The notes under the pieces: generated by a model
Database searches by the model: none
Told to the model about the DNA's origin: nothing
Seen by the model: the letters and a program-made list of their open reading frames with translations, nothing else
In this document: piece by piece, positions 1-64,000 of the stretch
How the letters are laid out: every line of letters begins with the position of its first letter
Position numbering within the stretch: position 1 is the stretch's first letter
Position numbers and translations under genes: made by a program
From: Aurantimonas endophytica
GTDB lineage: Bacteria > Pseudomonadota > Alphaproteobacteria > Rhizobiales > Rhizobiaceae
Assembly (NCBI RefSeq): GCF_014196845.1
Contig: NZ_JACIEM010000006.1
Coordinates: 186,001 to 250,000, forward strand
DNA: 64,000 bases
Reading direction: 5' to 3'

Positions 1-1261
1 GCCCGATCCAGAAGACGTAGCGCAGCGCCTGGACCGGGATCCGCCCGGCGAGCGGCGCGCCGATGATCAGCAGAGCGGTCAGGGCGAGGCCGATCGTCCC
101 GGCATAGAGCGGGGTGTAGCCGGAGAACAGCAGCCAGACGAGCACGCCGAGCGGCAGCAAGAGGTACCAGCCCTCGCGCAGCGCCTTCAGCGGCGAGGGC
201 AGTTCGGCGCGCGTCAGGCCCATCAGGCCGCGCTTGCCCGCCTCCAGATGCACCATCCAGAACACCGAGCCGAAATACAGCAGCGCCGGGATGATCGCGG
301 CCTGGACGACCGCGGCATAGGGCACGTTCAGCGTCTCGGCCATGATGAAGGCGACGGCGCCCATCACCGGCGGCATGATCTGCCCGCCCATGGAGGCAGT
401 CGCCTCGACGCCGCCCGCGAAGGCCGGCCGGTAGCCGAAGCGCTTCATCAGCGGGATGGTGAACTGCCCGGTCGTTACGACATTGGCGACGCCGGAACCG
501 GAGATCGTGCCCATCAGGCCGGAGGAGATCACCGCCACTTTCGCCGCGCCGCCCCGCGCCCCGCCGACGAGGCCGAGCGAGACGTCGGTGAAGAGCTTGA
601 TCATGCCGGCGCGCTCGAGGAACGAGCCGAACAGGATGAACAGGAAGATGTAGGTGGAGGAGACGTAGGTCGGGATGCCGTAGATGCCCTCGGTGCCGAA
701 GGCCATGTGGTCGATGACCTGCGAGAAGTCGTAGCCGCGGGTGACGAAGGGCGACGGCAAATAGTTGCCGAACAGGCAGTAGGCGAGGAAGGCGCCGGCG
801 ATGATCGGCAATGCCGGGCCCATGATCCGCCAGGTCGCGACAAACAGGATGACGAGGGCGGCGACGCCGACCGCCGTGTCCGCCGGCAGCGGCAGGCCGG
901 CGCGGAAGATCAGCGCCTCGTATTCCCACCACTGATACGCCGCCACGGCCATGCCCAGCATGCCGAGGGCCCAGAAAACCGCCCGCACCGGCGCGCTCTC
1001 GCCCCGGATGACGGCGACCAGCGGCAGGCCGAGCAGGCAGAGGAAGCCGACATGGATCGCCCGAACGATCTGCGAGGGCATGTCGAGGAGATGTGCGGCG
1101 GTGGCGAGCTGGAAGATCGAGAACAGGAAGGCGATCGCAAAGAGGATCCTGCCTTCGAGGCTGGCGGGAAAAGCCGAGGCCAGCGGATCCTGCAGCTCGG
1201 CATTCTCGCCGCCGCCGGTCTCCGCCCCGTCCGGCTTGTGGGCAGCGCTCTGGCTGGTCAT
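1..1261 (-). CDS. TRAP transporter fused permease (DctQM type), C-terminus cut by window edge
   Basis: This is the inner-membrane permease of a TRAP transporter, which takes up an organic acid or similar solute using an ion gradient. The frame is open from the ATG at 1261 to the left edge (420 codons). The N-terminal third has several hydrophobic segments like the small DctQ subunit, and the rest resembles DctM, with Gly-rich stretches such as GTISGSGVANVVTTG and MGGQIMPPVMGAVAF, so it is a one-chain fusion. The gene for its TAXI receptor lies just upstream on the same strand, which assigns the subfamily. Only the C-terminal part is missing. The substrate cannot be told from sequence. Confidence 0.85.
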   Translation of the reverse strand, partial: MTSQSAAHKPDGAETGGGENAELQDPLASAFPASLEGRILFAIAFLFSIFQLATAAHLLDMPSQIVRAIHVGFLCLLGLPLVAVIRGESAPVRAVFWALGMLGMAVAAYQWWEYEALIFRAGLPLPADTAVGVAALVILFVATWRIMGPALPIIAGAFLAYCLFGNYLPSPFVTRGYDFSQVIDHMAFGTEGIYGIPTYVSSTYIFLFILFGSFLERAGMIKLFTDVSLGLVGGARGGAAKVAVISSGLMGTISGSGVANVVTTGQFTIPLMKRFGYRPAFAGGVEATASMGGQIMPPVMGAVAFIMAETLNVPYAAVVQAAIIPALLYFGSVFWMVHLEAGKRGLMGLTRAELPSPLKALREGWYLLLPLGVLVWLLFSGYTPLYAGTIGLALTALLIIGAPLAGRIPVQALRYVFWIG

Positions 1262-1320
1262 GCGAATCTCCCGAACCCCTGTCGCGCGGGACATTACCGA
1301 CGCGGGCAGAAGGGCGCAAA

Positions 1321-1361
1321 CGCCCCCGGCCGGGCCTGTCGATCAAGGCCTGCCGGGGGCG
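1321..1361 (-). terminator. Strong hairpin between TRAP receptor and permease
   Basis: Positions 1321-1330 and 1352-1361 form a perfect 10-bp GC stem, extended by an inner 5-bp stem (1333-1337 with 1346-1350). On the minus strand it lies directly after the receptor stop codon and before the permease gene and is followed by only three T. It may be a partial terminator or a 3'-end stabiliser that keeps receptor mRNA more abundant than permease mRNA; full termination is doubtful. Confidence 0.55.
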
Positions 1362-1369
1362 GGAGTGGC

Positions 1370-2320
1370 CTAGAGCAGGCCGGCTTCCTTGTAGTAGCGC
1401 TCGGCGCCCGGATGCAGCGGTGCCGGCAGGTTCTTCGCCGCCGTCGCCGGATCGATCGCCGTCGCCGCGTTATGCGCTGCGACGAGATCCGGGATGTGCT
1501 CGAAGAGCTGCTTGGTCATCTGGTAGACGAGTTCCTCGTCCACATCGCTCGACGTGACGAGGATGTTGGTGATCGCCAGCGTCGGCACGGCTTCATCCTG
1601 GCCGTCATAGGTGCCGGCGGGGATCTCCGCCGCCTGGAACGGCGCGCCGAGCGTCTCGGCGATCTCCGCCGGGACCGCGACGACGTTGATCGGCAGCGAC
1701 GAGGCAAGATCGCGGATCGAGGCGACGCCCAGCCCGGCCGACTGCAGCGTGGCGTCCAGCTGGCGGTTCTTGATCAGCTCCACCGATTCGGCGAAGGGCA
1801 GATACTCGGTCTTGCTGAGATCGTCGTAGCTCATCCCGGCCGCCTCGAAGATCGCCCGTGCGTTGAGCTCGGTGCCGGATGCCGGTGCGCCGACCGAGAG
1901 GCCCTTGCCCTTCAGGCCCGCGAGATCGGTCACGCCTGATTCACGTGAAGCGACGATCTGCACGAAATTCGGATAGATCGCGGCGACGGCACGCAGATTC
2001 TCGACCGGCGCCTGGAAGCCGGCATCGGTGTCGCCTTCGACCGCCGCCTTGACGGAATCGCCGAGCGCAAAGCCGATTTCGCCGCGTCCCTGGGCGATCA
2101 GGTTGATGTTCTCGACGGAGGCCTTGGTGGCCTGCACCTGGGTCTTCACGCCCTCGATGTTCTCGCCGTAGACCTTCGCCAGGGCGACGCCGAGCGGGTA
2201 ATACACGCCCGACGTGCCGCCGGTCAGCACGTTGATGAACTGCTGCGCCGAGGCGCTGACGGGCGCAAAGGCAAGCGCTGCGACGATGGCGGTCCCGGCA
2301 AGCCGGTTGAAAATCTTCAT
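1370..2320 (-). CDS. TAXI family TRAP transporter solute-binding protein
   Basis: This is the periplasmic receptor of the TRAP transporter encoded downstream (316 aa). It begins with a clear Sec signal peptide (MKIFNRL, then a hydrophobic stretch ending ASAQQ), followed by FINVLTGGTSGVYYPLG, the usual TAXI receptor opening. The mature chain fits the type II periplasmic binding fold, and its length is normal for the family. The start at 2320 was chosen because a strong ribosome-binding site (GGGAGG, 7 bases upstream) precedes it and the signal peptide begins there; upstream in-frame codons lack both. It probably forms an operon with the permease, separated by a hairpin. Confidence 0.9.
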   Translation of the reverse strand: MKIFNRLAGTAIVAALAFAPVSASAQQFINVLTGGTSGVYYPLGVALAKVYGENIEGVKTQVQATKASVENINLIAQGRGEIGFALGDSVKAAVEGDTDAGFQAPVENLRAVAAIYPNFVQIVASRESGVTDLAGLKGKGLSVGAPASGTELNARAIFEAAGMSYDDLSKTEYLPFAESVELIKNRQLDATLQSAGLGVASIRDLASSLPINVVAVPAEIAETLGAPFQAAEIPAGTYDGQDEAVPTLAITNILVTSSDVDEELVYQMTKQLFEHIPDLVAAHNAATAIDPATAAKNLPAPLHPGAERYYKEAGLL

Positions 2321-2502
2321 GCATGATCCTCCCATGGAGCCGGCATGGCTCTTGGCGCGATTAGTACCTGCCGGGACGCAAACCTCAAGGCCGCGGCCGG
2401 CGAACATCCCTCGAACCGGATCGATGCCCGGGCAAGAAGTCTGTCGGGGAGCCGCGGAACGAACGGCTTGCTGCTTCGTCCTTCATCACGAAGGAGATAT
2501 CT

Positions 2503-2643
2503 ATGAAGACACCAGTCGCCGTTGCCATCGGCATCGTGCTGTTCATCCTCGTTGGCATCGCCAGCTTCTACCTCTCGCAGGCGAGCAACGCCCCTGAAGG
2601 CGAGCTGCCGGGGATGGAAGCACCCGATCCGGGGCCCGAGTAG
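2503..2643 (+). CDS. Small single-span membrane protein (46 aa)
   Basis: This short gene has an excellent ribosome-binding site (AAGGAG, 2491-2496) six bases before the ATG. The product starts [10 protein letters not shown], has one hydrophobic span (about residues 4-24) and ends in an acidic, proline-rich tail ([10 protein letters not shown]). It is probably an inner-membrane protein with its tail in the periplasm. It lies divergent from the TAXI receptor gene and 106 bases before glcB, in the same direction, so it could share the malate synthase transcript. I do not recognise a family. Support for its being real is the ribosome-binding site plus the coherent membrane segment. Confidence 0.6.
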
Positions 2644-2749
2644 GGGGCCTCGCCGTCGCGCGAGGCGGAGAACGGTCCCTGCTCCGAAGGATTTGACTTC
2701 GCGAACACCATGGTCGATGTCCGCAGCCGAAGCTAACGGGAGTGGGCGC

Positions 2750-4921
2750 ATGCCGGATATGATCGATGTTCACGGCCTGAAGGTCGCGGCGATACTGAAG
2801 ACCTTCATCGACCAGGAAGCGTTGCCGGGCACCGGCATCGAAGCCGACGCCTTCTGGCAGGGCTTCGCCGCGATGCTCGAGGACCTTGCGCCGAAGAACC
2901 GTGAACTGCTGCAGACGCGCGACACGCTGCAGGAGAAGATCGACGACTGGCACCGCGAGCGCCGCGGCAAGACCATCGACATGAAGGAGTACCAGTCCTT
3001 CCTGCGCGACATCGGCTATCTGGTTCCCGAAGGCCCGGACTTTTCCATCGACACGGCGAATGTCGATCCGGAGATCGCCCTGATCCCCGGCCCGCAGCTG
3101 GTCGTGCCGCTGATGAACGCGCGCTACACGTTGAACGCCGCCAATGCCCGCTGGGGCTCGCTCTACGACGCGCTCTACGGCACCGATGCCATGGGCGACA
3201 TGCCGGAGGGCAAGGGCTACGACCGCGCCCGCGGCGCTCGCGTCGTCAGCTGGGCCAAGGGCTTCCTCGACGGCCTGGCGCCGCTCGACCGGATCTCGCA
3301 TATCGACGTCGAGCGCTATTCCGTCGCCGGCGGCACGCTGGTCGCCGAGTTCAACGGCGGCAAGACCGCCAGGCTGAAGAACCCCGCCGCTTTCGCCGGG
3401 CACCGCGGCGACGCGGCTTCGCCCTCGGCGATCCTCGTCAAGCACAACGGCCTGCACCTGGAAGTCGTGATCGACGCCACGCACCGGGTCGGCAAGAACG
3501 ACCGTGCGAATGTCGCCGACATGCTCATGGAATCGGCGGTCTCGACGATCTGCGACTGCGAGGATTCCATCGCCGCCGTCGACGCCGAGGACAAGACTGC
3601 CGTCTACCGCAACTGGCTCGGCCTGATGAAGGGCGACCTCGAGGACACGTTCGACAAGGGCGGCACGCCCGTGACGCGCCGGCTCAACCCCGACCGTGAC
3701 TATGTCGGACCGGACGGCCATCCGTTCACCCTGCCAGGGCGCTCGCTGCTGCTGATCCGCAATGTCGGCCACCTTATGACCAACCCGGCGATCCGGCTCA
3801 GCGACGGATCGGACGCGCCGGAAGGCCTGCTGGACGCGATGATCACCTCGATGATCGCCATGCACGACCTGAAGAAGACCGGCGGCATGCGCAATTCGCG
3901 CACCCGCTCGGTCTACATCGTCAAGCCGAAGATGCACGGGCCGGAAGAGGTCGCCTTCTCCGACGAGATCTTCGGCCGCGTCGAGGACGTTCTGGGTCTC
4001 GACCGCTACACGCTGAAGATGGGCATTATGGACGAGGAGCGCCGCACCACGGTCAACCTCAAGGAGGCGATCCGCGCCGCCCGCCAGCGGGTGTTCTTCA
4101 TCAACACCGGCTTCCTCGACCGCACCGGCGACGAGATCCATACCTCGATGGAAGCAGGCCCCATGGTCCGCAAGACGGTGATGAAGGACCGCACCTGGAT
4201 CGCCGCCTACGAGGACTGGAACGTCGACGTGGGTCTCGCCTGCGGCTTCCGCGGCAAGGCGCAGATCGGCAAGGGCATGTGGGCGGCGCCCGCCAAGATG
4301 CACGACATGCTGGCCCAGAAGATCGGCCATCCGCAGGCCGGTGCCAATTGCGCCTGGGTGCCGAGCCCCACGGCCGCGACCCTGCACGCGACGCATTACC
4401 ACAAGGTCGATGTGCTGGCCTGGCAGGATTCCATCGCCGCCAAGGGGCGCCGGGCGATCCTCGCCGACATCCTGACCATCCCGCTCGCCAACCGGGCGAA
4501 CTGGCCGGAGGAGCAGATCCGCGGCGAGCTGCGCAACAACGCGCAGGGTATCCTCGGCTATGTCGTGCGCTGGATCGACCAGGGCATCGGCTGCTCCACC
4601 GTGCCCGACATCAACGATGTCGGTCTGATGGAGGATCGCGCCACCTGCCGGATATCTTCGCAGCACATCGCCAACTGGCTGCATCACGGCGTCGTCTCGA
4701 AGGACGAGGTGATGGCGGCGATGAAGGAGATGGCGGAAAAGGTCGACCAGCAGAACGCTGGCGACCCGGCCTACACGAAGATGGCCGACGACTTCGACAA
4801 CTCGATCGCCTTCCAGGCCGCCTGCGACCTCGTCTTCGAGGGACGTGTGCAGCCTTCGGGCTACACCGAGCCGGTGCTGCATCGCCGCCGGCTGGAGAAG
4901 AAGGCCCAGCTCGCGGGCTGA
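2750..4921 (+). CDS. glcB: Malate synthase G
   Basis: This enzyme condenses glyoxylate with acetyl-CoA to give malate, the second step of the glyoxylate shunt, in the cytoplasm. The chain is 723 aa, the usual length of the monomeric G isoform. Visible signatures include [13 protein letters not shown] around Glu271 (magnesium and glyoxylate site), [29 protein letters not shown] and the C-terminal [19 protein letters not shown] segment that holds the catalytic aspartate region. The ATG at 2750 gives the family length; another ATG three codons later is possible. It is convergent with a PHB depolymerase gene, and the two share a terminator. Breakdown of stored polymer would supply acetyl-CoA to this enzyme. 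Confidence 0.97.
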
Positions 4922-4930
4922 GGCCTGACG

Positions 4931-4952
4931 GGGCGGCGCTTCGGCGCCGCCC
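4931..4952. terminator. Shared terminator hairpin with TTCG loop
   Basis: A perfect 9-bp GC stem (4931-4939 with 4944-4952) closes on a TTCG tetraloop, a very stable form. It sits 9 bases after the glcB stop and 33 bases after the end of the convergent depolymerase gene. There is no strong T tract on either side. Confidence 0.7.
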
Positions 4953-4985
4953 GCTCGGCTCCCGCTTTGCAGGAGCCCGTCCGGA

Positions 4986-6989
4986 TCAGCGTCGGCTGCT
5001 GAGCGTCCGCTTGCCGGCGCGCGGCGTGCGGCGGTTCTGCCGCGTGCCGGTCTTGCCCTTCTTGGCGGCATCGGCCGTTGCCTTGCGGCTGACCCGCGCG
5101 ACCTTCGCCTTTGCCGGCGCGGCAGGCGTCGCTTCCGCGTTTGCCGGGCCGGGGGCGGACGCGGCATCGCCGGCCGACTTCACCGTGGAAGCTGCCGATA
5201 CGGCCGCCGCACGCGTCGGCGACTTCGGGCTCGCGGCCGTCACCATGCGCAGCTTCTGCGGGCCTTGCGGCGCCACGGGCTTGCGCCGCTCCTTCTTCTG
5301 CGGGGCCCGCGACGCGGCGGCCTTCGGCCTGGCGGCGGATTTGGCCGGCGTTTCCGGCGCGGCGGGCGCCGCCGGGACGGGCGAAGCCTCGGGCGCGCTG
5401 GCCGGCTGGTCGTTGTCGGCGCGGCGCGGCGGCTCGCCCTGAGCTGCAGCAGCCGCCGGCTTGTCGGCCTTCGGCTTGGCCGGCGCGCGGGCCGACTTCG
5501 CGGCAGGCTTTGCGTCTTCGGACGTCGTGGCGGGCCCGGCCTTTGCAGCAGGCTTGGACCTGGCGGCGGGCTTGGCCTTTGCGGCAGGCTTGGCGGGTGC
5601 CACCGGCTTCTTCGCCTCCGCCGGCGCAGCGGTCGCTGCCGCTGGTTTTTCGGCGGCCTTGGCGCTCGTTGCGCTCTCGATCGGCGTTGCGAGCGCCTCC
5701 GGCTTCAGGTTTTCCGTCTTCGGCGCGGCAGCCTTGCGCGGCAGCGAAGCGGCCGCATGGGTGGTGCCGTGGGTCAGCGCGAAGTCGACGATGCGCGGCG
5801 CGATTTCGGCGCGGAAGCGCGAGCCGTTGAACACGCCGTAATGACCGACCTTCGGCTGCATGTAGTGGACGCGCTTGTCCTCGGTGATGTTGATGCAGAG
5901 CTTCTGGGCCGCCTTGGTCTGGCCGACGCCCGAGATGTCGTCGTTCTCGCCCTCGACAGTGAGCAGCGCCGTCCGGCGGATCGCCTTGAGATCGACGCGC
6001 TTGCCGCGATGCATCATCTCGCCCTTCGGCAGCGAGTGCTTGATGAACACCTCCTCCACCGTCTGGAGATAGAACTCCGCCGTCAGGTCCATCACGGCGT
6101 TGTACTCGTCGTAGAAGCCCCGGTGCTTGTCGGCCGAGTCGCCGTCATCCTTGACGAGGTGCCAGAAGAATTCCTTGTGGGCCGTCATGTGCCGGTCGAG
6201 ATTCATCGACATGAAGCCGGTGAGTTGCAGGAAGCCCGGATAGACCGGCCGCATGAAGCCCGGCTGCGGGAAGGGCACCGGCATGATGACCTTCTCGCGG
6301 AACCAGTCGATGCCCTTTTCCTGCGCCAGCCGGTTGACCGCGGTCGGGTTCTCCCGCGTGTCGATCGGCCCGCCCATCAGCGTCATCGTCGCCGGGGCGC
6401 ACGGATCCTCCTCCGCTTCCATCAGCGCCGTCGCCATGATCACCGGCACCGCCGGCTGGCAGACGCCGACCACATGCGTGTCGGGGCCGAGGAACCGCAG
6501 CATCTCGATCAGGTAGTCGACATAGTCGTCGAGGTCGAAGCGGCCTTCGGTGATCGGTACCTTGCGCGCATCCGTCCAGTCGGTGATGTAGACGTCGGCA
6601 TAGGGCAGCAGCGCCTCCACGGTGCCGCGCAGCAGCGTCGCGTAGTGGCCGGACATCGGCGCGACGATCAGGATGCGGGGATCCTTCCCGTGCCGAGGCG
6701 GCAGCGCGCGCTCGAAATGCAGCAGCCGCCCGAAAGGCTTCTCCCAGACCACCTTGTCCTGGACCGGAACCCGCTGGCCTGCGACGACGGTCTCGTAGAG
6801 GCCGAATTCCGGCTTGGCGTAGACCCGCGTGTTGCGCTCGAACACCTCGGCGGCGGCGGCGATCGAACGTCCGGCGTGGGTGTGGGACATCGGGTTGAGC
6901 GGATGCTGGTAGAACAGGCGCGTGGCATCCGCCACGGCGCGCAGCGGCACGAGTGCCGCATGGTTCATTTCGTAGAGGTGGTACAACAT
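4986..6989 (-). CDS. phaZ: Intracellular polyhydroxybutyrate depolymerase with Ala/Lys/Pro-rich tail
   Basis: This enzyme breaks down intracellular poly-3-hydroxybutyrate granules. The first ~408 residues of the 667 match the PhaZ family, with the nucleophile motif GVCQPAVPV (Cys177; this family uses cysteine in place of the lipase serine) and VEGENDDISG near the end. The remaining ~255 residues are low complexity, rich in Ala, Lys, Pro and Arg and without aromatic residues, ending TPRAGKRTLSSRR. PhaZ proteins are normally about 400-420 aa, so the tail is an addition. It resembles histone H1-like domains and the basic tail of the granule/nucleoid linker PhaM. The start at 6989 is set by MLYHLYEMNHA, the usual N-terminus; its ribosome-binding site is distant. 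Confidence 0.9.
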   Translation of the reverse strand: MLYHLYEMNHAALVPLRAVADATRLFYQHPLNPMSHTHAGRSIAAAAEVFERNTRVYAKPEFGLYETVVAGQRVPVQDKVVWEKPFGRLLHFERALPPRHGKDPRILIVAPMSGHYATLLRGTVEALLPYADVYITDWTDARKVPITEGRFDLDDYVDYLIEMLRFLGPDTHVVGVCQPAVPVIMATALMEAEEDPCAPATMTLMGGPIDTRENPTAVNRLAQEKGIDWFREKVIMPVPFPQPGFMRPVYPGFLQLTGFMSMNLDRHMTAHKEFFWHLVKDDGDSADKHRGFYDEYNAVMDLTAEFYLQTVEEVFIKHSLPKGEMMHRGKRVDLKAIRRTALLTVEGENDDISGVGQTKAAQKLCINITEDKRVHYMQPKVGHYGVFNGSRFRAEIAPRIVDFALTHGTTHAAASLPRKAAAPKTENLKPEALATPIESATSAKAAEKPAAATAAPAEAKKPVAPAKPAAKAKPAARSKPAAKAGPATTSEDAKPAAKSARAPAKPKADKPAAAAAQGEPPRRADNDQPASAPEASPVPAAPAAPETPAKSAARPKAAASRAPQKKERRKPVAPQGPQKLRMVTAASPKSPTRAAAVSAASTVKSAGDAASAPGPANAEATPAAPAKAKVARVSRKATADAAKKGKTGTRQNRRTPRAGKRTLSSRR

Positions 6990-7083
6990 CAGTCGCCGAT
7001 CTGCTCCCAGAGTGATACCGGATATAGCAATTATTGCTGCAACGCACAAATACGGCGGCTGGTTGCTCCCCCCGGCCGGGCCG

Positions 7084-7614
7084 TCAGAGCCGTTTCACCA
7101 TTACCGTCGCTGCCACGACTGGCGTTTCCGGCGGCGGGTCGCGATCCGGCCGTAGCGGCAGTTCCGCCCGTGACATCGGCATGAAGCCGCAATGACGAAA
7201 GAATGACGCATCGCCATCCTGCCCGACAGGGCCAGCAAGCGCCAGCGTGCGATGGCCGAACCAGCGTGCCCTTCGCGTCACAGCATCGAGGAGTGCCGTA
7301 CCGACACCCCGTCCGCGATGATCCGGGGCAACGTTATGTTCGACCAGCCAGTAGATCGGCCCCTGGCCGCCTGCGACGGCGTATCCCACCGCGCGATCCT
7401 CGCGCTTGGCCACCGCGACGTAGACCTCGTGTGCAAGCAGCAGACGAATGAACTCCGCCATCGCGAGGGGCTGCGCCCCCGGCTTTGCGGCAGCGTGCCG
7501 GATCGCCAGCAGCGCCTCCGCCTCGCCCGGCTCCATCATCCGCAGCCGGTAGCCCTTCGGCGCCATGCCCCGGAACGGCTTGCGCCCGGAGATAGGGGCC
7601 GCCGCAGCGCCCAT
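7084..7614 (-). CDS. GNAT family N-acetyltransferase
   Basis: This is a predicted acyl-CoA-dependent N-acetyltransferase (176 aa) of unknown substrate. The central stretch VEHNVAPDHRGRGVGTALLDAV is the GNAT motif A acetyl-CoA loop (R-G-x-G-x-G/A type), followed by a FFRHCGF motif typical of the C-terminal half. The chosen ATG at 7614 begins one base after the stop of the DUF1330 gene, suggesting translational coupling. A second in-frame ATG at 7566 (MAPKGYRL) is equally possible. It is the last of the pyrF-DUF1330-GNAT run on this strand. Confidence 0.75.
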   Translation of the reverse strand: MGAAAAPISGRKPFRGMAPKGYRLRMMEPGEAEALLAIRHAAAKPGAQPLAMAEFIRLLLAHEVYVAVAKREDRAVGYAVAGGQGPIYWLVEHNVAPDHRGRGVGTALLDAVTRRARWFGHRTLALAGPVGQDGDASFFRHCGFMPMSRAELPLRPDRDPPPETPVVAATVMVKRL

Positions 7615-7615
7615 G

Positions 7616-7909
7616 TCAGCTGTCGTGACCCTCGACGATGACCATCTCGGCGTCGGCGCAGCGCTGCCGGATCGCCGCCGCCTTCTGGTACTGTTCGCTG
7701 TCGTAGCAGGCCTTGGCGGTCTCGACGCTGTCGAACTCGATGACGACGTTGCGCCCGCGCACGGGGCCTTCGAGCTGGACGTATCGTCCGCCCCGCGCCA
7801 GGAATTTCGCGCCATATTGCTGGAAGGCCGGCGCGGCGGTCGCGACGTAATCCTTGTAGGCCTCGGCATCGTGGACGTCGACGCGCGCGATCCAGTAACC
7901 CTTCGCCAT
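7616..7909 (-). CDS. DUF1330 family protein
   Basis: This 97-residue protein matches the DUF1330 family, small dimeric alpha/beta-barrel (ferredoxin-like) proteins of unproven function. The typical N-terminal MAKGYWIARVDV and the central GRNVVIEFDSVETAKACY segment are visible. The start has a strong ribosome-binding site (GAGGAGG). It lies 47 bases after pyrF and directly before the GNAT gene, so the three are probably co-transcribed. No catalytic role can be assigned. Confidence 0.85.
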   Translation of the reverse strand: MAKGYWIARVDVHDAEAYKDYVATAAPAFQQYGAKFLARGGRYVQLEGPVRGRNVVIEFDSVETAKACYDSEQYQKAAAIRQRCADAEMVIVEGHDS

Positions 7910-7956
7910 TCAGTATCCTCCTCGGTGTGTCGTCGTCTGCCGGTTGATGCCGGGCA

Positions 7957-8673
7957 TCAGCCTGTCGCGCGTGGTGCGTCCATCTCGGCCAGGATGGCCT
8001 CCGCCGCCTGCCGCGGATCGGCGGCCTGGACGATCGGCCGCGCCACGACGAGATGCGAGGCGCCGGCCGCCAGGGCCTCCGCCGGGGTCGCGACGCGCTT
8101 CTGGTCGCCCGCCGCCGATCCGGCCGGCCGGATGCCGGGCGTCACGATCGCCATGTCGGGCCCAAGCAGGGCCCGCATCGCGGCAGCCTCCGAGACCGCC
8201 GAGACGATGCCGCCCATGCCGATGTCGCGGGCCTGCGAGGCCCTGAGGCGCACGAGATCGGCGACCCCCATAGCGTAGCCCGCTTCCGTCAGGTCGGCGT
8301 CGTCGAGCGAGGTCAGCACGGTCACGCCGAGCAACGTCACATCGCTGCCGCGAGCAGCCGCGACGGCCGCTCTCATCGCGTGGGGATAGGCGTGCAGGGT
8401 CAGCATCGCGGCGCCGAGCCCGATCGCCGACTCGACACCCTTTGCCACCGTGTTGGGAATGTCGAGCAGCTTGAGGTCGAGGAACACCCGCTTGCCGGCC
8501 CGGGTGAGGTCGGTGACCAGCGGCAAGCCGCCGCCATAGGCCAGCTGGTAGCCGATCTTGTACCAGAGCACCGTGTCTCCGAGACGATCGACGATCGTCT
8601 CTGCCTCGCCGCGGTTGGCGACGTCGAGGCCGACAATCAGCCGGTCCCGCGCCGTATTCTGCAACTCTGCCAT
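7957..8673 (-). CDS. pyrF: Orotidine 5'-phosphate decarboxylase
   Basis: This enzyme makes UMP from OMP in the last step of de novo pyrimidine synthesis (238 aa, cytoplasmic dimer). The catalytic signature [14 protein letters not shown] (Asp-x-Lys-x-x-Asp) is intact, and the N-terminus [14 protein letters not shown] and the late GIRPAGS phosphate-binding loop fit the family. The ATG at 8673 shares one base with the TGA of the LOV kinase gene (TGATG), so translation of the two is likely coupled. A TTG one codon earlier is a less likely start. Confidence 0.96.
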
Positions 8674-9938
8674 CAATCCTCGGGGTCAGGGGGAATGTCG
8701 ACCGTCACCGTGGTGCCGGAAGTGTTGGTATTGACGTCGAGCCGGGCACCGAGCCCGCGCACCAGCGACACCGCGATCCGGCCGCCGAGCCCGCGCTGCG
8801 CCTCGCGCGCACGGCGCCGGCGGTCCGCCTGCTCGCCGGTCTCGACGACGGCGCTGCCGTCGCCGGACTCCGCAGAACGGCCCATCCCGATCGCCTCGGC
8901 GATCTCGCGCGCGGCGTTGGGTTCCGCATCGGCAACCGCCTCGGCCGCCGCCTGGCGCACGGTGGCTGCGGTCTCCTCATCGATAGGGGCCGGCGCGCGC
9001 GCACCGCCATAGGGCCAGTCGCTGCCTTCCGGCAGGCCGACACCGTCGTCGGTGACGGTCATTCGGATGACGCCGGACGACAGCATCTTCAGCCGCGCCT
9101 CGACAAGTCCCTCGTCCCGACCCGCAAAGGCGTGTTTGAGAGCGTTGGTGAGAAGTTCCGAGAACAGCAGGCCGACGCGGGCAGCCCGTTCGACGCTCAC
9201 CTCGACCGCGTCGCAGTCGACATTGACCCGCACCGACCGGCGACCGTCCAGATGGCCGATCGTCGAGGCGATGCGGCTGACATAGGCCCCCAGCGGCAGG
9301 CGCTTGGAGCGCGCCGACCCGACGCCCGCCTCGGTCATCTCCTGGTAGAGCAGCTGCAGGCTTTCGATCCGGCGGGCCAGCGCGTGGAAGGATTCTTCGC
9401 TGGTCTTGGTGCGGGCCTGCATGCGGATCATGCCGATGATCATCGCCAGATGGTTCTTCACCCGGTGCTGGATCTCGCCAAGCGCTGCGTCCAGTTCGCC
9501 GGCCGCGTCGTCGTTTGCCGGGTGGGTGAGATCGGCGCCGTCGCTCATGTCGCGCTGCACGCCGAGGAAGCACTGGAGCTTGCCGTCGTCGTCGTAGAGC
9601 GGCGTGATCATCAGTCGGTTGAGGAACTTGGTTCCGTCGGCCCGGTAGTTGACGATGTCGACCGAGACGTCCCGCCGTTCCCTGAGCGCCTCGCTGATCT
9701 GGCGCACATGCTCCGGATCGGTCTCGTCACCCTGCAGGAACTTGCAGTTGCGTCCGATGGCCGCCTCGATGCTGTAGCGGGTGATCGTCTCGAAGGCCCG
9801 GTTGGCGTAGACGATCGGATTGCCGTCGAGATGCGGATTGGTCAGGACCAGCGCCAGCGGCACCTTCGCCAACGCCGCCGCACTGACCCCGGCGGGCATC
9901 GTGCTGGCGCCCGCCTGCTCTTTTTCCTGTTGATCCAT
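8673..9938 (-). CDS. LOV-domain blue-light sensor histidine kinase (HisKA_2/HWE type)
   Basis: This is a soluble sensor kinase of 421 aa. Residues ~25-132 form a LOV domain with the flavin-adduct motif GRNCKFLQG (Cys65) and the late conserved glutamine in GVQRD (Gln128), so blue-light sensing through a flavin is expected. The phosphoacceptor motif [14 protein letters not shown] (His158) belongs to the HisKA_2/HWE class. In the ATPase domain the G1 box DDGVGLPEG (~297-305) and the GLGGRI box (~387-392) are separated by an Ala/Glu/Arg-rich insert of roughly 75 residues where relatives have about 10. There is no transmembrane segment and no adjacent response regulator. The ATG at 9938 follows a GGAAGG at short spacing. 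It overlaps pyrF by one base. Confidence 0.9.
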
Positions 9939-10090
9939 TACCTTCCGCCGCCGCCACTCGCCCGTCGAATCGTCGAGCGCGACAGGCCGCGCAGGGACGA
10001 ACGGCGCCAGTTTACCGCGTCCGGCATACCCGGCAAGGCAAGGTTGTGCAGCCGGCACAGGGTGCGACAATTCTACAACCCGCCGTGTCC

Positions 10091-13012
<2,922 letters not shown>

Positions 13013-13704
13013 GCGCCGGTGGTATCGCGGGTCCGGGCGCAAGTCCATCGGCCGCTTGGGGACTTTCCGCAACCGTTCGGGCAAGATGGCTTCCACACCT
13101 TTGGCCGGGAAACGGCGACCGGCTTCTCGCCGCCGGGCGGAGGTTCGGGAGCGCAGGGTAGGGGCACGGCGCACGACGTCACGTCACCAGACCCCTTGCG
13201 TTGCGGCACTAGTCCGTGTTTGTTACCGTCGGTTAATAAATCTTCACGCCGTTGTGACGAACGCGCCCGGGCGCGGTCTTGATTTCCCTATGGGCGAGTC
13301 GCATCTTGTTGAGGACGGCATCATTGGTGCCGTGTTCGGCCAAAGCACGTCCCCCGCTCTGGGCCGAATTGAGAGCGATCCGGTCCTCTTCCCCCCTCTC
13401 CGGGACCGTCGCTCGCTGAAAGCAAGGGAGTCGTCGCGGTGTATCCCCCTCCAGGCCGCGGCGGCTCTCTTTGCTTGTGGGTTGCTTGATCTTTTGCTTC
13501 GATTGCCCGCGATGGCTATGGTCCCGAGACCCTGTTAGGCGCGTGTCCGCGCTGGCCCAGCGCGGCCAAATAACCGGCCGAATTCGTCGGCTGCCCTTGA
13601 TCCCCCGGCACCGGCTCCTCTAGGCATTGGCATCCGCTCGCCCCGCCGCTCGTCGCGCGTCGGCAGCCAGCCGCCACCCCGTCGCCTTTCCAGGGATCCG
13701 TGCC
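13013..13704. other. Long noncoding region between polA and an M20 peptidase gene
   Basis: About 690 bases separate these divergent genes. I find no convincing coding sequence. The AT-rich part near 13216-13250 (with TTAATAAAT) may carry promoters; it is followed by a 14-base perfect palindrome at 13262-13275 and then the hairpin array described in its own entry. After that come a short stem (GGTC/GACC, 13530-13541) and a GC stem with AGCGCGG near 13548-13566. The last ~130 bases before the peptidase show nothing notable. Confidence 0.6.
13317..13500 (+). ncRNA. Putative structured small RNA with three C-rich-loop hairpins
   Basis: Three hairpins follow each other with spacers of 4-5 bases. 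Hairpin 1: 13335-13341 pairs with 13362-13368, loop with CCCCC. Hairpin 2: 13373-13378 and 13381-13386 pair with 13403-13414, loop with CCCCCC and CUCUCC. Hairpin 3: 13420-13439 pairs with 13456-13476, about 20 bp with one bulge, loop UGUAUCCCCCUCCAGG. A short stem precedes them (13317-13331) and CTTTTGCTT follows at 13491. Hairpin 3 contains three G-U pairs (13427/13468, 13431/13464, 13434/13461) that would be A/C mismatches on the other strand, so the plus strand is the structured one. CU-rich loops able to pair with Shine-Dalgarno sequences are known from alphaproteobacterial small RNAs (the alpha-r14/suhB and cuckoo groups); membership here is inference. Promoter and exact ends are not fixed. 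Confidence 0.5.
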
Positions 13705-15099
13705 ATGCCCAAGCTCGACAGTGTCCTCGCCTGTCTCGACCTCAATCTCGACCGCTCGGTCGAGCGACTGAACGACCTCCTGCGGATTCCCTCCATCTCC
13801 ACCGACCCGGCCTATGCCGCCGATTGCCGGCGCGCGGCCGAATATCTCGCCGGCGACCTGTCGGCGATCGGCTTCGACGCCGCAGTGCGCGACACGCCGG
13901 GCCACCCGATGGTGGTCGCCCATCATGCCGGCCCGGAGGGCGCGCCGCACGTGCTCTTCTACGGCCACTATGACGTCCAGCCGGTCGACCCGGTCGCGCT
14001 CTGGGAAACCGACCCGTTCGAGCCGCGCATCGTGATCATGCCGGACGGCACGCGGCGGATCGTCGCCCGCGGCGCCGCCGACGACAAGGGCCAGCTGATG
14101 ACCTTCGTCGAGGCCTGCCGCGCCTTCAAGGCGGAGACCGGGGGACTGCCCTGCACGGTGACGATCTTCCTCGAGGGCGAGGAGGAATCGGGCTCGCCGT
14201 CGCTGCGTCCCTTCCTCGAGACCAACCGGGCGGAATTGACTGCCGACGTTGCCCTGGTCTGCGACACCAACATGTGGGACCGCCAGACCCCCGCGATCTC
14301 CACCGGCCTGCGCGGCATGGTCGGCGAGGAGGTGACGATCAAGGCCGCCAACCGCGACCTGCATTCGGGCTATTACGGCGGCGCGGCGCAGAACCCGGTG
14401 CGGGTGCTGGCGAAGATCCTTGCCGACATCCACGATGCCGATGGCCGGGTGACCATCCCGGGCTTTTACGAAGGCGTCGACGAGCTGCCGGACGCGGTCC
14501 GGGCCATCTGGGACGAGCTCGGCTTCTCAGAAGCGGAATTCCTCGGCGCGGTCGGCCTGTCGGTGCCGGCCGGCGAGAAGGACCGTTCGGTGCTGGAGCA
14601 GGTCTGGTCGCGCCCGACAGCTGAGTTCAACGGCATCGAAGGCGGCTATACCGGCGAGGGCTTCAAGACGGTGATCGCCGCCGAGGCACATGCCAAGATC
14701 TCCTTCCGCCTGGTCTCTCGGCAGGACCCCGAGCATATCCGCGCGGCCTTCCGCCAGTTCGTGACGGAGCGCCTGCCGGCCGACTGCACCGCCGAGTTCG
14801 AGGAGCACGGCGGCTCGCCGGCGATCCAGCTGCCCTTCGACTCACCCTGGCTCGGAGCTGCAAGGGCAGCGCTTTCGGACGAATGGCCGAAGCCGGCCGT
14901 AATGATCGCCATGGGAGGCTCGATCCCCGTCGTCGGCGAGTTCAAGGAGCTGCTCGGCACGGAATCGCTGCTGATCGGCTTCGGTCTCGGCGATGACGCG
15001 ATCCACTCGCCGAACGAGAAGTACGAGATGTCGTCGTTCCACAAGGGCCAGCGTTCCTGGGCGCGGGTGCTCGAGGCGCTGGGGAGCGGCGCGCGTTAA
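13705..15099 (+). CDS. M20 family dipeptidase/metallohydrolase
   Basis: This is a zinc peptidase of the M20 family, CNDP-like dipeptidase branch (464 aa), probably cytoplasmic and cleaving dipeptides. Metal-binding and catalytic motifs are visible: FYGHYDVQPVD (first His/Asp), RGAADDKGQLM (bridging Asp), EGEEESGSPS (general base Glu) and the late DDAIHSPNEKYEMSSFHKG (final His). The dimerisation/lid domain lies between, around GMVGEEVTIKAANRDLHSGYYGG. The ATG at 13705 is preceded by AGGGA. The stop codon lies inside a perfect CtrA-type box. Confidence 0.9.
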   Translation: MPKLDSVLACLDLNLDRSVERLNDLLRIPSISTDPAYAADCRRAAEYLAGDLSAIGFDAAVRDTPGHPMVVAHHAGPEGAPHVLFYGHYDVQPVDPVALWETDPFEPRIVIMPDGTRRIVARGAADDKGQLMTFVEACRAFKAETGGLPCTVTIFLEGEEESGSPSLRPFLETNRAELTADVALVCDTNMWDRQTPAISTGLRGMVGEEVTIKAANRDLHSGYYGGAAQNPVRVLAKILADIHDADGRVTIPGFYEGVDELPDAVRAIWDELGFSEAEFLGAVGLSVPAGEKDRSVLEQVWSRPTAEFNGIEGGYTGEGFKTVIAAEAHAKISFRLVSRQDPEHIRAAFRQFVTERLPADCTAEFEEHGGSPAIQLPFDSPWLGAARAALSDEWPKPAVMIAMGGSIPVVGEFKELLGTESLLIGFGLGDDAIHSPNEKYEMSSFHKGQRSWARVLEALGSGAR

Positions 15100-15111
15100 G
15101 GAAAGCTTAAC
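15096..15111 (+). promoter_or_regulatory. CtrA box with downstream promoter
   Basis: TTAA (15096-15099), seven bases, then TTAAC (15107-15111) match the full CtrA consensus TTAA-N7-TTAAC exactly. The second half can serve as a -35 element, and CTATGA at 15131-15136 lies 18 bases downstream as a -10, the usual geometry of CtrA-activated promoters. The first half overlaps the stop codon of the peptidase gene. The nearest downstream element is a short terminator-bounded RNA, not a gene. Confidence 0.6.
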
Positions 15112-15142
15112 GGATTGCCGCCAATCTGACCTATGAGGGGTA

Positions 15143-15236
15143 CCGCACTTTCCCCGGGCGATGATTCGCCTGGCGGGGAAGCGGGGGTAGACGGAAGGGC
15201 GCGGCGCCGAGGGGGTTGCCGCGCCCTTCTGCGTTT
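15143..15236 (+). ncRNA. Putative CtrA-controlled small RNA (~90 nt)
   Basis: From the predicted start near 15143 the transcript would form a hairpin at 15148-15181 (outer stem CTT/CCCC with GGGG/AAG, inner stem 15156-15161 with 15166-15171, loop UGAU) and end at an 11-bp terminator stem, 15195-15228, followed by CTGCGTTT. A G-U pair (15156/15171) favours the plus strand. I find no credible ribosome-binding site with a small protein. A longer reading frame from 15133 runs through both hairpins and looks random. Size, promoter and terminator together suggest an independent RNA; alternatively it is a leader of mipA attenuated at the terminator. Confidence 0.4.
15195..15228. terminator. Intrinsic terminator before mipA
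   Basis: A perfect 11-bp stem (15195-15205 with 15218-15228) with a 12-base loop is followed by a weak T run (GTTT). It separates the CtrA promoter from the MipA/OmpV gene, which must therefore have its own promoter in 15237-15426; that stretch holds nothing else I can identify. Confidence 0.65.
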
Positions 15237-15426
15237 ACAATCGCTTGGTCGGACGGTGCGGCTGTTGTCGCCGCGCAACGCTGCCTGCGCAAACATCGCG
15301 GACCCCCGCCAAAGCAACCGATCCAGGATTGTCGATTACTCAGATTACCGTATGAAAGAGGGGCATCACGCGTCCTGCCGGCTCGACCGGTGAATGAAGA
15401 GACGCGGACGGCTGGAGTATCAGGAC

Positions 15427-16257
15427 ATGCGTATTCTCACCGCCGCTACCGGCCTTGCCCTGCTGGTCGGATCAAGCCTCGGCGCGGCCGCTGCGGATGT
15501 CTATGCACCCTACGATCCGAACCCCGCGGCGCCGGCGCCGGCGGCCTACGATTACGGCGATACCGACTTCGTCTTCATCCTGGGTATCGGCGGGATCGTG
15601 CTGCCGGAGTTCGAAGGGGCCGAGGACTACGAGATCCGTCCGCAGGCGATCGTCAGCGTCGAGTATCTGAGCATTCCCGGTCTCGGCGCCTTCGGCGGCC
15701 CGGATGGCCGCGGCTTTTCGATCGGACCGTCCTTCAACTATGTCGGCGAGCGCGACTCCTCGGATTTCGACGAGCTGGACGGGCTCGACGACGTCGACGA
15801 CACCTTTGAGGCTGGCTTCAAGGCCAGCTACGAGTGGGAACACGCCGAGATCTACGGCGCCGTGCGCTACGCCTTCGGCGGCGCCGAGGGCGTCGTCGGC
15901 GATATCGGCGCCAACCTGATCGCCCGGCCGACCGAGCGTCTCGTCCTGAAGGCCGGCCCGACCGCGAGCTTCGCCTCCAGCGACTACATGGACGCCTATT
16001 TCGGCGTATCGACCTCGGAATCCTTCAACACCGGCGGCCGGCTCGCGCCCTATGATCCCGACGGCGGCTTCAAGAGCGTCGGCGTCGCGGCGTCGGCCCG
16101 CTACGAGGTCTTCACCGACTGGTTCGTCAATGCCGATGCCTCCTACGACCGGCTCGTCGGCGACGCCAAGGATTCGCCGATCGTCGAGGCGGGCGACGCC
16201 AACCAGTTCACCTTCGGCCTCGGCATCTCGAAGCGCTTCTCGCTCGACCTCTGGTAG
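15427..16257 (+). CDS. MipA/OmpV family outer-membrane protein
   Basis: This 276-residue protein has a Sec signal peptide (MRILTAATGLALLVGSSLGAAAA) and then alternating beta-strand sequence ending in an aromatic residue (SLDLW), as expected for an outer-membrane barrel. FSIGPSFNYVGER and LKAGPTASFASSDYMDAYFGVS match the MipA/OmpV family. In E. coli MipA scaffolds the lytic transglycosylase MltA with PBP1B; here a class A penicillin-binding protein gene follows directly, which suits a peptidoglycan role. The ATG at 15427 starts the signal peptide and has GGAG ten bases upstream. Confidence 0.85.
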   Translation: MRILTAATGLALLVGSSLGAAAADVYAPYDPNPAAPAPAAYDYGDTDFVFILGIGGIVLPEFEGAEDYEIRPQAIVSVEYLSIPGLGAFGGPDGRGFSIGPSFNYVGERDSSDFDELDGLDDVDDTFEAGFKASYEWEHAEIYGAVRYAFGGAEGVVGDIGANLIARPTERLVLKAGPTASFASSDYMDAYFGVSTSESFNTGGRLAPYDPDGGFKSVGVAASARYEVFTDWFVNADASYDRLVGDAKDSPIVEAGDANQFTFGLGISKRFSLDLW

Positions 16258-16314
16258 GCGGCGGCAGACGCCGCGCTGCCGCGAAAGCGGCTTCCGCTTG
16301 CGGTGCCGCATTGC

Positions 16315-16329
16315 TTAACGCCCCGTTAA
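16315..16329 (+). promoter_or_regulatory. CtrA box upstream of the class A PBP gene
   Basis: TTAA (16315-16318), seven bases, TTAA (16326-16329) match the CtrA consensus spacing exactly. The site lies 154 bases before the PBP start, in the only noncoding gap between it and mipA. A -10-like TTTAGG follows near 16339-16344. Cell-cycle control of this cell-wall synthase is the natural reading. Confidence 0.55.
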
Positions 16330-16482
16330 TTCGCCGCATTTAGGCTTCACCCCAGCGATTGCTCGCCGCCTCGACCATGGCGGCGATGCTGGCGTTGCCG
16401 ACTTCCCCGAAGGCCGGCTCGCCGGATCGAGTGGGGACAGGGTTGCCGGCGCGCCGGCTTGCCCTTCGGACAAGGGCTGCAG

Positions 16483-18735
16483 ATGGCTGCGAAACGGCAC
16501 GAGCGAATCGAACCGACCTTTTCCGGGCCGGCCGACGACGAGTTCCGGATCAGCGCCGACGACAGGGCCGTGCCGCCCGCCGCCAACGACATCCGCCGCA
16601 AGGCCTCGCGCAAGTCGGCCAAGGCGGGATCGGCTTCCGGCAGCCGGGACCGTTCGCGCCGCGGCCGCTCATCCGGTTCCGGCGGCTCGGGCGGCGGCCG
16701 GCGCCGTCGCAGCTTCATCGGCCACATGTTCCGACTGTTCGTCCTGCTGGGGATGGTCGGCGGTCTCGCCGTCGCCGGGCTGGTCGGCTATGTCGCCTTC
16801 AAGCTGCCGCAGGAGGCCTGGGCGATCCCGGACCGGCCGCCGAACGTCAAGATCGTCTCCGTCACCGGCGACGTCCTTGCCAATCGCGGCCTGACCGGCG
16901 GCAAGGCCGTCGCCCTCGACGAGATCAGCCCGTACGTTCCCCAGGCGGTGATCGCCATCGAGGACCGTCGATTCTACGACCATTACGGCATCGACCCGGT
17001 GGGCATCGTCCGCGCCTTCTTCGAGAACATGGCGGCCGGCGAAACCGTGCAGGGCGGCTCGACGCTCACCCAGCAGCTGGCGAAGAACATCTTCCTCAGT
17101 CCCGAACAGTCCATGGAGCGCAAGCTGCAGGAGGCGGTGCTGGCGCTGTGGCTGGAGCACAAGTTCACCAAGGACCAGATCCTCGAAATGTATCTCAACC
17201 GGGTCTATTTTGGCTCGGGGGCGACCGGGATCGAGGCGGCGGCAGGACGCTATTTCGACAAGCCGGCTTCCGAACTCGACCTAGCCGAGGCGGCATTGCT
17301 GGCCGGGCTTCTCAAGGCGCCATCGCGGCTTTCCCCGGCACGCGATCCCGAAGCCGCCAAGGCCCGCGCCGAGGTCGTCCTGGCCGCGATGCGCGACACG
17401 GGCTTCATCGGCGAGGCCGAGCTTGCCGACGCCAGGGCGCAGAAGCCAACCAATGCGCGCAGCTACTGGAACGGGGCGGAGCACTATGCCGCCGACGTCG
17501 TGATGCGCGACATCCTCGATCTGGTGGGGCAGGTGAAGGAGGACGTGATCGTCGAGACGACGATCGATCTCGGCCTCGAGCGGGCCGCCGAGAAGGCGAT
17601 CCGCGCGACGGTCGACGGCGCCAAGCAGAATGTCAGCCAGGGCGCCCTCGTCGCGGTCGACGGCACCGGGGCGATCCGGGCCATGGTCGGCGGACGGGAT
17701 TACGCGCAAAGCCAGTTCAACCGCGCCGTAGACGCCAAGCGCCAGCCGGGCTCGACCTTCAAGCCCTTCGTCTACGCCGCCGCGATCGAAGCGGGCTGGC
17801 GGCCGGAGACGGTGATCGAGGACGGCCCGGTCCGGATCGGCAACTGGTCGCCGCAGAACTACGACAACCGTTTCCGTGGCCCGGTGACGCTCGCCGACGC
17901 GCTGCGCCAGTCGCTGAACACCGTCGCCGCAAAACTGGTCGAGGCCGTCGGCGCGCCGGCCGTCATCGAAATGGCCGGTCGGCTGGGCGTCGGCTCGGCA
18001 CTCGTCGAGAACGCCTCGATCGCGCTCGGCACGTCGGAAGTCTCGCTGCTGGAGCTGACAGGCGCCTTCGCCCCCTTCGCCAATGGCGGCTATCGGGCCA
18101 CGCCGCATCTGGTCAACCGCGTCACCAGCGAGGACGGGAAGGTGCTGTGGGAGCGCGGCGCCGAAGTGCCGCCGATCATCGTCTCCCCCGAAGTGGTGGG
18201 GATGATGAATGCGATGATGACCCAAGTGGTGACGTCCGGCACCGGGCAGCGCGCAGCGATCGACGGCTGGCAGGCCGCCGGCAAGACGGGCACCACCCAG
18301 GACTTCAAGGACGCCTGGTTCGTCGGCTACACCGCCAACCTCGTCACCGGCGTCTGGCTCGGCAACGACAACGGCGCCAACATGCAGAAGGTCACGGGTG
18401 GAACGCTACCGGCGCAGGCCTGGCACGCCTTCATGGTCGCCGCGCACGAAGGTCTGCCGGCGACCCCGCTGCCGGGCGACTACCGCATCGGCGAGCAGGA
18501 AGCGCCGCTGACCGCCGACAGCGGCTACGGCGAGGGTGGCTATTACGATCCCGCCGCGCCGGACAGCGGCTATTACTACGATGGCCAGGGGGGCGCTCCG
18601 GTGCCGCCCGGGGACATCCCGCGCGGGGCGATCATCAGCGACGGTCCGCCGCCACCGGGGCTGACGGTCGAAGGGCGGGTCGATGGCGGTCGCCCCAGCG
18701 ACCAGTCGCTGTTCCGGCGCATCTTCGGCGGCTAG
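16483..18735 (+). CDS. Class A penicillin-binding protein (1A family)
   Basis: This is a bifunctional peptidoglycan glycosyltransferase/transpeptidase (750 aa). A basic, Arg/Ser/Gly-rich cytoplasmic tail (1-80) precedes one membrane span (about 84-108). The GT51 domain shows IEDRRFYDHYGIDP and QGGSTLTQQLAKNIFL. The transpeptidase domain shows the active serine in PGSTFKPF (Ser424), the SLNT motif and AGKTGTTQDFKDAWFVGYT. The C-terminus carries a Tyr/Gly-rich periplasmic extension (GYGEGGYYD, SGYYYDGQGG) of unknown purpose. The ATG at 16483 follows AAGGG; an ATG eight codons earlier is possible. A CtrA box lies upstream. Confidence 0.93.
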   Translation: MAAKRHERIEPTFSGPADDEFRISADDRAVPPAANDIRRKASRKSAKAGSASGSRDRSRRGRSSGSGGSGGGRRRRSFIGHMFRLFVLLGMVGGLAVAGLVGYVAFKLPQEAWAIPDRPPNVKIVSVTGDVLANRGLTGGKAVALDEISPYVPQAVIAIEDRRFYDHYGIDPVGIVRAFFENMAAGETVQGGSTLTQQLAKNIFLSPEQSMERKLQEAVLALWLEHKFTKDQILEMYLNRVYFGSGATGIEAAAGRYFDKPASELDLAEAALLAGLLKAPSRLSPARDPEAAKARAEVVLAAMRDTGFIGEAELADARAQKPTNARSYWNGAEHYAADVVMRDILDLVGQVKEDVIVETTIDLGLERAAEKAIRATVDGAKQNVSQGALVAVDGTGAIRAMVGGRDYAQSQFNRAVDAKRQPGSTFKPFVYAAAIEAGWRPETVIEDGPVRIGNWSPQNYDNRFRGPVTLADALRQSLNTVAAKLVEAVGAPAVIEMAGRLGVGSALVENASIALGTSEVSLLELTGAFAPFANGGYRATPHLVNRVTSEDGKVLWERGAEVPPIIVSPEVVGMMNAMMTQVVTSGTGQRAAIDGWQAAGKTGTTQDFKDAWFVGYTANLVTGVWLGNDNGANMQKVTGGTLPAQAWHAFMVAAHEGLPATPLPGDYRIGEQEAPLTADSGYGEGGYYDPAAPDSGYYYDGQGGAPVPPGDIPRGAIISDGPPPPGLTVEGRVDGGRPSDQSLFRRIFGG

Positions 18736-18831
18736 GACAGCCGGAATTCGTACGCCTGACGCGATGCGACCCCGCCGGCGGGCCAGCGGGGTCGCAAAAT
18801 TTTCAAGAAATCGATGAAGAGAAGCGGCGTG

Positions 18832-18906
18832 TCAGAGAACGCCGATGAGCGACAGAACGATGGCGACCACGACGACCAGCCCGACGATGTAAATGATACT
18901 GTTCAT
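18832..18906 (-). CDS. 24-residue membrane peptide
   Basis: This tiny gene encodes MNSIIYIVGLVVVVAIVLSL plus IGVL, a single hydrophobic span. It has a good ribosome-binding site (GGAG, 7 bases before ATG). Near-identical short membrane proteins are, to my knowledge, common in Rhizobiales genomes as unnamed hypothetical proteins, which makes it credible despite its size. It lies alone on the minus strand between the PBP gene and dnaK, divergent from dnaK. Function is unknown. Confidence 0.7.
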   Translation of the reverse strand: MNSIIYIVGLVVVVAIVLSLIGVL

Positions 18907-19074
18907 GACGGTACTCCAGTTGCGAAGACCCCGCACAGGCTGGCTGGGCCACCCGATTCAAGGTCGTTATGGTCGGTAAAGGGAACGAAGACGGTTGCGG
19001 TTCCCTACCATCGTGCATTCTCTCGGGCCCAGGGGTTGGATCGCGCCGCTCCTCACGAAAGCGCGACCATCTGC

Positions 19075-19104
19075 CTTGCGCGCCCAAATCCCGGTTCATA
19101 TATA
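19075..19104 (+). promoter_or_regulatory. RpoH (heat-shock sigma) promoter of dnaK
   Basis: CTTGCG (19075-19080) and CATATATA (19097-19104) lie 16 bases apart, matching the alphaproteobacterial sigma-32 pattern (CTTG in the -35, C-x-TAT in the -10). Transcription would begin about 125 bases before dnaK. No CIRCE element is seen. Confidence 0.65.
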
Positions 19105-19235
19105 GCCGCCAGCCCCGCAGAGCCTGATTGTTCAACGGTTTTGGCCCGGCGGTGTTTCCAAGAATTCTGGGGGCTGCCCTTGGCGGAATGCCTCTTAGAG
19201 GGTCCCGGGTGGCTCGCTCGCAAAGGAGAATGCTC

Positions 19236-21164
<1,929 letters not shown>

Positions 21165-21190
21165 CGCTCCAAGCCTATCGTGACAGTCAG

Positions 21191-21223
21191 AAGCCCCGGC
21201 GGAACCATCCGCCGGGGCTTTTT
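21191..21223 (+). terminator. Intrinsic terminator of dnaK
   Basis: A perfect 13-bp stem (21191-21203 with 21208-21220) with a 4-base loop ends in a run of T. This is one of the clearest terminators in the window. Confidence 0.9.
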
Positions 21224-21373
21224 CGCTCCGTATGGATCCGGCGGGCGGCTACTGCGCTGTTAACGCAATTTTCACCTTCCGCTTGCACGCTGGGCCGCCG
21301 GTAGTGCCAATGGACGGCGTTTCACGTCGGGCTTCCGCGTATCGCGCTGCCCCGCATCGGACCGGAGCGTGCC

Positions 21374-22456
21374 GTGTATTTCCGCCTGTTCGACTGCTGG
21401 CGCTTCGTCGCCGCCATCCTCATCATGGCCTATCATTTCCTGTTCGCCGCGCCCTACGGCGCCGAGGTCGGCACGGAATTCCTCCGCCGGCTGCTGCCGC
21501 TGCTCGACATGTTCTTCATGATCTCCGGCTTCTTCATCACGACGCGCTACGGCAGCGAATTGCGCGGCCTGTCCGACTATCGCGGCTTCCTGCGGCGGCG
21601 GATTGCCCGGCTCTATCCGCTGCACGTCATCGTCACGCTGTTCTTCGTCGCCGTGGCGGTCGCGGCGATGCTCGCCGGCGCCGACAATTACCCCTGGGCG
21701 AGGGAACTGGAGGCGGTGCCGCTGCATCTGCTGGCGGTGCACGCGCTCGGAACGACCGACCATCTGGCGCTCAACTACGTCTCCTGGTCGGTCAGTGCCG
21801 AATTCTTCTGCTACGCCGCATTTCCCCTGATCATCCTGGCCACACGCTGGAAGGGCTTGCCGGGGCTCTGCCTGTTTACCGCTTGCTGGCTCGCCGGTCT
21901 CGAACTCGCGTCGCGCTGGGGCGTCTTTCCGTCGGGCCACTGGACGTCCGCCGACACGATGGGTGCCTACCGGGCGTTTGCCGATTTCTGCATCGGCGCG
22001 TGCATCGCCGGGGTCGTCGCCCGGCGATCGCTGGACATCCGCTCGCACCTTCCCGGCCTGGCGCTGCTCGCAGCGGCCGTCGGTGCGATGATCGGCCAGA
22101 TGCCGACCTATCTCGTGCTGGTGCTGCTTGCCGCCTCGCTGACCGCCACGGCACTGGCGGAAACCGCCCGGCCGCATTCGACCGCCGCGCTGCGTTTCGC
22201 CATGCCGGTGACCCGCGTATCCTTCGGCATCTATCTCTGGCACCCGGTGATGGAATTCCTCTTCCTCACCGTTCTCTGGACTCGCTGGATCGAACCGACG
22301 GGTATGATCGACTTCTACGTCTTCTGGCTGTTGCCGATGGCGGCGACGCTCGCGGTGGCAATACTGTCGGACCGTTATCTGGAGAAGCGCTTCGGTGCGC
22401 TGATCGCCGGCCCGAGGCCGCGGCCGGCCGGCGAAGCGCAGCTCGCCTCCGCCTGA
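21374..22456 (+). CDS. Acyltransferase 3 family membrane protein (OafA/YrhL-like)
   Basis: This integral inner-membrane O-acyltransferase (360 aa, about ten spans) probably acetylates a surface polysaccharide or lipid. The family's catalytic histidine region is seen in the first span (LIMAYHFLF), followed by the Arg-rich loop FLRRRIARLYPLHV and the conserved WSVSAEFFCYAAFPL segment. The start is a GTG at 21374 (MYFRLFDCWR) with GGAG six bases upstream. It stands between dnaK and dnaJ, which are often adjacent; nothing suggests a chaperone role. The dnaK terminator isolates it from dnaK. Confidence 0.85.
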   Translation: MYFRLFDCWRFVAAILIMAYHFLFAAPYGAEVGTEFLRRLLPLLDMFFMISGFFITTRYGSELRGLSDYRGFLRRRIARLYPLHVIVTLFFVAVAVAAMLAGADNYPWARELEAVPLHLLAVHALGTTDHLALNYVSWSVSAEFFCYAAFPLIILATRWKGLPGLCLFTACWLAGLELASRWGVFPSGHWTSADTMGAYRAFADFCIGACIAGVVARRSLDIRSHLPGLALLAAAVGAMIGQMPTYLVLVLLAASLTATALAETARPHSTAALRFAMPVTRVSFGIYLWHPVMEFLFLTVLWTRWIEPTGMIDFYVFWLLPMAATLAVAILSDRYLEKRFGALIAGPRPRPAGEAQLASA

Positions 22457-22592
22457 ATCCGGGCGATTCCAATCCGGCTGCCGCTATGGTAACCCCCGGC
22501 GGCCATTCCTACATGCTGGGCTTGCGACGAAAGGCGTCACCGGCGCCGTCGTCTGCTGCGTCCAGCCCGCCGAACAACCGATGGAAGCGTGA

Positions 22593-23735
22593 ATGAAGGC
22601 CGATTACTACGAGATGCTCGGCGTGTCCCGCGAGATCGACGAAAAGGGACTCAAGGTCGCATTTCGCAAGCTCGCGATGCAGCACCATCCCGACAAGAAC
22701 CCCGGTGACGCTGCGGCGGAAGTAAAGTTCAAGGAACTCGCCGAGGCCTACGAGGTCCTCAAGGATCCCCAGAAGCGTGCCGCCTACGACCGGTTCGGCC
22801 ATGCGGCGTTCCAGAACGGCGGCGGTGCCGGCGGCTTCCGCGGCGATTTCGGCTCCTCCATGGCCGATATCTTCGACGACATATTCGGCGAGATGATGGG
22901 TGGGCGCGCCCGCGGCGGGCGCAGTGCCGGCGGCTCGGGCCGCGAGCGCGGCTCCGATCTGCGCTACAACATGGAGATCTCCCTGGAGGAGGCCTTCGCC
23001 GGCAAGACCGCCGAGATCAGCGTTCCCACCACCATCCAGTGCGATGAGTGCACCGGCTCGGGCGCCCGCCCGGGCACCAGCCCGCAGACCTGCCCGACCT
23101 GTGGCGGCGTCGGCCGCGTCCGCGCCGCCCAGGGCTTCTTCTCGATCGAGCGGACCTGTCCGAACTGCGAAGGTCGCGGCCAGGTCATCGCCGACCCCTG
23201 CCGCAAATGCGGCGGCGACGGGCGGCTGCCGGAAGAGCGCAAGCTGTCCGTCAACATCCCGGCCGGGATCGAGGACGGCACGCGCATCCGCCTTGCCGGC
23301 GAGGGCGAAGCGGGGCTGCGCGGCGGCCCTCCCGGCGACCTCTACATTTTCCTGTCGGTGCGCCCGCACGAATTCTTCCAGCGCGACGGGGCGGATTTGT
23401 TCTGCAAGGCGCCGATGTCGATGATCACCGCCGCTTTGGGCGGGCATTTCGACGTCAACACGCTGGATGGCGCCACCACGCGGGTCAAGGTTCCCGAGGG
23501 AACCCAGACCGGCAAGCAGTTCCGGGTCCGCGGCAAGGGCATGCCGGTGCTGCGCTCGACGCAGACCGGGGATCTCTTCATCCAGGTGACGGTCGAGACG
23601 CCCCAGAACCTCTCCCGGCGCCAGCGCGAACTGCTCGAGGAATTCGAGGAGCTGTCCTCTTCGGAGACGTCGCCGCAGTCGAACGGCTTCTTCGCCCGCA
23701 TGAAGGAATTCTTCGAGGGGTTGAGCGAGACCTGA
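22593..23735 (+). CDS. dnaJ: Chaperone DnaJ (Hsp40)
   Basis: This is the DnaK co-chaperone (380 aa). The J domain carries HPD at residues 32-34, followed by a Gly-rich linker (about 80-125). Four zinc-binding repeats are intact: [24 protein letters not shown] and CRKCGGDG. The C-terminal substrate domains follow. GGAAG lies six bases before the ATG. It is 137 bases after the acyltransferase gene and upstream of two PmtA-like methyltransferases on the same strand. Confidence 0.98.
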
Positions 23736-23832
23736 CATGCGCCATGTGCAGGGATGTGCCTCTGATGCTGGCGGTGTCGTGACTTCGTAACAGTATTGGG
23801 CGACATACGACCGGGGCAGGTGGCTCCGCACG

Positions 23833-24534
23833 ATGGGAGTATCGCCAGTGTTGGTAACGCCTGAGCCGCGGCTTCCGCAGCGGACGCGTCCGCGCCTGAA
23901 GGTCAGCGACGAGGCCCGCTTCTTCAAGGGATGGCTGCAGCGTCCGCTGGTGATGGGAGCGGTCTCCCCGTCGTCGCGCAGCCTGGGGCGGGCCATGGCG
24001 GCCTACGTTCCTGATCCATCGGGCTTCGACGAAACGTCGCTCGTTCTGGAACTTGGCCCTGGCACGGGGGTCGTCACGAAGTGCCTGATCGAGCACGGCG
24101 TTCCCGAATCGGCTCTGGTCCTGGTCGAGTACTCGCAGGAATTCTGCATTCTCTTGCGTTCGCGTTTTCCGGCTGCCCGGGTGATCCAGGGCGACGCCTA
24201 CGCCGTCCAGGAGACACTGCGCGAGGTCCTCAAGGGCCGCCGGGTCGAGGCGGTGATCTCCGGCTTGCCGCTGTTCACTAAGCCGGATGCCAAGCGCGAG
24301 GAGGTCATCGGCGGCGCGCTGCGCCAGATGCCGGAAGGCGCGCCCTTCATCCAGTTTTCCTACGCGCTGACCGTGCCGGTGAAGCCCGAGCGCATCGGCG
24401 CCCGGCTGGAGACCAGCCCGTGGATCAAGCGCAACCTCCCGCCGGCGCGCGTGTTGGTCTATCGCGCGGCGAATGGACAGCCGGCAGCGGCCAAAGCAAA
24501 GGCGGGACGGACATGGCGACGAACGGCGAAGTGA
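23833..24534 (+). CDS. PmtA-like phospholipid N-methyltransferase, copy 1
   Basis: This predicted SAM-dependent methyltransferase (233 aa) resembles PmtA of rhizobia, which methylates phosphatidylethanolamine to phosphatidylcholine at the inner membrane. The N-terminal FFKGWLQRPLVMGAVSPSSR is the amphipathic lipid-binding segment of that family, and the SAM loop is LELGPGTGVVTK. A basic C-terminal tail (KAKAGRTWRRTAK) extends past the fold. Its end overlaps the next, paralogous gene by 22 bases. Which copy is the true PmtA, or whether both are, cannot be settled by eye. Confidence 0.75.
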   Translation: MGVSPVLVTPEPRLPQRTRPRLKVSDEARFFKGWLQRPLVMGAVSPSSRSLGRAMAAYVPDPSGFDETSLVLELGPGTGVVTKCLIEHGVPESALVLVEYSQEFCILLRSRFPAARVIQGDAYAVQETLREVLKGRRVEAVISGLPLFTKPDAKREEVIGGALRQMPEGAPFIQFSYALTVPVKPERIGARLETSPWIKRNLPPARVLVYRAANGQPAAAKAKAGRTWRRTAK

Positions 24535-25133
24535 GTAACGCAGGCGGGGGCGACTGGGCGCGGTTTTTTGCCACCTGGGTAAAGCATCCGGTCAAGATGG
24601 GCGCGGTCGCGCCGTCGAGCCCATCCTATTGCGCGATGATGGTCCGGCACGCCACCACGTCGCTGGACGGACCGATCCTCGAACTCGGACCCGGGCTCGG
24701 CGTCGTGACCCGCGCGCTGCTCAGCGCCGGCGTTGCTCCGGAGCGTATCACCTCGATCGAATACGATGCCGAGTTCGCCAGCGAACTGAAGCAGCGCTTT
24801 CCCAAGGTGAACGTCATCCAGGGCGACGGCTTCGACCTCGACAAGACGCTCGGCGCGCGTCGCGACCAGAAATTCGCCGCCATCCTCTTCGCCATCCCCA
24901 TCGTCAGCTTTTCGCAGGCGAAGCGGCAGGCGCTGTTCACCGACTATTTCTCGCGGCTCCTTCCCGGCGGCAATCTCACCCAGCTCTCCTATCTCTGGAA
25001 GCCGCCGGTCGAGCCCGTAAAGGGCGTCTTCACGGTCTCGCACTCGCCCATCGTCTGGAGCAACATTCCGCCGGCAAGGGTCTGGGTCTACGATCAGGAC
25101 CCGGCGGTCGCGGCAAGGGCCGCAGCGCATTGA
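24513..25133 (+). CDS. PmtA-like phospholipid N-methyltransferase, copy 2
   Basis: This is a paralogue of the preceding gene (206 aa) with the same layout: FFATWVKHPVKMGAVAPSSP at the N-terminus, SAM loop ILELGPGLGVVTRAL, acidic IEYDAEFASEL strand and the shared NIPPARVWVYDQ close to the C-terminus (NLPPARVLVYRA in copy 1). The ATG at 24513 lies inside copy 1, giving a 22-base overlap and probable coupling. The two proteins differ considerably outside these motifs, so the duplication is not recent. In rhizobia such an enzyme makes phosphatidylcholine. Confidence 0.75.
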   Translation: MATNGEVSNAGGGDWARFFATWVKHPVKMGAVAPSSPSYCAMMVRHATTSLDGPILELGPGLGVVTRALLSAGVAPERITSIEYDAEFASELKQRFPKVNVIQGDGFDLDKTLGARRDQKFAAILFAIPIVSFSQAKRQALFTDYFSRLLPGGNLTQLSYLWKPPVEPVKGVFTVSHSPIVWSNIPPARVWVYDQDPAVAARAAAH

Positions 25134-25714
25134 CCGTCAATGTCCTCGTCGTACCCGGCTCGCTGCGCCTTGCCTCCCACAACCGCCGGCTGGCCGCCGA
25201 GGCGACGCGAATGCTGGCGATGTCCGACGCCGTGGTGACGCTGCTCGACCTCGCCGACTATCCGCTGCCGATCTATGACGGCGACCACGAGGAGGATGAG
25301 GGCGTGCCGCAGAACGCGGTCCTCCTGGCGCAGCGTATCGCCGCCCAGGACGGGCTCCTGCTGGTCAGCCCGGAATACAACCACTCGCTGACGCCGCTGA
25401 TGAAGAACACGATCGACTGGGTCAGCCGGGTGCGCAAGGTGCAGGGCCGGCCGATCCAGCCGTTCAAGGGCATCGTCGCGGGCCTGGCATCGACGTCGAC
25501 AGGCCGCTTCGGCGGCATGCGGGGCCTCGAGGCGCTGCGCATCGTCCTGCGAGCGCTGAACGCCGAGGTCCTGACCGAGCAGTGCACCGTGCCCAATGCC
25601 GCCGCCAGTTTCGACGAGACCGGTCGGCTCGCCGACGATGTCGCGCGCACCGCGCTCGAGGCCCTCGTCGACAAGCTTCTCGACACGTCCCGCAGCCTCG
25701 GCCGCCACGCCTGA
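25130..25714 (+). CDS. NADPH-dependent FMN reductase family protein
   Basis: This flavodoxin-fold oxidoreductase (194 aa) resembles ArsH/YieF-type NAD(P)H:FMN or quinone reductases. The FMN phosphate loop PGSLRLASHNRR and the conserved SPEYNHSLTPLMKNTIDWVSR are present. No ATG fits: the frame begins at a TTG (25130) sharing bases with the TGA of the methyltransferase gene (TTGA), implying coupled translation. AAGGG lies about 10 bases upstream. Substrate is unknown. Confidence 0.85.
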   Translation: MTVNVLVVPGSLRLASHNRRLAAEATRMLAMSDAVVTLLDLADYPLPIYDGDHEEDEGVPQNAVLLAQRIAAQDGLLLVSPEYNHSLTPLMKNTIDWVSRVRKVQGRPIQPFKGIVAGLASTSTGRFGGMRGLEALRIVLRALNAEVLTEQCTVPNAAASFDETGRLADDVARTALEALVDKLLDTSRSLGRHA

Positions 25715-25816
25715 GGCCATGCCGGCGTAGGTGGCGGTAGCACCGGGCGAGACGGAATGCGCCGTCATGTTGTACCGTTCGTCTGGGTATCCTCTCTCGC
25801 CGAAAGGGAGACTGCA

Positions 25817-26419
25817 ATGACTGTCGATCCCGCCCCCCGTCCGCGCCCGCACGCAGGTCCATCGGGCCTCGCCGAGCGCTATCTCCACGATCACTGGAAG
25901 TTCTATGCCTTCCAGGGTGCGCTGATGATCCTCGTCGGCCTCCTGGCGCTGCTCGCGCCCTGGGCCGCGACCCTCGCCTCGACGCTGTTCTTCGGCTGGC
26001 TGCTGGTCTTCGGCGGCATCGTCGGGACCGTCTCTGCCTTCCGGGCGCGCGGCGCGCCGGGCTTCTGGTCCAACCTGATCCTCGCCGTGCTCGCAATCCT
26101 GCTCGGCCTCGTCATCATCTACGATCCTTTCGCGGGGTCGGTGACGCTGACATGGATGCTGGCGCTGTATTTCCTGATGTCCGGCATCATCAACATCGTC
26201 ATCGCCCAGGCGGTGCGCGCCTCGACCGGCCGCTTCTGGCTGCTGCTGGTCTCCGGCGTGATCAACATCGCGCTGGCGATCTTCCTGGTGCTGGGCCTGC
26301 CGGGCACGGCGGTCTGGGCGATCGGCCTGTTCCTCGCCGTCTCCTTCATCAGCTCCGGCGCGGCGCTGCTGTTCGCGGCGCTCGGGTCCCGGAACGGACC
26401 CGCGGGCCGGACGATGTAG
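25817..26419 (+). CDS. HdeD family membrane protein (DUF308)
   Basis: This 200-residue inner-membrane protein has about six hydrophobic spans in three pairs, as in the HdeD/DUF308 family, linked in E. coli to acid resistance at high cell density. Repeated patterns such as ILVGLLALLAPWAA and LLVSGVINIALAIFLVLGLPG are typical. The ATG at 25817 has AAAGGGAG seven bases upstream, which outweighs earlier in-frame codons. No acid-stress genes are adjacent. Confidence 0.85.
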   Translation: MTVDPAPRPRPHAGPSGLAERYLHDHWKFYAFQGALMILVGLLALLAPWAATLASTLFFGWLLVFGGIVGTVSAFRARGAPGFWSNLILAVLAILLGLVIIYDPFAGSVTLTWMLALYFLMSGIINIVIAQAVRASTGRFWLLLVSGVINIALAIFLVLGLPGTAVWAIGLFLAVSFISSGAALLFAALGSRNGPAGRTM

Positions 26420-26423
26420 CTTG

Positions 26424-27071
26424 ATGGCCGCTTCATCGAAGCACGTGGTCGAGAGACTGATGACGCGCTATGGCGGCGAGACTTACGCCCAAGCCATGGG
26501 TCTCGATCTGTCGCAGAATACCCCGATGCCGCTCTTCCTCTGGCTGGTGGCGGCAAACCTCTTCTCCGCCCGCATCGGCGCGGAGCAGGCGCTGCAGGCG
26601 GCCAAAGCGCTGAAGGCGGGGGGACTGACCAGCGCCGAGCGCATGGCCGCGGCGACATGGAAGGAGCGGGTGCTGATCCTCAATCGCAACGGCTACGCCC
26701 GGTTCGACGAGAAGACCTCGACCTTTCTGAAGGACATGGCCGACCATTGCCTGGAAGCCTATGGCGGCGACCTGCGCAAGCTGCGTGAGGCGGCCGGACG
26801 CGATCCCGCCGAGGAGCGCCGGCTGCTGAAGCAGTTCAAGGGGATCGGCGACGTCGGCGCCGACATCTTCTTCCGCGAGGTGCAGCGCGTGTGGGACGAG
26901 CTCTACCCGTTCGCCGACGCCCGCGCGCTGAAAGCCGCACACAAGCTCGGCCTCGGCGACGATGCGCAGACACTCGCCGCCCATGTCGAACGCGCGAAGT
27001 TCCCCGCCCTGCTGACCGCGCTGGTCAGGGCCGATCTCGACAAGGCGCTGGGCGACTTGGCCGCCGCATGA
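26424..27071 (+). CDS. Helix-hairpin-helix (endonuclease III-like) protein
   Basis: This 215-residue all-helical protein has a helix-hairpin-helix motif LKQFKGIGDVGADIFFREVQ near residues 140-160, the hallmark of HhH-GPD DNA glycosylases. The catalytic lysine and the iron-sulfur cysteines of true endonuclease III are not evident, so it may be a divergent or non-catalytic DNA-binding member. It starts four bases after the HdeD stop (TTG-ATG context, weak ribosome-binding site) and converges on the SDR gene. Confidence 0.65.
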   Translation: MAASSKHVVERLMTRYGGETYAQAMGLDLSQNTPMPLFLWLVAANLFSARIGAEQALQAAKALKAGGLTSAERMAAATWKERVLILNRNGYARFDEKTSTFLKDMADHCLEAYGGDLRKLREAAGRDPAEERRLLKQFKGIGDVGADIFFREVQRVWDELYPFADARALKAAHKLGLGDDAQTLAAHVERAKFPALLTALVRADLDKALGDLAAA

Positions 27072-27090
27072 AACGCGGTCTCAGCCGCCG

Positions 27091-27846
27091 TCAGACGTGC
27101 TGGCCGCCATTGATGTGCAGCTCGGCGCCGTTGACGTAGGACGACTGGTTCGAGCACAGGAAATAGATCACGTCGGCGACCTCCGCCGTCTGGCCGAGCC
27201 GGCGCAGCGGGATGTCGTCGATCATCTTCTCCGTCCCCGGCGACAGGATCGCCGTCTCGATCTCGCCCGGCGCGATTGCGTTGACCCGGATTCCCGAAGG
27301 GCCGAAATCCGCCGCCATCTCGCGGGTCAGCGAGTTGAGCGCCGCCTTGGACGTCGCATAGGCCGTGCCGGCGAAAGGATGCACCCGGCTGCCGACGATC
27401 GAGGTGACGTTGACGATCGAGCCGCGCGCCGCCGCAAGCTCCTTGAACAGGCCGCGCGCCAGCATGATCGGCGCGAAGAAGTTCACCTGGAAGACGTCGC
27501 GCCAGACATGCATCGGCGTGCGGATAGAATCGAGCCGCGCGCCGGCTTCCGCCTTGGGCGAGATCGCGGCGTTGTTGACCAGCGCGTGCAGCTCCGAGCC
27601 GTTGGCCTCGAGCCGGCGGCGGATCTCGGAGATCGCGTAGCCGACATCCTCCTGGTCCGACAGATCGACGCGGATATGGTCCTCGGGCCCTGCCGGCCAG
27701 GGGCAGTTGTCGGCGAATTCCTGGCGCGAACAGGTTATCACGCGCCAGCCCTCGCGGGAGAAGCGCTTAACGGTCGCGTGGCCGATGCCGCGCGAGGCAC
27801 CCGTCAGGACCAGTGTCTTGCGGTCGTCGCCTGGTGTCTGCGACAT
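27091..27846 (-). CDS. Short-chain dehydrogenase/reductase
   Basis: This NAD(P)-dependent oxidoreductase (251 aa, Rossmann fold) shows the classical SDR features: TGASRGIGHATVKRF (cofactor loop), NNAAI, and the catalytic YATSK (Tyr-x-x-x-Lys) with the serine in VTSIVGSR. The C-terminus NGAELHINGGQHV is also typical. The start at 27846 follows AAGAG. It is divergent from the ynjBCD operon. The substrate cannot be predicted; FabG-like or sugar/alcohol dehydrogenases share this pattern. Confidence 0.9.
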   Translation of the reverse strand: MSQTPGDDRKTLVLTGASRGIGHATVKRFSREGWRVITCSRQEFADNCPWPAGPEDHIRVDLSDQEDVGYAISEIRRRLEANGSELHALVNNAAISPKAEAGARLDSIRTPMHVWRDVFQVNFFAPIMLARGLFKELAAARGSIVNVTSIVGSRVHPFAGTAYATSKAALNSLTREMAADFGPSGIRVNAIAPGEIETAILSPGTEKMIDDIPLRRLGQTAEVADVIYFLCSNQSSYVNGAELHINGGQHV

Positions 27847-28019
27847 CGGCGGATCTCTTTCGGTTGGACGCGCGTGGCAATTGCCATCACACGTCAATCA
27901 AGGCAATGCGAGCGGCCGCGGCACCCGTTGCTTTTAGCACGGGTGCCGGGCCATCTGGCACGATGTGAGGCCAAGCAGCGAAAATGTCGAGTGGGCATGC
28001 GGTGAACGGAGAGTGCGGG

Positions 28020-29243
28020 ATGATCGTCAAGTGGCTCAGGCTAGGCGCACTGGTCGGGCTTTTCGCTTCGGCAGCGCTGCCGGCTGTCGCGGCCGACCCC
28101 GATCCCGCCGACTGGCCGGCGGTGGAGGCGGCGGCTTCGGGTCAGACCGTCTACTTCAATGCCTGGGGCGGCTCGTCGGCGATCAACGACTACATCGTCT
28201 GGGCCGCGGGGGAGGTGAAGCGCCAGTTCGGCGTAACGCTCGATCACGTCAAGCTCGAGGACACCGCGACGGCCGTTGCCAAGGTGGTCGCCGAGAAGGC
28301 CGCGGGTCGCGACGACGGCGGCTCGGTCGACCTGATCTGGATCAACGGCGAGAACTTCGTCTCGATGCAGGAGCAGGGGCTGCTGGCCAAGGGCTTTGCA
28401 ACCAGCCTGCCGAACTGGCGCTATGTCGACACTGACAATCCGAGTGTCACCACCGACTTCACCGTGCCGACGCTCGGCCAGGAATCGCCCTGGGGCGGGG
28501 CCAAGATGGTGTTCTTCACCGACACCGCCCGCTCCGGCCCGATTGCCGACATGCCGGCCGACACAGATGCGCTGCTCGCCTGGGCGGCTGAACATCCAGG
28601 CCGCTTCTCCTATCCCGCGCCGCCGGATTTCGTCGGCTCGAGCTTCCTCAAGCAGGTGCTGATCGAGCAGATCGAGGATCCCGCGCTGCTTGCCGAACCG
28701 GTCGACGACGCAACCTTCGCGACCATCACCGCGCCGCTCTGGCAATGGCTGGACGAGATCCGGCCCGTGCTCTGGCGCGAGGGGCGCGACTATCCGCAGA
28801 ACTATCCGGCGATGAAGCAGCTTCTGGCCGATTCCGAGCTCGACATCATCTTCGCCTTCAACCCGGCCGAGGCCTCGGCGGCCATCGCCGCCGGCGAGCT
28901 GCCGGACACCGTGCGCTCCTTCACCTTTCCGGGCGGCACGCTCGGCAACACGCATTTCGTCGCCATCCCGTACAATTCCAGCGCCAAGGCCGGGGCGATG
29001 GTGGTGGCGAACTTCATGCTCTCGCCGGAGGCGCAGATCCGCAAGGAAGATCCCCAGTTCTGGGGTGACCCGACCGTGCTCAAGCTGGACAGTCTGCCGA
29101 AAGCCGACCGCGAGGCCTTCGCCGCCATCGACCGGGGCGTGGCCACCCTGGCGCCCGACGAACTTGGCCCGGTCCTTCCCGAGCCCCACGCCTCTTGGAT
29201 GATCCGCATCGAGGAAGAGTGGACGAAGCGCTACGGCAGTTGA
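28020..29243 (+). CDS. ynjB: ABC transporter substrate-binding protein, YnjB family
   Basis: This is the periplasmic binding protein of a YnjBCD-type ABC importer (407 aa). A Sec signal peptide (MIVKWLRLGALVGLFASAALPAVAA) precedes a long receptor of the ThiB/PotD-like fold; VYFNAWGGSSAINDYI and IWINGENFVSM are typical of YnjB. The transported solute is not established for this family. The ATG at 28020 follows CGGAGAG. It is the first gene of a four-gene overlapping operon with the permease, the ATPase and hrpB. Confidence 0.85.
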   Translation: MIVKWLRLGALVGLFASAALPAVAADPDPADWPAVEAAASGQTVYFNAWGGSSAINDYIVWAAGEVKRQFGVTLDHVKLEDTATAVAKVVAEKAAGRDDGGSVDLIWINGENFVSMQEQGLLAKGFATSLPNWRYVDTDNPSVTTDFTVPTLGQESPWGGAKMVFFTDTARSGPIADMPADTDALLAWAAEHPGRFSYPAPPDFVGSSFLKQVLIEQIEDPALLAEPVDDATFATITAPLWQWLDEIRPVLWREGRDYPQNYPAMKQLLADSELDIIFAFNPAEASAAIAAGELPDTVRSFTFPGGTLGNTHFVAIPYNSSAKAGAMVVANFMLSPEAQIRKEDPQFWGDPTVLKLDSLPKADREAFAAIDRGVATLAPDELGPVLPEPHASWMIRIEEEWTKRYGS

Positions 29244-30964
29244 GGCCGTCCGGGCAGGGCGCCGTGCGCGGCCTGGCGCTTCCCTGGCTGATCGCGCTGC
29301 TGCTGGCCGCCCCCGTCGCCGTCGGGCTGGCGGGCGTGGCGCTGCCGGCCTTCGGCTATCTGCCAGCGCTCGGCGGAGACAGGCTATCGCTCGCGCCGTT
29401 CCGCCAGCTTCTCGCCGAGCCGGGCCTTGCCGCATCGGTGGGACTCAGCCTTGCCGCCGGTCTCCTGACGACCCTCGTCTCCGTCGCCGGTGTGGCGATC
29501 TTCCTCGCCGCCTTCTTCGGCACGCAGGCCTTCCGTGCCGCCCGCCAGGGCCTGGCGCCGCTGCTGGCGGTGCCGCACGCCGCCGCCGCCTTCGGCCTGC
29601 TCTTCCTCATCGCCCCTTCGGGCCTGATCTTCCGGCTGGCCGCGCCGGTGCTGGGGCTTGACCGGCCGCCGGACCTCCTGATCGTCGGCGATCCGCTGGG
29701 CCTGTCGATGATGGCGGCGCTGATTGCCAAGGAGATGCCGTTCCTGCTCCTCGTCGCCTTCGCGGCGCTGCCGCAGGCCGAGCCCGAGCGGCGGATGCAA
29801 CTCGCCCGCTCGCTCGGCTATGGGCGGATGGCGGGCTTCCTCCTCACCGTGTGGCCGACGGTCTACCGGCAGATCCGCCTGCCGATCGTCGCCGTCGCGG
29901 CCTTCGCGTCCTCGGTGGTCGACGTCGCGATGATCCTCGGTCCCTCGACCCCGGCACCGCTGGCGGTGCGCCTGCTCTCCTGGATGAACGATCCGGATCT
30001 GGCGCAGCGCTTCGTCGCCTCGGCGGGCGCGCTGTTGCAGCTTGCCGTGACGCTGACGGTCATCCTCGCCTGGCTCGGCCTGGAGCGTCTCGCCCTGGCG
30101 CTCCGGCGGCTGCTGTCGCGCTCGGGCCGGCGCTTCGCCGCGGACGGCCCGGCGCGGCGACTTGCGGCGCTGCCGGTTGCGCTGTCGGGGTTGGCGGTGA
30201 TCGTTGGTCTCCTGCTGCTGCTCCTGTGGTCCTTTGCCGGCTTCTGGGCCTTTCCTGACCTTGCGCCGGCCGAACTCACGCTGCGCAACTGGCAGCGGGC
30301 CCTCGCCAGCGCCTCCGGCCCGCTCTGGACGAGCTTCGTCGTGGCACTTTCGGCAGCGCTTCTGGCGCTCGTGCTGGTCGTGCTGCTGCTGGAAGGCCGG
30401 CGCCGGCGGTTCCCGGCGGCTCGGGCCGGCGAGGTCCGGCTCACCTCGACGATCGCCGGGCTGATCTACCTGCCGCTGATCGTGCCGCAGGTGGCCTTCG
30501 TCTTCGGGCTGCAGGTGCTGATCCTCGGCGCCGGGCTGACGCCGTCGCTGCCTCTGCTCGTCGCGGTGCACCTCGTCTTCGTCGCGCCCTATGCGGCGCT
30601 GGCGCTGGCCGATCCCTGGTTCGCGCTTGACCCGCGCTACGAGCGCGTTGCCGCAAGCCTCGGCCGCGGGCGTCTGACGGCCTTCACACGAGTCCGGCTG
30701 CCGCTGCTGGCCGCCCCCGTCATGACCGCGCTCGCGATCGGCTTCGCCGTGTCGATCGGCCAGTATCTGCCGACCGTGCTGATCGGTGGGGGGCGGCTGC
30801 CGACCATCACGACCGAGGCGGTGGCGCTCGCCGCCGGCGGCGACCGTCGCGTCATCGGCGTCTATGCGCTGCTCCAGACGCTCCTGCCCTTCGCCCTGTT
30901 CGCGCTGGCGGCCCTCGTGCCGGCCTTGCTTGCCGGCCGCCGACGCGGCATGAGGGCCGCATGA
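29219..30964 (+). CDS. ynjC: ABC transporter permease, YnjC family (two-core fusion)
   Basis: This inner-membrane permease (581 aa from the GTG at 29219) contains two complete binding-protein-dependent transport domains in one chain, as in YnjC. The ATPase-contact EAA loops are seen twice: SLGYGRMAGFLLTVWPTVYR and SLGRGRLTAFTRVRLPLLA. About twelve spans are expected. The start is uncertain: GTG 29219 overlaps ynjB, TTG 29240 shares the ynjB stop, and GTG 29264 avoids overlap. It ends in a 4-base ATGA overlap with the ATPase gene. Confidence 0.85.
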   Translation: MDEALRQLRPSGQGAVRGLALPWLIALLLAAPVAVGLAGVALPAFGYLPALGGDRLSLAPFRQLLAEPGLAASVGLSLAAGLLTTLVSVAGVAIFLAAFFGTQAFRAARQGLAPLLAVPHAAAAFGLLFLIAPSGLIFRLAAPVLGLDRPPDLLIVGDPLGLSMMAALIAKEMPFLLLVAFAALPQAEPERRMQLARSLGYGRMAGFLLTVWPTVYRQIRLPIVAVAAFASSVVDVAMILGPSTPAPLAVRLLSWMNDPDLAQRFVASAGALLQLAVTLTVILAWLGLERLALALRRLLSRSGRRFAADGPARRLAALPVALSGLAVIVGLLLLLLWSFAGFWAFPDLAPAELTLRNWQRALASASGPLWTSFVVALSAALLALVLVVLLLEGRRRRFPAARAGEVRLTSTIAGLIYLPLIVPQVAFVFGLQVLILGAGLTPSLPLLVAVHLVFVAPYAALALADPWFALDPRYERVAASLGRGRLTAFTRVRLPLLAAPVMTALAIGFAVSIGQYLPTVLIGGGRLPTITTEAVALAAGGDRRVIGVYALLQTLLPFALFALAALVPALLAGRRRGMRAA

Positions 30965-31617
30965 CCAACGAGGACGAGGGGCTGCGGCTCGACAGCCTGA
31001 CCGTCCGGCTCGGCACGCGCCGCCTCTTCGCCATCGACAGCCATGTCGCGGGCGGCGAGACGCTGAGCGTCATGGGCCCATCCGGCTCCGGCAAGTCCAC
31101 TTTGTTCGCGCTGATCGCCGGCTTTCTCGATCCCGCCTTCACCGCCAGCGGCAAAGTGCGCCTCAACGGCCGCGACCTCACGAGCCTTCCGCCCGAGCGC
31201 CGGCGCGTCGGCCTGCTCTTCCAGGACGCGCTGCTCTATCCGCACATGTCGGTCGGCGGCAATCTGCTCTTCGCCCTGCCGCCGCATCTGCGCGGCCGCC
31301 GCCGGCGGTTGGACGCGGCCGAGGCGATGCTGGCGAAGGTCGGGCTCGCCGGCTATCTCGGCCGCGACCCCGCGACGCTCTCCGGCGGCCAGGCCGCGCG
31401 GGTGGCGCTGGCCCGCACGCTGTTGGCCGAACCCGAGGCGCTGCTGCTCGACGAACCGTTCTCGCGGCTCGATGCGGATCTGCGCTCGACTGTCCGCGAC
31501 CTCGTCTTCGCCATGGTCGCCGAGCGCGGCATCCCGGCCGTCCTCGTCACCCACGATCGCGACGACGCGGCGGCGGCGGGCGGGCCGGTGATCGACCTTG
31601 CGGACCACACGGCATGA
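30961..31617 (+). CDS. ynjD: ABC transporter ATP-binding protein, YnjD family
   Basis: This ATPase (218 aa) drives the YnjBC importer. It has Walker A GPSGSGKST (Lys45), Q-loop LLFQDALLYPHMS, signature LSGGQAARVALARTLL and Walker B ALLLDEPFSRLD, with the switch histidine in LVTHDRDD. Its length suits the short YnjD type. It overlaps both neighbours by 4 bases (ATGA), a sign of tight translational coupling. Confidence 0.9.
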   Translation: MTNEDEGLRLDSLTVRLGTRRLFAIDSHVAGGETLSVMGPSGSGKSTLFALIAGFLDPAFTASGKVRLNGRDLTSLPPERRRVGLLFQDALLYPHMSVGGNLLFALPPHLRGRRRRLDAAEAMLAKVGLAGYLGRDPATLSGGQAARVALARTLLAEPEALLLDEPFSRLDADLRSTVRDLVFAMVAERGIPAVLVTHDRDDAAAAGGPVIDLADHTA

Positions 31618-34079
31618 CGCGACCGCCGCTCCCCGACCTGCCGGTCTCCGCCGTCCTCGACGAACTCGCCGAAGCGCTGGAGACCCGCCGCCGTGCCGTC
31701 CTTGTCGCCCCGCCCGGCGCCGGCAAGACCACGCTGGTGCCGCTGCATCTCCTCGGCGCGGCGTTTCGCGGCGACGGCAAGATCCTGCTCATCGAGCCGC
31801 GGCGCCTCGCGGCGCGGGCAGCGGCGCGGCGGATGGCCCAGATCCTCGGCGAGGCCGTGGGCGAGACCGTCGGCTGGCGCATGCGGCTCGACACGAAGGT
31901 CTCGGCCCGGACGCGGATCGAGGTGATCACCGAAGGCGTCTTCACCCGGATGGTGCTGTCCGATCCGGAGCTTGCCGGCGTTGCCGCGGTGATCTTCGAC
32001 GAGTTCCACGAGCGTTCGCTGGACGGGGATTTCGGCCTCGCCCTGGCGCTCGACGTCGCCTCGGCGCTGCGGGAGGACCTCCGCCTCCTCGTGATGTCGG
32101 CGACGCTGGACGGCGCGCGTGTCGCCAGGCTGCTCGGCGACGCGCCGGTGGTCGAAAGCCAGGGCCGGGCCTTTCCGGTGACGATCCGCTACCGCGACCG
32201 GCCGGGCACCGAGCCGGTCGAGAACGCCGTCGCCGCCGCCGTCCGGGCGGCTCTGGCCGAGGAAACCGGCAGTCTGCTGGTGTTCCTGCCCGGCCAGCGC
32301 GAGATCGAGCGCGTCGCCGAGCGGCTGCGGGACGGCGTGCCGGCGGGCGTGATCGTCGCGCCGCTCTACGGCGCCATGGAAGGCGCGGCGCAGGATACCG
32401 CCGTGAAGCCGGCCCCCGCCGGCACGCGCAAGATCGTGCTGGCGACCTCGATCGCCGAGACCTCGCTCACCATCGACGGTGTCTCGGTGGTGATCGATTC
32501 GGGCCTCCGGCGTCGGCCGGTGTTCGAGCCGGCGACGGGCCTGTCGCGGCTGGAGACGGTGCGGATCTCGAAGGCTGCCGCCGACCAGCGGGCCGGGCGC
32601 GCCGGGCGTACCGCGCCCGGAACCGCGATACGGCTGTGGCGGGCGGAGCAGACCGCGGCGCTCGAGCCCTTCGACCGCCCCGAGATTCTCGCCAGCGACC
32701 TTTCCGGCCTGGTGCTCGACTGCGCCGCCTGGGGCGTCGGCGAACCGGCCGAGATGGCCTTTCTCGATGCACCGCCGGCGCCGGCAGTGGCGGAGGCGCG
32801 GGCCCTGCTGGTCGAACTCGGCGGACTGGGTGCCGATGGGCGGCTGACCGACGAGGGCGCGGCGATGCGGGCACTGCCGCTGCCGCCGCGGCTTGCCCGC
32901 ATGGTGGTCGGCGCTCCGCCGGCAGCGCGGCGCGATGCGGCGATGCTGGCGGTGCTGCTCACCGAGCGCGGCCTTGGCGGCACCGACAACGATCTTGGCG
33001 AGCGGCTGCGGCGCCTGCGCAATGACGACGGGCCACGCGCCCGCGGTGCCGCCAAGCTCGCCCGGCGCATCGCGGCGACACCCGGCATTCCCGATTCCGC
33101 CGACACCGAAGCGGGCAGCGAGCCGGGCGATCTCCTGGCGCTCGCCTATCCCGATCGCGTCGCCATCGCCCGCGGCGCGCGCGGCCATTTCGTGCTCGCC
33201 AACGGGCGCGGCGGCGTGCTCGACGCGTCGCACGCGCTGGCGCGGGAGAAGTTCATCGTCGTGGCCGAACTGCAGGGGGCCGCACGGGCCGGGCGCATCC
33301 TTGCGGCCGCGGCGCTGCCGGCGGCCTCGATGGAGCGGCTGGTGGCCGAACGCGGGACAGTCGAGGATGTTGTCGGCTTCGACATGGCGGCACGGCAGGT
33401 GCGTGCCCGCCGCGTCCGCCGTCTGGGCCGGGCGACGCTGGAGGAAGCGCCGCAGCCGGTGCCGGCCGGCGAAGCCGCGGCGACAGCACTCGCCGATGGC
33501 ATCCGCCGGCTCGGCTTCGCGTCACTGCCCTTCGGCAAGGATGGCGAGCGGCTCTTGCGGCGGATGCGGTTCCTCGCTGCCGCCTACGGCCCGCCCTGGC
33601 CGGACCTGTCGGACGAGGCGCTGCTGGCCTCGCTGGAAACCTGGCTGATGCCCTATCTGCCGGGGGCGACCGGGCTGGCCCAGATCGCGCCGGGCGCACT
33701 GTCGGAAGCCTTGCGCGGGCTCTTGCCGGAGGGCGTCGCCAGCCGGCTCGACGCGATGGCGCCGACGCATTTTGCGGCGCCCACCGGCTCGATGGTGCCG
33801 ATCCGCTACGAGACCGACCAGCCGGTGCTGGCGATACGGGTCCAGGAATTGTTCGGCCTGATCCGCCACCCGACCATCGCCGACGGTCGGCTGAAGCTGA
33901 CGCTGGAACTTCTGTCGCCGGCACACCGGCCGATCCAGATCACCCGCGACCTGCCGGGCTTCTGGGAAGGCTCATGGGCGGATGTGCGGGCCGAATTGCG
34001 CGGGCGCTATCCCAAGCACGAATGGCCGGAGGACCCGGCACGGGCTCGGGCAACGGCGAAAGCCAAGTCGCGCCGCTGA
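31614..34079 (+). CDS. hrpB: ATP-dependent helicase HrpB
   Basis: This is a DEAH-type RNA helicase (821 aa; E. coli HrpB about 810). Motif I APPGAGKTT (Lys38), the DEFH box in IFDEFHERSLDG, motif III MSATLDG and motif VI QRAGRAGRTAPG are all present, as is the HrpB-specific C-terminal domain. Its cellular role is still poorly known. The ATG overlaps the stop of ynjD by 4 bases, which makes it the last gene of the transporter operon, although a functional link is not evident. In related genomes hrpB neighbours actS/actR, as here. Confidence 0.95.
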   Translation: MTRPPLPDLPVSAVLDELAEALETRRRAVLVAPPGAGKTTLVPLHLLGAAFRGDGKILLIEPRRLAARAAARRMAQILGEAVGETVGWRMRLDTKVSARTRIEVITEGVFTRMVLSDPELAGVAAVIFDEFHERSLDGDFGLALALDVASALREDLRLLVMSATLDGARVARLLGDAPVVESQGRAFPVTIRYRDRPGTEPVENAVAAAVRAALAEETGSLLVFLPGQREIERVAERLRDGVPAGVIVAPLYGAMEGAAQDTAVKPAPAGTRKIVLATSIAETSLTIDGVSVVIDSGLRRRPVFEPATGLSRLETVRISKAAADQRAGRAGRTAPGTAIRLWRAEQTAALEPFDRPEILASDLSGLVLDCAAWGVGEPAEMAFLDAPPAPAVAEARALLVELGGLGADGRLTDEGAAMRALPLPPRLARMVVGAPPAARRDAAMLAVLLTERGLGGTDNDLGERLRRLRNDDGPRARGAAKLARRIAATPGIPDSADTEAGSEPGDLLALAYPDRVAIARGARGHFVLANGRGGVLDASHALAREKFIVVAELQGAARAGRILAAAALPAASMERLVAERGTVEDVVGFDMAARQVRARRVRRLGRATLEEAPQPVPAGEAAATALADGIRRLGFASLPFGKDGERLLRRMRFLAAAYGPPWPDLSDEALLASLETWLMPYLPGATGLAQIAPGALSEALRGLLPEGVASRLDAMAPTHFAAPTGSMVPIRYETDQPVLAIRVQELFGLIRHPTIADGRLKLTLELLSPAHRPIQITRDLPGFWEGSWADVRAELRGRYPKHEWPEDPARARATAKAKSRR

Positions 34080-34120
34080 GGCGACCTCGCGGCGCGGCCA
34101 TCCGGTCGACGGTCGGAGAA

Positions 34121-34146
34121 GGGGCGGCTGGAACCGCCCCTCGTTT
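34121..34146. terminator. Terminator shared by hrpB and yciE-like gene
   Basis: A 7-bp GC stem (34121-34127 with 34134-34140) with a six-base loop is followed by TCGTTT. It separates the two convergent genes. Confidence 0.7.
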
Positions 34147-34148
34147 CG

Positions 34149-34646
34149 TCAGCTCATGGCGGCTTCGTTGATGCCACCGGTGGCGATGGCGGTCATCGTG
34201 TCGTCACCGTCATAGGTGGCGTCGAGGCATTCCTGCAGCTTCTCGCGGTCCGACTCCAGGCCGAGCCGCTTGGCGAAGGCGACGAGGCAGCCATAGCCGG
34301 CAATGCCGTAATGCGTCATGCGCTGGTACTGGGTGATGATCATCGCGTCGCGCGCGTCGGGATCGGTGATCTCCTCCTCGATCGCATGGGCGCGGGCTTC
34401 CTTCACTAGCCCTTCCATGCCGCGGCAGAACTCGCCCTTCGGATCGGCACCGTGCGCGGTGATCAGCTCCTTGAGCGTGGCCATGCCTTCCTCGATGCCT
34501 TCGACGCCTGCCTCCAGCGCTTCCTTCAGGTTCGCGTCGTGCGCCTTGGCAGCCAACTCGCGCGTGACCTTCGCCGCCTGGGAATCGGCGCTGTAGAGGT
34601 CCTGCAGCTGGTCGATATAGATGTCCTTGAGATTGTTCAGAGCCAT
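34149..34646 (-). CDS. YciE-like ferritin-fold protein (DUF892)
   Basis: This 165-residue four-helix-bundle protein belongs to the DUF892/YciE group, ferritin-like stress proteins with di-iron-type Glu/His residues. The N-terminus LKDIYIDQLQDLYSADSQ and the pattern ITQYQRMTHYGIAGYG (Glu/His-rich helix with Tyr/His) are typical. YciE is induced in general and osmotic stress; its reaction is unclear. A GGA-type ribosome-binding site precedes the start at 34646. It is divergent from the redox kinase gene. Confidence 0.85.
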   Translation of the reverse strand: MALNNLKDIYIDQLQDLYSADSQAAKVTRELAAKAHDANLKEALEAGVEGIEEGMATLKELITAHGADPKGEFCRGMEGLVKEARAHAIEEEITDPDARDAMIITQYQRMTHYGIAGYGCLVAFAKRLGLESDREKLQECLDATYDGDDTMTAIATGGINEAAMS

Positions 34647-34804
34647 GGGGCGTCCTTTCCTGATGGGTTGATCAGGTAAGCCTTCGACAGGCTGCCGTGT
34701 TCCATGATCGATGCGCGCGGCCGCCGCGCCGACACGGCCCCGTTGTCGCTGCTGCGCCGCTTTGCCCACTGTCGCCTCCCCGCGCCGGGCGCTAGGTGTG
34801 GCGG

Positions 34805-36154
34805 ATGGATCAAGCCACCCGAGCCAGCTTCAACCTGCGCCTGCCCGCCTTCGTCACGATGATGCGCGAAAGCCAGCGGCTGCGCCTCGCCACGCTGGTG
34901 CGGCTGCGCTGGCTGTCCGTGGCCGGCCAGACCGCGGCCTGCGTCTTCGTCGCCTGGGGCCTGTGGTGGCCGTTCCCGATCGCCGCCTGCCTGATGCTCA
35001 TCGCCATGTCGGTGGCGCTGAACGTCTATCTGACGCTGCGGTTTCCGGCGAGCCGGCGCATGTCGCCGACTTCGGCCGCGGCGGTCCTCACCTTCGACAT
35101 TTTGCAGCCGACGGGCCTCCTGTTCCTGACCGGCGGCATCGAGAACCCGTTCACGGTCTTCCTCGTCGTGCCGGCGATCATCGCCGCGGCGACGCAGCCG
35201 CCGCTCACCACCGTCGCGCTCAGCGTCCTCGCCGTCGCCGCGACCACCTTCCTTGCCGCCTACCATCTGCCGGTTCCCTGGCCGGAGGGCCATTCGCTGA
35301 TGCTGCCGCCGAGCTATGTCGGCGGCCTGTGGTTCGCGATCGTCACGACGCTGGTCTTCGCCTCGATCTACATCTACCGCGTCGCCGCCGAATCGCGTGC
35401 GCTGGCCGATGCGCTAAGCGCCACGGAACTGGTCCTGCAGCGCGAGCAGCATCTGTCGGCCCTCGACGGCCTCGCCGCGGCCGCCGCGCACGAGCTCGGC
35501 ACGCCCCTCGCCACCATCGCGCTTGTCGCCAAGGAGATGGCGGCGCAGGTTCCCCGCGACGACCCGCAGCGCGAGGATGTCGAACTGCTGGTCGAGCAGT
35601 CCGAACGCTGTCGGACGATCCTTCGCCAGCTGAGTTCCCTCTCCTCGGCCAGCGAGTCGCACCTTGCCCATCTGTCGGTGACGTCGCTGATCGACGAGGT
35701 CGCCGAGCCGCACCGGCACTTCGGCGTCGCGGTGCGGGTGGTGATGCGCGAACGCGCCGGGCCGGAGCCTGTCGCCCGGCGCAATGCCGGGATCGTCTAC
35801 GGGCTCGGCAATATCGTGGAAAATGCCGTCGACTTCGCCGCCGCCGACGTGACGATCGCCATCGGCTGGACCGAGCGCGAGATCCGCATCGTGGTGGAAG
35901 ACGACGGACCGGGCTTCGCCCCGGAGATTCTCGGCCGTATCGGCGATCCTTATATGTCCGACCGCGAGCCGGCCGAACGCAAGGGCGGCGGCGGCCTGGG
36001 CCTCGGCCTGTTCATCGCCAAGACGCTGCTGGAGCGCTCCGGCGCCACCGTCAGGACGGCCAATTACGAGGATGGTCTGCGCAGCGGCGCCCGCGTCGAG
36101 ATCGTCTGGCCGCTCGACGTGTTCCTCGCCAGCCGCTCGGCGAGCCGGGACTGA
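34805..36154 (+). CDS. actS: Redox sensor histidine kinase ActS/RegB/PrrB
   Basis: This membrane kinase (449 aa) senses respiratory state and phosphorylates ActR. About six spans occupy residues 35-200, including the quinone-binding motif GGIENPF (110-116). The phosphoacceptor box HELGTPLATI starts at His229 and is followed by the redox-active cysteine in ERCRTIL (Cys269), both hallmarks of RegB. The ATPase domain shows GNIVENAVDFA and EDDGPGFAPEI. A GTG three codons upstream is an alternative start. Its cognate regulator follows 148 bases later. Known targets in relatives include carbon and nitrogen fixation, respiration and photosynthesis genes. Confidence 0.95.
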   Translation: MDQATRASFNLRLPAFVTMMRESQRLRLATLVRLRWLSVAGQTAACVFVAWGLWWPFPIAACLMLIAMSVALNVYLTLRFPASRRMSPTSAAAVLTFDILQPTGLLFLTGGIENPFTVFLVVPAIIAAATQPPLTTVALSVLAVAATTFLAAYHLPVPWPEGHSLMLPPSYVGGLWFAIVTTLVFASIYIYRVAAESRALADALSATELVLQREQHLSALDGLAAAAAHELGTPLATIALVAKEMAAQVPRDDPQREDVELLVEQSERCRTILRQLSSLSSASESHLAHLSVTSLIDEVAEPHRHFGVAVRVVMRERAGPEPVARRNAGIVYGLGNIVENAVDFAAADVTIAIGWTEREIRIVVEDDGPGFAPEILGRIGDPYMSDREPAERKGGGGLGLGLFIAKTLLERSGATVRTANYEDGLRSGARVEIVWPLDVFLASRSASRD

Positions 36155-36302
36155 CCCGTTGCACAGCCGGGTTGTCTTGGAAGCATTCGGGATCACGTGG
36201 CGGTCACGATTGCCGTGAGGGCAGGCCCTGGCCGTTGAAGGCGACATGCCTGGCCCCATGTCAGTCTTCGGCTCGATCGAGCGCTTCACGGGAGTGCATG
36301 AG

Positions 36303-36872
36303 ATGTTGATGGAAGAGACTGCGGCCGCCCCTGCCAGATTGCCGGAAGGGAACCGTTCACTTCTCCTGGTCGACGACGACCGGCCCTTCCTGCAGCGCAT
36401 GAGCCGTGCGCTCGAGCAGCGCGGCTTTGCCGTGACCACCGCAGAGAGCGTCGCCGACGGCATCGCGGCGCTTCGCAACGCCGCCCCGGCCTACGCGGTC
36501 GTGGACATGCGGCTCGCCGACGGCAACGGTCTCGACGTCATCGAGGCGCTGCAGCGGGCCCGCGAGGATGCCCGCGTCGTGGTGCTGACCGGCTACGGCA
36601 ACATCGCGACCGCCGTGACCGCCGTGAAGCTCGGCGCCATCGACTATCTCGCCAAGCCGGCCGATGCCGATGAAGTGATCGGCGCCCTGACCCGCGATCC
36701 CGGCGATCGCGCCGCGCCGCCGGAAAACCCGATGTCGGCCGACCGGGTCCGCTGGGAACACATCCAGCGCATCTACGAACTCTGCGACCGCAACGTCTCG
36801 GAAACCGCGCGGCGTCTGTCGATGCACCGCCGGACCCTGCAGCGCATTCTCGCCAAGCGCGCCCCGCGCTGA
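36303..36872 (+). CDS. actR: Redox response regulator ActR/RegA/PrrA
   Basis: This is the partner of ActS (189 aa). The receiver domain has LLLVDDDRPF, the phosphoacceptor in VVDMRLADG (Asp68), LTGYGNIATAV and YLAKPAD (conserved Lys). After a proline-rich linker the C-terminal Fis-like helix-turn-helix YELCDRNVSETARRLSMHRRTLQRILAKR is almost invariant in the family. The start at 36303 follows GGGAG; an ATG two codons later is possible. It converges on mmcB. Confidence 0.96.
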   Translation: MLMEETAAAPARLPEGNRSLLLVDDDRPFLQRMSRALEQRGFAVTTAESVADGIAALRNAAPAYAVVDMRLADGNGLDVIEALQRAREDARVVVLTGYGNIATAVTAVKLGAIDYLAKPADADEVIGALTRDPGDRAAPPENPMSADRVRWEHIQRIYELCDRNVSETARRLSMHRRTLQRILAKRAPR

Positions 36873-36900
36873 GACCATCGGCACCGGCCCTTCATCCAAT

Positions 36901-36923
36901 CTCCGCGGCCATGAGCCGCGGAG
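36901..36923. terminator. Hairpin between actR and mmcB
   Basis: A perfect 9-bp stem (36901-36909 with 36915-36923) with a 5-base loop lies in the 54-base convergent gap, just beside the mmcB stop. There is no clear T tract, so termination strength is uncertain. Confidence 0.6.
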
Positions 36924-36926
36924 GGA

Positions 36927-37436
36927 TCAGCCCTCGTCTTCAAAACCCAGCAGCCCGGTCATGAACGGGTTCGCGGCCCACTCAGCCTGCAGCAGGCGGT
37001 CAGCGGAAAGCCGCGCGAAGCGCAGTGTCAGCGCCTTTCGCGTCGCCGGCGCGAGCTTGGCCGGCTCGGCCTCGCGCAGGATCTCGGCGCTGTAGCCGTC
37101 CGACAGGATCAGGCCGCAGCTCGGCGGGAATATATCGACCGGCACGCCCGGATGGGTGGCGAAATACAGCCGGTCGCAGTGCAGCTGATAGACCGGCCAT
37201 TTTCGATCCGTACGAAAATCCTCGATCGAGGTCTTGATCTCGATGATCGAGAATTCGCCCTTTTCCGACAGGCACAAAAGATCCGCGCGGCGCCCCGACA
37301 CCAGCGGAACCTCTGGCAGCACGGCGACGCGGCTGGCCATCATCAGCCGCTGCACGCCGCGCCGGACCATCAGCGCGCGTTCGGACTGGCGACCGTCGAC
37401 CAGCGGATCGACGCGGAAGGGAGCAACCAGTGGCAT
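36927..37436 (-). CDS. mmcB: MmcB family DNA repair protein
   Basis: This 169-residue protein matches MmcB (DUF1052), required for mitomycin C resistance in Caulobacter. SGRRADLLCLSEKGEFSIIEIKTSIEDFRTD has the Asp...Glu-x-Lys spacing of a PD-(D/E)XK nuclease core, so it may be a nuclease acting on crosslinked DNA. The ATG at 37436 (MPLVAPFRVDP) lacks a good ribosome-binding site. A near-consensus LexA box sits 45-59 bases upstream, as expected for an SOS gene. Confidence 0.85.
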   Translation of the reverse strand: MPLVAPFRVDPLVDGRQSERALMVRRGVQRLMMASRVAVLPEVPLVSGRRADLLCLSEKGEFSIIEIKTSIEDFRTDRKWPVYQLHCDRLYFATHPGVPVDIFPPSCGLILSDGYSAEILREAEPAKLAPATRKALTLRFARLSADRLLQAEWAANPFMTGLLGFEDEG

Positions 37437-37480
37437 GCCGCAGAAATAGCCGGCATCCCGGCGCGGCCGCAAGCAAAAAC

Positions 37481-37495
37481 GAACAAACCGGAAAC
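37481..37495 (-). promoter_or_regulatory. LexA (SOS) box upstream of mmcB
   Basis: On the minus strand the site reads GTTT-N7-GTTC, one mismatch from the alphaproteobacterial LexA consensus GTTC-N7-GTTC. It lies in the 73-base gap between cueR and mmcB, at promoter distance from mmcB, which is SOS-controlled in Caulobacter. Confidence 0.55.
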
Positions 37496-37509
37496 GACTC
37501 GCGCCAGGA

Positions 37510-37905
37510 TCAGGCGTCGGCGCGCCCGGCGATCTCCTCGAGGATCGGGCAGTCCGGCCCGCCGCCACCCTGGCATTGCTCGGTCAGGTCGACCAGCACG
37601 CGCTTCAGCGACATCAGTTCGGCGATCTTGCGGTCGATCTCGGCCATGCGGCGGCTGGCCAGCCGCTTGACGTCCTCGCTCTTGCGGTTCTCGTCCGCAT
37701 AGAGCGCCAGCAGACGACGTGCCTCCTCGATGGAGAAGCCCAGCGAACGCGAGCGCTGCAGGAAGCGCAGCATGTGCACGTCGCGGTCGCGATAGTTGCG
37801 GTAGCCGTTGCTCGATCGCGCCGGAGTCACCAGCCCGACTTCCTCATAGTAGCGCAACGTCTTCGGCGGCAGACCCGATAGTCTGGACGCCTCTCCGATG
37901 TTCAT
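37510..37905 (-). CDS. cueR: Copper-responsive MerR regulator CueR
   Basis: This 131-residue MerR-family activator has the N-terminal winged helix (MNIGEASRLSGLPPKTLRYY), a dimerisation helix and a C-terminal metal loop CQGGGGPDCPIL with Cys111 and Cys119, the spacing of Cu(I)-sensing CueR. A GAGGG site precedes the ATG. CueR usually controls copA or cueO, but neither is adjacent, so its target genes lie elsewhere. It is followed by mmcB on the same strand. Confidence 0.9.
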   Translation of the reverse strand: MNIGEASRLSGLPPKTLRYYEEVGLVTPARSSNGYRNYRDRDVHMLRFLQRSRSLGFSIEEARRLLALYADENRKSEDVKRLASRRMAEIDRKIAELMSLKRVLVDLTEQCQGGGGPDCPILEEIAGRADA

Positions 37906-38000
37906 GAGAAGCCCTCGCCGGTCGCTTCGATGTCCACGCGCGGTGAGATGTTGCGGCAGCTTGGCCCGTCAACTGTCACCCGCTGGCAACAAGGCCTTTC

Positions 38001-38008
38001 TTAACCAT
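38001..38008 (+). promoter_or_regulatory. Possible CtrA half-site
   Basis: The octamer TTAACCAT matches the CtrA half-site consensus and lies 133 bases before the L,D-transpeptidase start, in its upstream gap. A single half-site is weak evidence; it is noted because two full CtrA boxes occur near other cell-wall genes in this window. Confidence 0.3.
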
Positions 38009-38140
38009 CTCGGTGCCTAATGCTGCCATTGCTTCGCCAGATTGCGCAGCCTATCGAGGGACTGGCTCAAGATGGCCGGGACCGTGAAGGCAGCGCAGCC
38101 TGACGACGGCCCCACCCATCGCACCGAAATTGGCATCGTG

Positions 38141-38869
38141 ATGAAGATCAAGTCGTTCCTTCTCGTCGGCGTCGCTGTCGCGTCCATCGCCACCATGGCG
38201 GGCTGCGCGAGTTCCCAGCGTGCGTCCCTGCAACCGTCGAGCGTTTCCGCCGCCTATACGGGGCCGGACGGTCTGCAGAACGGTGGCAGCATGGCCGCCG
38301 CTTCGGCCCTCGGCTACGGCGGCACCGTCGATGACGGCTACACGCTGCCGCCGATCCCGACCCAGAAGATCGATCCGCAGTATCTGCGCCAGCGCGTGAC
38401 CTTCGAGGAAGGGCGCGAGCACGCGCCGGGCACCGTCGTCGTCGACACGCCGAACCGCTTCCTCTACGTCGTCGAGCCCGACGGCATGGCGATGCGCTAC
38501 GGCATCGGCGTCGGCAAGACCGGGTTTTCCTGGGCGGGCGAGGCCAATATCCGCAACAAGCAGCATTGGCCGAAATGGTTTCCGCCGGCCGAGATGATCG
38601 ACCGCAAGCCGGAGCTCGAGCCGTATCGCCAGGGCATGGATCCCGGTCTTCAGAACCCGCTCGGCGCCCGCGCCCTCTATCTCCACCAGGGCGGCAAGGA
38701 CACGCTGTTCCGCCTGCACGGCACGCCGGAATGGTGGACGATCGGCACGGCGGCCTCGTCGGGCTGCATCCGCCTGATGAACCAGGACATCATCGATCTG
38801 TACGAGCGCGTCCCGATGGATGCCAAGGTCGTGGTTCGACAGGGCGCGGAGCGGCTAGCCGCTCGCTGA
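38141..38869 (+). CDS. L,D-transpeptidase lipoprotein (YkuD family)
   Basis: This is a cell-wall enzyme (242 aa) that forms 3-3 peptide crosslinks or attaches proteins to peptidoglycan. The N-terminus MKIKSFLLVGVAVASIATMAGC is a lipoprotein signal with lipobox cysteine (about residue 22). The YkuD domain ends in the catalytic segment HGTPEWWTIG...SSGCIRL with Cys209. The start at 38141 is the one that gives the lipoprotein signal; the earlier in-frame codons do not. It ends before a strong terminator. Confidence 0.92.
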   Translation: MKIKSFLLVGVAVASIATMAGCASSQRASLQPSSVSAAYTGPDGLQNGGSMAAASALGYGGTVDDGYTLPPIPTQKIDPQYLRQRVTFEEGREHAPGTVVVDTPNRFLYVVEPDGMAMRYGIGVGKTGFSWAGEANIRNKQHWPKWFPPAEMIDRKPELEPYRQGMDPGLQNPLGARALYLHQGGKDTLFRLHGTPEWWTIGTAASSGCIRLMNQDIIDLYERVPMDAKVVVRQGAERLAAR

Positions 38870-38928
38870 CGCGAACACGGGCGCCGCGCCGCGACGCCCC
38901 GACAAGTTACCAAGGCGGGGGACCGCCA

Positions 38929-38966
38929 GGGCCGGATGCTTCGGGGGAGGCGTCCGGCCCTTTTTT
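38929..38966. terminator. Intrinsic terminator after the L,D-transpeptidase
   Basis: An 11-bp stem (38929-38939 with 38950-38960, one G-U) is followed by six T (38961-38966). The T tract also forms part of the stop codon of the convergent ceramidase-like gene. Confidence 0.92.
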
Positions 38967-39630
38967 ATGCCGCACCGAGGCCGTTACGCCGCGGCGCTCC
39001 CTGGATCGCCGCGACCAGCAGCAGGCCGAGGGTCGTGGCGTTCAGGACGTGCCAGGCGAAATGCGTGCCGAGCGGCCAGCCGGCGCAGAGCGGCTGGTCC
39101 GCCATCCGGAACGCCAGCGACAGCGCGAAGACGAAGCCGGCTGCCAGCACCAGCGGGCCCTGGGCCTGTTTCCTCAGGGTCAGCGCCCCGCCGATGCCGA
39201 TCAACGCCAGCAGCCCCGGGACGTATCCGGACGAGGAGCCGGCCAGCGGCGCAAGCACGGGCCCTGCCAGCAGCGACGCGCCGAGGAAGGCCAGCGTCGC
39301 CAGCGCGGCTATGGATGGCCGCCATCCGACGAACCGCACCAGCGCCAGGCCGAAATAACCGTAGATGAACACCGCGATCGGCAGGACGTCGGCGAGGCTC
39401 GACCAGCGATTGGCGAAGGTGTGGAAGAGAAACGAGCCGATTCCGATCACGGCGACCAGGACCACCAGCAAGAGGCTTGCCGGATCGCGCGTCCCGGCGC
39501 GGCGCCAGAGGCCGAAGCCGATCAGCGCTGCAAGGAGAAAGGCGGCATTGGTGACGGCGTTGACCGGCTCGGCCCAGAAAGCCTCGCTCGTCCGCTCGCA
39601 ATAGGCGTCTATCGCCTGGAACCAGTCCAC
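38965..39630 (-). CDS. Ceramidase-like (CREST superfamily) membrane protein
   Basis: This 221-residue protein has about seven spans and matches the alkaline ceramidase/CREST family of membrane hydrolases. The zinc and catalytic residues appear as the Ser/His in GSFLFHTF, the Asp in SSLADVLPIAVF, and the His pair in GTHFAWHVLNATTLG. The start is a GTG (39630). The substrate in bacteria is unknown; hydrolysis of an amide bond in a sphingolipid or ornithine-type lipid is one option. Confidence 0.8.
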   Translation of the reverse strand: MDWFQAIDAYCERTSEAFWAEPVNAVTNAAFLLAALIGFGLWRRAGTRDPASLLLVVLVAVIGIGSFLFHTFANRWSSLADVLPIAVFIYGYFGLALVRFVGWRPSIAALATLAFLGASLLAGPVLAPLAGSSSGYVPGLLALIGIGGALTLRKQAQGPLVLAAGFVFALSLAFRMADQPLCAGWPLGTHFAWHVLNATTLGLLLVAAIQGAPRRNGLGAA

Positions 39631-39667
39631 GAGGTTCGCGTCTCCGGGCCGGCGATCCGGGCGCCCG

Positions 39668-40078
39668 TCACTCGCCGACCTTCCACGGATTGTAGGTGCC
39701 GAAGTTCCACAGATGGCCTTCCGGGTCGCGGCAGGAAAACTCCCGTGACCCGTAGCTCTGGTCGCGAAGATCCATGACGATGGTGGCGCCTGCCGCCCGG
39801 GCCGCCGCGTAGAGCTGCTCGACGTCCTTCACCACCACATACGGGCTCTGGCTGACCGGTCGATCGCCGGCCGGCGGCGCCTGCAGGGAGCCGAAGGCAT
39901 CGTCGCGCGCATCGCCCAGCATGACCATGCCGTCGCCGTATACGAGCTCGGCATGAACGATCCCGCCATTCTCGCTTTCGTGGATGGCATGCCGTTCGAA
40001 GCCGAACGTGTCGCAGAGCCAGGCGATCATCGTCTTGGCGTCCCGGTAGCGCAGCGTCGGAATGATTGTCGAAGCCAT
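39668..40078 (-). CDS. VOC (glyoxalase/bleomycin resistance) family protein
   Basis: This 136-residue protein has the paired beta-alpha-beta VOC fold: IIPTLRYRDAKTMIAWLCDTFGF at the start and SCRDPEGHLWNFGTYNPW at the end, the latter being the usual family signature. It may be a metal-dependent lyase/dioxygenase-like enzyme or a binding protein. A strong GGGGAGG precedes the start at 40078. It follows the ceramidase-like gene's upstream side at 37 bases and may share its transcript. Confidence 0.88.
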   Translation of the reverse strand: MASTIIPTLRYRDAKTMIAWLCDTFGFERHAIHESENGGIVHAELVYGDGMVMLGDARDDAFGSLQAPPAGDRPVSQSPYVVVKDVEQLYAAARAAGATIVMDLRDQSYGSREFSCRDPEGHLWNFGTYNPWKVGE

Positions 40079-40391
40079 GCTGGACCTCCCCGGCTTGCCT
40101 TGTGCGCTCGGCGCAGAGGCGCCCCGGTGTGCCTGATCATCATCGCACGGACCTTCGAGCGTCAAGCCTGGCCCGCTGAGCCTCCGAAAGTGGCTGGCGG
40201 GACGGCGATTTTGGCTGGATCGGGCGAACGGGCATCGGGAACGGATCTGCGCTTACCGGGGAGCTGGGAGGTCGGCACCCTTACCGGGCCCATGCGTCAG
40301 CGCGATGACACGGGCGTTAAGTTTCTCCAAGGCGTTGGCGGAGCCGGCTTTTTCGCCTATCACCGCGCGCAACGCATTCGGAGGGCACGAG
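40079..40391. other. Divergent intergenic region
   Basis: This 313-base gap between the VOC gene and the DASS transporter must carry promoters for both. I find no convincing RNA, operator or small gene. An in-frame ATG at 40305 could extend the transporter by 29 residues but has no ribosome-binding site. Confidence 0.5.
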
Positions 40392-41963
40392 ATGGCGGCA
40401 GCGAGCAAGCGGAACAGGAACCGGCCGACGGGCAGCGGCAATCGCACGAAATCGTCGCCACCGGAGGCCGAGGATGCCGGCTCCCTGCGCCTGCTGCCGG
40501 CACTCGTCGGGATCGCCGTCTTCGTCCTTTTGTTGCTGCTGCCTGCCCCGGATGGGCTGAGCCCGGAAGCCTGGGCCGTCGTCGCCGTCGCCGCTCTGAT
40601 GATCGTCTGGTGGATCACCGAGGCCGTGCCGGTGCCGGTGACCGCGCTTCTGCCGCTGGCGCTGTTTCCGTTCCTCGGGGCACGGTCGATGGGCGAGGCC
40701 GCCTCGCCCTATGCCGACCCGGTGATCTTCCTCTTCATGGGCGGGTTCATCCTGGCCAAGGCCATGGAGCGCTGGGGCCTGCATCGGCGGGTGGCGCTCA
40801 ACATCGTCTCCCGGACGGGTTCGCGCCAGCACAACGTCGTCGGCGGCTTCATGATCGCCACGGCGTTCTGCTCGATGTGGGTGTCGAACACCGCGACGAC
40901 GGTGATGATGCTGCCGATCGCCCTCTCGGTGGCGGAGCTTCTCGATCCGGAAGGGCGTACCGACAGCAAGTTCTCGATCGCGCTGCTCCTCGGCGTCGCC
41001 TACGCGGCCTCGATCGGCGGCGTTGCGACGCTGATCGGCACGCCGCCCAACGCGCTGCTCGCCGGCAGCCTGAACCAGGCCTATGGCTACGATCTCGGCT
41101 TCGGCCGCTGGATGCTCATCGGCCTGCCGGTCGCAATCGTCATGCTGCTGATCTCCTGGCTCCTGCTGACGCGCTTCGTGGTGCGCCTCTCGACCGGCGA
41201 GATCGAGGGCGCGACAACGCTCATCGGCTCGGAACTCGCCGGCCTCGGCAAATGGTCGCGCGCCGAAGTGCTGGTTGGCATCGTCTTCGTCGTGACAGCA
41301 TTCCTCTGGGTATTCCGCACCTCGCTCCAGTCGATCCTGCCGAACCTCAACGACAGCAGCATCGCCATTGCTGCGGCCGTCATCCTGTTTCTGCTGCCGT
41401 CCGGCCGCAAGCCCGGCGAGGCCGTGCTCGACTGGGGGACAGCGGCAAAGCTGCCGTGGGGCATTCTCCTGCTCTTCGGCGGCGGGCTCAGCCTTGCCAG
41501 CGCGGTGGCGGGCACCGGCCTCGACCAGTGGATCGGCGAGGCGCTCGGCTCGACGGCGAGCTATCTGCCGCTGATCGGCCTCGTGGCTCTGGTGACGCTG
41601 GTCATCCTGCTCCTGACCGAGTTCACCTCGAACACCGCGACGGCGGCGACCTTCCTGCCGCTGGTGGCGGCCTTGTCGCTGACATTGGGAGAGAATCCGC
41701 TGATGCTGGCCGTCCCGGCGGCGCTGGCCGCGTCCATGGCGTTCATGCTGCCGGTTGCGACCCCGCCCAACGCGATCGTCTTCGCCTCGGGCAAGATGTC
41801 GATCCCGACCATGGCAAAGATCGGCGTATGGCATAATCTCGCCGCCCTCATCGTCATCTCGAGCCTTGGCTACCTGCTGCTGACGACGCTGTTCGGCGTG
41901 ACGATGGGCGAGGTGCCGGACTGGGCGAGAGGGGCAGATCCCGTTCCGGCGGCGGGCGGCTGA
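40392..41963 (+). CDS. DASS/SLC13 family anion transporter
   Basis: This inner-membrane sodium-coupled symporter (523 aa) probably imports dicarboxylates, sulfate or similar anions. The two DASS signatures are clear and related by internal symmetry: SNTATTVMMLPIA with IGTPPNA in the first half, SNTATAATFLPLV with VATPPNA in the second. About eleven or twelve spans follow a basic cytoplasmic tail (1-50). GGAGGG precedes the ATG at 40392. The exact anion cannot be read from sequence. Confidence 0.9.
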   Translation: MAAASKRNRNRPTGSGNRTKSSPPEAEDAGSLRLLPALVGIAVFVLLLLLPAPDGLSPEAWAVVAVAALMIVWWITEAVPVPVTALLPLALFPFLGARSMGEAASPYADPVIFLFMGGFILAKAMERWGLHRRVALNIVSRTGSRQHNVVGGFMIATAFCSMWVSNTATTVMMLPIALSVAELLDPEGRTDSKFSIALLLGVAYAASIGGVATLIGTPPNALLAGSLNQAYGYDLGFGRWMLIGLPVAIVMLLISWLLLTRFVVRLSTGEIEGATTLIGSELAGLGKWSRAEVLVGIVFVVTAFLWVFRTSLQSILPNLNDSSIAIAAAVILFLLPSGRKPGEAVLDWGTAAKLPWGILLLFGGGLSLASAVAGTGLDQWIGEALGSTASYLPLIGLVALVTLVILLLTEFTSNTATAATFLPLVAALSLTLGENPLMLAVPAALAASMAFMLPVATPPNAIVFASGKMSIPTMAKIGVWHNLAALIVISSLGYLLLTTLFGVTMGEVPDWARGADPVPAAGG

Positions 41964-41969
41964 TCGCGG

Positions 41970-42003
41970 AATCGGCAGCCCTCCTCGGGTCTGCCGATTT
42001 TTT
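41970..42003 (+). terminator. Intrinsic terminator of the DASS gene
   Basis: A 9-bp stem (41970-41978 with 41991-41999), extended by CCC/GGG inside, is followed by a run of T to 42003. Confidence 0.9.
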
Positions 42004-42118
42004 CCCGCAGACGATTGAACGGGGGTTCGCCACTCACCATTTCGAAACTGTGTAGAGGAGTACTAACTCCCGCGGTGCTCGCGCATCGCGGCCATTTTCG
42101 AAAAGGAACGTGACTGCG

Positions 42119-42547
42119 ATGACTTCGCAAGCTTTGATTCGTCCTGCCTGGACACCCGCAACCATCGCCCTGATGATCGGTGGTTTCATGATCTTCTGGC
42201 CGCTTGGTCTTGCCATGCTGGCTTATATTCTTTGGGGTGACCGCCTCGAAGGCTTCCGCCGTGATGTCGGCCGCTCGACGGACCGCTTCATGGGCTCGAT
42301 GCGCCGTACCGGCATGGGGCAGCCTTTCGCGACCCAGACCGGCAACGTCGCCTTCGACGATTGGCGCGAGAAGGAACTCGCCCGTCTCGACGCCGAGCGC
42401 CGCCGTCTGCATGACGCCGAGGCCGAGTTCGCCTCCTATGCCCGCGAACTGCGCCGGGCGAAGGACCAGGAGGAGTTCGACCGCTTCATGGCCGAGCGCC
42501 GCAACCGTCGTGATGACGGCCCGATCGTCGACGGCCAGCCGGCCTGA
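42119..42547 (+). CDS. DUF2852 family protein
   Basis: This 142-residue protein belongs to DUF2852, a family found mainly in alphaproteobacteria. One hydrophobic segment (about 12-40) is followed by a long charged helix (KELARLDAERRRLHDAEAEF and on) likely to form a coiled coil, so it is probably a membrane-anchored scaffold. Function is unknown. The ATG at 42119 has AAAGGA about 11 bases upstream; a GTG three codons earlier is too close to it. It stands alone between two terminators. Confidence 0.85.
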   Translation: MTSQALIRPAWTPATIALMIGGFMIFWPLGLAMLAYILWGDRLEGFRRDVGRSTDRFMGSMRRTGMGQPFATQTGNVAFDDWREKELARLDAERRRLHDAEAEFASYARELRRAKDQEEFDRFMAERRNRRDDGPIVDGQPA

Positions 42548-42579
42548 TACGGCCGTCGGTATCGCCGATGAAACAGTGT

Positions 42580-42611
42580 ATGGCGGCGTCCTTCGGGCGC
42601 CGCCATTTTTC
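42580..42611 (+). terminator. Intrinsic terminator of the DUF2852 gene
   Basis: A 12-bp stem (42580-42591 with 42595-42606, one G-U) with a small TTC loop is followed by TTTT. It isolates this single-gene unit from the next gene. Confidence 0.9.
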
Positions 42612-42688
42612 GTCCCGGCCGGTGTAGAATGCGATTCGCCTTCCTCGGTGCATCGGCCCGACCTTCAACTGATGTCGTTCGTCCTTTC

Positions 42689-43438
42689 ATGAAATTTCTT
42701 TTGCGCCGGGCCACCGCCGACCTGCCCGTGCCGGATCGCCTGGAACTCGCCGGCGGCCCGCTGCCGGTCACCGTGCGCCGCAACCCGCGGGCCAAGCGGA
42801 TAATCCTGCGCCTTGCGCCCGGGGGCGCCGGCGTCGTGGTCACGGCGCCGCGCTCGACCCCCGCACGCACTATCAACGAATTCCTGGAGCGGCATCGCGG
42901 CTGGGTTGAGGGCCGCCTGGCGCGCATCCCGGCGTCGATCGCCGTCGTCGACGGGGCGACACTTCAGCTGCGCGGTGAGGCCGTCTCGCTGGTTCATCGC
43001 CCGGATCTGCGCACGAGCCGCTTCGAATCCGGCGAGGCCGGCGGACGCCTCCTGATCGGCGGCGACGCGAGGCATTTCGCCCGGCGGGTGGCCGACGCGC
43101 TGAAACGCGAGGCGCGGCGCGATCTCGAAGCGTCTGTCGCGCGTCATGCCGCCTCCGTCGGTCTCCAGCCCCGCGCCATCACGCTGAAGGATACGCGCAG
43201 CCGCTGGGGCTCCTGTACCGCCGACCGGCGGCTCGCCTTTTCCTGGCGGATCGTCATGGCGCCGCCCGCCGTGCTCGATTATCTCGCCGCCCACGAGGTG
43301 GCGCATTTCCGCGAGATGAATCACGGGCCGGGCTTCTGGGCGCTCTGCCGCGATCTCTGCCCCGAGATGGATTTCGGCCGCGACTGGCTGAAGCGGCACG
43401 GGGCGCAACTCCACGCGATCGATTTTACGCCTCGCTGA
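42689..43438 (+). CDS. YgjP-like M48-related metal-dependent hydrolase
   Basis: This 249-residue protein matches the YgjP/WLM group of SprT-like zinc proteins. The zinc motif is HEVAHFREMNHGPGFW (HEVAH at 202-206 with the third ligand downstream), and the conserved SRWGSC stretch precedes it. E. coli YgjP has been described as a UTP pyrophosphatase, so peptidase activity should not be assumed. The start is uncertain (ATG 42689 or 42629; neither has a good ribosome-binding site). It lies 70 bases before trpF. Confidence 0.8.
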   Translation: MKFLLRRATADLPVPDRLELAGGPLPVTVRRNPRAKRIILRLAPGGAGVVVTAPRSTPARTINEFLERHRGWVEGRLARIPASIAVVDGATLQLRGEAVSLVHRPDLRTSRFESGEAGGRLLIGGDARHFARRVADALKREARRDLEASVARHAASVGLQPRAITLKDTRSRWGSCTADRRLAFSWRIVMAPPAVLDYLAAHEVAHFREMNHGPGFWALCRDLCPEMDFGRDWLKRHGAQLHAIDFTPR

Positions 43439-43508
43439 TTGCCGGCACGTCGGCGCCCACGCTCTCACGAACATCGACAAACGCCGCGGCTGATATTAAC
43501 TCCGGTGG

Positions 43509-44180
43509 ATGGACATCAAGATCTGCGGTCTTTCCACGCCCGAGACGGTGAACGCGGCGCTTTCGCGCGGCGCGAGCCATGTCGGCTTCGTGTCGTTCGA
43601 GAAAAGCCCGCGGCATCTCGACCTTGAGGCGATGGCCGAACTCGTGCGCTTGGTCGACGGACGCGCCGAGACGGTGATCGTCACCGTCGACCCTGACGAT
43701 GCGCTGGTCGACCGTTTTGCCGCCGAGGTCCGGCCGGACTGGCTGCAGCTGCATGGCGCCGAGACCCCCGGCCGGGTGCGCGACATCAAGGCGCGGACCG
43801 GGCTCCAGGTGATGAAGGCGCTGCCGGTCGCAACCGCCGGGGATCTCGGCGCGATCGCGGCGTTCGACGGCGTCGCCGACCGCATGCTGCTGGATTCCCG
43901 CCGCCCGAAGGGCTCGGTGCTCCCCGGCGGCAACGGCGTCGCCTTCGACTGGACGCTGCTCGCCGCGCTTGATCCTTCCTTGCGCTACATGCTTTCCGGT
44001 GGCATCGATGCCGGTAACGTCGCCGATGCCGTGCGGATTGCCCGGCCGGCGGGCATCGACGTGTCGTCCGGCGTCGAAAGCGCGCCGGGCGTCAAGGATC
44101 CCGCCCGCATCCATTCCTTCTTCGACGCATTGGATCGTCTGGCAGAGGACGTTCCACCCAGAAAGGCCCGAGCCTCGTGA
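43509..44180 (+). CDS. trpF: Phosphoribosylanthranilate isomerase
   Basis: This enzyme catalyses the third step of tryptophan synthesis (Amadori rearrangement of PRA to CdRP) as a TIM barrel of 223 aa. [17 protein letters not shown] carries the catalytic cysteine, [11 protein letters not shown] and [16 protein letters not shown] the phosphate loop, and [16 protein letters not shown] the catalytic end. It couples to trpB through a GTGA overlap. The other trp genes up to the anthranilate stage are not in this window. Confidence 0.97.
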
Positions 44181-45400
44181 ACCAGCAGCTGCAGCCCAAT
44201 TCCTTCCGCGCCGGCCCCGACGAAGAGGGCCGTTTCGGCATCTTCGGCGGCCGTTTCGTCGCCGAGACGCTGATGCCGCTGATCCTCGACCTGGAACAGG
44301 CGTGGAACGAGGCGCGCGTCGATCCGGCATTCAAGGCCGAGCTCGACCATCTCAATACCCATTACACCGGCCGGCCCTCGCCGCTCTATTTCGCCGAGCG
44401 TCTGACCGAGAAGCTCGGCGGCGCCAAGATCTATTTCAAGCGCGACGAGCTGAACCACACCGGATCGCACAAGATCAACAACTGCCTCGGCCAGATCCTG
44501 CTCGCCAAGAAGATGGGCAAGACCCGGATCATCGCCGAGACCGGCGCCGGCCAGCATGGCGTCGCCTCCGCGACGGTAGCGGCGCGCTTCGGCTTTCCCT
44601 GCGTCGTCTACATGGGCGCGACGGATGTCGAGCGGCAGGCGCCGAACGTCTTCCGCATGAAGCTCCTGGGCGCCGAAGTCGTGCCGGTCACCTCCGGCCA
44701 CGGCACGCTGAAGGACGCCATGAACGAGGCGTTGCGCGACTGGGTGACCAATGTCGACTCGACCTACTATTTGATCGGCACCGCCGCCGGCCCGCACCCC
44801 TATCCGGAACTCGTCCGGGAATTCCAGAGCGTGATCGGCAAGGAGACCCGCGAGCAGATGATGGCCGCCGAGGGCCGCCTGCCGGACATGCTGGTGGCCG
44901 CCGTCGGCGGCGGCTCCAACGCCATCGGCCTGTTCCACCCGTTCCTCGACGACAAGGACGTCCAGATCGTCGGCGTCGAGGCCGGCGGCCGGGGCCTCGA
45001 CGGCGAGGAGCATTGCGCATCGCTGACCGCCGGCTCGCCCGGCGTCCTGCACGGCAACCGCACCTATCTGCTGCAGAACGAGGACGGCCAGATCAAGGAA
45101 GGCCACTCGATCTCGGCCGGGCTCGACTATCCCGGCATCGGGCCCGAGCACTCCTGGCTGAAGGATACCGGCCGTGTCGAATACGTGCCGATCCTCGACA
45201 CCGAGGCGCTGGATGCGTTCCAGATGCTGACCCGCGTCGAGGGCATCATCCCGGCGCTGGAGCCGGCGCATGCGCTGGCCGAGGTGATCAAGCGGGCGCC
45301 GACCATGGGCCGCGACAAGATCATCGTGATGAATCTCTGCGGGCGCGGCGACAAGGACGTCTTCACGGCGGCCAAGCATCTGGGCGTCGACCTCACCTGA
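44177..45400 (+). CDS. trpB: Tryptophan synthase beta subunit
   Basis: This PLP enzyme joins indole with serine to give tryptophan (407 aa). The PLP lysine lies in [16 protein letters not shown]; the [11 protein letters not shown]-type loop ([17 protein letters not shown]) and the phosphate-binding GGGSNAIG are intact. The start is a GTG overlapping the trpF stop by 4 bases. Unusually, trpA does not follow directly: two other genes intervene. Confidence 0.98.
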
Positions 45401-45470
45401 GATTGCCGCCGAGCCGCTCCCTTGCCGGCGATATCTTTCCGCATGGCCCGATCCAAGCTAGGGTCGGGCC

Positions 45471-45815
45471 ATGAACATGATGATCTCCGAGCTTTACGAT
45501 GCGCTGATGAGCGCCGGCGCCGACGAGGCCAAGGCCCGCCGCGCGGCCGAGGGCATGGCGACCTCGGACCAGGATTTCCGCAAGCAGTTCGGCGAACTGC
45601 GCGAGGACAATCAGAAGATGCGCACGGAGATGGCCGATCTTCGCGGCGAACTGAAGAGCGAGATGCAGGCGCTGCGCGGCGAGCTGAAAGGCGAAATGGC
45701 TGGTGTTCGCCTGGAGATGCAGGCGCTGCGCGGCGAGTTGTCGACGATCAAGTGGATGGGCGGCGTGATGATCGCGCTCGCCGCCGCCATCCTGGCGCGG
45801 GTGCTGTTCGTCTGA
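45471..45815 (+). CDS. Coiled-coil protein with C-terminal membrane anchor
   Basis: This unrecognised 114-residue protein has a helical N-terminus (ISELYDALMSAGADEAKARRAAEG), a charged coiled coil built on repeats of an LRGEL unit (DLRGELKSEMQ, ALRGELKGEM, ALRGELSTI) and one span at the C-terminus (MGGVMIALAAAILARVLFV). The layout resembles the DUF1640/CCDC90-like group of small coiled-coil membrane proteins, but that is only a resemblance. It interrupts the trpB-trpA order. Confidence 0.7.
   Translation: MNMMISELYDALMSAGADEAKARRAAEGMATSDQDFRKQFGELREDNQKMRTEMADLRGELKSEMQALRGELKGEMAGVRLEMQALRGELSTIKWMGGVMIALAAAILARVLFV
45660..45737 (+). repeat. Internal 24-bp direct repeat in the coiled-coil gene
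   Basis: Positions 45660-45683 and 45714-45737 are identical over 24 bases, 54 bases (18 codons) apart, and encode EMQALRGE twice. A more divergent copy lies upstream at ~45636-45655 (DLRGEL). The spacing keeps reading frame and helix register, so it fits growth of the coiled coil by duplication. Confidence 0.8.
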
Positions 45816-45921
45816 CCGCCGTGCTTTGACCCACCGGCCATCGGCCTGTATTGCCAGATCGGACGTCGGCGCCGCGGAAGGGCCGCAAGCGACGCGTCCG
45901 GACCGCGAGCATCACGGAACC

Positions 45922-46251
45922 ATGACCGCCATCGTCAAGATCCATGTCACCTGCCCGACGCTCGAGGACGCGCGACAGCTGTCGCATATCCTGCTCGACG
46001 CGCGGCTGGCGGCCTGCGTCAATATCGGCAAGGAAGTCGACAGTCGCTATCTCTGGCAGGGCGAGAAGCAGCGCCACGACGAATGGCCGCTGACGATCAA
46101 GACGCTGAGCGCCCGCTTCGAGGATTGCTGCGAAGCGATCCGCCAGAACCATCCCTACGACACGCCCGCGATCCTCGGCTTTGCCGTCGACCATGTCGAC
46201 GCCGCCACCGCCGACTGGATCGCCGAAACCGTCCGGCCGACCAAGGACTGA
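45922..46251 (+). CDS. cutA: Divalent cation tolerance protein CutA
   Basis: This 109-residue trimeric protein of the CutA1 family has [25 protein letters not shown], the core signature, and the [13 protein letters not shown] strand. CutA was linked to copper tolerance but its role is unsettled, and it resembles PII signalling proteins in fold. The ATG at 45922 gives the family length. It ends one base before trpA begins, so the two are likely co-translated. Confidence 0.95.
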
Positions 46252-46252
46252 C

Positions 46253-47086
46253 ATGACCACACGCATCGAAGACCGTTTTCGCGCTCTGGCAAAGGAGGGC
46301 CGCCCGGCCCTCGTCACCTTCGTCATGGCGGGCGATCCCGACCACGAGACCGCGCTGTCGATCGTCAGGGCGCTGCCGGCGGCCGGGGCCGACATCATCG
46401 AGCTCGGCATGCCGTTCTCCGACCCAATGGCCGACGGCAAGGCGATCCAGAAGGCCGGGCTGCGCGCGCTCCAGGCCGGCGAAAGCCTCAGGAAGACGCT
46501 AGCGCTGGTTCGCGCCTTCCGCGAGACCGATACGACGACGCCGATCATCCTGATGGGCTATTTCAACCCGATCTACATCTACGGCGTCGAGCCCTTCGTC
46601 GAGGCGGCGCTGGAGGCCGGTGTCGACGGGCTGATCGTCGTCGACCTGCCGCCGGAGATGGACGACGAGCTCTGCCTGCCGGCGCTTTCGAAAGGTCTCA
46701 ACTTCATCCGCCTGGCGACGCCGACCACCGACGACAAGCGCCTGCCGGCGGTTCTCAAGAACACCTCCGGCTTCGTCTATTACGTCTCGATCACCGGCAT
46801 CACCGGCGCGGCGGCCCCCGATGCCGGCAAGGTGTCGGCCGCCGTCGGCCGGATCAAGCGGCACACCGACCTACCGGTCTGCGTCGGCTTCGGCGTGCGC
46901 AGCGCCGACCAGGCGCGCGAGATCGGCCGGGCCGCGGACGGCGTCGTGGTCGGCTCTGCGATCGTCGACGTCATCGAGGCCTCGCTGGTCGACGGGCGCG
47001 CCGGGCCCGGGACCGTCGAGGCGGTTGCCGCGATCGTCCGCGATCTCGCGGCCGGCGTCCGCAGCGCCCGCCTTGCCGACGCCTGA
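46253..47086 (+). CDS. trpA: Tryptophan synthase alpha subunit
   Basis: This TIM-barrel enzyme (277 aa) splits indole-glycerol phosphate and passes indole to TrpB. Catalytic residues lie in [14 protein letters not shown] (Glu, Asp), and the [11 protein letters not shown] loop and [14 protein letters not shown] phosphate site are present. It follows cutA at one base and precedes accD by 46 bases, probably in one transcript with accD and folC. Confidence 0.97.
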
Positions 47087-47132
47087 AACACGCGCCATCT
47101 GCGCCTGACGACAAAGACCGGAGCCCTGCGCC

Positions 47133-48053
47133 GTGAACTGGATCACCAACTACGTCCGCCCGAAGATCTCGAGCCTCCTTGCCCCCCGCGAGGTGCCGGA
47201 GAATCTCTGGATCAAGTGTCCGGAAACCGGTGAGATGGTCTTCCACAAGGATCTGGAAGCCAATCAGTGGGTCATTCCCTCGTCCGGCTTCCACATGCGC
47301 ATCCGCGCCAAGGACCGGCTCACGAGCTTCTTCGACGACGGCGCTTTCGAGCTGATCGACCTGCCGAAGGCACCGGTCGATCCGCTGAAGTTCCGTGACT
47401 CCAAGCGCTATGTCGACCGGCTGAAGGAATATCGTACCAAGGCGGAGATGGACGACGCCGTGATGGCGGCGAAGGGTTCTATCGCCGGCCTGCCGATCGT
47501 CGCGACGGTGCAGGATTTCGCCTTCATGGGCGGCTCGCTCGGCATGGCCGCCGGCGAGGCGATCGTCCGCAGCTTCGAGGTGGCGATTGCCGAAAAGCGG
47601 CCGATGGTGCTGTTCGCGGCCTCCGGCGGCGCGCGCATGCAGGAGGGCATACTGTCGCTGATGCAGCTGCCGCGCACCACCGTCGCGGTGGAGATGCTGA
47701 AGGAGGCCGGGCTTCCCTATATCGTCGTCCTGACCAACCCGACGGCCGGCGGCGTCTCGGCGTCCTATGCGATGCTCGGCGACGTGCATATCGCCGAGCC
47801 CGGCGCGGTGATCGGCTTTGCCGGCGCGCGGGTCATAGAGCAGACGATCCGCGAGAAGCTGCCCGAGGGCTTCCAGCGTGCCGAATATCTGATGGCCCAC
47901 GGCATGGTCGACATGGTCGTGCATCGCCACGAGCTGAAGGCGAAGATCGCGACACTGCTCAGCCTGCTGACCCGGACGCCGCTCGCGAACGACGCCGCCC
48001 GCCTGCGTGACGCGGCGGCGAGCGCCGAGGCGCAGCCGGAGCCCGTCGCCTGA
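47133..48053 (+). CDS. accD: Acetyl-CoA carboxylase carboxyltransferase beta subunit
   Basis: This subunit (306 aa), with AccA, moves carboxyl from biotin to acetyl-CoA in the first step of fatty acid synthesis. Crotonase-fold motifs [26 protein letters not shown] and [12 protein letters not shown] are intact. In the N-terminal zinc ribbon only one cysteine remains ([12 protein letters not shown], Cys29); the other three positions are non-cysteine, so zinc is unlikely to bind. I believe this is common in Rhizobiales. The start is a GTG with GGAG upstream. trpA-accD-folC is a usual order. Confidence 0.96.
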
Positions 48054-48096
48054 GGCCGCTTTTGCATCTGCCCGGACGCTGGCGTAACTGTCCGCG

Positions 48097-49431
48097 ATGA
48101 CCACGACTTCTCTCGCCACCGCGGAGATCGAGGCCCTGATGCACAAGCATCCGAAGGGGTTCGATCTGTCGCTGGAGCGCATCCGCCGGCTGCTCGCCGC
48201 GCTCGGAGAGCCGCAGCACGCGCTGCCGCCGGTGATCCACGTCGCCGGCACCAACGGCAAGGGATCGGTCACCGCCTTCTGCCAGGCGATCCTTGAGGCT
48301 GACGGGCGGGCCGTCCACGTCCATACCTCGCCGCATCTCGTCAACTGGCACGAGCGCTACCGCCTCGGCCGGCCGGGCCAAAGGGGCGCGCTCGTCGACG
48401 ACGCGATGCTGGCCGATGCCGTGCGACGGGCGGCGGCGGCGAACGCCGGACAGCCGATCACGGTCTTCGAGATCCTGACGGCGGTGACGTTCCTCTTGTT
48501 CTCCGAACAGCCCGCGGACGTCGCCATCATCGAGGTCGGACTCGGCGGCCGGTTCGACGCCACCAACGTCATTGATCGCCCGGCGGCGAGCGTCATCACC
48601 TCGATCTCGCTCGACCACCAGTCCTATCTCGGCGACCGCGTCGAGCTGATCGCGGCCGAGAAGGGCGGGATCATCAAGCGCGGCGTGCCGGTGATCGTCG
48701 GCCAGCAGGGTGAGGAAGTGGCGCTGGAGGTGCTGACCTCGATGGCCGACCGCGTCGGGGCGCCGCTGATCACCTATGGCCAGGACTTCTTCGCCTTCGA
48801 GGAGCATGGACGCCTCGTCTACCAGGACGACACGGGCCTTCTAGACCTGCCGATGCCGCGTCTTTCCGGCCGCCACCAGCTGACCAATGCCGCGACGGCG
48901 ATCGCCGCGTTGCGCCATGCCGGCTTTTCGCCCAGCGACGCGGCGATAGAGGCGGGCATGGCCAGCGTCGAGTGGCCTGGCCGCATGCAGCAGATCGCCG
49001 CCGGCCCGCTCTGGCGCGCCGCCGTGCCCGGAGCCGAGATCTGGCTCGACGGCGGCCACAACCCGGGGGCAGGCGCCGCGATCGCCGAGACGTTGGCGGA
49101 CATGGAAGACCGCGTGCAGCGGCCGCTGTTCCTGATCGTCGGGATGATCAACACCAAGGACCCGGTCGGCTTCTTCGCCTCCTTCGCCGGCATCGCCCGG
49201 CATGTCTTTACCGTGCCGGTGAATGCATCCGATGCCGGAATCGATCCGGACGATCTGGCCGATGCGGCAATCGAGGCGGGACTCGACGCCGAGCCCTGCG
49301 ACAGCGTCGAGGAGGCGATCCAGCTCGTCTCGACCAACTGGCAGAGCGAGCCGACCCCCCGCTTCCTGATCTGCGGATCGCTCTATCTGGTCGGCGAGGT
49401 GCTGGCGCAGAGCGGTCTCGCACCGGCCTGA
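48097..49431 (+). CDS. folC: Folylpolyglutamate/dihydrofolate synthase
   Basis: This ATP-dependent ligase (444 aa) adds glutamate to dihydropteroate and folates. The P-loop HVAGTNGKGSVTAFCQAIL, the HTSPHLVNWHERYR loop, IIEVGLGGRFDATNV and the C-terminal WLDGGHNPGAGA are typical. It follows accD by 43 bases in the same direction, a conserved arrangement. Confidence 0.96.
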   Translation: MTTTSLATAEIEALMHKHPKGFDLSLERIRRLLAALGEPQHALPPVIHVAGTNGKGSVTAFCQAILEADGRAVHVHTSPHLVNWHERYRLGRPGQRGALVDDAMLADAVRRAAAANAGQPITVFEILTAVTFLLFSEQPADVAIIEVGLGGRFDATNVIDRPAASVITSISLDHQSYLGDRVELIAAEKGGIIKRGVPVIVGQQGEEVALEVLTSMADRVGAPLITYGQDFFAFEEHGRLVYQDDTGLLDLPMPRLSGRHQLTNAATAIAALRHAGFSPSDAAIEAGMASVEWPGRMQQIAAGPLWRAAVPGAEIWLDGGHNPGAGAAIAETLADMEDRVQRPLFLIVGMINTKDPVGFFASFAGIARHVFTVPVNASDAGIDPDDLADAAIEAGLDAEPCDSVEEAIQLVSTNWQSEPTPRFLICGSLYLVGEVLAQSGLAPA

Positions 49432-49483
49432 GGGCGCCGCCCCGGCCGATCTTGAACGATCAACCGGAAGAGGGGAGCCAAAG

Positions 49484-49882
49484 ATGCAGATCATCCGCCG
49501 CGGATCGGTGCCGACGAAACGGGCGCCAGCGAGCTATTTCACCGGGACGGTCTGGCAGGATCCGATCGTCGAGGCACCGGAGCCGGCGCGGCTGCGCGCC
49601 ACGCTGGTGACATTTGAGCCGGGCGCCCGGACCGTCTGGCACACCCATCCGCTCGGCCAGACGCTGTACGTCACGGCGGGCACGGGCCGCTTCCAGACCG
49701 TTGGCGAACCGGTCCAGACGATCGGTGCCGGCGACGTCGTGTGGATCCCGCCGGGCGAGAAGCACTGGCACGGTGCAGGCCCCGATACGATGATGAGCCA
49801 CCTCGCCATGCAGGAAGCCCGGGAGGGCACCGCCGTCGAATGGCTCGAGCCGGTCAGCGACGCCGACTATCTCGGCGCCTGA
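49484..49882 (+). CDS. Cupin domain protein
   Basis: This 132-residue single-cupin protein has the two metal-binding motifs: GARTVWHTHPLGQTLYVTAGTG (His-x-His and a later Glu position here replaced by threonine/tyrosine context) and GDVVWIPPGEKHWHGAGP (final His). It resembles QdoI-like and carboxymuconolactone-associated cupins; the substrate is unknown. AGGGGAG precedes the ATG. A terminator shared with trxA follows. Confidence 0.88.
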   Translation: MQIIRRGSVPTKRAPASYFTGTVWQDPIVEAPEPARLRATLVTFEPGARTVWHTHPLGQTLYVTAGTGRFQTVGEPVQTIGAGDVVWIPPGEKHWHGAGPDTMMSHLAMQEAREGTAVEWLEPVSDADYLGA

Positions 49883-49911
49883 GCCTCCAGCTACCCGATC
49901 AGACAGGCCCG

Positions 49912-49952
49912 GAATCAGAAAGCCCGGAGCGCATGCCCCGGGCTTCTGATTC
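49912..49952. terminator. Bidirectional terminator between cupin gene and trxA
   Basis: A 15-bp stem with one bulged A (49912-49927 with 49938-49952) lies in the convergent gap. The stem ends in an AT-rich part on both sides, allowing use in both directions. Confidence 0.85.
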
Positions 49953-49983
49953 ACGTGAAACGGTCGTTACCTGTCGAAGGCGC

Positions 49984-50301
49984 TCAGGCGGCGCCCTTGA
50001 TCCAGTCGACCAGCTTCGACTTCGACTGCGCGCCGACCTGTACGGCGGCGGGCTTGCCGTCCTTGAACAGCATCAGCGTCGGGATCGAGCGCACACCGAA
50101 GGTCGCGGCGATGTCCGGGTTCTCGTCGATATTGACCTTCACGACGTCGATATTCGACATCTCGTTGGAGATTTCCTCGAGCGCCGGCGCGATCATCTTG
50201 CAGGGGCCGCACCACTCCGCCCAGAAATCCACGACAACCGGCTTGGCGTTCTCCAGAACGTCGGTCTTGAAATTGTTCGTATCGATCTTCTTCGTGGCCA
50301 T
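49984..50301 (-). CDS. trxA: Thioredoxin 1
   Basis: This is the general cytoplasmic disulfide reductant (105 aa). The active site WCGPC (residues 30-34) and the cis-proline in SIPTLMLF are present, and the length is standard. GAGGAG lies eight bases before the ATG at 50301. It follows addB-addA on the same strand, an order I know from other Rhizobiales. Confidence 0.98.
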
Positions 50302-50355
50302 CGGGCGGCTCCTCAAACGAGTTCTCTTCCTAGGTAGAAGTCGGGCCGCGGCAAA

Positions 50356-53300
50356 TCAAGCGACGGAGGCGTTCGGTTGACGTTCCGTTGACCCTGCGGC
50401 GACGGTCGTGGGGTCGCCGCGATCCGCGACATCGGCCGAGGACCGCCGCGCGATCGCCGAGTCCATTGTCGCCTCGTCGAGCGGGATCAGGCGCGGCGCC
50501 TCGGTGAACAGCAGCGCGGCGAGGATCGGCCGGTCCGGATAGAGCGGCTTCAGGATCTCGCGATAGAGCGCCAGCTGCAGCACATAGGCGGGCTCCACAT
50601 CGGCGAGCGTCGCCGGCGGCGGCCGGTTGGTCTTGTAGTCGACGATCAGCACGGCTTCCGGCGTCACCGCCAGGCGGTCGATCGTGCCATTGACCCGGAA
50701 GGCGCGGCCGGCGAGGCGGATCTCGCCGACGACCGAGACTTCGGCGCGGCTGCCCGGGGCAAAGATCGGGGCGAAGTCCGGCGTATCGAGCACGGCGAGG
50801 GCCGAGGCGACGAGGCGGCCCTGTTCGCCGACGCTCATGTCGTCGGCGGTGGCGGCGACGAAGCGCTCGGCCGCGGCTTCTCGCTCGCCCTGGTCCAGCT
50901 CCGGCAGCACCTGCAGCAGCCGGTGGACGATCAGGCCGCGGCGGATGGCCAGCGGCGGCGCCTCGCCGGCGCCCAGAACCGGAGAGACATACACGTCACC
51001 GATGCTCTCGGCGACCTCAGCGGGCTCGATCTCGGTGGCCGCGCCGGCAGAGGACGGGGAGAGCGGCCGTGGCGGCAGGATCTCGGGCGGCAGCGGCGAC
51101 AGGTCGAGCGGCCGGGGCGGGGCGGGCGTCGCCTGCACGGACGCCGCCTCCGGCAACGCGCCGGCTGCCGGCCCCTCGTCGCCATAGCGCCACGCGACGA
51201 CACTGCCGTCCGCGTCCTCGACCGGACGGCAATCGGCTTCCAGCGCGGCCTGTACGCGCGGCAGCCAGGCCGCTTCATTGGGCCCGCGCGTGCCGGCGGT
51301 GCCGCAGATCACCAGCCGGTCGGCGGCGCGGGTCATGCCGACATAGAGCAGCCGGCGATATTCCTCCTCGGCGAGCTGCTTCTCGGTCTCCTTAAGCTCG
51401 GCGACGACTCCGTTGGCGAGTTCCTTGGCGGCGCGCCAGAGGAAGCCGGGCGCCTGGCCGGACCTGAGGCCCGGCATCGTCCCCCATTCCATCAGCCGTG
51501 CGCCATGGGCGTGCGCGAAGGGCGCCGAGCCCGGATCGACGAGGAACACCACCGGCGCCTCCAGCCCCTTGGCGGCGTGGGTGGTCATGATCCGTACCGC
51601 GCCGCGGCCCTGGTCCATCTCGCGCTTGAGCACCGGCGGCGCCGAGGCAAGGCGCGAGAGGAACGCGTCGAGGCCCGGCATCCCGGCCTCTTCCTCGGAC
51701 AAAGCGAGGTCGAGAAACGCGTCGATCACCTCGCTGGCATCCGAGCCCAGCCGGGCGGTCAGGCGCCGGCGTCCGCCCTCGGGGCCGAGAATGCGGGCGT
51801 AGAAGGCGAAGATCGTCTCGAAGCCGGCGCGGTCGCGCAGCGTGTCGAGGCGCTCCAGCGCTTCCCGCGCCTTCGCCAGGAACGCTGCGGCCGTCTCGTC
51901 CGGCACGAATTCCGGTAGTCGCACCAGCCCGTCCGGCCCGGCGAGGCGCCGCAGGCCCAGCGACAGCGGCTCCCAGTCCTCGCGCGATAGGGCAAGCGCC
52001 ATCAGCTCGTCGTCGGAGAAGTCGAAGAGCGGCGATTTCAGCACCTCGGCGAGCGACAGATCGTCCTCGAAATTCGCCACCGTGCGGCCGAGCGCCATCA
52101 GATCCTTGACCGCGATGTGGTCGGTGATCACCAGCCGGTCGGCCCCCGCCACCGCGATCTTCTCGTCGCGCAGCGCCTTGGCCATCGCCGCGACGAAGCC
52201 CGAGCGCTTGCGCACCAGGACGATGAAGTCCCCCGGCGACAGGCGCTTCGCCTCGCCCTTGTGGATGATCGTGTCGCCGAGCCAGGCGCCGATCTGCGCC
52301 GCGATCCGCCGCGCCAGCCGGTTGGCGGGCGAGTTCGCCGGCTCGTGGTCGAGCGGCTGCAGCCAGTCGCGCGATTCCGGCTGCGCCTCCGCGACACAGG
52401 CCGGCCAGATCTCGACGAGGCCGGGCGCGTCGCCGCGCGCCGTCTGGTGCGAGGGCGCCTCGTCGTCGAAGGCGACGCCCCGGCGGTTCAGCGGATCGGC
52501 AAACACCTTGTCGACTGCCGCCAGCACCGGCGCGGCGGTGCGGAACGACTGGGTGAGGCGCACTGCCTCGAAATCCGCCCCGGCGTCGCGGGCGCGGCGC
52601 TCCATGGCGCGGCGCTCCTCGCCGAACATGCGCGGCGAGGCGCCCTGGAAGGAATAGATCGACTGCTTCTCGTCGCCGACTGCAAAGACGGTGCGCACGG
52701 CGTTGCGTGCACCCGCGCCAGCGAAGAACTCGTCGACCAGCTGGCGCATCACCTGCCACTGCCGTGGGCTGGTATCCTGCGCCTCGTCGATCAGCACGTG
52801 GTCGATGCCCTGGTCGAGCTTGTAGTGCACCCAGGACGCCGCTTCCGAGCGGGTGAGCAGATCGGCGGTCCGAACGATCAGATCCTCGAAATCCAGCCGG
52901 CCGCGCCGCCGCTTCAGCAGCGCATAGTCGCGCTCCAGCCGGTCGGCGAGGACGAGGGCGGCGCGGCTCGCGGCAAACAGCCGGGCAGAGGCGAGGCGGT
53001 CCTCGATGGCAAGCACATGCCCGGCGAGCAGTTCCAGCCGCTCGGCGAAATCCTCGAAGAAGTCCGTGACGTGTTTCGTCGCGACGCTGCCGGGCTTGCA
53101 GGGCGCTCCGTCCTTCCTGAGGCACAGCGTCCGGAGCGCCTGATAGCGGGCAGCCGGGGTGTCGCCCCCGGCCGGCGGGTCGAGCAAGGCGGTGAGGCCG
53201 GCGGTAAGGTCGATGTCGGTCTTCTTCGTGCTGGTCAGGGCGACGGCCAGCACGCTGCGACAGAATTCCGCGTCGAAGCCCGGCGCCGGCCAGACGCCGG

Positions 53301-54039
53301 CGAGGATCGTCTCCTCGCTGTGTCCCGCGGGGACGTCCAGCGCCCGGCGCAGCAGCCCGATTGCCGCATCCAGGCCGCCGGCCTCGTCGACGTGCCGGCG
53401 GATCGCGTCGCGCTTGCGGACGATCTCGTCGATCAGCTGGTCGAGGCCCCATTCGCCGGCCAGCGACAGCGCGGTAGCGAAGGCCTCGGTAAGAAGCTTC
53501 GCCGCATCGTCGCTCGCCTGCGAGGCGCTGGCGCCGGTGATCAGCCGGCGTCGCGCCTCGCCGAGCAGCGCCGCGCTCTCGGTCTCGTCGAGCACCTCGA
53601 AATGGCCAGGAACGTTCGCCTCGAGCGGAAACTGGTGGAGGATCGCCTCGCAGAAGGCGTGGATGGTCTGGATCTTCAGCCCGCCCGGCGTCTCCAGCGC
53701 CTCGGCGAACAGCCGCCTTGCCGCCGCGACGCGCGCTGCGTCCGGCCGGCTGCCGTCGAGCGCGGCGATCTCGTCGGCCAGCACGTCCGGCGCCGCCGTC
53801 GCCCAGCGGGCGAGCCGCGCGAACACCCGCGTCGACATCTCCGCCGCCGCCGCCTTGGTGTAGGTGAGGCAGAGGATGCGCGCCGGCTCGACGCCGGAGA
53901 GCAGCAGTCGCACCACGCGCTCGGTCAGCACATGCGTCTTGCCCGAGCCGGCATTGGCCGACACGAACACCGAGAGGGTCGGGTTGGCGGCGCGCGCCTG
54001 GGTGGCGAGGGTGTGCTCGATTCCGACGAAACCGCTCAT
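50356..54039 (-). CDS. addA: Double-strand break repair helicase-nuclease AddA
   Basis: This is the UvrD-like helicase and nuclease subunit of AddAB (1227 aa), which resects DNA ends for RecA. Walker A SANAGSGKTHVLTERV (Lys34), LTYTKAAAAEM, HVLIDEAQDTSPRQW, FAVGDEKQSIYSFQGA and VRIMTTHAAKGLEAPVVFL are canonical helicase motifs. The C-terminal RecB-type nuclease shows VLIVDYKTNRPP. The ATG overlaps the addB stop by 4 bases (ATGA). Confidence 0.97.
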   Translation of the reverse strand: MSGFVGIEHTLATQARAANPTLSVFVSANAGSGKTHVLTERVVRLLLSGVEPARILCLTYTKAAAAEMSTRVFARLARWATAAPDVLADEIAALDGSRPDAARVAAARRLFAEALETPGGLKIQTIHAFCEAILHQFPLEANVPGHFEVLDETESAALLGEARRRLITGASASQASDDAAKLLTEAFATALSLAGEWGLDQLIDEIVRKRDAIRRHVDEAGGLDAAIGLLRRALDVPAGHSEETILAGVWPAPGFDAEFCRSVLAVALTSTKKTDIDLTAGLTALLDPPAGGDTPAARYQALRTLCLRKDGAPCKPGSVATKHVTDFFEDFAERLELLAGHVLAIEDRLASARLFAASRAALVLADRLERDYALLKRRRGRLDFEDLIVRTADLLTRSEAASWVHYKLDQGIDHVLIDEAQDTSPRQWQVMRQLVDEFFAGAGARNAVRTVFAVGDEKQSIYSFQGASPRMFGEERRAMERRARDAGADFEAVRLTQSFRTAAPVLAAVDKVFADPLNRRGVAFDDEAPSHQTARGDAPGLVEIWPACVAEAQPESRDWLQPLDHEPANSPANRLARRIAAQIGAWLGDTIIHKGEAKRLSPGDFIVLVRKRSGFVAAMAKALRDEKIAVAGADRLVITDHIAVKDLMALGRTVANFEDDLSLAEVLKSPLFDFSDDELMALALSREDWEPLSLGLRRLAGPDGLVRLPEFVPDETAAAFLAKAREALERLDTLRDRAGFETIFAFYARILGPEGGRRRLTARLGSDASEVIDAFLDLALSEEEAGMPGLDAFLSRLASAPPVLKREMDQGRGAVRIMTTHAAKGLEAPVVFLVDPGSAPFAHAHGARLMEWGTMPGLRSGQAPGFLWRAAKELANGVVAELKETEKQLAEEEYRRLLYVGMTRAADRLVICGTAGTRGPNEAAWLPRVQAALEADCRPVEDADGSVVAWRYGDEGPAAGALPEAASVQATPAPPRPLDLSPLPPEILPPRPLSPSSAGAATEIEPAEVAESIGDVYVSPVLGAGEAPPLAIRRGLIVHRLLQVLPELDQGEREAAAERFVAATADDMSVGEQGRLVASALAVLDTPDFAPIFAPGSRAEVSVVGEIRLAGRAFRVNGTIDRLAVTPEAVLIVDYKTNRPPPATLADVEPAYVLQLALYREILKPLYPDRPILAALLFTEAPRLIPLDEATMDSAIARRSSADVADRGDPTTVAAGSTERQPNASVA

Positions 54040-57000
54040 GACGTGCCTTCCTCGCCGGCATCGTCCATGCCGATCGCCCATTCCTGCGCCCGCGCCAAAT
54101 GGTCGTAGGGGCCGGACATGTCGCCGGCGAGAAAGGGCCGCACTCGCGATGTGAAGGGCGTCGTTTCCTGGCGGTAGGCGGCGGCAAGGCCGAGCAGCTT
54201 GGCGAAGGCCTCCTCGCTGAGCGCGTCGGGATCGACCGGCTCGCTCTTCTTGCCGCCGTCGGTGGCGAGGCGGTCCTCGTAGAACTCGCGCTCTCGCAGC
54301 CGCACATAGACGAGGTCGGCGATGCGGGTTGCCGACGCCGCCTCCCCGAAGCCACCACGCTTGGCCATGGCGCCTTCCAGCGGCAGCTGCGGGGCGAGCA
54401 GCGCGCGGGCCTGCGACAGCGACGGCGTCGTGCCGGTCTTGTAGTCGATGATGACGGTCGAGCCATCACGCATGCGGTCGATGCGGTCGGCGCGGCCGGT
54501 CAGGGTCGTCGATAGACCAGGCAGTTCCTGGGCGCCGCCGATCTCGGCATGGCGCTCGGCAACCTCGGCCCCGCGCCCCCGCTCCCAGCCGATGTAGTTG
54601 GTCGCCAGCGTCTCCATGCGCGGCCACCAGACGGCCTCGATGTCCGCCGGCAGCGCTTCCGCGGCGAACGCCTCCCGCGCGATCGCCAGCAGCTCCGCAA
54701 CGGCGTCCTCGGCCTCCGGATCGTGCCCCTCGATGACATACCGGCCCAGAATGTCGTGGAAGAGATTGCCGCGCTCGGCGGCGTGCGGGTCGCGCATCAG
54801 CTCCGGCAGTCTCTCCAGCCGCAAGATGTCGCGGGCATGAATGGCATAGGGATCGCGGATCAGCGTCTCGACATCGGTGATGCGGTACCGTGTCGGGCGG
54901 TCGGCCAGAGGCGGTCGCGGTGTCGGCCGCGCCACGCGCGGGGCGATCTCGGTGCGATCGAGGTCGCGCGCATGGGCGAGGTACGTCTCGCCTTCGCGAA
55001 CGAGCCGCGCGGCGCCCTCGGCACCAGCGAGCGTCAAAAGCCGCTGCAGCCAGCGCGAGGCGATCGCCGGGGCGCCGCCGGCGCGCCGCGCGCGCGACAG
55101 GATCACCCGCTTCGTGCCCATCGCCATCCAGAAATCGTGAGCTGAAAGGCCGATCCGGCGCTCCGGCGGATCGAGCGCGATCTCGCGCCGCATCACCCGC
55201 GACAGGAACGCCCCGGAGCGGGCACCCGCCGGCCATGTGCCCTCGTTGAGACCGCCGAGCACGGCGAAATCGACATGCTGCAGCCGCGCCTCCAGCGTGC
55301 CCCAGACGAAGGCCCGCGCCGACAGGCCGCCACGCGGGCGCACCGTCTCGCCGGCCATCAGCGCCGCCACCACGTCCGGCAGTTCGGCGGCTGCGAAATC
55401 GAAGCCGGTCCGGGGCGCCTGGACGAGGCCGGAGAGGAAACCAGTCAGCGTCTGCCCCGCCTCGCCGGCATAGAGCTCGTCGGCGCTGCCCGACGGCGAG
55501 CGTGCCAGCGCCTCGAGGCAGTGCGTCATCGCCAGCGCGTAGTCGGCGATCTCGCCGCTGGCCGAGCGCAGCCTCACCAGCGGTTCCAGCGCCTCCTCCA
55601 GTCGCTGCGCCATCGTGTCGGCGAGATCGCGTTCGGCGGCGCTCACCTGCCGCACCGGGCGGGCGGCCCGGTAGGGATGCTCCTCCAGCGTCTTGCGCCG
55701 TGCCGCCTGGATCGCCGCGAGCCGCGCCCCGTCGGCGATGCCGACCGAACCGCGCAGCGCGATAAGCTCGATGGCGCGGGCCGCCCGCCTTGCATCGCCC
55801 GGCGCCATGCCGAGGCGGGTCAGCGGATGCTTGAGCAGCGCGACGAGGGCGATCGGGTCGCCCGGCTTCAGCGCCACCTCTATGGCGGTTGCCGCCAGCG
55901 TTCCGGGCGCCGTCGCCGAGAGCGGGCGGCCGGCAGAATCGTTGGCGGCAATGCCGAAGCGCGACAGCTCCGAGACGACGCGGCGGGCGAGATTGCGGTC
56001 GGGGGTGATAAGGGCCGTCGTGGCTTCGGGGTCGGCCAGCGCGTCGCGCATGGCGCAGGCGATCGCCATCGCCTCCTCGCGCTCGTCCTCCGCCTCGATC
56101 AGCGCCATCCCGTCGAGCGCCTCTGGCCCGTGCTTGAGACTCCCTTCCGCCCAGGCGTCCGTCGTCTCCGCCGGACGCAGCGCGTCGGCGACGAAGGCCT
56201 CGCGCGCCGCCAGCGCCGGATCCTCGCCATCGCCGAGATGGTCGACGCTGTGCGGCGCGCGGGCGAAGCGGTCGAGAATGGATTTCAAGCCATATTGCGG
56301 GTGGCCGGGTGCGGCGATCGAGGCGTCGCGGGCGATCGCGTCGAAGGCCGTCGGCGGCAGGTGCCGGTCGAGCCCTGGCAAAACCAGCGCCCCCTGTTCG
56401 AGATGCGCGATGGCATGCATCAGCTCCAGCGTCGCCGGCGCCGTGGCGGTGGAACCGGCAAGGATGACCGGTCCGCGCGCGCCGCCCTGCCGCAGCCGCT
56501 CGGCCTCGCCGCGCAGCCAGGCATTGCGCGCCGCCGCTTCGCTGACGCGGCCTTGCGCTGCGAGCAGCGCCGGCCAGTGCTCGGTGACGATCGCCAGGAA
56601 CTGCAGCGTCAGGCGCCACCAGTCGGCGAGATCGTCAGGCGCCAGCGCCGCGATGCCGGCGAGCGAGGCGGCTTCCGTCTCCACCTCGTCGAGCAGCGTG
56701 CCGAGGTCGCCGGCGAGCCACAGCGCATCCGCCGCCGATGCCGGCAGTACCGGCGCCTCGAGGCCGAGCGCCTGGCGTTCACTGGCGGCGGTCGCCGTGC
56801 GCCAGTGCCGCGCCAGTCGGGCGAGATGCAGCCGGCGCGTCAGCTCGTCCATCACCGGCAGCAGGGTCGGCCGATTCTGCGGCGCGGCGAAGAGATCCGC
56901 CGCGTCGCTCTCGCCGATCGGCCGGATCGCCGGCAGGATGGCGCTGCCCTTGCCGAGCGCCCGGGAGAACTCACCGGCCAGTGCCCGCGCGGCGCGACGG

Positions 57001-57146
57001 GTCGGCACGTAGATGGTCACGTCCGCCAGCGCCAGCGGGTCGCCCTGGTAGGTGAAGGACGGGACGATGCGTCCGGCCAGCAGGCTGTCCGCAAGGGTCG
57101 GCAGGAAAGGCCGGCCGGGCGGGATCGACAGGATGTTGGCGCTCAT
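54036..57146 (-). CDS. addB: Double-strand break repair protein AddB (alphaproteobacterial type)
   Basis: This is the AddA partner (1036 aa). The N-terminal helicase-like half has no canonical Walker A, as expected for the alphaproteobacterial AddB type, and starts MSANILSIPPGRPFLPTLA. The C-terminal nuclease domain is intact (STVIIDYKTGTTPS), so the complex has two nuclease sites. It is the first gene of the addB-addA-trxA run; a separate kinase gene ends 54 bases upstream. Confidence 0.95.
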   Translation of the reverse strand: MSANILSIPPGRPFLPTLADSLLAGRIVPSFTYQGDPLALADVTIYVPTRRAARALAGEFSRALGKGSAILPAIRPIGESDAADLFAAPQNRPTLLPVMDELTRRLHLARLARHWRTATAASERQALGLEAPVLPASAADALWLAGDLGTLLDEVETEAASLAGIAALAPDDLADWWRLTLQFLAIVTEHWPALLAAQGRVSEAAARNAWLRGEAERLRQGGARGPVILAGSTATAPATLELMHAIAHLEQGALVLPGLDRHLPPTAFDAIARDASIAAPGHPQYGLKSILDRFARAPHSVDHLGDGEDPALAAREAFVADALRPAETTDAWAEGSLKHGPEALDGMALIEAEDEREEAMAIACAMRDALADPEATTALITPDRNLARRVVSELSRFGIAANDSAGRPLSATAPGTLAATAIEVALKPGDPIALVALLKHPLTRLGMAPGDARRAARAIELIALRGSVGIADGARLAAIQAARRKTLEEHPYRAARPVRQVSAAERDLADTMAQRLEEALEPLVRLRSASGEIADYALAMTHCLEALARSPSGSADELYAGEAGQTLTGFLSGLVQAPRTGFDFAAAELPDVVAALMAGETVRPRGGLSARAFVWGTLEARLQHVDFAVLGGLNEGTWPAGARSGAFLSRVMRREIALDPPERRIGLSAHDFWMAMGTKRVILSRARRAGGAPAIASRWLQRLLTLAGAEGAARLVREGETYLAHARDLDRTEIAPRVARPTPRPPLADRPTRYRITDVETLIRDPYAIHARDILRLERLPELMRDPHAAERGNLFHDILGRYVIEGHDPEAEDAVAELLAIAREAFAAEALPADIEAVWWPRMETLATNYIGWERGRGAEVAERHAEIGGAQELPGLSTTLTGRADRIDRMRDGSTVIIDYKTGTTPSLSQARALLAPQLPLEGAMAKRGGFGEAASATRIADLVYVRLREREFYEDRLATDGGKKSEPVDPDALSEEAFAKLLGLAAAYRQETTPFTSRVRPFLAGDMSGPYDHLARAQEWAIGMDDAGEEGTS

Positions 57147-57200
57147 CGCCCGAGTCTACAGGGGCCCCGAGCGATTCGCACCGGGCGGGAAGGAGCGGGC

Positions 57201-59042
57201 CTACGCGGCGCCGGCGGACGGCACGTCGATCCGGCAGGCGACGCCCTCGGGCTCGAAGGACAAGGCCACCGCTCCGTCCAACTCGCCCGCCAGGCTCTTC
57301 TCGATCAGCCTTGTGCCGAAACCCTTGCGCGTCGGCACGGTGACCTTCGGCCCGCCCATCTCGCGCCAGGTCATCAGCAGCCGCCGGTTCGTCGGTGGTC
57401 CCTCCTCGGTCCAGTCGATGACCACCCGACCGCCCTCGACCGAGAGCGCGCCGTATTTGGAGGCGTTGGTGCACAGCTCGTGCAGCGCCAGGGAGAGCGC
57501 CAGGGCGGTCTTGGGCGTCAGGCTGACGAGCGGGCCCCTCGCGACGATCTGCCCGTCGCCTCCGGGACCGCGATGGGCCGCCAGCGCTCGGTCCACCACC
57601 GCCTGGAGGGTCGCGCCGCTCCAGCTCGCTTCGGTGAGAACATCGTGGGCGCGCGCCAGTGCCAGCAGGCGGTGCGAGAAATCCTGCCGCGCGTGCTCCC
57701 AGGAAACCGGGTTGCGGAAGGTCTGCGAGGCGATGGCCTGAACCGTGGCGAGGGAGTTCTTCACCCGGTGGTTCAGCTCGTTGATCATCAGATGCAGGTG
57801 TTCTTCGCCCACCTTGCGCTCGTGGATGTCCTCGGTGGAACCGTACCACTGCACGATCCGCCCGTCGGCGTCGCGGCGCGGATAGGCACGTGAATGCATC
57901 CAGCGATAGCGGCCAGACACCATCCTGGCGCGGTGCTCGATGTCGTATGGCTCGCCTGTCGACAGCGCATCTTGCCAGGCCGCGATGGATCGTTCGAGGT
58001 CTTCCGGGTGCAGGACGTCCCCCCAGGACGAGCCGAGGCCGCTGGTGCCGGTCCATTCGCGCCAACGCTCCGCGACCCGGTCCAGATGGCCGTCCGGTCT
58101 CGCGGTCCACGTGGTCTGCGGATTGAGCTCGACCACGTGGCGATAGTTGTCCTCGCTCTCCCTGAGCGCGATCTCGGCCTCGCGGCGCTCGTGGATGTCG
58201 ATGACGCAGCCGACATAGCCGAGATAGCTGCCGTCCTCGGCAAAGCGCGGCCGTGCGGCGTCGATCGCCCAGCGATAGGCGCCGTCCGCCCGCCGCAGCC
58301 GGTATTCGACCCGGAAGGGCAGATGCGCGGTATTGGCGACGTGGAACGCCTCTTCGGCCTCCGGACGATCGTCGGGATGCGTGGCGTTCAGCCAGCCATA
58401 TCCTTCGCCCTCGAGTTCGGTCTGGCCGGTATATTCGTACCAGGGCTGGTTGAGATAGCTGCAATAGCCGTCGGGGTCGGTGATCCAGATCATCACCGGG
58501 GCGCTGTCGGCCATGCTGCGGAAACGCGCCTCGCTCTCGCGCAGCTGGCGTTCGGCTTCCACCTGGCGGGTGGTTTCGGCGGCTCCGCACAGCATGCCCC
58601 GAATGGTGCCGTCCTGGTCGCGGACCGGCGAGTAGGAGAACGTGAAATAGGCCGTCTCGTCATAGCCGTGGCGGTTCACGACCAGCGGCCAGTTCTCGAA
58701 CATCGTGGGCTCGCCGGCGAGTGCCTTGTCGATGAGCGGCGCGATGTCGGTCCAGATTTCCGGCCAGACGGACTGGAAACGCTCGCCCAGTCCTGATGGA
58801 TGCTTGTTGCCGAGAAGCTGCGAATAGGCGTCGTTGTAGAGAAAGCCGAGCCCCGGACCCCATGCGACGAACATCGGCAGGCCGGAATCCAGGATCAGCC
58901 CGGCGGTCATGCGGAGCGCCTGCGGCCAGGTCTGCGGCGCGCCGAGCGGCGATGTCGACCAGTCGCGCTCGCGCATCAGCCGGCGAACGTCGCCCGTCCC
59001 CTCGAGAAACCGGAGCGCGGGCAGGTCGGCGGTGTCGGCCAT
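57201..59042 (-). CDS. Multi-PAS HWE-type sensor histidine kinase
   Basis: This soluble kinase (613 aa) has three PAS-type domains (about 20-150, 165-285, 295-405), each closing with a typical DIHERR-like motif (CVIDIHERREAE, STEDIHERKVGEE). The kinase core is HWE: NELNHRVKNSLATVQAIASQ with His425, the ALARAHDVLTEASW helix and the WRE of LLMTWREMGG. It lacks membrane spans and the LOV cysteine. No response regulator is adjacent. It stands between murU and addB, an insertion into an otherwise conserved order. Confidence 0.92.
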   Translation of the reverse strand: MADTADLPALRFLEGTGDVRRLMRERDWSTSPLGAPQTWPQALRMTAGLILDSGLPMFVAWGPGLGFLYNDAYSQLLGNKHPSGLGERFQSVWPEIWTDIAPLIDKALAGEPTMFENWPLVVNRHGYDETAYFTFSYSPVRDQDGTIRGMLCGAAETTRQVEAERQLRESEARFRSMADSAPVMIWITDPDGYCSYLNQPWYEYTGQTELEGEGYGWLNATHPDDRPEAEEAFHVANTAHLPFRVEYRLRRADGAYRWAIDAARPRFAEDGSYLGYVGCVIDIHERREAEIALRESEDNYRHVVELNPQTTWTARPDGHLDRVAERWREWTGTSGLGSSWGDVLHPEDLERSIAAWQDALSTGEPYDIEHRARMVSGRYRWMHSRAYPRRDADGRIVQWYGSTEDIHERKVGEEHLHLMINELNHRVKNSLATVQAIASQTFRNPVSWEHARQDFSHRLLALARAHDVLTEASWSGATLQAVVDRALAAHRGPGGDGQIVARGPLVSLTPKTALALSLALHELCTNASKYGALSVEGGRVVIDWTEEGPPTNRRLLMTWREMGGPKVTVPTRKGFGTRLIEKSLAGELDGAVALSFEPEGVACRIDVPSAGAA

Positions 59043-59293
59043 GATCAGACCAGTCTCAAGCCTTTGGCTCGGGTCGCGATGACGAGGACGCCGCGTTGGC
59101 TGCAGCGAATGGCGGCTTAAATCCGCGCCCGCCGTCGCCGCCCCACGGAAGGGGTGACGAGGCATCGGGACCTTCGCGGCATGACCGGCTATCTCGTCAC
59201 ATCCTGCCCCATCGTCAAGGGAAGAGCCGCACCAAGAACGCCGCCGGCAAAGCATTGGCGGCCGGCTGCCTGGACTTGAGCGTAGCTGTCGGC

Positions 59294-60049
59294 TCAGGCC
59301 GCCGCGCTGGACTGGAAGGCCGCCTCGGCCTCGACGAGAGCGGCGGGGGTGCCCACGGTGATCCACAGGCCGCCCAGCCGGACGCCGTAGAGCCGCCCCG
59401 CTTCGATCGCATCATCGAAGACGCGGTTCAGCGAGAATCTCTCCGGCTGCATGCCGGCAAACACCGACGGCTTGATGATCGCCGCGCCGGCATAGATGAA
59501 CGGCGACATGTCGCGCTCGGCCACCCGGGCAAGGCGGCCTTCGGGATCCATGGCGAAGTCGCCGCGGCCGTCATAGCCTGTTGCCTGCCGCATCTCGGCA
59601 ATGAGCAGGCTGACGTCCATCTTCGCCGGGTCCCAGAGATCGGCCATCAGGTCGAGATTGTCGCGGTAGCCGTCGATCCAGAAAGTGTCGGAATTGATCA
59701 CGTAGAACGGCTCGGTGCCGAGTTCCGGCAGCGCCTTGACGATGCCGCCGCCGCTGTCGAGCAGCATGTCGCGCTCGTCGGAGATGACGATCTCCATGTC
59801 CTTGCGCCGTCGCAGATGCGCCTTCATCAGGTCGGCGAGGTAATGGACGTTGACGACCACCCTGGTCACGCCGTTGCGTGCCAGCGCGTCGAGCCCGTAG
59901 TCGATCAGCGCCCGGCCGCGCACCTCGACCAGCGGCTTGGGAATCGTCGAGGTGATCGGGCGCATCCGCTTGCCGAGGCCGGCGGCGAGAACCATCGCGG
60001 TGGTCGGTTTGAAGGTCGGGGATTTCACAGAGGTCATCGTGCGTCGCAT
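59294..60049 (-). CDS. murU: MurU-like nucleotidyltransferase
   Basis: This sugar-1-phosphate nucleotidyltransferase (251 aa) has TTAMVLAAGLGKRMRPIT, the nucleotide loop, and IPKPLVEVRGRALIDY. Together with the AmgK-type kinase encoded directly upstream, the best assignment is MurNAc-1-phosphate uridylyltransferase of the peptidoglycan recycling route known from Pseudomonas; a mannose-1-phosphate guanylyltransferase is the alternative. It starts 9 bases after the stop of the TsaE-AmgK gene. Two start codons (60049, 60037) are possible. Confidence 0.85.
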   Translation of the reverse strand: MRRTMTSVKSPTFKPTTAMVLAAGLGKRMRPITSTIPKPLVEVRGRALIDYGLDALARNGVTRVVVNVHYLADLMKAHLRRRKDMEIVISDERDMLLDSGGGIVKALPELGTEPFYVINSDTFWIDGYRDNLDLMADLWDPAKMDVSLLIAEMRQATGYDGRGDFAMDPEGRLARVAERDMSPFIYAGAAIIKPSVFAGMQPERFSLNRVFDDAIEAGRLYGVRLGGLWITVGTPAALVEAEAAFQSSAAA

Positions 60050-60058
60050 GTCGAGAGT

Positions 60059-61627
60059 TCAGGAGGCCTCGTCGTCGAGAACACCCCAGGCGGCATAAAG
60101 CGCTTTCAGCGCTGCCAGCGAGGGGTGGCCGAGCGTCCGGCCGAGATAGGTCTTAATACGCGGTATGTGACGCAGATATTGTGGCTTGCCGTCGCGTTCC
60201 AGCAGCCGGACGAAGATTCCGAGCACCTTCGAGGCGCGCTGGGCCGCCATGATCGCATAGGCGCGTTCGAAACCGGCCGCGTCGAAGCCGGGATCGCCCG
60301 CCGTTCGCCGCGCGACGTAGGCCTCGCGCAGGCGGGCCTCGAGCGCGGCCGGGACGTCGACGCGCGCGTCCTGGGCGAGCGCCGCGACGTCGTAGGCCGA
60401 GGGGCCGATCACCGCATCCTGGAAGTCGATCAGCCCGATCCGCCGGCGACCCGTCTCGCGCGGACGCCAGATGACGTTCGGCGAATGGAAGTCGCGCAGG
60501 ACGAGGGTGGTTTCCGTGGCGCGTACTTCGGCGAAGAGATCGGCCCAGATCCCGGCGAAACTCGCTCGCTCCTCGGCGGTGGCGGTACGCCCCTTGGCGC
60601 GCGGCAGATACCAGTCCGGCAGGAGATCGACCTCGATCGCCATGGCGCCTGGGTCGAACAGCGGCACCGTGTAGACGCCGCCGCCGGCGACGGGCAGGTC
60701 CGCGGGCCATGCCGTCTCGTGCAGGTCCGCAAGGCAGAGGACGGCCGCTTCGTAGCGCTCCGCCACCGGTTGCCCGGCGTCGTCGAGCAGCGTGTCGTCG
60801 CCGAGATGCTCGATCAGCAGCAGTCCGTGGTCGAGATCGGCCCGGTGGATCGCGGGCGCGGCGAAGCCCGCCGCGGTCAGTGCATCGGCGATGGCGACGA
60901 ACGGGATGACGTCCTCGGCGAGATGCGCGATGCGGCTGTAAGGCAATCCGTCGCGGACCGGCGGTCCGTCTGGCTGGTGCGGCGCGTCCATGAGGATCTG
61001 CGGCTCGGCCGTGCCGGTGTGGACGGTCTCGTAGCGCCGAGTGGAGGCATCGCCGAAGAAGCGTCGGCGTTCGGCATCGGCAAGGCCCGCGCCAGCAAGG
61101 AACGACCGGATCGCCAGCGTGCGGCGCGCCCGCTCCGCCGCTTCACCGCGGCCGCCAAGGACCGCGACGCGCCCGCCGCCCGCCGCCATGTCGAGCGAGA
61201 CGACGAGGCCCGCCTGGCTGAGCACGCGCGGCGCGTTCTGCGGCCATTCGACCAGCGCGACCCCGGCCTCCACCAACTCGTCGAAGCCAAGCTCATCGAG
61301 CTCGTCGTCGCCGCCGATGCGGTAGAGATCGAAATGCGCGATCTTCGGCGCGGTGTCGTAGGCCTGGACCAGCGTGTAGGTCGGCGAGGGCACCTCGAGA
61401 GATGCGTCCCCGGCCAGATGCCGGATCGCGGCGCGGGCCAGCGTCGATTTGCCGGCGCCGAGATCGCCGCACAGCGCCACGACGTCGCCGGGCCGCAGCA
61501 TCATCGCGAGGTCGGCGCCGAGCCGTTCGGTGGCTGCGGCGTCGACGAGTTCGAGGCGCACGATCTCTTCCAGCCCGTCAGCAGCGATCATCGGCTCTCT
61601 TGTCAGGGCAGTGGCCGAACGCGTCAT
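60059..61627 (-). CDS. TsaE-AmgK fusion: t6A ATPase subunit and amino-sugar kinase
   Basis: This 522-residue protein joins two enzymes. Residues ~25-165 are TsaE, the ATPase needed for the universal tRNA modification t6A37, with Walker A CGDLGAGKSTLARA (Lys60), PSPTYTLVQAY and LVEWPQ. Residues ~175-522 are an aminoglycoside-phosphotransferase-fold kinase like AmgK, which phosphorylates MurNAc/GlcNAc at the anomeric carbon; LRDFHSPNVIW and GLIDFQDAVIGPSAYD hold its catalytic and metal aspartates. Such fusions are annotated widely in alphaproteobacteria. Its ATG overlaps the divL stop by 4 bases, and the MurU gene follows. Confidence 0.92.
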   Translation of the reverse strand: MTRSATALTREPMIAADGLEEIVRLELVDAAATERLGADLAMMLRPGDVVALCGDLGAGKSTLARAAIRHLAGDASLEVPSPTYTLVQAYDTAPKIAHFDLYRIGGDDELDELGFDELVEAGVALVEWPQNAPRVLSQAGLVVSLDMAAGGGRVAVLGGRGEAAERARRTLAIRSFLAGAGLADAERRRFFGDASTRRYETVHTGTAEPQILMDAPHQPDGPPVRDGLPYSRIAHLAEDVIPFVAIADALTAAGFAAPAIHRADLDHGLLLIEHLGDDTLLDDAGQPVAERYEAAVLCLADLHETAWPADLPVAGGGVYTVPLFDPGAMAIEVDLLPDWYLPRAKGRTATAEERASFAGIWADLFAEVRATETTLVLRDFHSPNVIWRPRETGRRRIGLIDFQDAVIGPSAYDVAALAQDARVDVPAALEARLREAYVARRTAGDPGFDAAGFERAYAIMAAQRASKVLGIFVRLLERDGKPQYLRHIPRIKTYLGRTLGHPSLAALKALYAAWGVLDDEAS

Positions 61628-64000
61628 TCGGCCGCGTCCTCGAAATGGGTGCGGCTGTTCTCCTGACGGTCGGGCGATGTCGGACCGACGGGCAGCGTGC
61701 AGATGACCGTCGTTCCCTCGCCGGGCGCCGAGACGATCTCGATCGTCCCGCGGTGCAGCTCGACGAAGCTCTTGACGATGGAGAGACCGAGACCTGCACC
61801 CGACTGGCGGCCGCCGTTCGGATTGGCCTCGAAGCGCTCGAAGATCTTGTCGAGATTGTCGCGGGCGATGCCCGGGCCGCGGTCGGTGACCTCGAAGCGG
61901 ATCGTGTCGTCGCGTCGCCGGGCGCGCAGCGCGACGGCAGAGCCGGCCGGCGCGAAATTGGCGGCGTTGGACAGGAGGTTGAAGAGGATCTGGGTGAGGC
62001 GGGGCCCGTCGGCGCGCAGCGTCTCGCCGGCTTCCGCGAGGTCGATGTCGAGCGTCACGCCGGCTTCCGTGAGCCGCTCGCGCACGCCGTCGGCGGCATG
62101 CGACACGGTCTTGGCGATGTCGACCTCGTCGAGTTCGAGCTCCATGATGCCGGCGTCGATCGTGGCGAGGTCGAGAATGTCGTTGACGATGGTCAGGAGC
62201 TGCGACGTCGAGGTGGAGATGTAGTCGAGATACTCGCTCTGGCGCTCGTTCAGCGGGCCGGTCTCCGGCGTGCGCAGCAGCGCCGAGAAGCCGATGATGT
62301 TGGTCAGCGGCGAGCGCAGCTCGTAGTTCACGTGCTGGACGAAGTCGTTCTTGATCTGGTTCGCCTGTTCCAGCGCCTCGTTGCGCTCGCGCAGCATCCG
62401 CTCGGCCTCGCGGGCATCCGAAATATCGGAGAAGGTGAGCATGGTCTGCCCGTTCGGCAGCGGCACGATGCCGTAGGCGACGGTGTGGCCGGACGTGAGC
62501 GCAAATTCGCCGGTCTCGGTGTCGCGACCCGCCTCGTCGAACGCGGTGACCGCCTGGCTGAACCTCGTCCAGCCGCGGGCCTCGCCATTGTCATCGTCGC
62601 CGCCGACGATGGCGAAATTGCAGAGTTCCGGCAGCGCGTGGATGCGCGGACGCGAGCGCAGATATTCCGCGTCGAGACCCCACAATTCGGCGAAGGCCGG
62701 GTTGGAGAGGCGCAGCCGTCCGTCGCTGCTGAACACCGCGACGGCTTCGCGCAGATAGTCGATGGTCTCGCGCTGCAGCCGGACGGTCGCCTTGACCTGG
62801 CTCTCCAGCTCCAGCTTCTCGGTGATGTCCTCGAACACCCATGTGGCGCCGCCGCGGGGCTGCGGCGTCGCGATGACCCGCAAGGTGCGGCCGTCAGACA
62901 GGTGCCACAGCGTCTCGGTGGGTTCCGTCGCCCGGTACGCGGCGAGATCCTGCTCGCGCAGCTCGCTGCGGAACTCCTTCTCGATCGGCAGGATGCCGGC
63001 GGTGCGCAGATGGTCGAGCAGCGCGAGGTGGTCGGGCTGGGAATCGAGATAGGTGTTCGTGAGATCGAAGAGGCGCTGGAACGCGGCATTGTAATAGGCG
63101 AGCCGCGTCTTCTCGTCGAAGCGCGCAACCGCCGTGGTGAGCTGGTTCAGCGTCTCGGACTGGCTGTCGATCGTCTGGCGCAGTTCCATGCGAACCTGCT
63201 CGGTTTCCGACACGTCGGCGGCGAGGCCGGCCGATCCGAGCGGTCCGTCGGCTTCCACGACGGCGAAATTGCGCCGGTCCGCGGCGACGACCGTCGAGAG
63301 CTTTCCGGAAAACACCTTCGCCTCCGCGCGATGGGCGGCGATGGCGAGGCGGTCCTGCTGGCTGAGAAACTCGCTCTGGCGCTCCAGACACTCGGCGACG
63401 GAGCCGGCGTCGACGGCGCTCGCATAGCTTTCGTTGACCCAGACCAGGCGGCCGCCTTGCTCGCGCAGCCAGATCGGGATGGGCGCGGCGTCGAACAGGC
63501 GCTGCATCGTTTCGATCGTCGCCAGCGCGCGCTGCTCGGCGGCCTCGATCTCGCGCAGCCGCTCGCGCAGGCCCTGAAGTCGCGTGAAGCGCACGGTCGC
63601 CAGCGCCCCGATGGTCCGCCCGGTTGCCTCGACCACCTGGCCCTCTGCGAGCTCGATCTCGAGGCAGAAGGGTTTGGCAGCTCCCCGCAGACGGTCGATG
63701 CTGTCGGCAAGCGTCCGGGCCGTTGAGGCGGGCATCCAGTCGGCGAAGGCCAGGAACCGCTTCTCCTCGAGCGGCGCTTGGCAATCGCCCGGCAAGGCGC
63801 CGAGGACTTCGGGCGCCCCGGGGCCGGAATAGATCAGGATACGCTCGTCCGCCCCCGCCAGCAGCGCTGCGCGCGACTCGGCCTCGGCGCGGCTGTCCGC
63901 CAGGCTGGCCCGCAGGAGGTCGTTCTCGGCGGCGGTCTTGACGCGCTGGCGGATGATGAACACCGCCGTCAGCATCGTCGTGCCGATCATCATGGCGAGC
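61624..64000 (-). CDS. divL: DivL-type cell-cycle kinase homologue (tyrosine in place of histidine), N-terminus cut by window edge
   Basis: The visible 791 residues carry the tail of a membrane span (IGTTMLTAVFIIR), several PAS domains and a histidine-kinase core. The dimerisation helix reads HVNYELRSPLTNIIGFSALL, with tyrosine (codon 62325-62323) where a phosphoacceptor histidine belongs; this is the hallmark of DivL, which in Caulobacter works with DivK and CckA to control CtrA. The ATP-binding domain (NLLSNAANFAPAG, DRGPGIARDNLD, GAGLGLSIVKSFVE) is intact. The frame remains open to the right edge inside the span, so the true start lies outside. It overlaps the TsaE-AmgK gene by 4 bases. 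Confidence 0.93.
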   Translation of the reverse strand, partial: LAMMIGTTMLTAVFIIRQRVKTAAENDLLRASLADSRAEAESRAALLAGADERILIYSGPGAPEVLGALPGDCQAPLEEKRFLAFADWMPASTARTLADSIDRLRGAAKPFCLEIELAEGQVVEATGRTIGALATVRFTRLQGLRERLREIEAAEQRALATIETMQRLFDAAPIPIWLREQGGRLVWVNESYASAVDAGSVAECLERQSEFLSQQDRLAIAAHRAEAKVFSGKLSTVVAADRRNFAVVEADGPLGSAGLAADVSETEQVRMELRQTIDSQSETLNQLTTAVARFDEKTRLAYYNAAFQRLFDLTNTYLDSQPDHLALLDHLRTAGILPIEKEFRSELREQDLAAYRATEPTETLWHLSDGRTLRVIATPQPRGGATWVFEDITEKLELESQVKATVRLQRETIDYLREAVAVFSSDGRLRLSNPAFAELWGLDAEYLRSRPRIHALPELCNFAIVGGDDDNGEARGWTRFSQAVTAFDEAGRDTETGEFALTSGHTVAYGIVPLPNGQTMLTFSDISDAREAERMLRERNEALEQANQIKNDFVQHVNYELRSPLTNIIGFSALLRTPETGPLNERQSEYLDYISTSTSQLLTIVNDILDLATIDAGIMELELDEVDIAKTVSHAADGVRERLTEAGVTLDIDLAEAGETLRADGPRLTQILFNLLSNAANFAPAGSAVALRARRRDDTIRFEVTDRGPGIARDNLDKIFERFEANPNGGRQSGAGLGLSIVKSFVELHRGTIEIVSAPGEGTTVICTLPVGPTSPDRQENSRTHFEDAAE

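Follow-up and report, generated by a model that had tools for sequence, protein, structure and literature searches.

The 692-base gap between the start of polA (13012) and that of the M20 peptidase gene (13705) raises the question of what structured element it carries and how such an element might act. The original prediction had placed three consecutive hairpins with runs of C in their loops into this gap. The window analyzed here is the whole stretch of 64,000 nucleotides, and positions refer to it unless stated otherwise.

The MFE fold of 13317-13500 (−80.3 kcal/mol) contains all three predicted hairpins, and the C runs of 5, 6, and 5 nucleotides at 13351-13355, 13391-13396, and 13445-13449 each lie inside a loop (Table 1). 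When the folding of this region was compared with that of shuffled sequences, the plus strand reached a z of −3.68 with 0 of 200 shuffles equally good, whereas the minus strand reached −0.14 with 79 of 200 equally good. Because the plus strand beats its shuffles and the minus strand does not, the earlier argument that the plus-strand RNA is the structured one holds. In the alignment of the 16 Aureimonas-group copies (defined below), U-G predominates at three pair positions of hairpin 3. In the window copy, the mean unpaired fraction of loops 1, 2, and 3 is 75%, 99%, and 94%, respectively, against 36% overall. Runs of at least five C are common in the 64-kb window (31 on the plus and 25 on the minus strand), and this is the sole place where three of them start within 130 bases on one strand; a search of the window for the three-loop pattern likewise returned this element as its single match. 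The RNA would start near 13314-13317 and end near 13476.

Table 1. Features of the polA-peptidase gap and its neighbours in the window.
Feature	Position	Strand	Evidence
polA, DNA polymerase I, divergent neighbour	10091..13012	-	NCBIfam PRK05755, 1167 bits
-35-like element CTTGAT	13278..13283	+	CTTGA, CTTGT or CATTGA anchor at most 60 nt upstream in 81/81 copies
-10-like element CATCTT, 18 nt past -35	13302..13307	+	conserved C, A, T
alpha-r7 (SmrC7-type) sRNA gene	13316..13479	+	Rfam ar7 13319-13473, 57.8 bits; model R1 13316-13479, 170.2 bits (R1 was built from 16 sequences, the window copy included)
weak 5' hairpin, variable domain, preceding the three	13317..13331	+	MFE and centroid fold
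hairpin 1, loop 1 GUCCCCCGC at 13349-13357	13334..13369	+	fold; helices 2 and 3, 97.9% and 100% of cells paired
hairpin 2, loop 2 CUUCCCCCCUCUCC at 13388-13401	13373..13414	+	fold; helix 4, 98.5% paired
hairpin 3, terminator-type stem, loop 3 UAUCCCCCUCC at 13442-13452	13420..13476	+	fold; helix 5, 96.5% paired
M20-type dipeptidase-like gene, downstream, outside the sRNA	13705..15099	+	NCBIfam PRK09104, 792.8 bits; PRK08201 dipeptidase, 442.8 bits

At its gathering thresholds, Rfam gave zero matches in the whole 64-kb window. With a permissive threshold applied to 13000-13750, the alpha-r7 model (ar7) matched the plus strand with an E-value of 2e-10, and the match covered model positions 1-145 of 145, i.e., the model from end to end. 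The score of the window copy is below the Rfam cut-off of 60 bits, while the copy in the same-genus genome G003, 95% identical over the matched part, scores 61.8 bits and lies above it. As one gene thus straddles the curators' threshold, membership rests on other criteria and on the reciprocal model described below. Whole-genome searching found only one ar7 match in the genome of the window. Among 200 relatives, ar7 was found in 100, in 75 of them above the cut-off, and all matching rows belonged to the window's own genome, its genus, or its family. All eight genomes of the genus match, only G003 above the cut-off, which means that the Rfam cut-off misses seven of the eight alpha-r7 copies in this genus. 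We conclude that the three hairpins are the Aureimonas ortholog of alpha-r7 (RF02342; SmrC7/Sra03/SmelC023 in S. meliloti), which settles their identity as a known sRNA that narrowly escapes Rfam in this genus. The alpha-r7 RNA itself, its transcript, its processed form, and its polA location are already known in S. meliloti; the new points are modest, namely the form that loop 3 and the terminator take in Aureimonas and the lack, in this group, of a promoter dyad.

A DNA search detected the element in 17 of 100 genomes, that of the window included. Fifteen of these copies, together with that of Aureimonas phyllosphaerae, were used to build a covariance model, R1. The sixteen sources, labelled here as the Aureimonas group, comprise the window, the seven genomes of its genus, a further seven from elsewhere in the family, and A. 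phyllosphaerae, which among the fetched records is also the closest named one by the adjacent peptidase (82% identity). The fold of the 16-copy alignment shows changes on both sides at 14 of 36 pairs. Applied to 81 other sources, R1 gave a match at E ≤ 1e-6 in 66, including one (L024) that is not independent as it lies on the same contig as a copy used for the model (L012), and it recovers the gene beside polA in other Rhizobiaceae as well as in Brucella and Mesorhizobium. For 23 of these sources, an Rfam search was made too: 12 had an ar7 match of 93-137 bits, in 12/12 at the place found by R1, and the remaining 11 had neither an ar7 match nor an R1 match at E ≤ 1e-6. Conversely, R1 found all 30 ar7 loci taken from the Rfam survey of relatives with at least 55 bits, several of these loci being contigs already covered by the search of the 81 sources. 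Eight R1 matches were weak (22.7-30.6 bits); the Rfam comparison covered the seven apart from L072, of which six fell on ar14 genes (25.8-30.6 bits) and one, at L086, had no Rfam match. The ar7 and ar14 families of C-loop RNAs are thus alike yet separable. Beyond the family, the 700 nt upstream of polA were scanned in 180-nt windows on either strand in 30 of 40 genomes from other families of the order, and none of these upstream regions had more than one hairpin loop with at least four C. The same scan counted three such loops in the window and at L022 and two at the ar7 loci L079 and L035. There is, hence, no sign of alpha-r7-like RNAs upstream of polA in those 30 genomes.

An alignment of 81 copies, 79 of them distinct, was fitted to R1 and thus leans towards the structure of that model. 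It has standard pairs in 95.6% of 2664 pair cells and changes on both sides at 33 of 36 pairs, among them all 17 pairs of helix 5 (hairpin 3). Double-change cells number 509, against 160.9 in shuffles and 40-67 with the partners slid. The lowest pairing among the five helices, 80.8% of cells, is that of the 5' hairpin (helix 1). At least five C are present in loop 1 in 80/81 copies, in loop 2 in 76/81, and in loop 3 in 47/81, the last comprising 16/16 of the Aureimonas group and 31/65 of the others; fewer than four C in a row occur in loop 3 of 20 of these 65. The original prediction had named missing conservation of stems or C-loops in relatives as what would speak against it, and in the 81 copies both are conserved. 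Constraint, as the alignment reveals it, acts on the promoter and on loops 1 and 2, to which the Aureimonas group adds loop 3.

The neighbourhood of the gene was assessed in two sets of loci. Among 80 loci fetched by the peptidase, polA was in view in 62, and 61 of these carried the sRNA (R1, E ≤ 1e-6), in every case divergent from polA and before the peptidase; where polA was not in view, the sRNA was present in 4 of 18. In the first set of 17 loci, with flanks of about 1.5 kb, 16 showed polA, always divergent from the sRNA, and the peptidase was in view in nine and out of view in eight that nonetheless have the sRNA. These co-occurrence counts across both sets indicate that the sRNA follows polA, not the peptidase. 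The sole locus with polA and peptidase and only a weak R1 match (25.8 bits, L086:3493-3639) has no Rfam match, and its gap holds a diverged or lost copy. In S. meliloti, the order is polA, smrC7, and SMc02851, with polA pointing away from the other two (PMC2573895, PMC2780559), and the SmelC023 family is described as adjoining polA save in one member (PMC3927594). In four Agrobacterium records (L064, L065, L068, and L070) the sRNA does adjoin polA, though the 2011 survey makes A. tumefaciens C58 an exception to the polA neighbourhood (PMC3927594). The passages on polA in PMC4414408 mention no sRNA there.

Upstream of the gene, three bases of the -10 region, C at 24, A at 25, and T at 28 as counted from the -35-like element, are 91-95% conserved in each of the two groups. 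At the 3' end, hairpin 3 is strong, but the longest T run in the last 40 nt is at most four in 14/16 Aureimonas-group copies versus 28/65 others; because of this poor U-tract, the 3' end of the window RNA is less certain. The consensus fold of the 16 copies leads the lower stem of hairpin 3 through a CUCUCUU stretch, and loop 3 keeps CCCCCUCC in all 16. Another difference lies before the promoter: a dyad TTAC-N6-GTAA stands upstream of the sRNA in 59 of the 65 copies outside the Aureimonas group (e.g., L026 and L041) and in 0/16 within it. It ends 10-12 nt before the -35 element in 41 copies, 20-22 nt before it in 15, and at other distances in three, and was found in 0/3536 background windows, each 160 nt long and drawn from these loci; the background is mostly coding and so a lenient control. 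The two distances are about one helix turn apart and would therefore suit a bound activator; the dyad might serve the sRNA, or polA instead.

A related site, GTTAC-N6-GTAATC, is located in the window's genome (G000, C6:257897-257913, L183), 182 nt ahead of a gene for an OmpR-type response regulator, and is identical in G003. We take this regulator to resemble ChvI; its NCBIfam matches were to response-regulator families of a general kind, and of the 25 listed none exceeded its cut-off. A regulator shared by the sRNA and the chvI-like gene is not supported, as in 30/30 relatives the 400 nt before the corresponding regulator gene lack the strict dyad, a one-mismatch form being present in 5/30. 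The ChvI sites quoted in PMC9731502 also differ from the dyad.

Taken together, the features of the Aureimonas group could mark a subtype in which the terminator hairpin has turned into a third strictly conserved targeting loop (CCCCCUCC), an extended stem replaces the free U-tract, and a factor that would bind the dyad in other Rhizobiaceae no longer controls, or never controlled, the gene. We put this forward tentatively and consider it rather doubtful. If true, the RNA of this group would be a re-wired, possibly Hfq-independent three-loop regulator.

As for its function, the explanation that we regard as best, and as probable, is that of a trans-acting alpha-r7 ortholog with its own promoter, whose C-rich loops would pair with G-rich or Shine-Dalgarno sites of mRNAs and hinder ribosomes. 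It builds on the homology, the covariation, the loops, the promoter-like elements, and the locus reported above. Transcription in Aureimonas would run rightward from a sigma-70-type promoter, away from polA, and yield an RNA of approximately 160 nt ending at hairpin 3. The three displayed loops would then pair with such sequences in several mRNAs, and the hindered ribosome binding would repress their translation. Most likely, judged by analogy, the loops would act on mRNAs as those of sX13 of Xanthomonas do, an sRNA which represses mRNAs with G-rich motifs near the start (PMC3771888). A study of Hfq-bound RNAs obtained no signal for SmrC7, a result that its authors interpreted as absence or low affinity (PMC2848018). 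We therefore favour a loop-driven repression of several mRNAs, perhaps with little need for Hfq. Our literature search, outside of which the family-naming survey by del Val and others lay, found no functional study of alpha-r7.

Pairing energies were calculated for two kinds of site. With a Shine-Dalgarno of the AAGGAGG type, loops 1-3 pair with −4.5, −6.3, and −8.8 kcal/mol and the 16S tail with −10.1, while for a GGGGAG site the loops reach −9.3 to −9.5 and the 16S tail −6.3 kcal/mol. As GGGGAG pairs more strongly with the loops than with the 16S tail, G-rich sites would be a better match for the loops than for the ribosome. A search for mRNA targets with the 13-base complement of loop 2, allowing one mismatch, gave 7, 5, 6, 8, and 16 hits in G000, G003, G005, G001, and G034, against 10, 7, 7, 4, and 27 for the reversed control in the same genomes, so that only G001 was above its control. 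Some of the hits (e.g., L135, L137, and L151) fall on the sRNA gene, read on its opposite strand. At 7 of 20 hit loci an ORF of at least 50 codons starts at most 18 nt past the site; no target is claimed from these. This negative search weighs against the favoured explanation, as do the score of the window copy below the Rfam cut-off, the stronger pairing of the 16S tail with AAGGAGG, the short C runs in loop 3 of 20 copies outside the group, the poor U-tract, and the leaning of the alignment towards R1.

Other explanations were weighed against the repression of mRNAs. An alpha-r7 RNA could instead mainly titrate a C-binding protein or sponge G-rich RNAs. Loops 1 and 2 are near-invariant while the stems vary, the target search gave no mRNA, and RNAs that titrate proteins, such as CsrB, can likewise be built on loop motifs that recur. 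Yet the three loops differ from each other, which makes different targets likelier than one protein, and sX13, with similar loops, represses mRNAs. We consider titration or sponging unlikely, and nothing found favours the sponge, which the original prediction had also envisaged, over direct pairing with mRNAs. Far less probable still is a role in cis, as a leader or attenuator of the peptidase gene downstream. The element does share the strand of that gene, whose start lies 225 nt further on in the window, and at 21/61 loci fewer than 400 nt separate the end of the sRNA from the peptidase. Across the 61 loci, however, this distance ranges from 74 to 3340 nt, the peptidase is out of view at 8 of the 17 loci of the first set, the sRNA accompanies polA (61/62) rather than the peptidase (4/18 without polA in view), and SmrC7 is reported as a separate transcript (PMC2780559).

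The family assignment of the original prediction, to the alpha-r14/suhB or cuckoo (CcsR) RNAs, had the C-rich loops in its favour, as well as the weak cross-matching of R1 and ar14 (the six R1 matches of 25.8-30.6 bits on ar14 genes). At the element, ar14 scores 15.7 bits with an E-value of 1.8, far from its cut-off of 58.8 and 42 bits behind ar7, and the ar14 genes of this genome lie elsewhere. CcsR1 is not among the six matches up to E 10 in 13000-13750, and the CCUCCUCCC loop of the cuckoo RNAs is absent from the sequence. We give this membership almost no credence. What stood of the proposal is a structured, conserved, non-coding plus-strand RNA with mostly unpaired loops that could pair with ribosome-binding sites; its family did not stand. 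Three neighbouring ar14 matches are present at C1:778299-778669 of the window's genome (62.6, 58.7, and 48.6 bits, one above the cut-off), and this trio represents the true relatives of what had been in mind.

Compared with known RNAs, the alpha-r7 ortholog described here resembles SmrC7 in sequence and structure from end to end, in loops 1 and 2, in the sigma-70-type promoter, in the locus divergent from polA, and in the single match in the window's genome. It differs in its score just below the Rfam cut-off, its poorer U-tract, the kept CCCCCUCC, and the lack of TTAC-N6-GTAA; moreover, the next gene is the peptidase in the window as opposed to a MarR-type gene in Rhizobiaceae (PMC3927594). 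The published description of the SmelC023 family gives a 5' domain that varies, two hairpins in the middle whose loops are highly conserved, and a terminator-like hairpin at the 3' end (PMC3927594). SmrC7 in S. meliloti measures 148-150 nt with a processed form of 106 nt, and its level rises approximately 13-fold in nodules (PMC2780559). Counted on the Sinorhizobium relative L079, the published processing site would fall in the C run of loop 1, depending on which G is taken as the start.

Alpha-r14 (NfeR1), alpha-r15 (AbcR), and CcsR1 share with the element anti-Shine-Dalgarno-like CU motifs in loops or unpaired regions, and the alphaproteobacterial setting (PMC7143759, PMC3927594), but have other loop motifs and loci, and neither ar15 nor CcsR1 is among the matches up to E 10. 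Three further candidates were set aside: GspR (SmelC775) is a different gene listed apart from SmelC023, AbcR1/2 adjoin SMc01226-lsrB instead (both PMC7143759), and PmaR has one C-rich loop and sits between two hypothetical genes (PMC6234868). Related literature includes PMC10659215 and PMC5928217.

There is also a likeness in design to sX13, an RNA encoded beside polA whose three stems bear C-rich apical loops and which does not need Hfq (PMC3771888). sX13 lies downstream of polA and is reported to lack sequence similarity to alpha-r7, so that the likeness is one of design and neighbourhood only; its authors describe alpha-r7 as alike in structure and not in sequence (PMC3771888). They raised the question of whether RNAs are encoded at other polA loci and whether these act similarly (PMC3771888), and the RNA described here offers a concrete case for that comparison.
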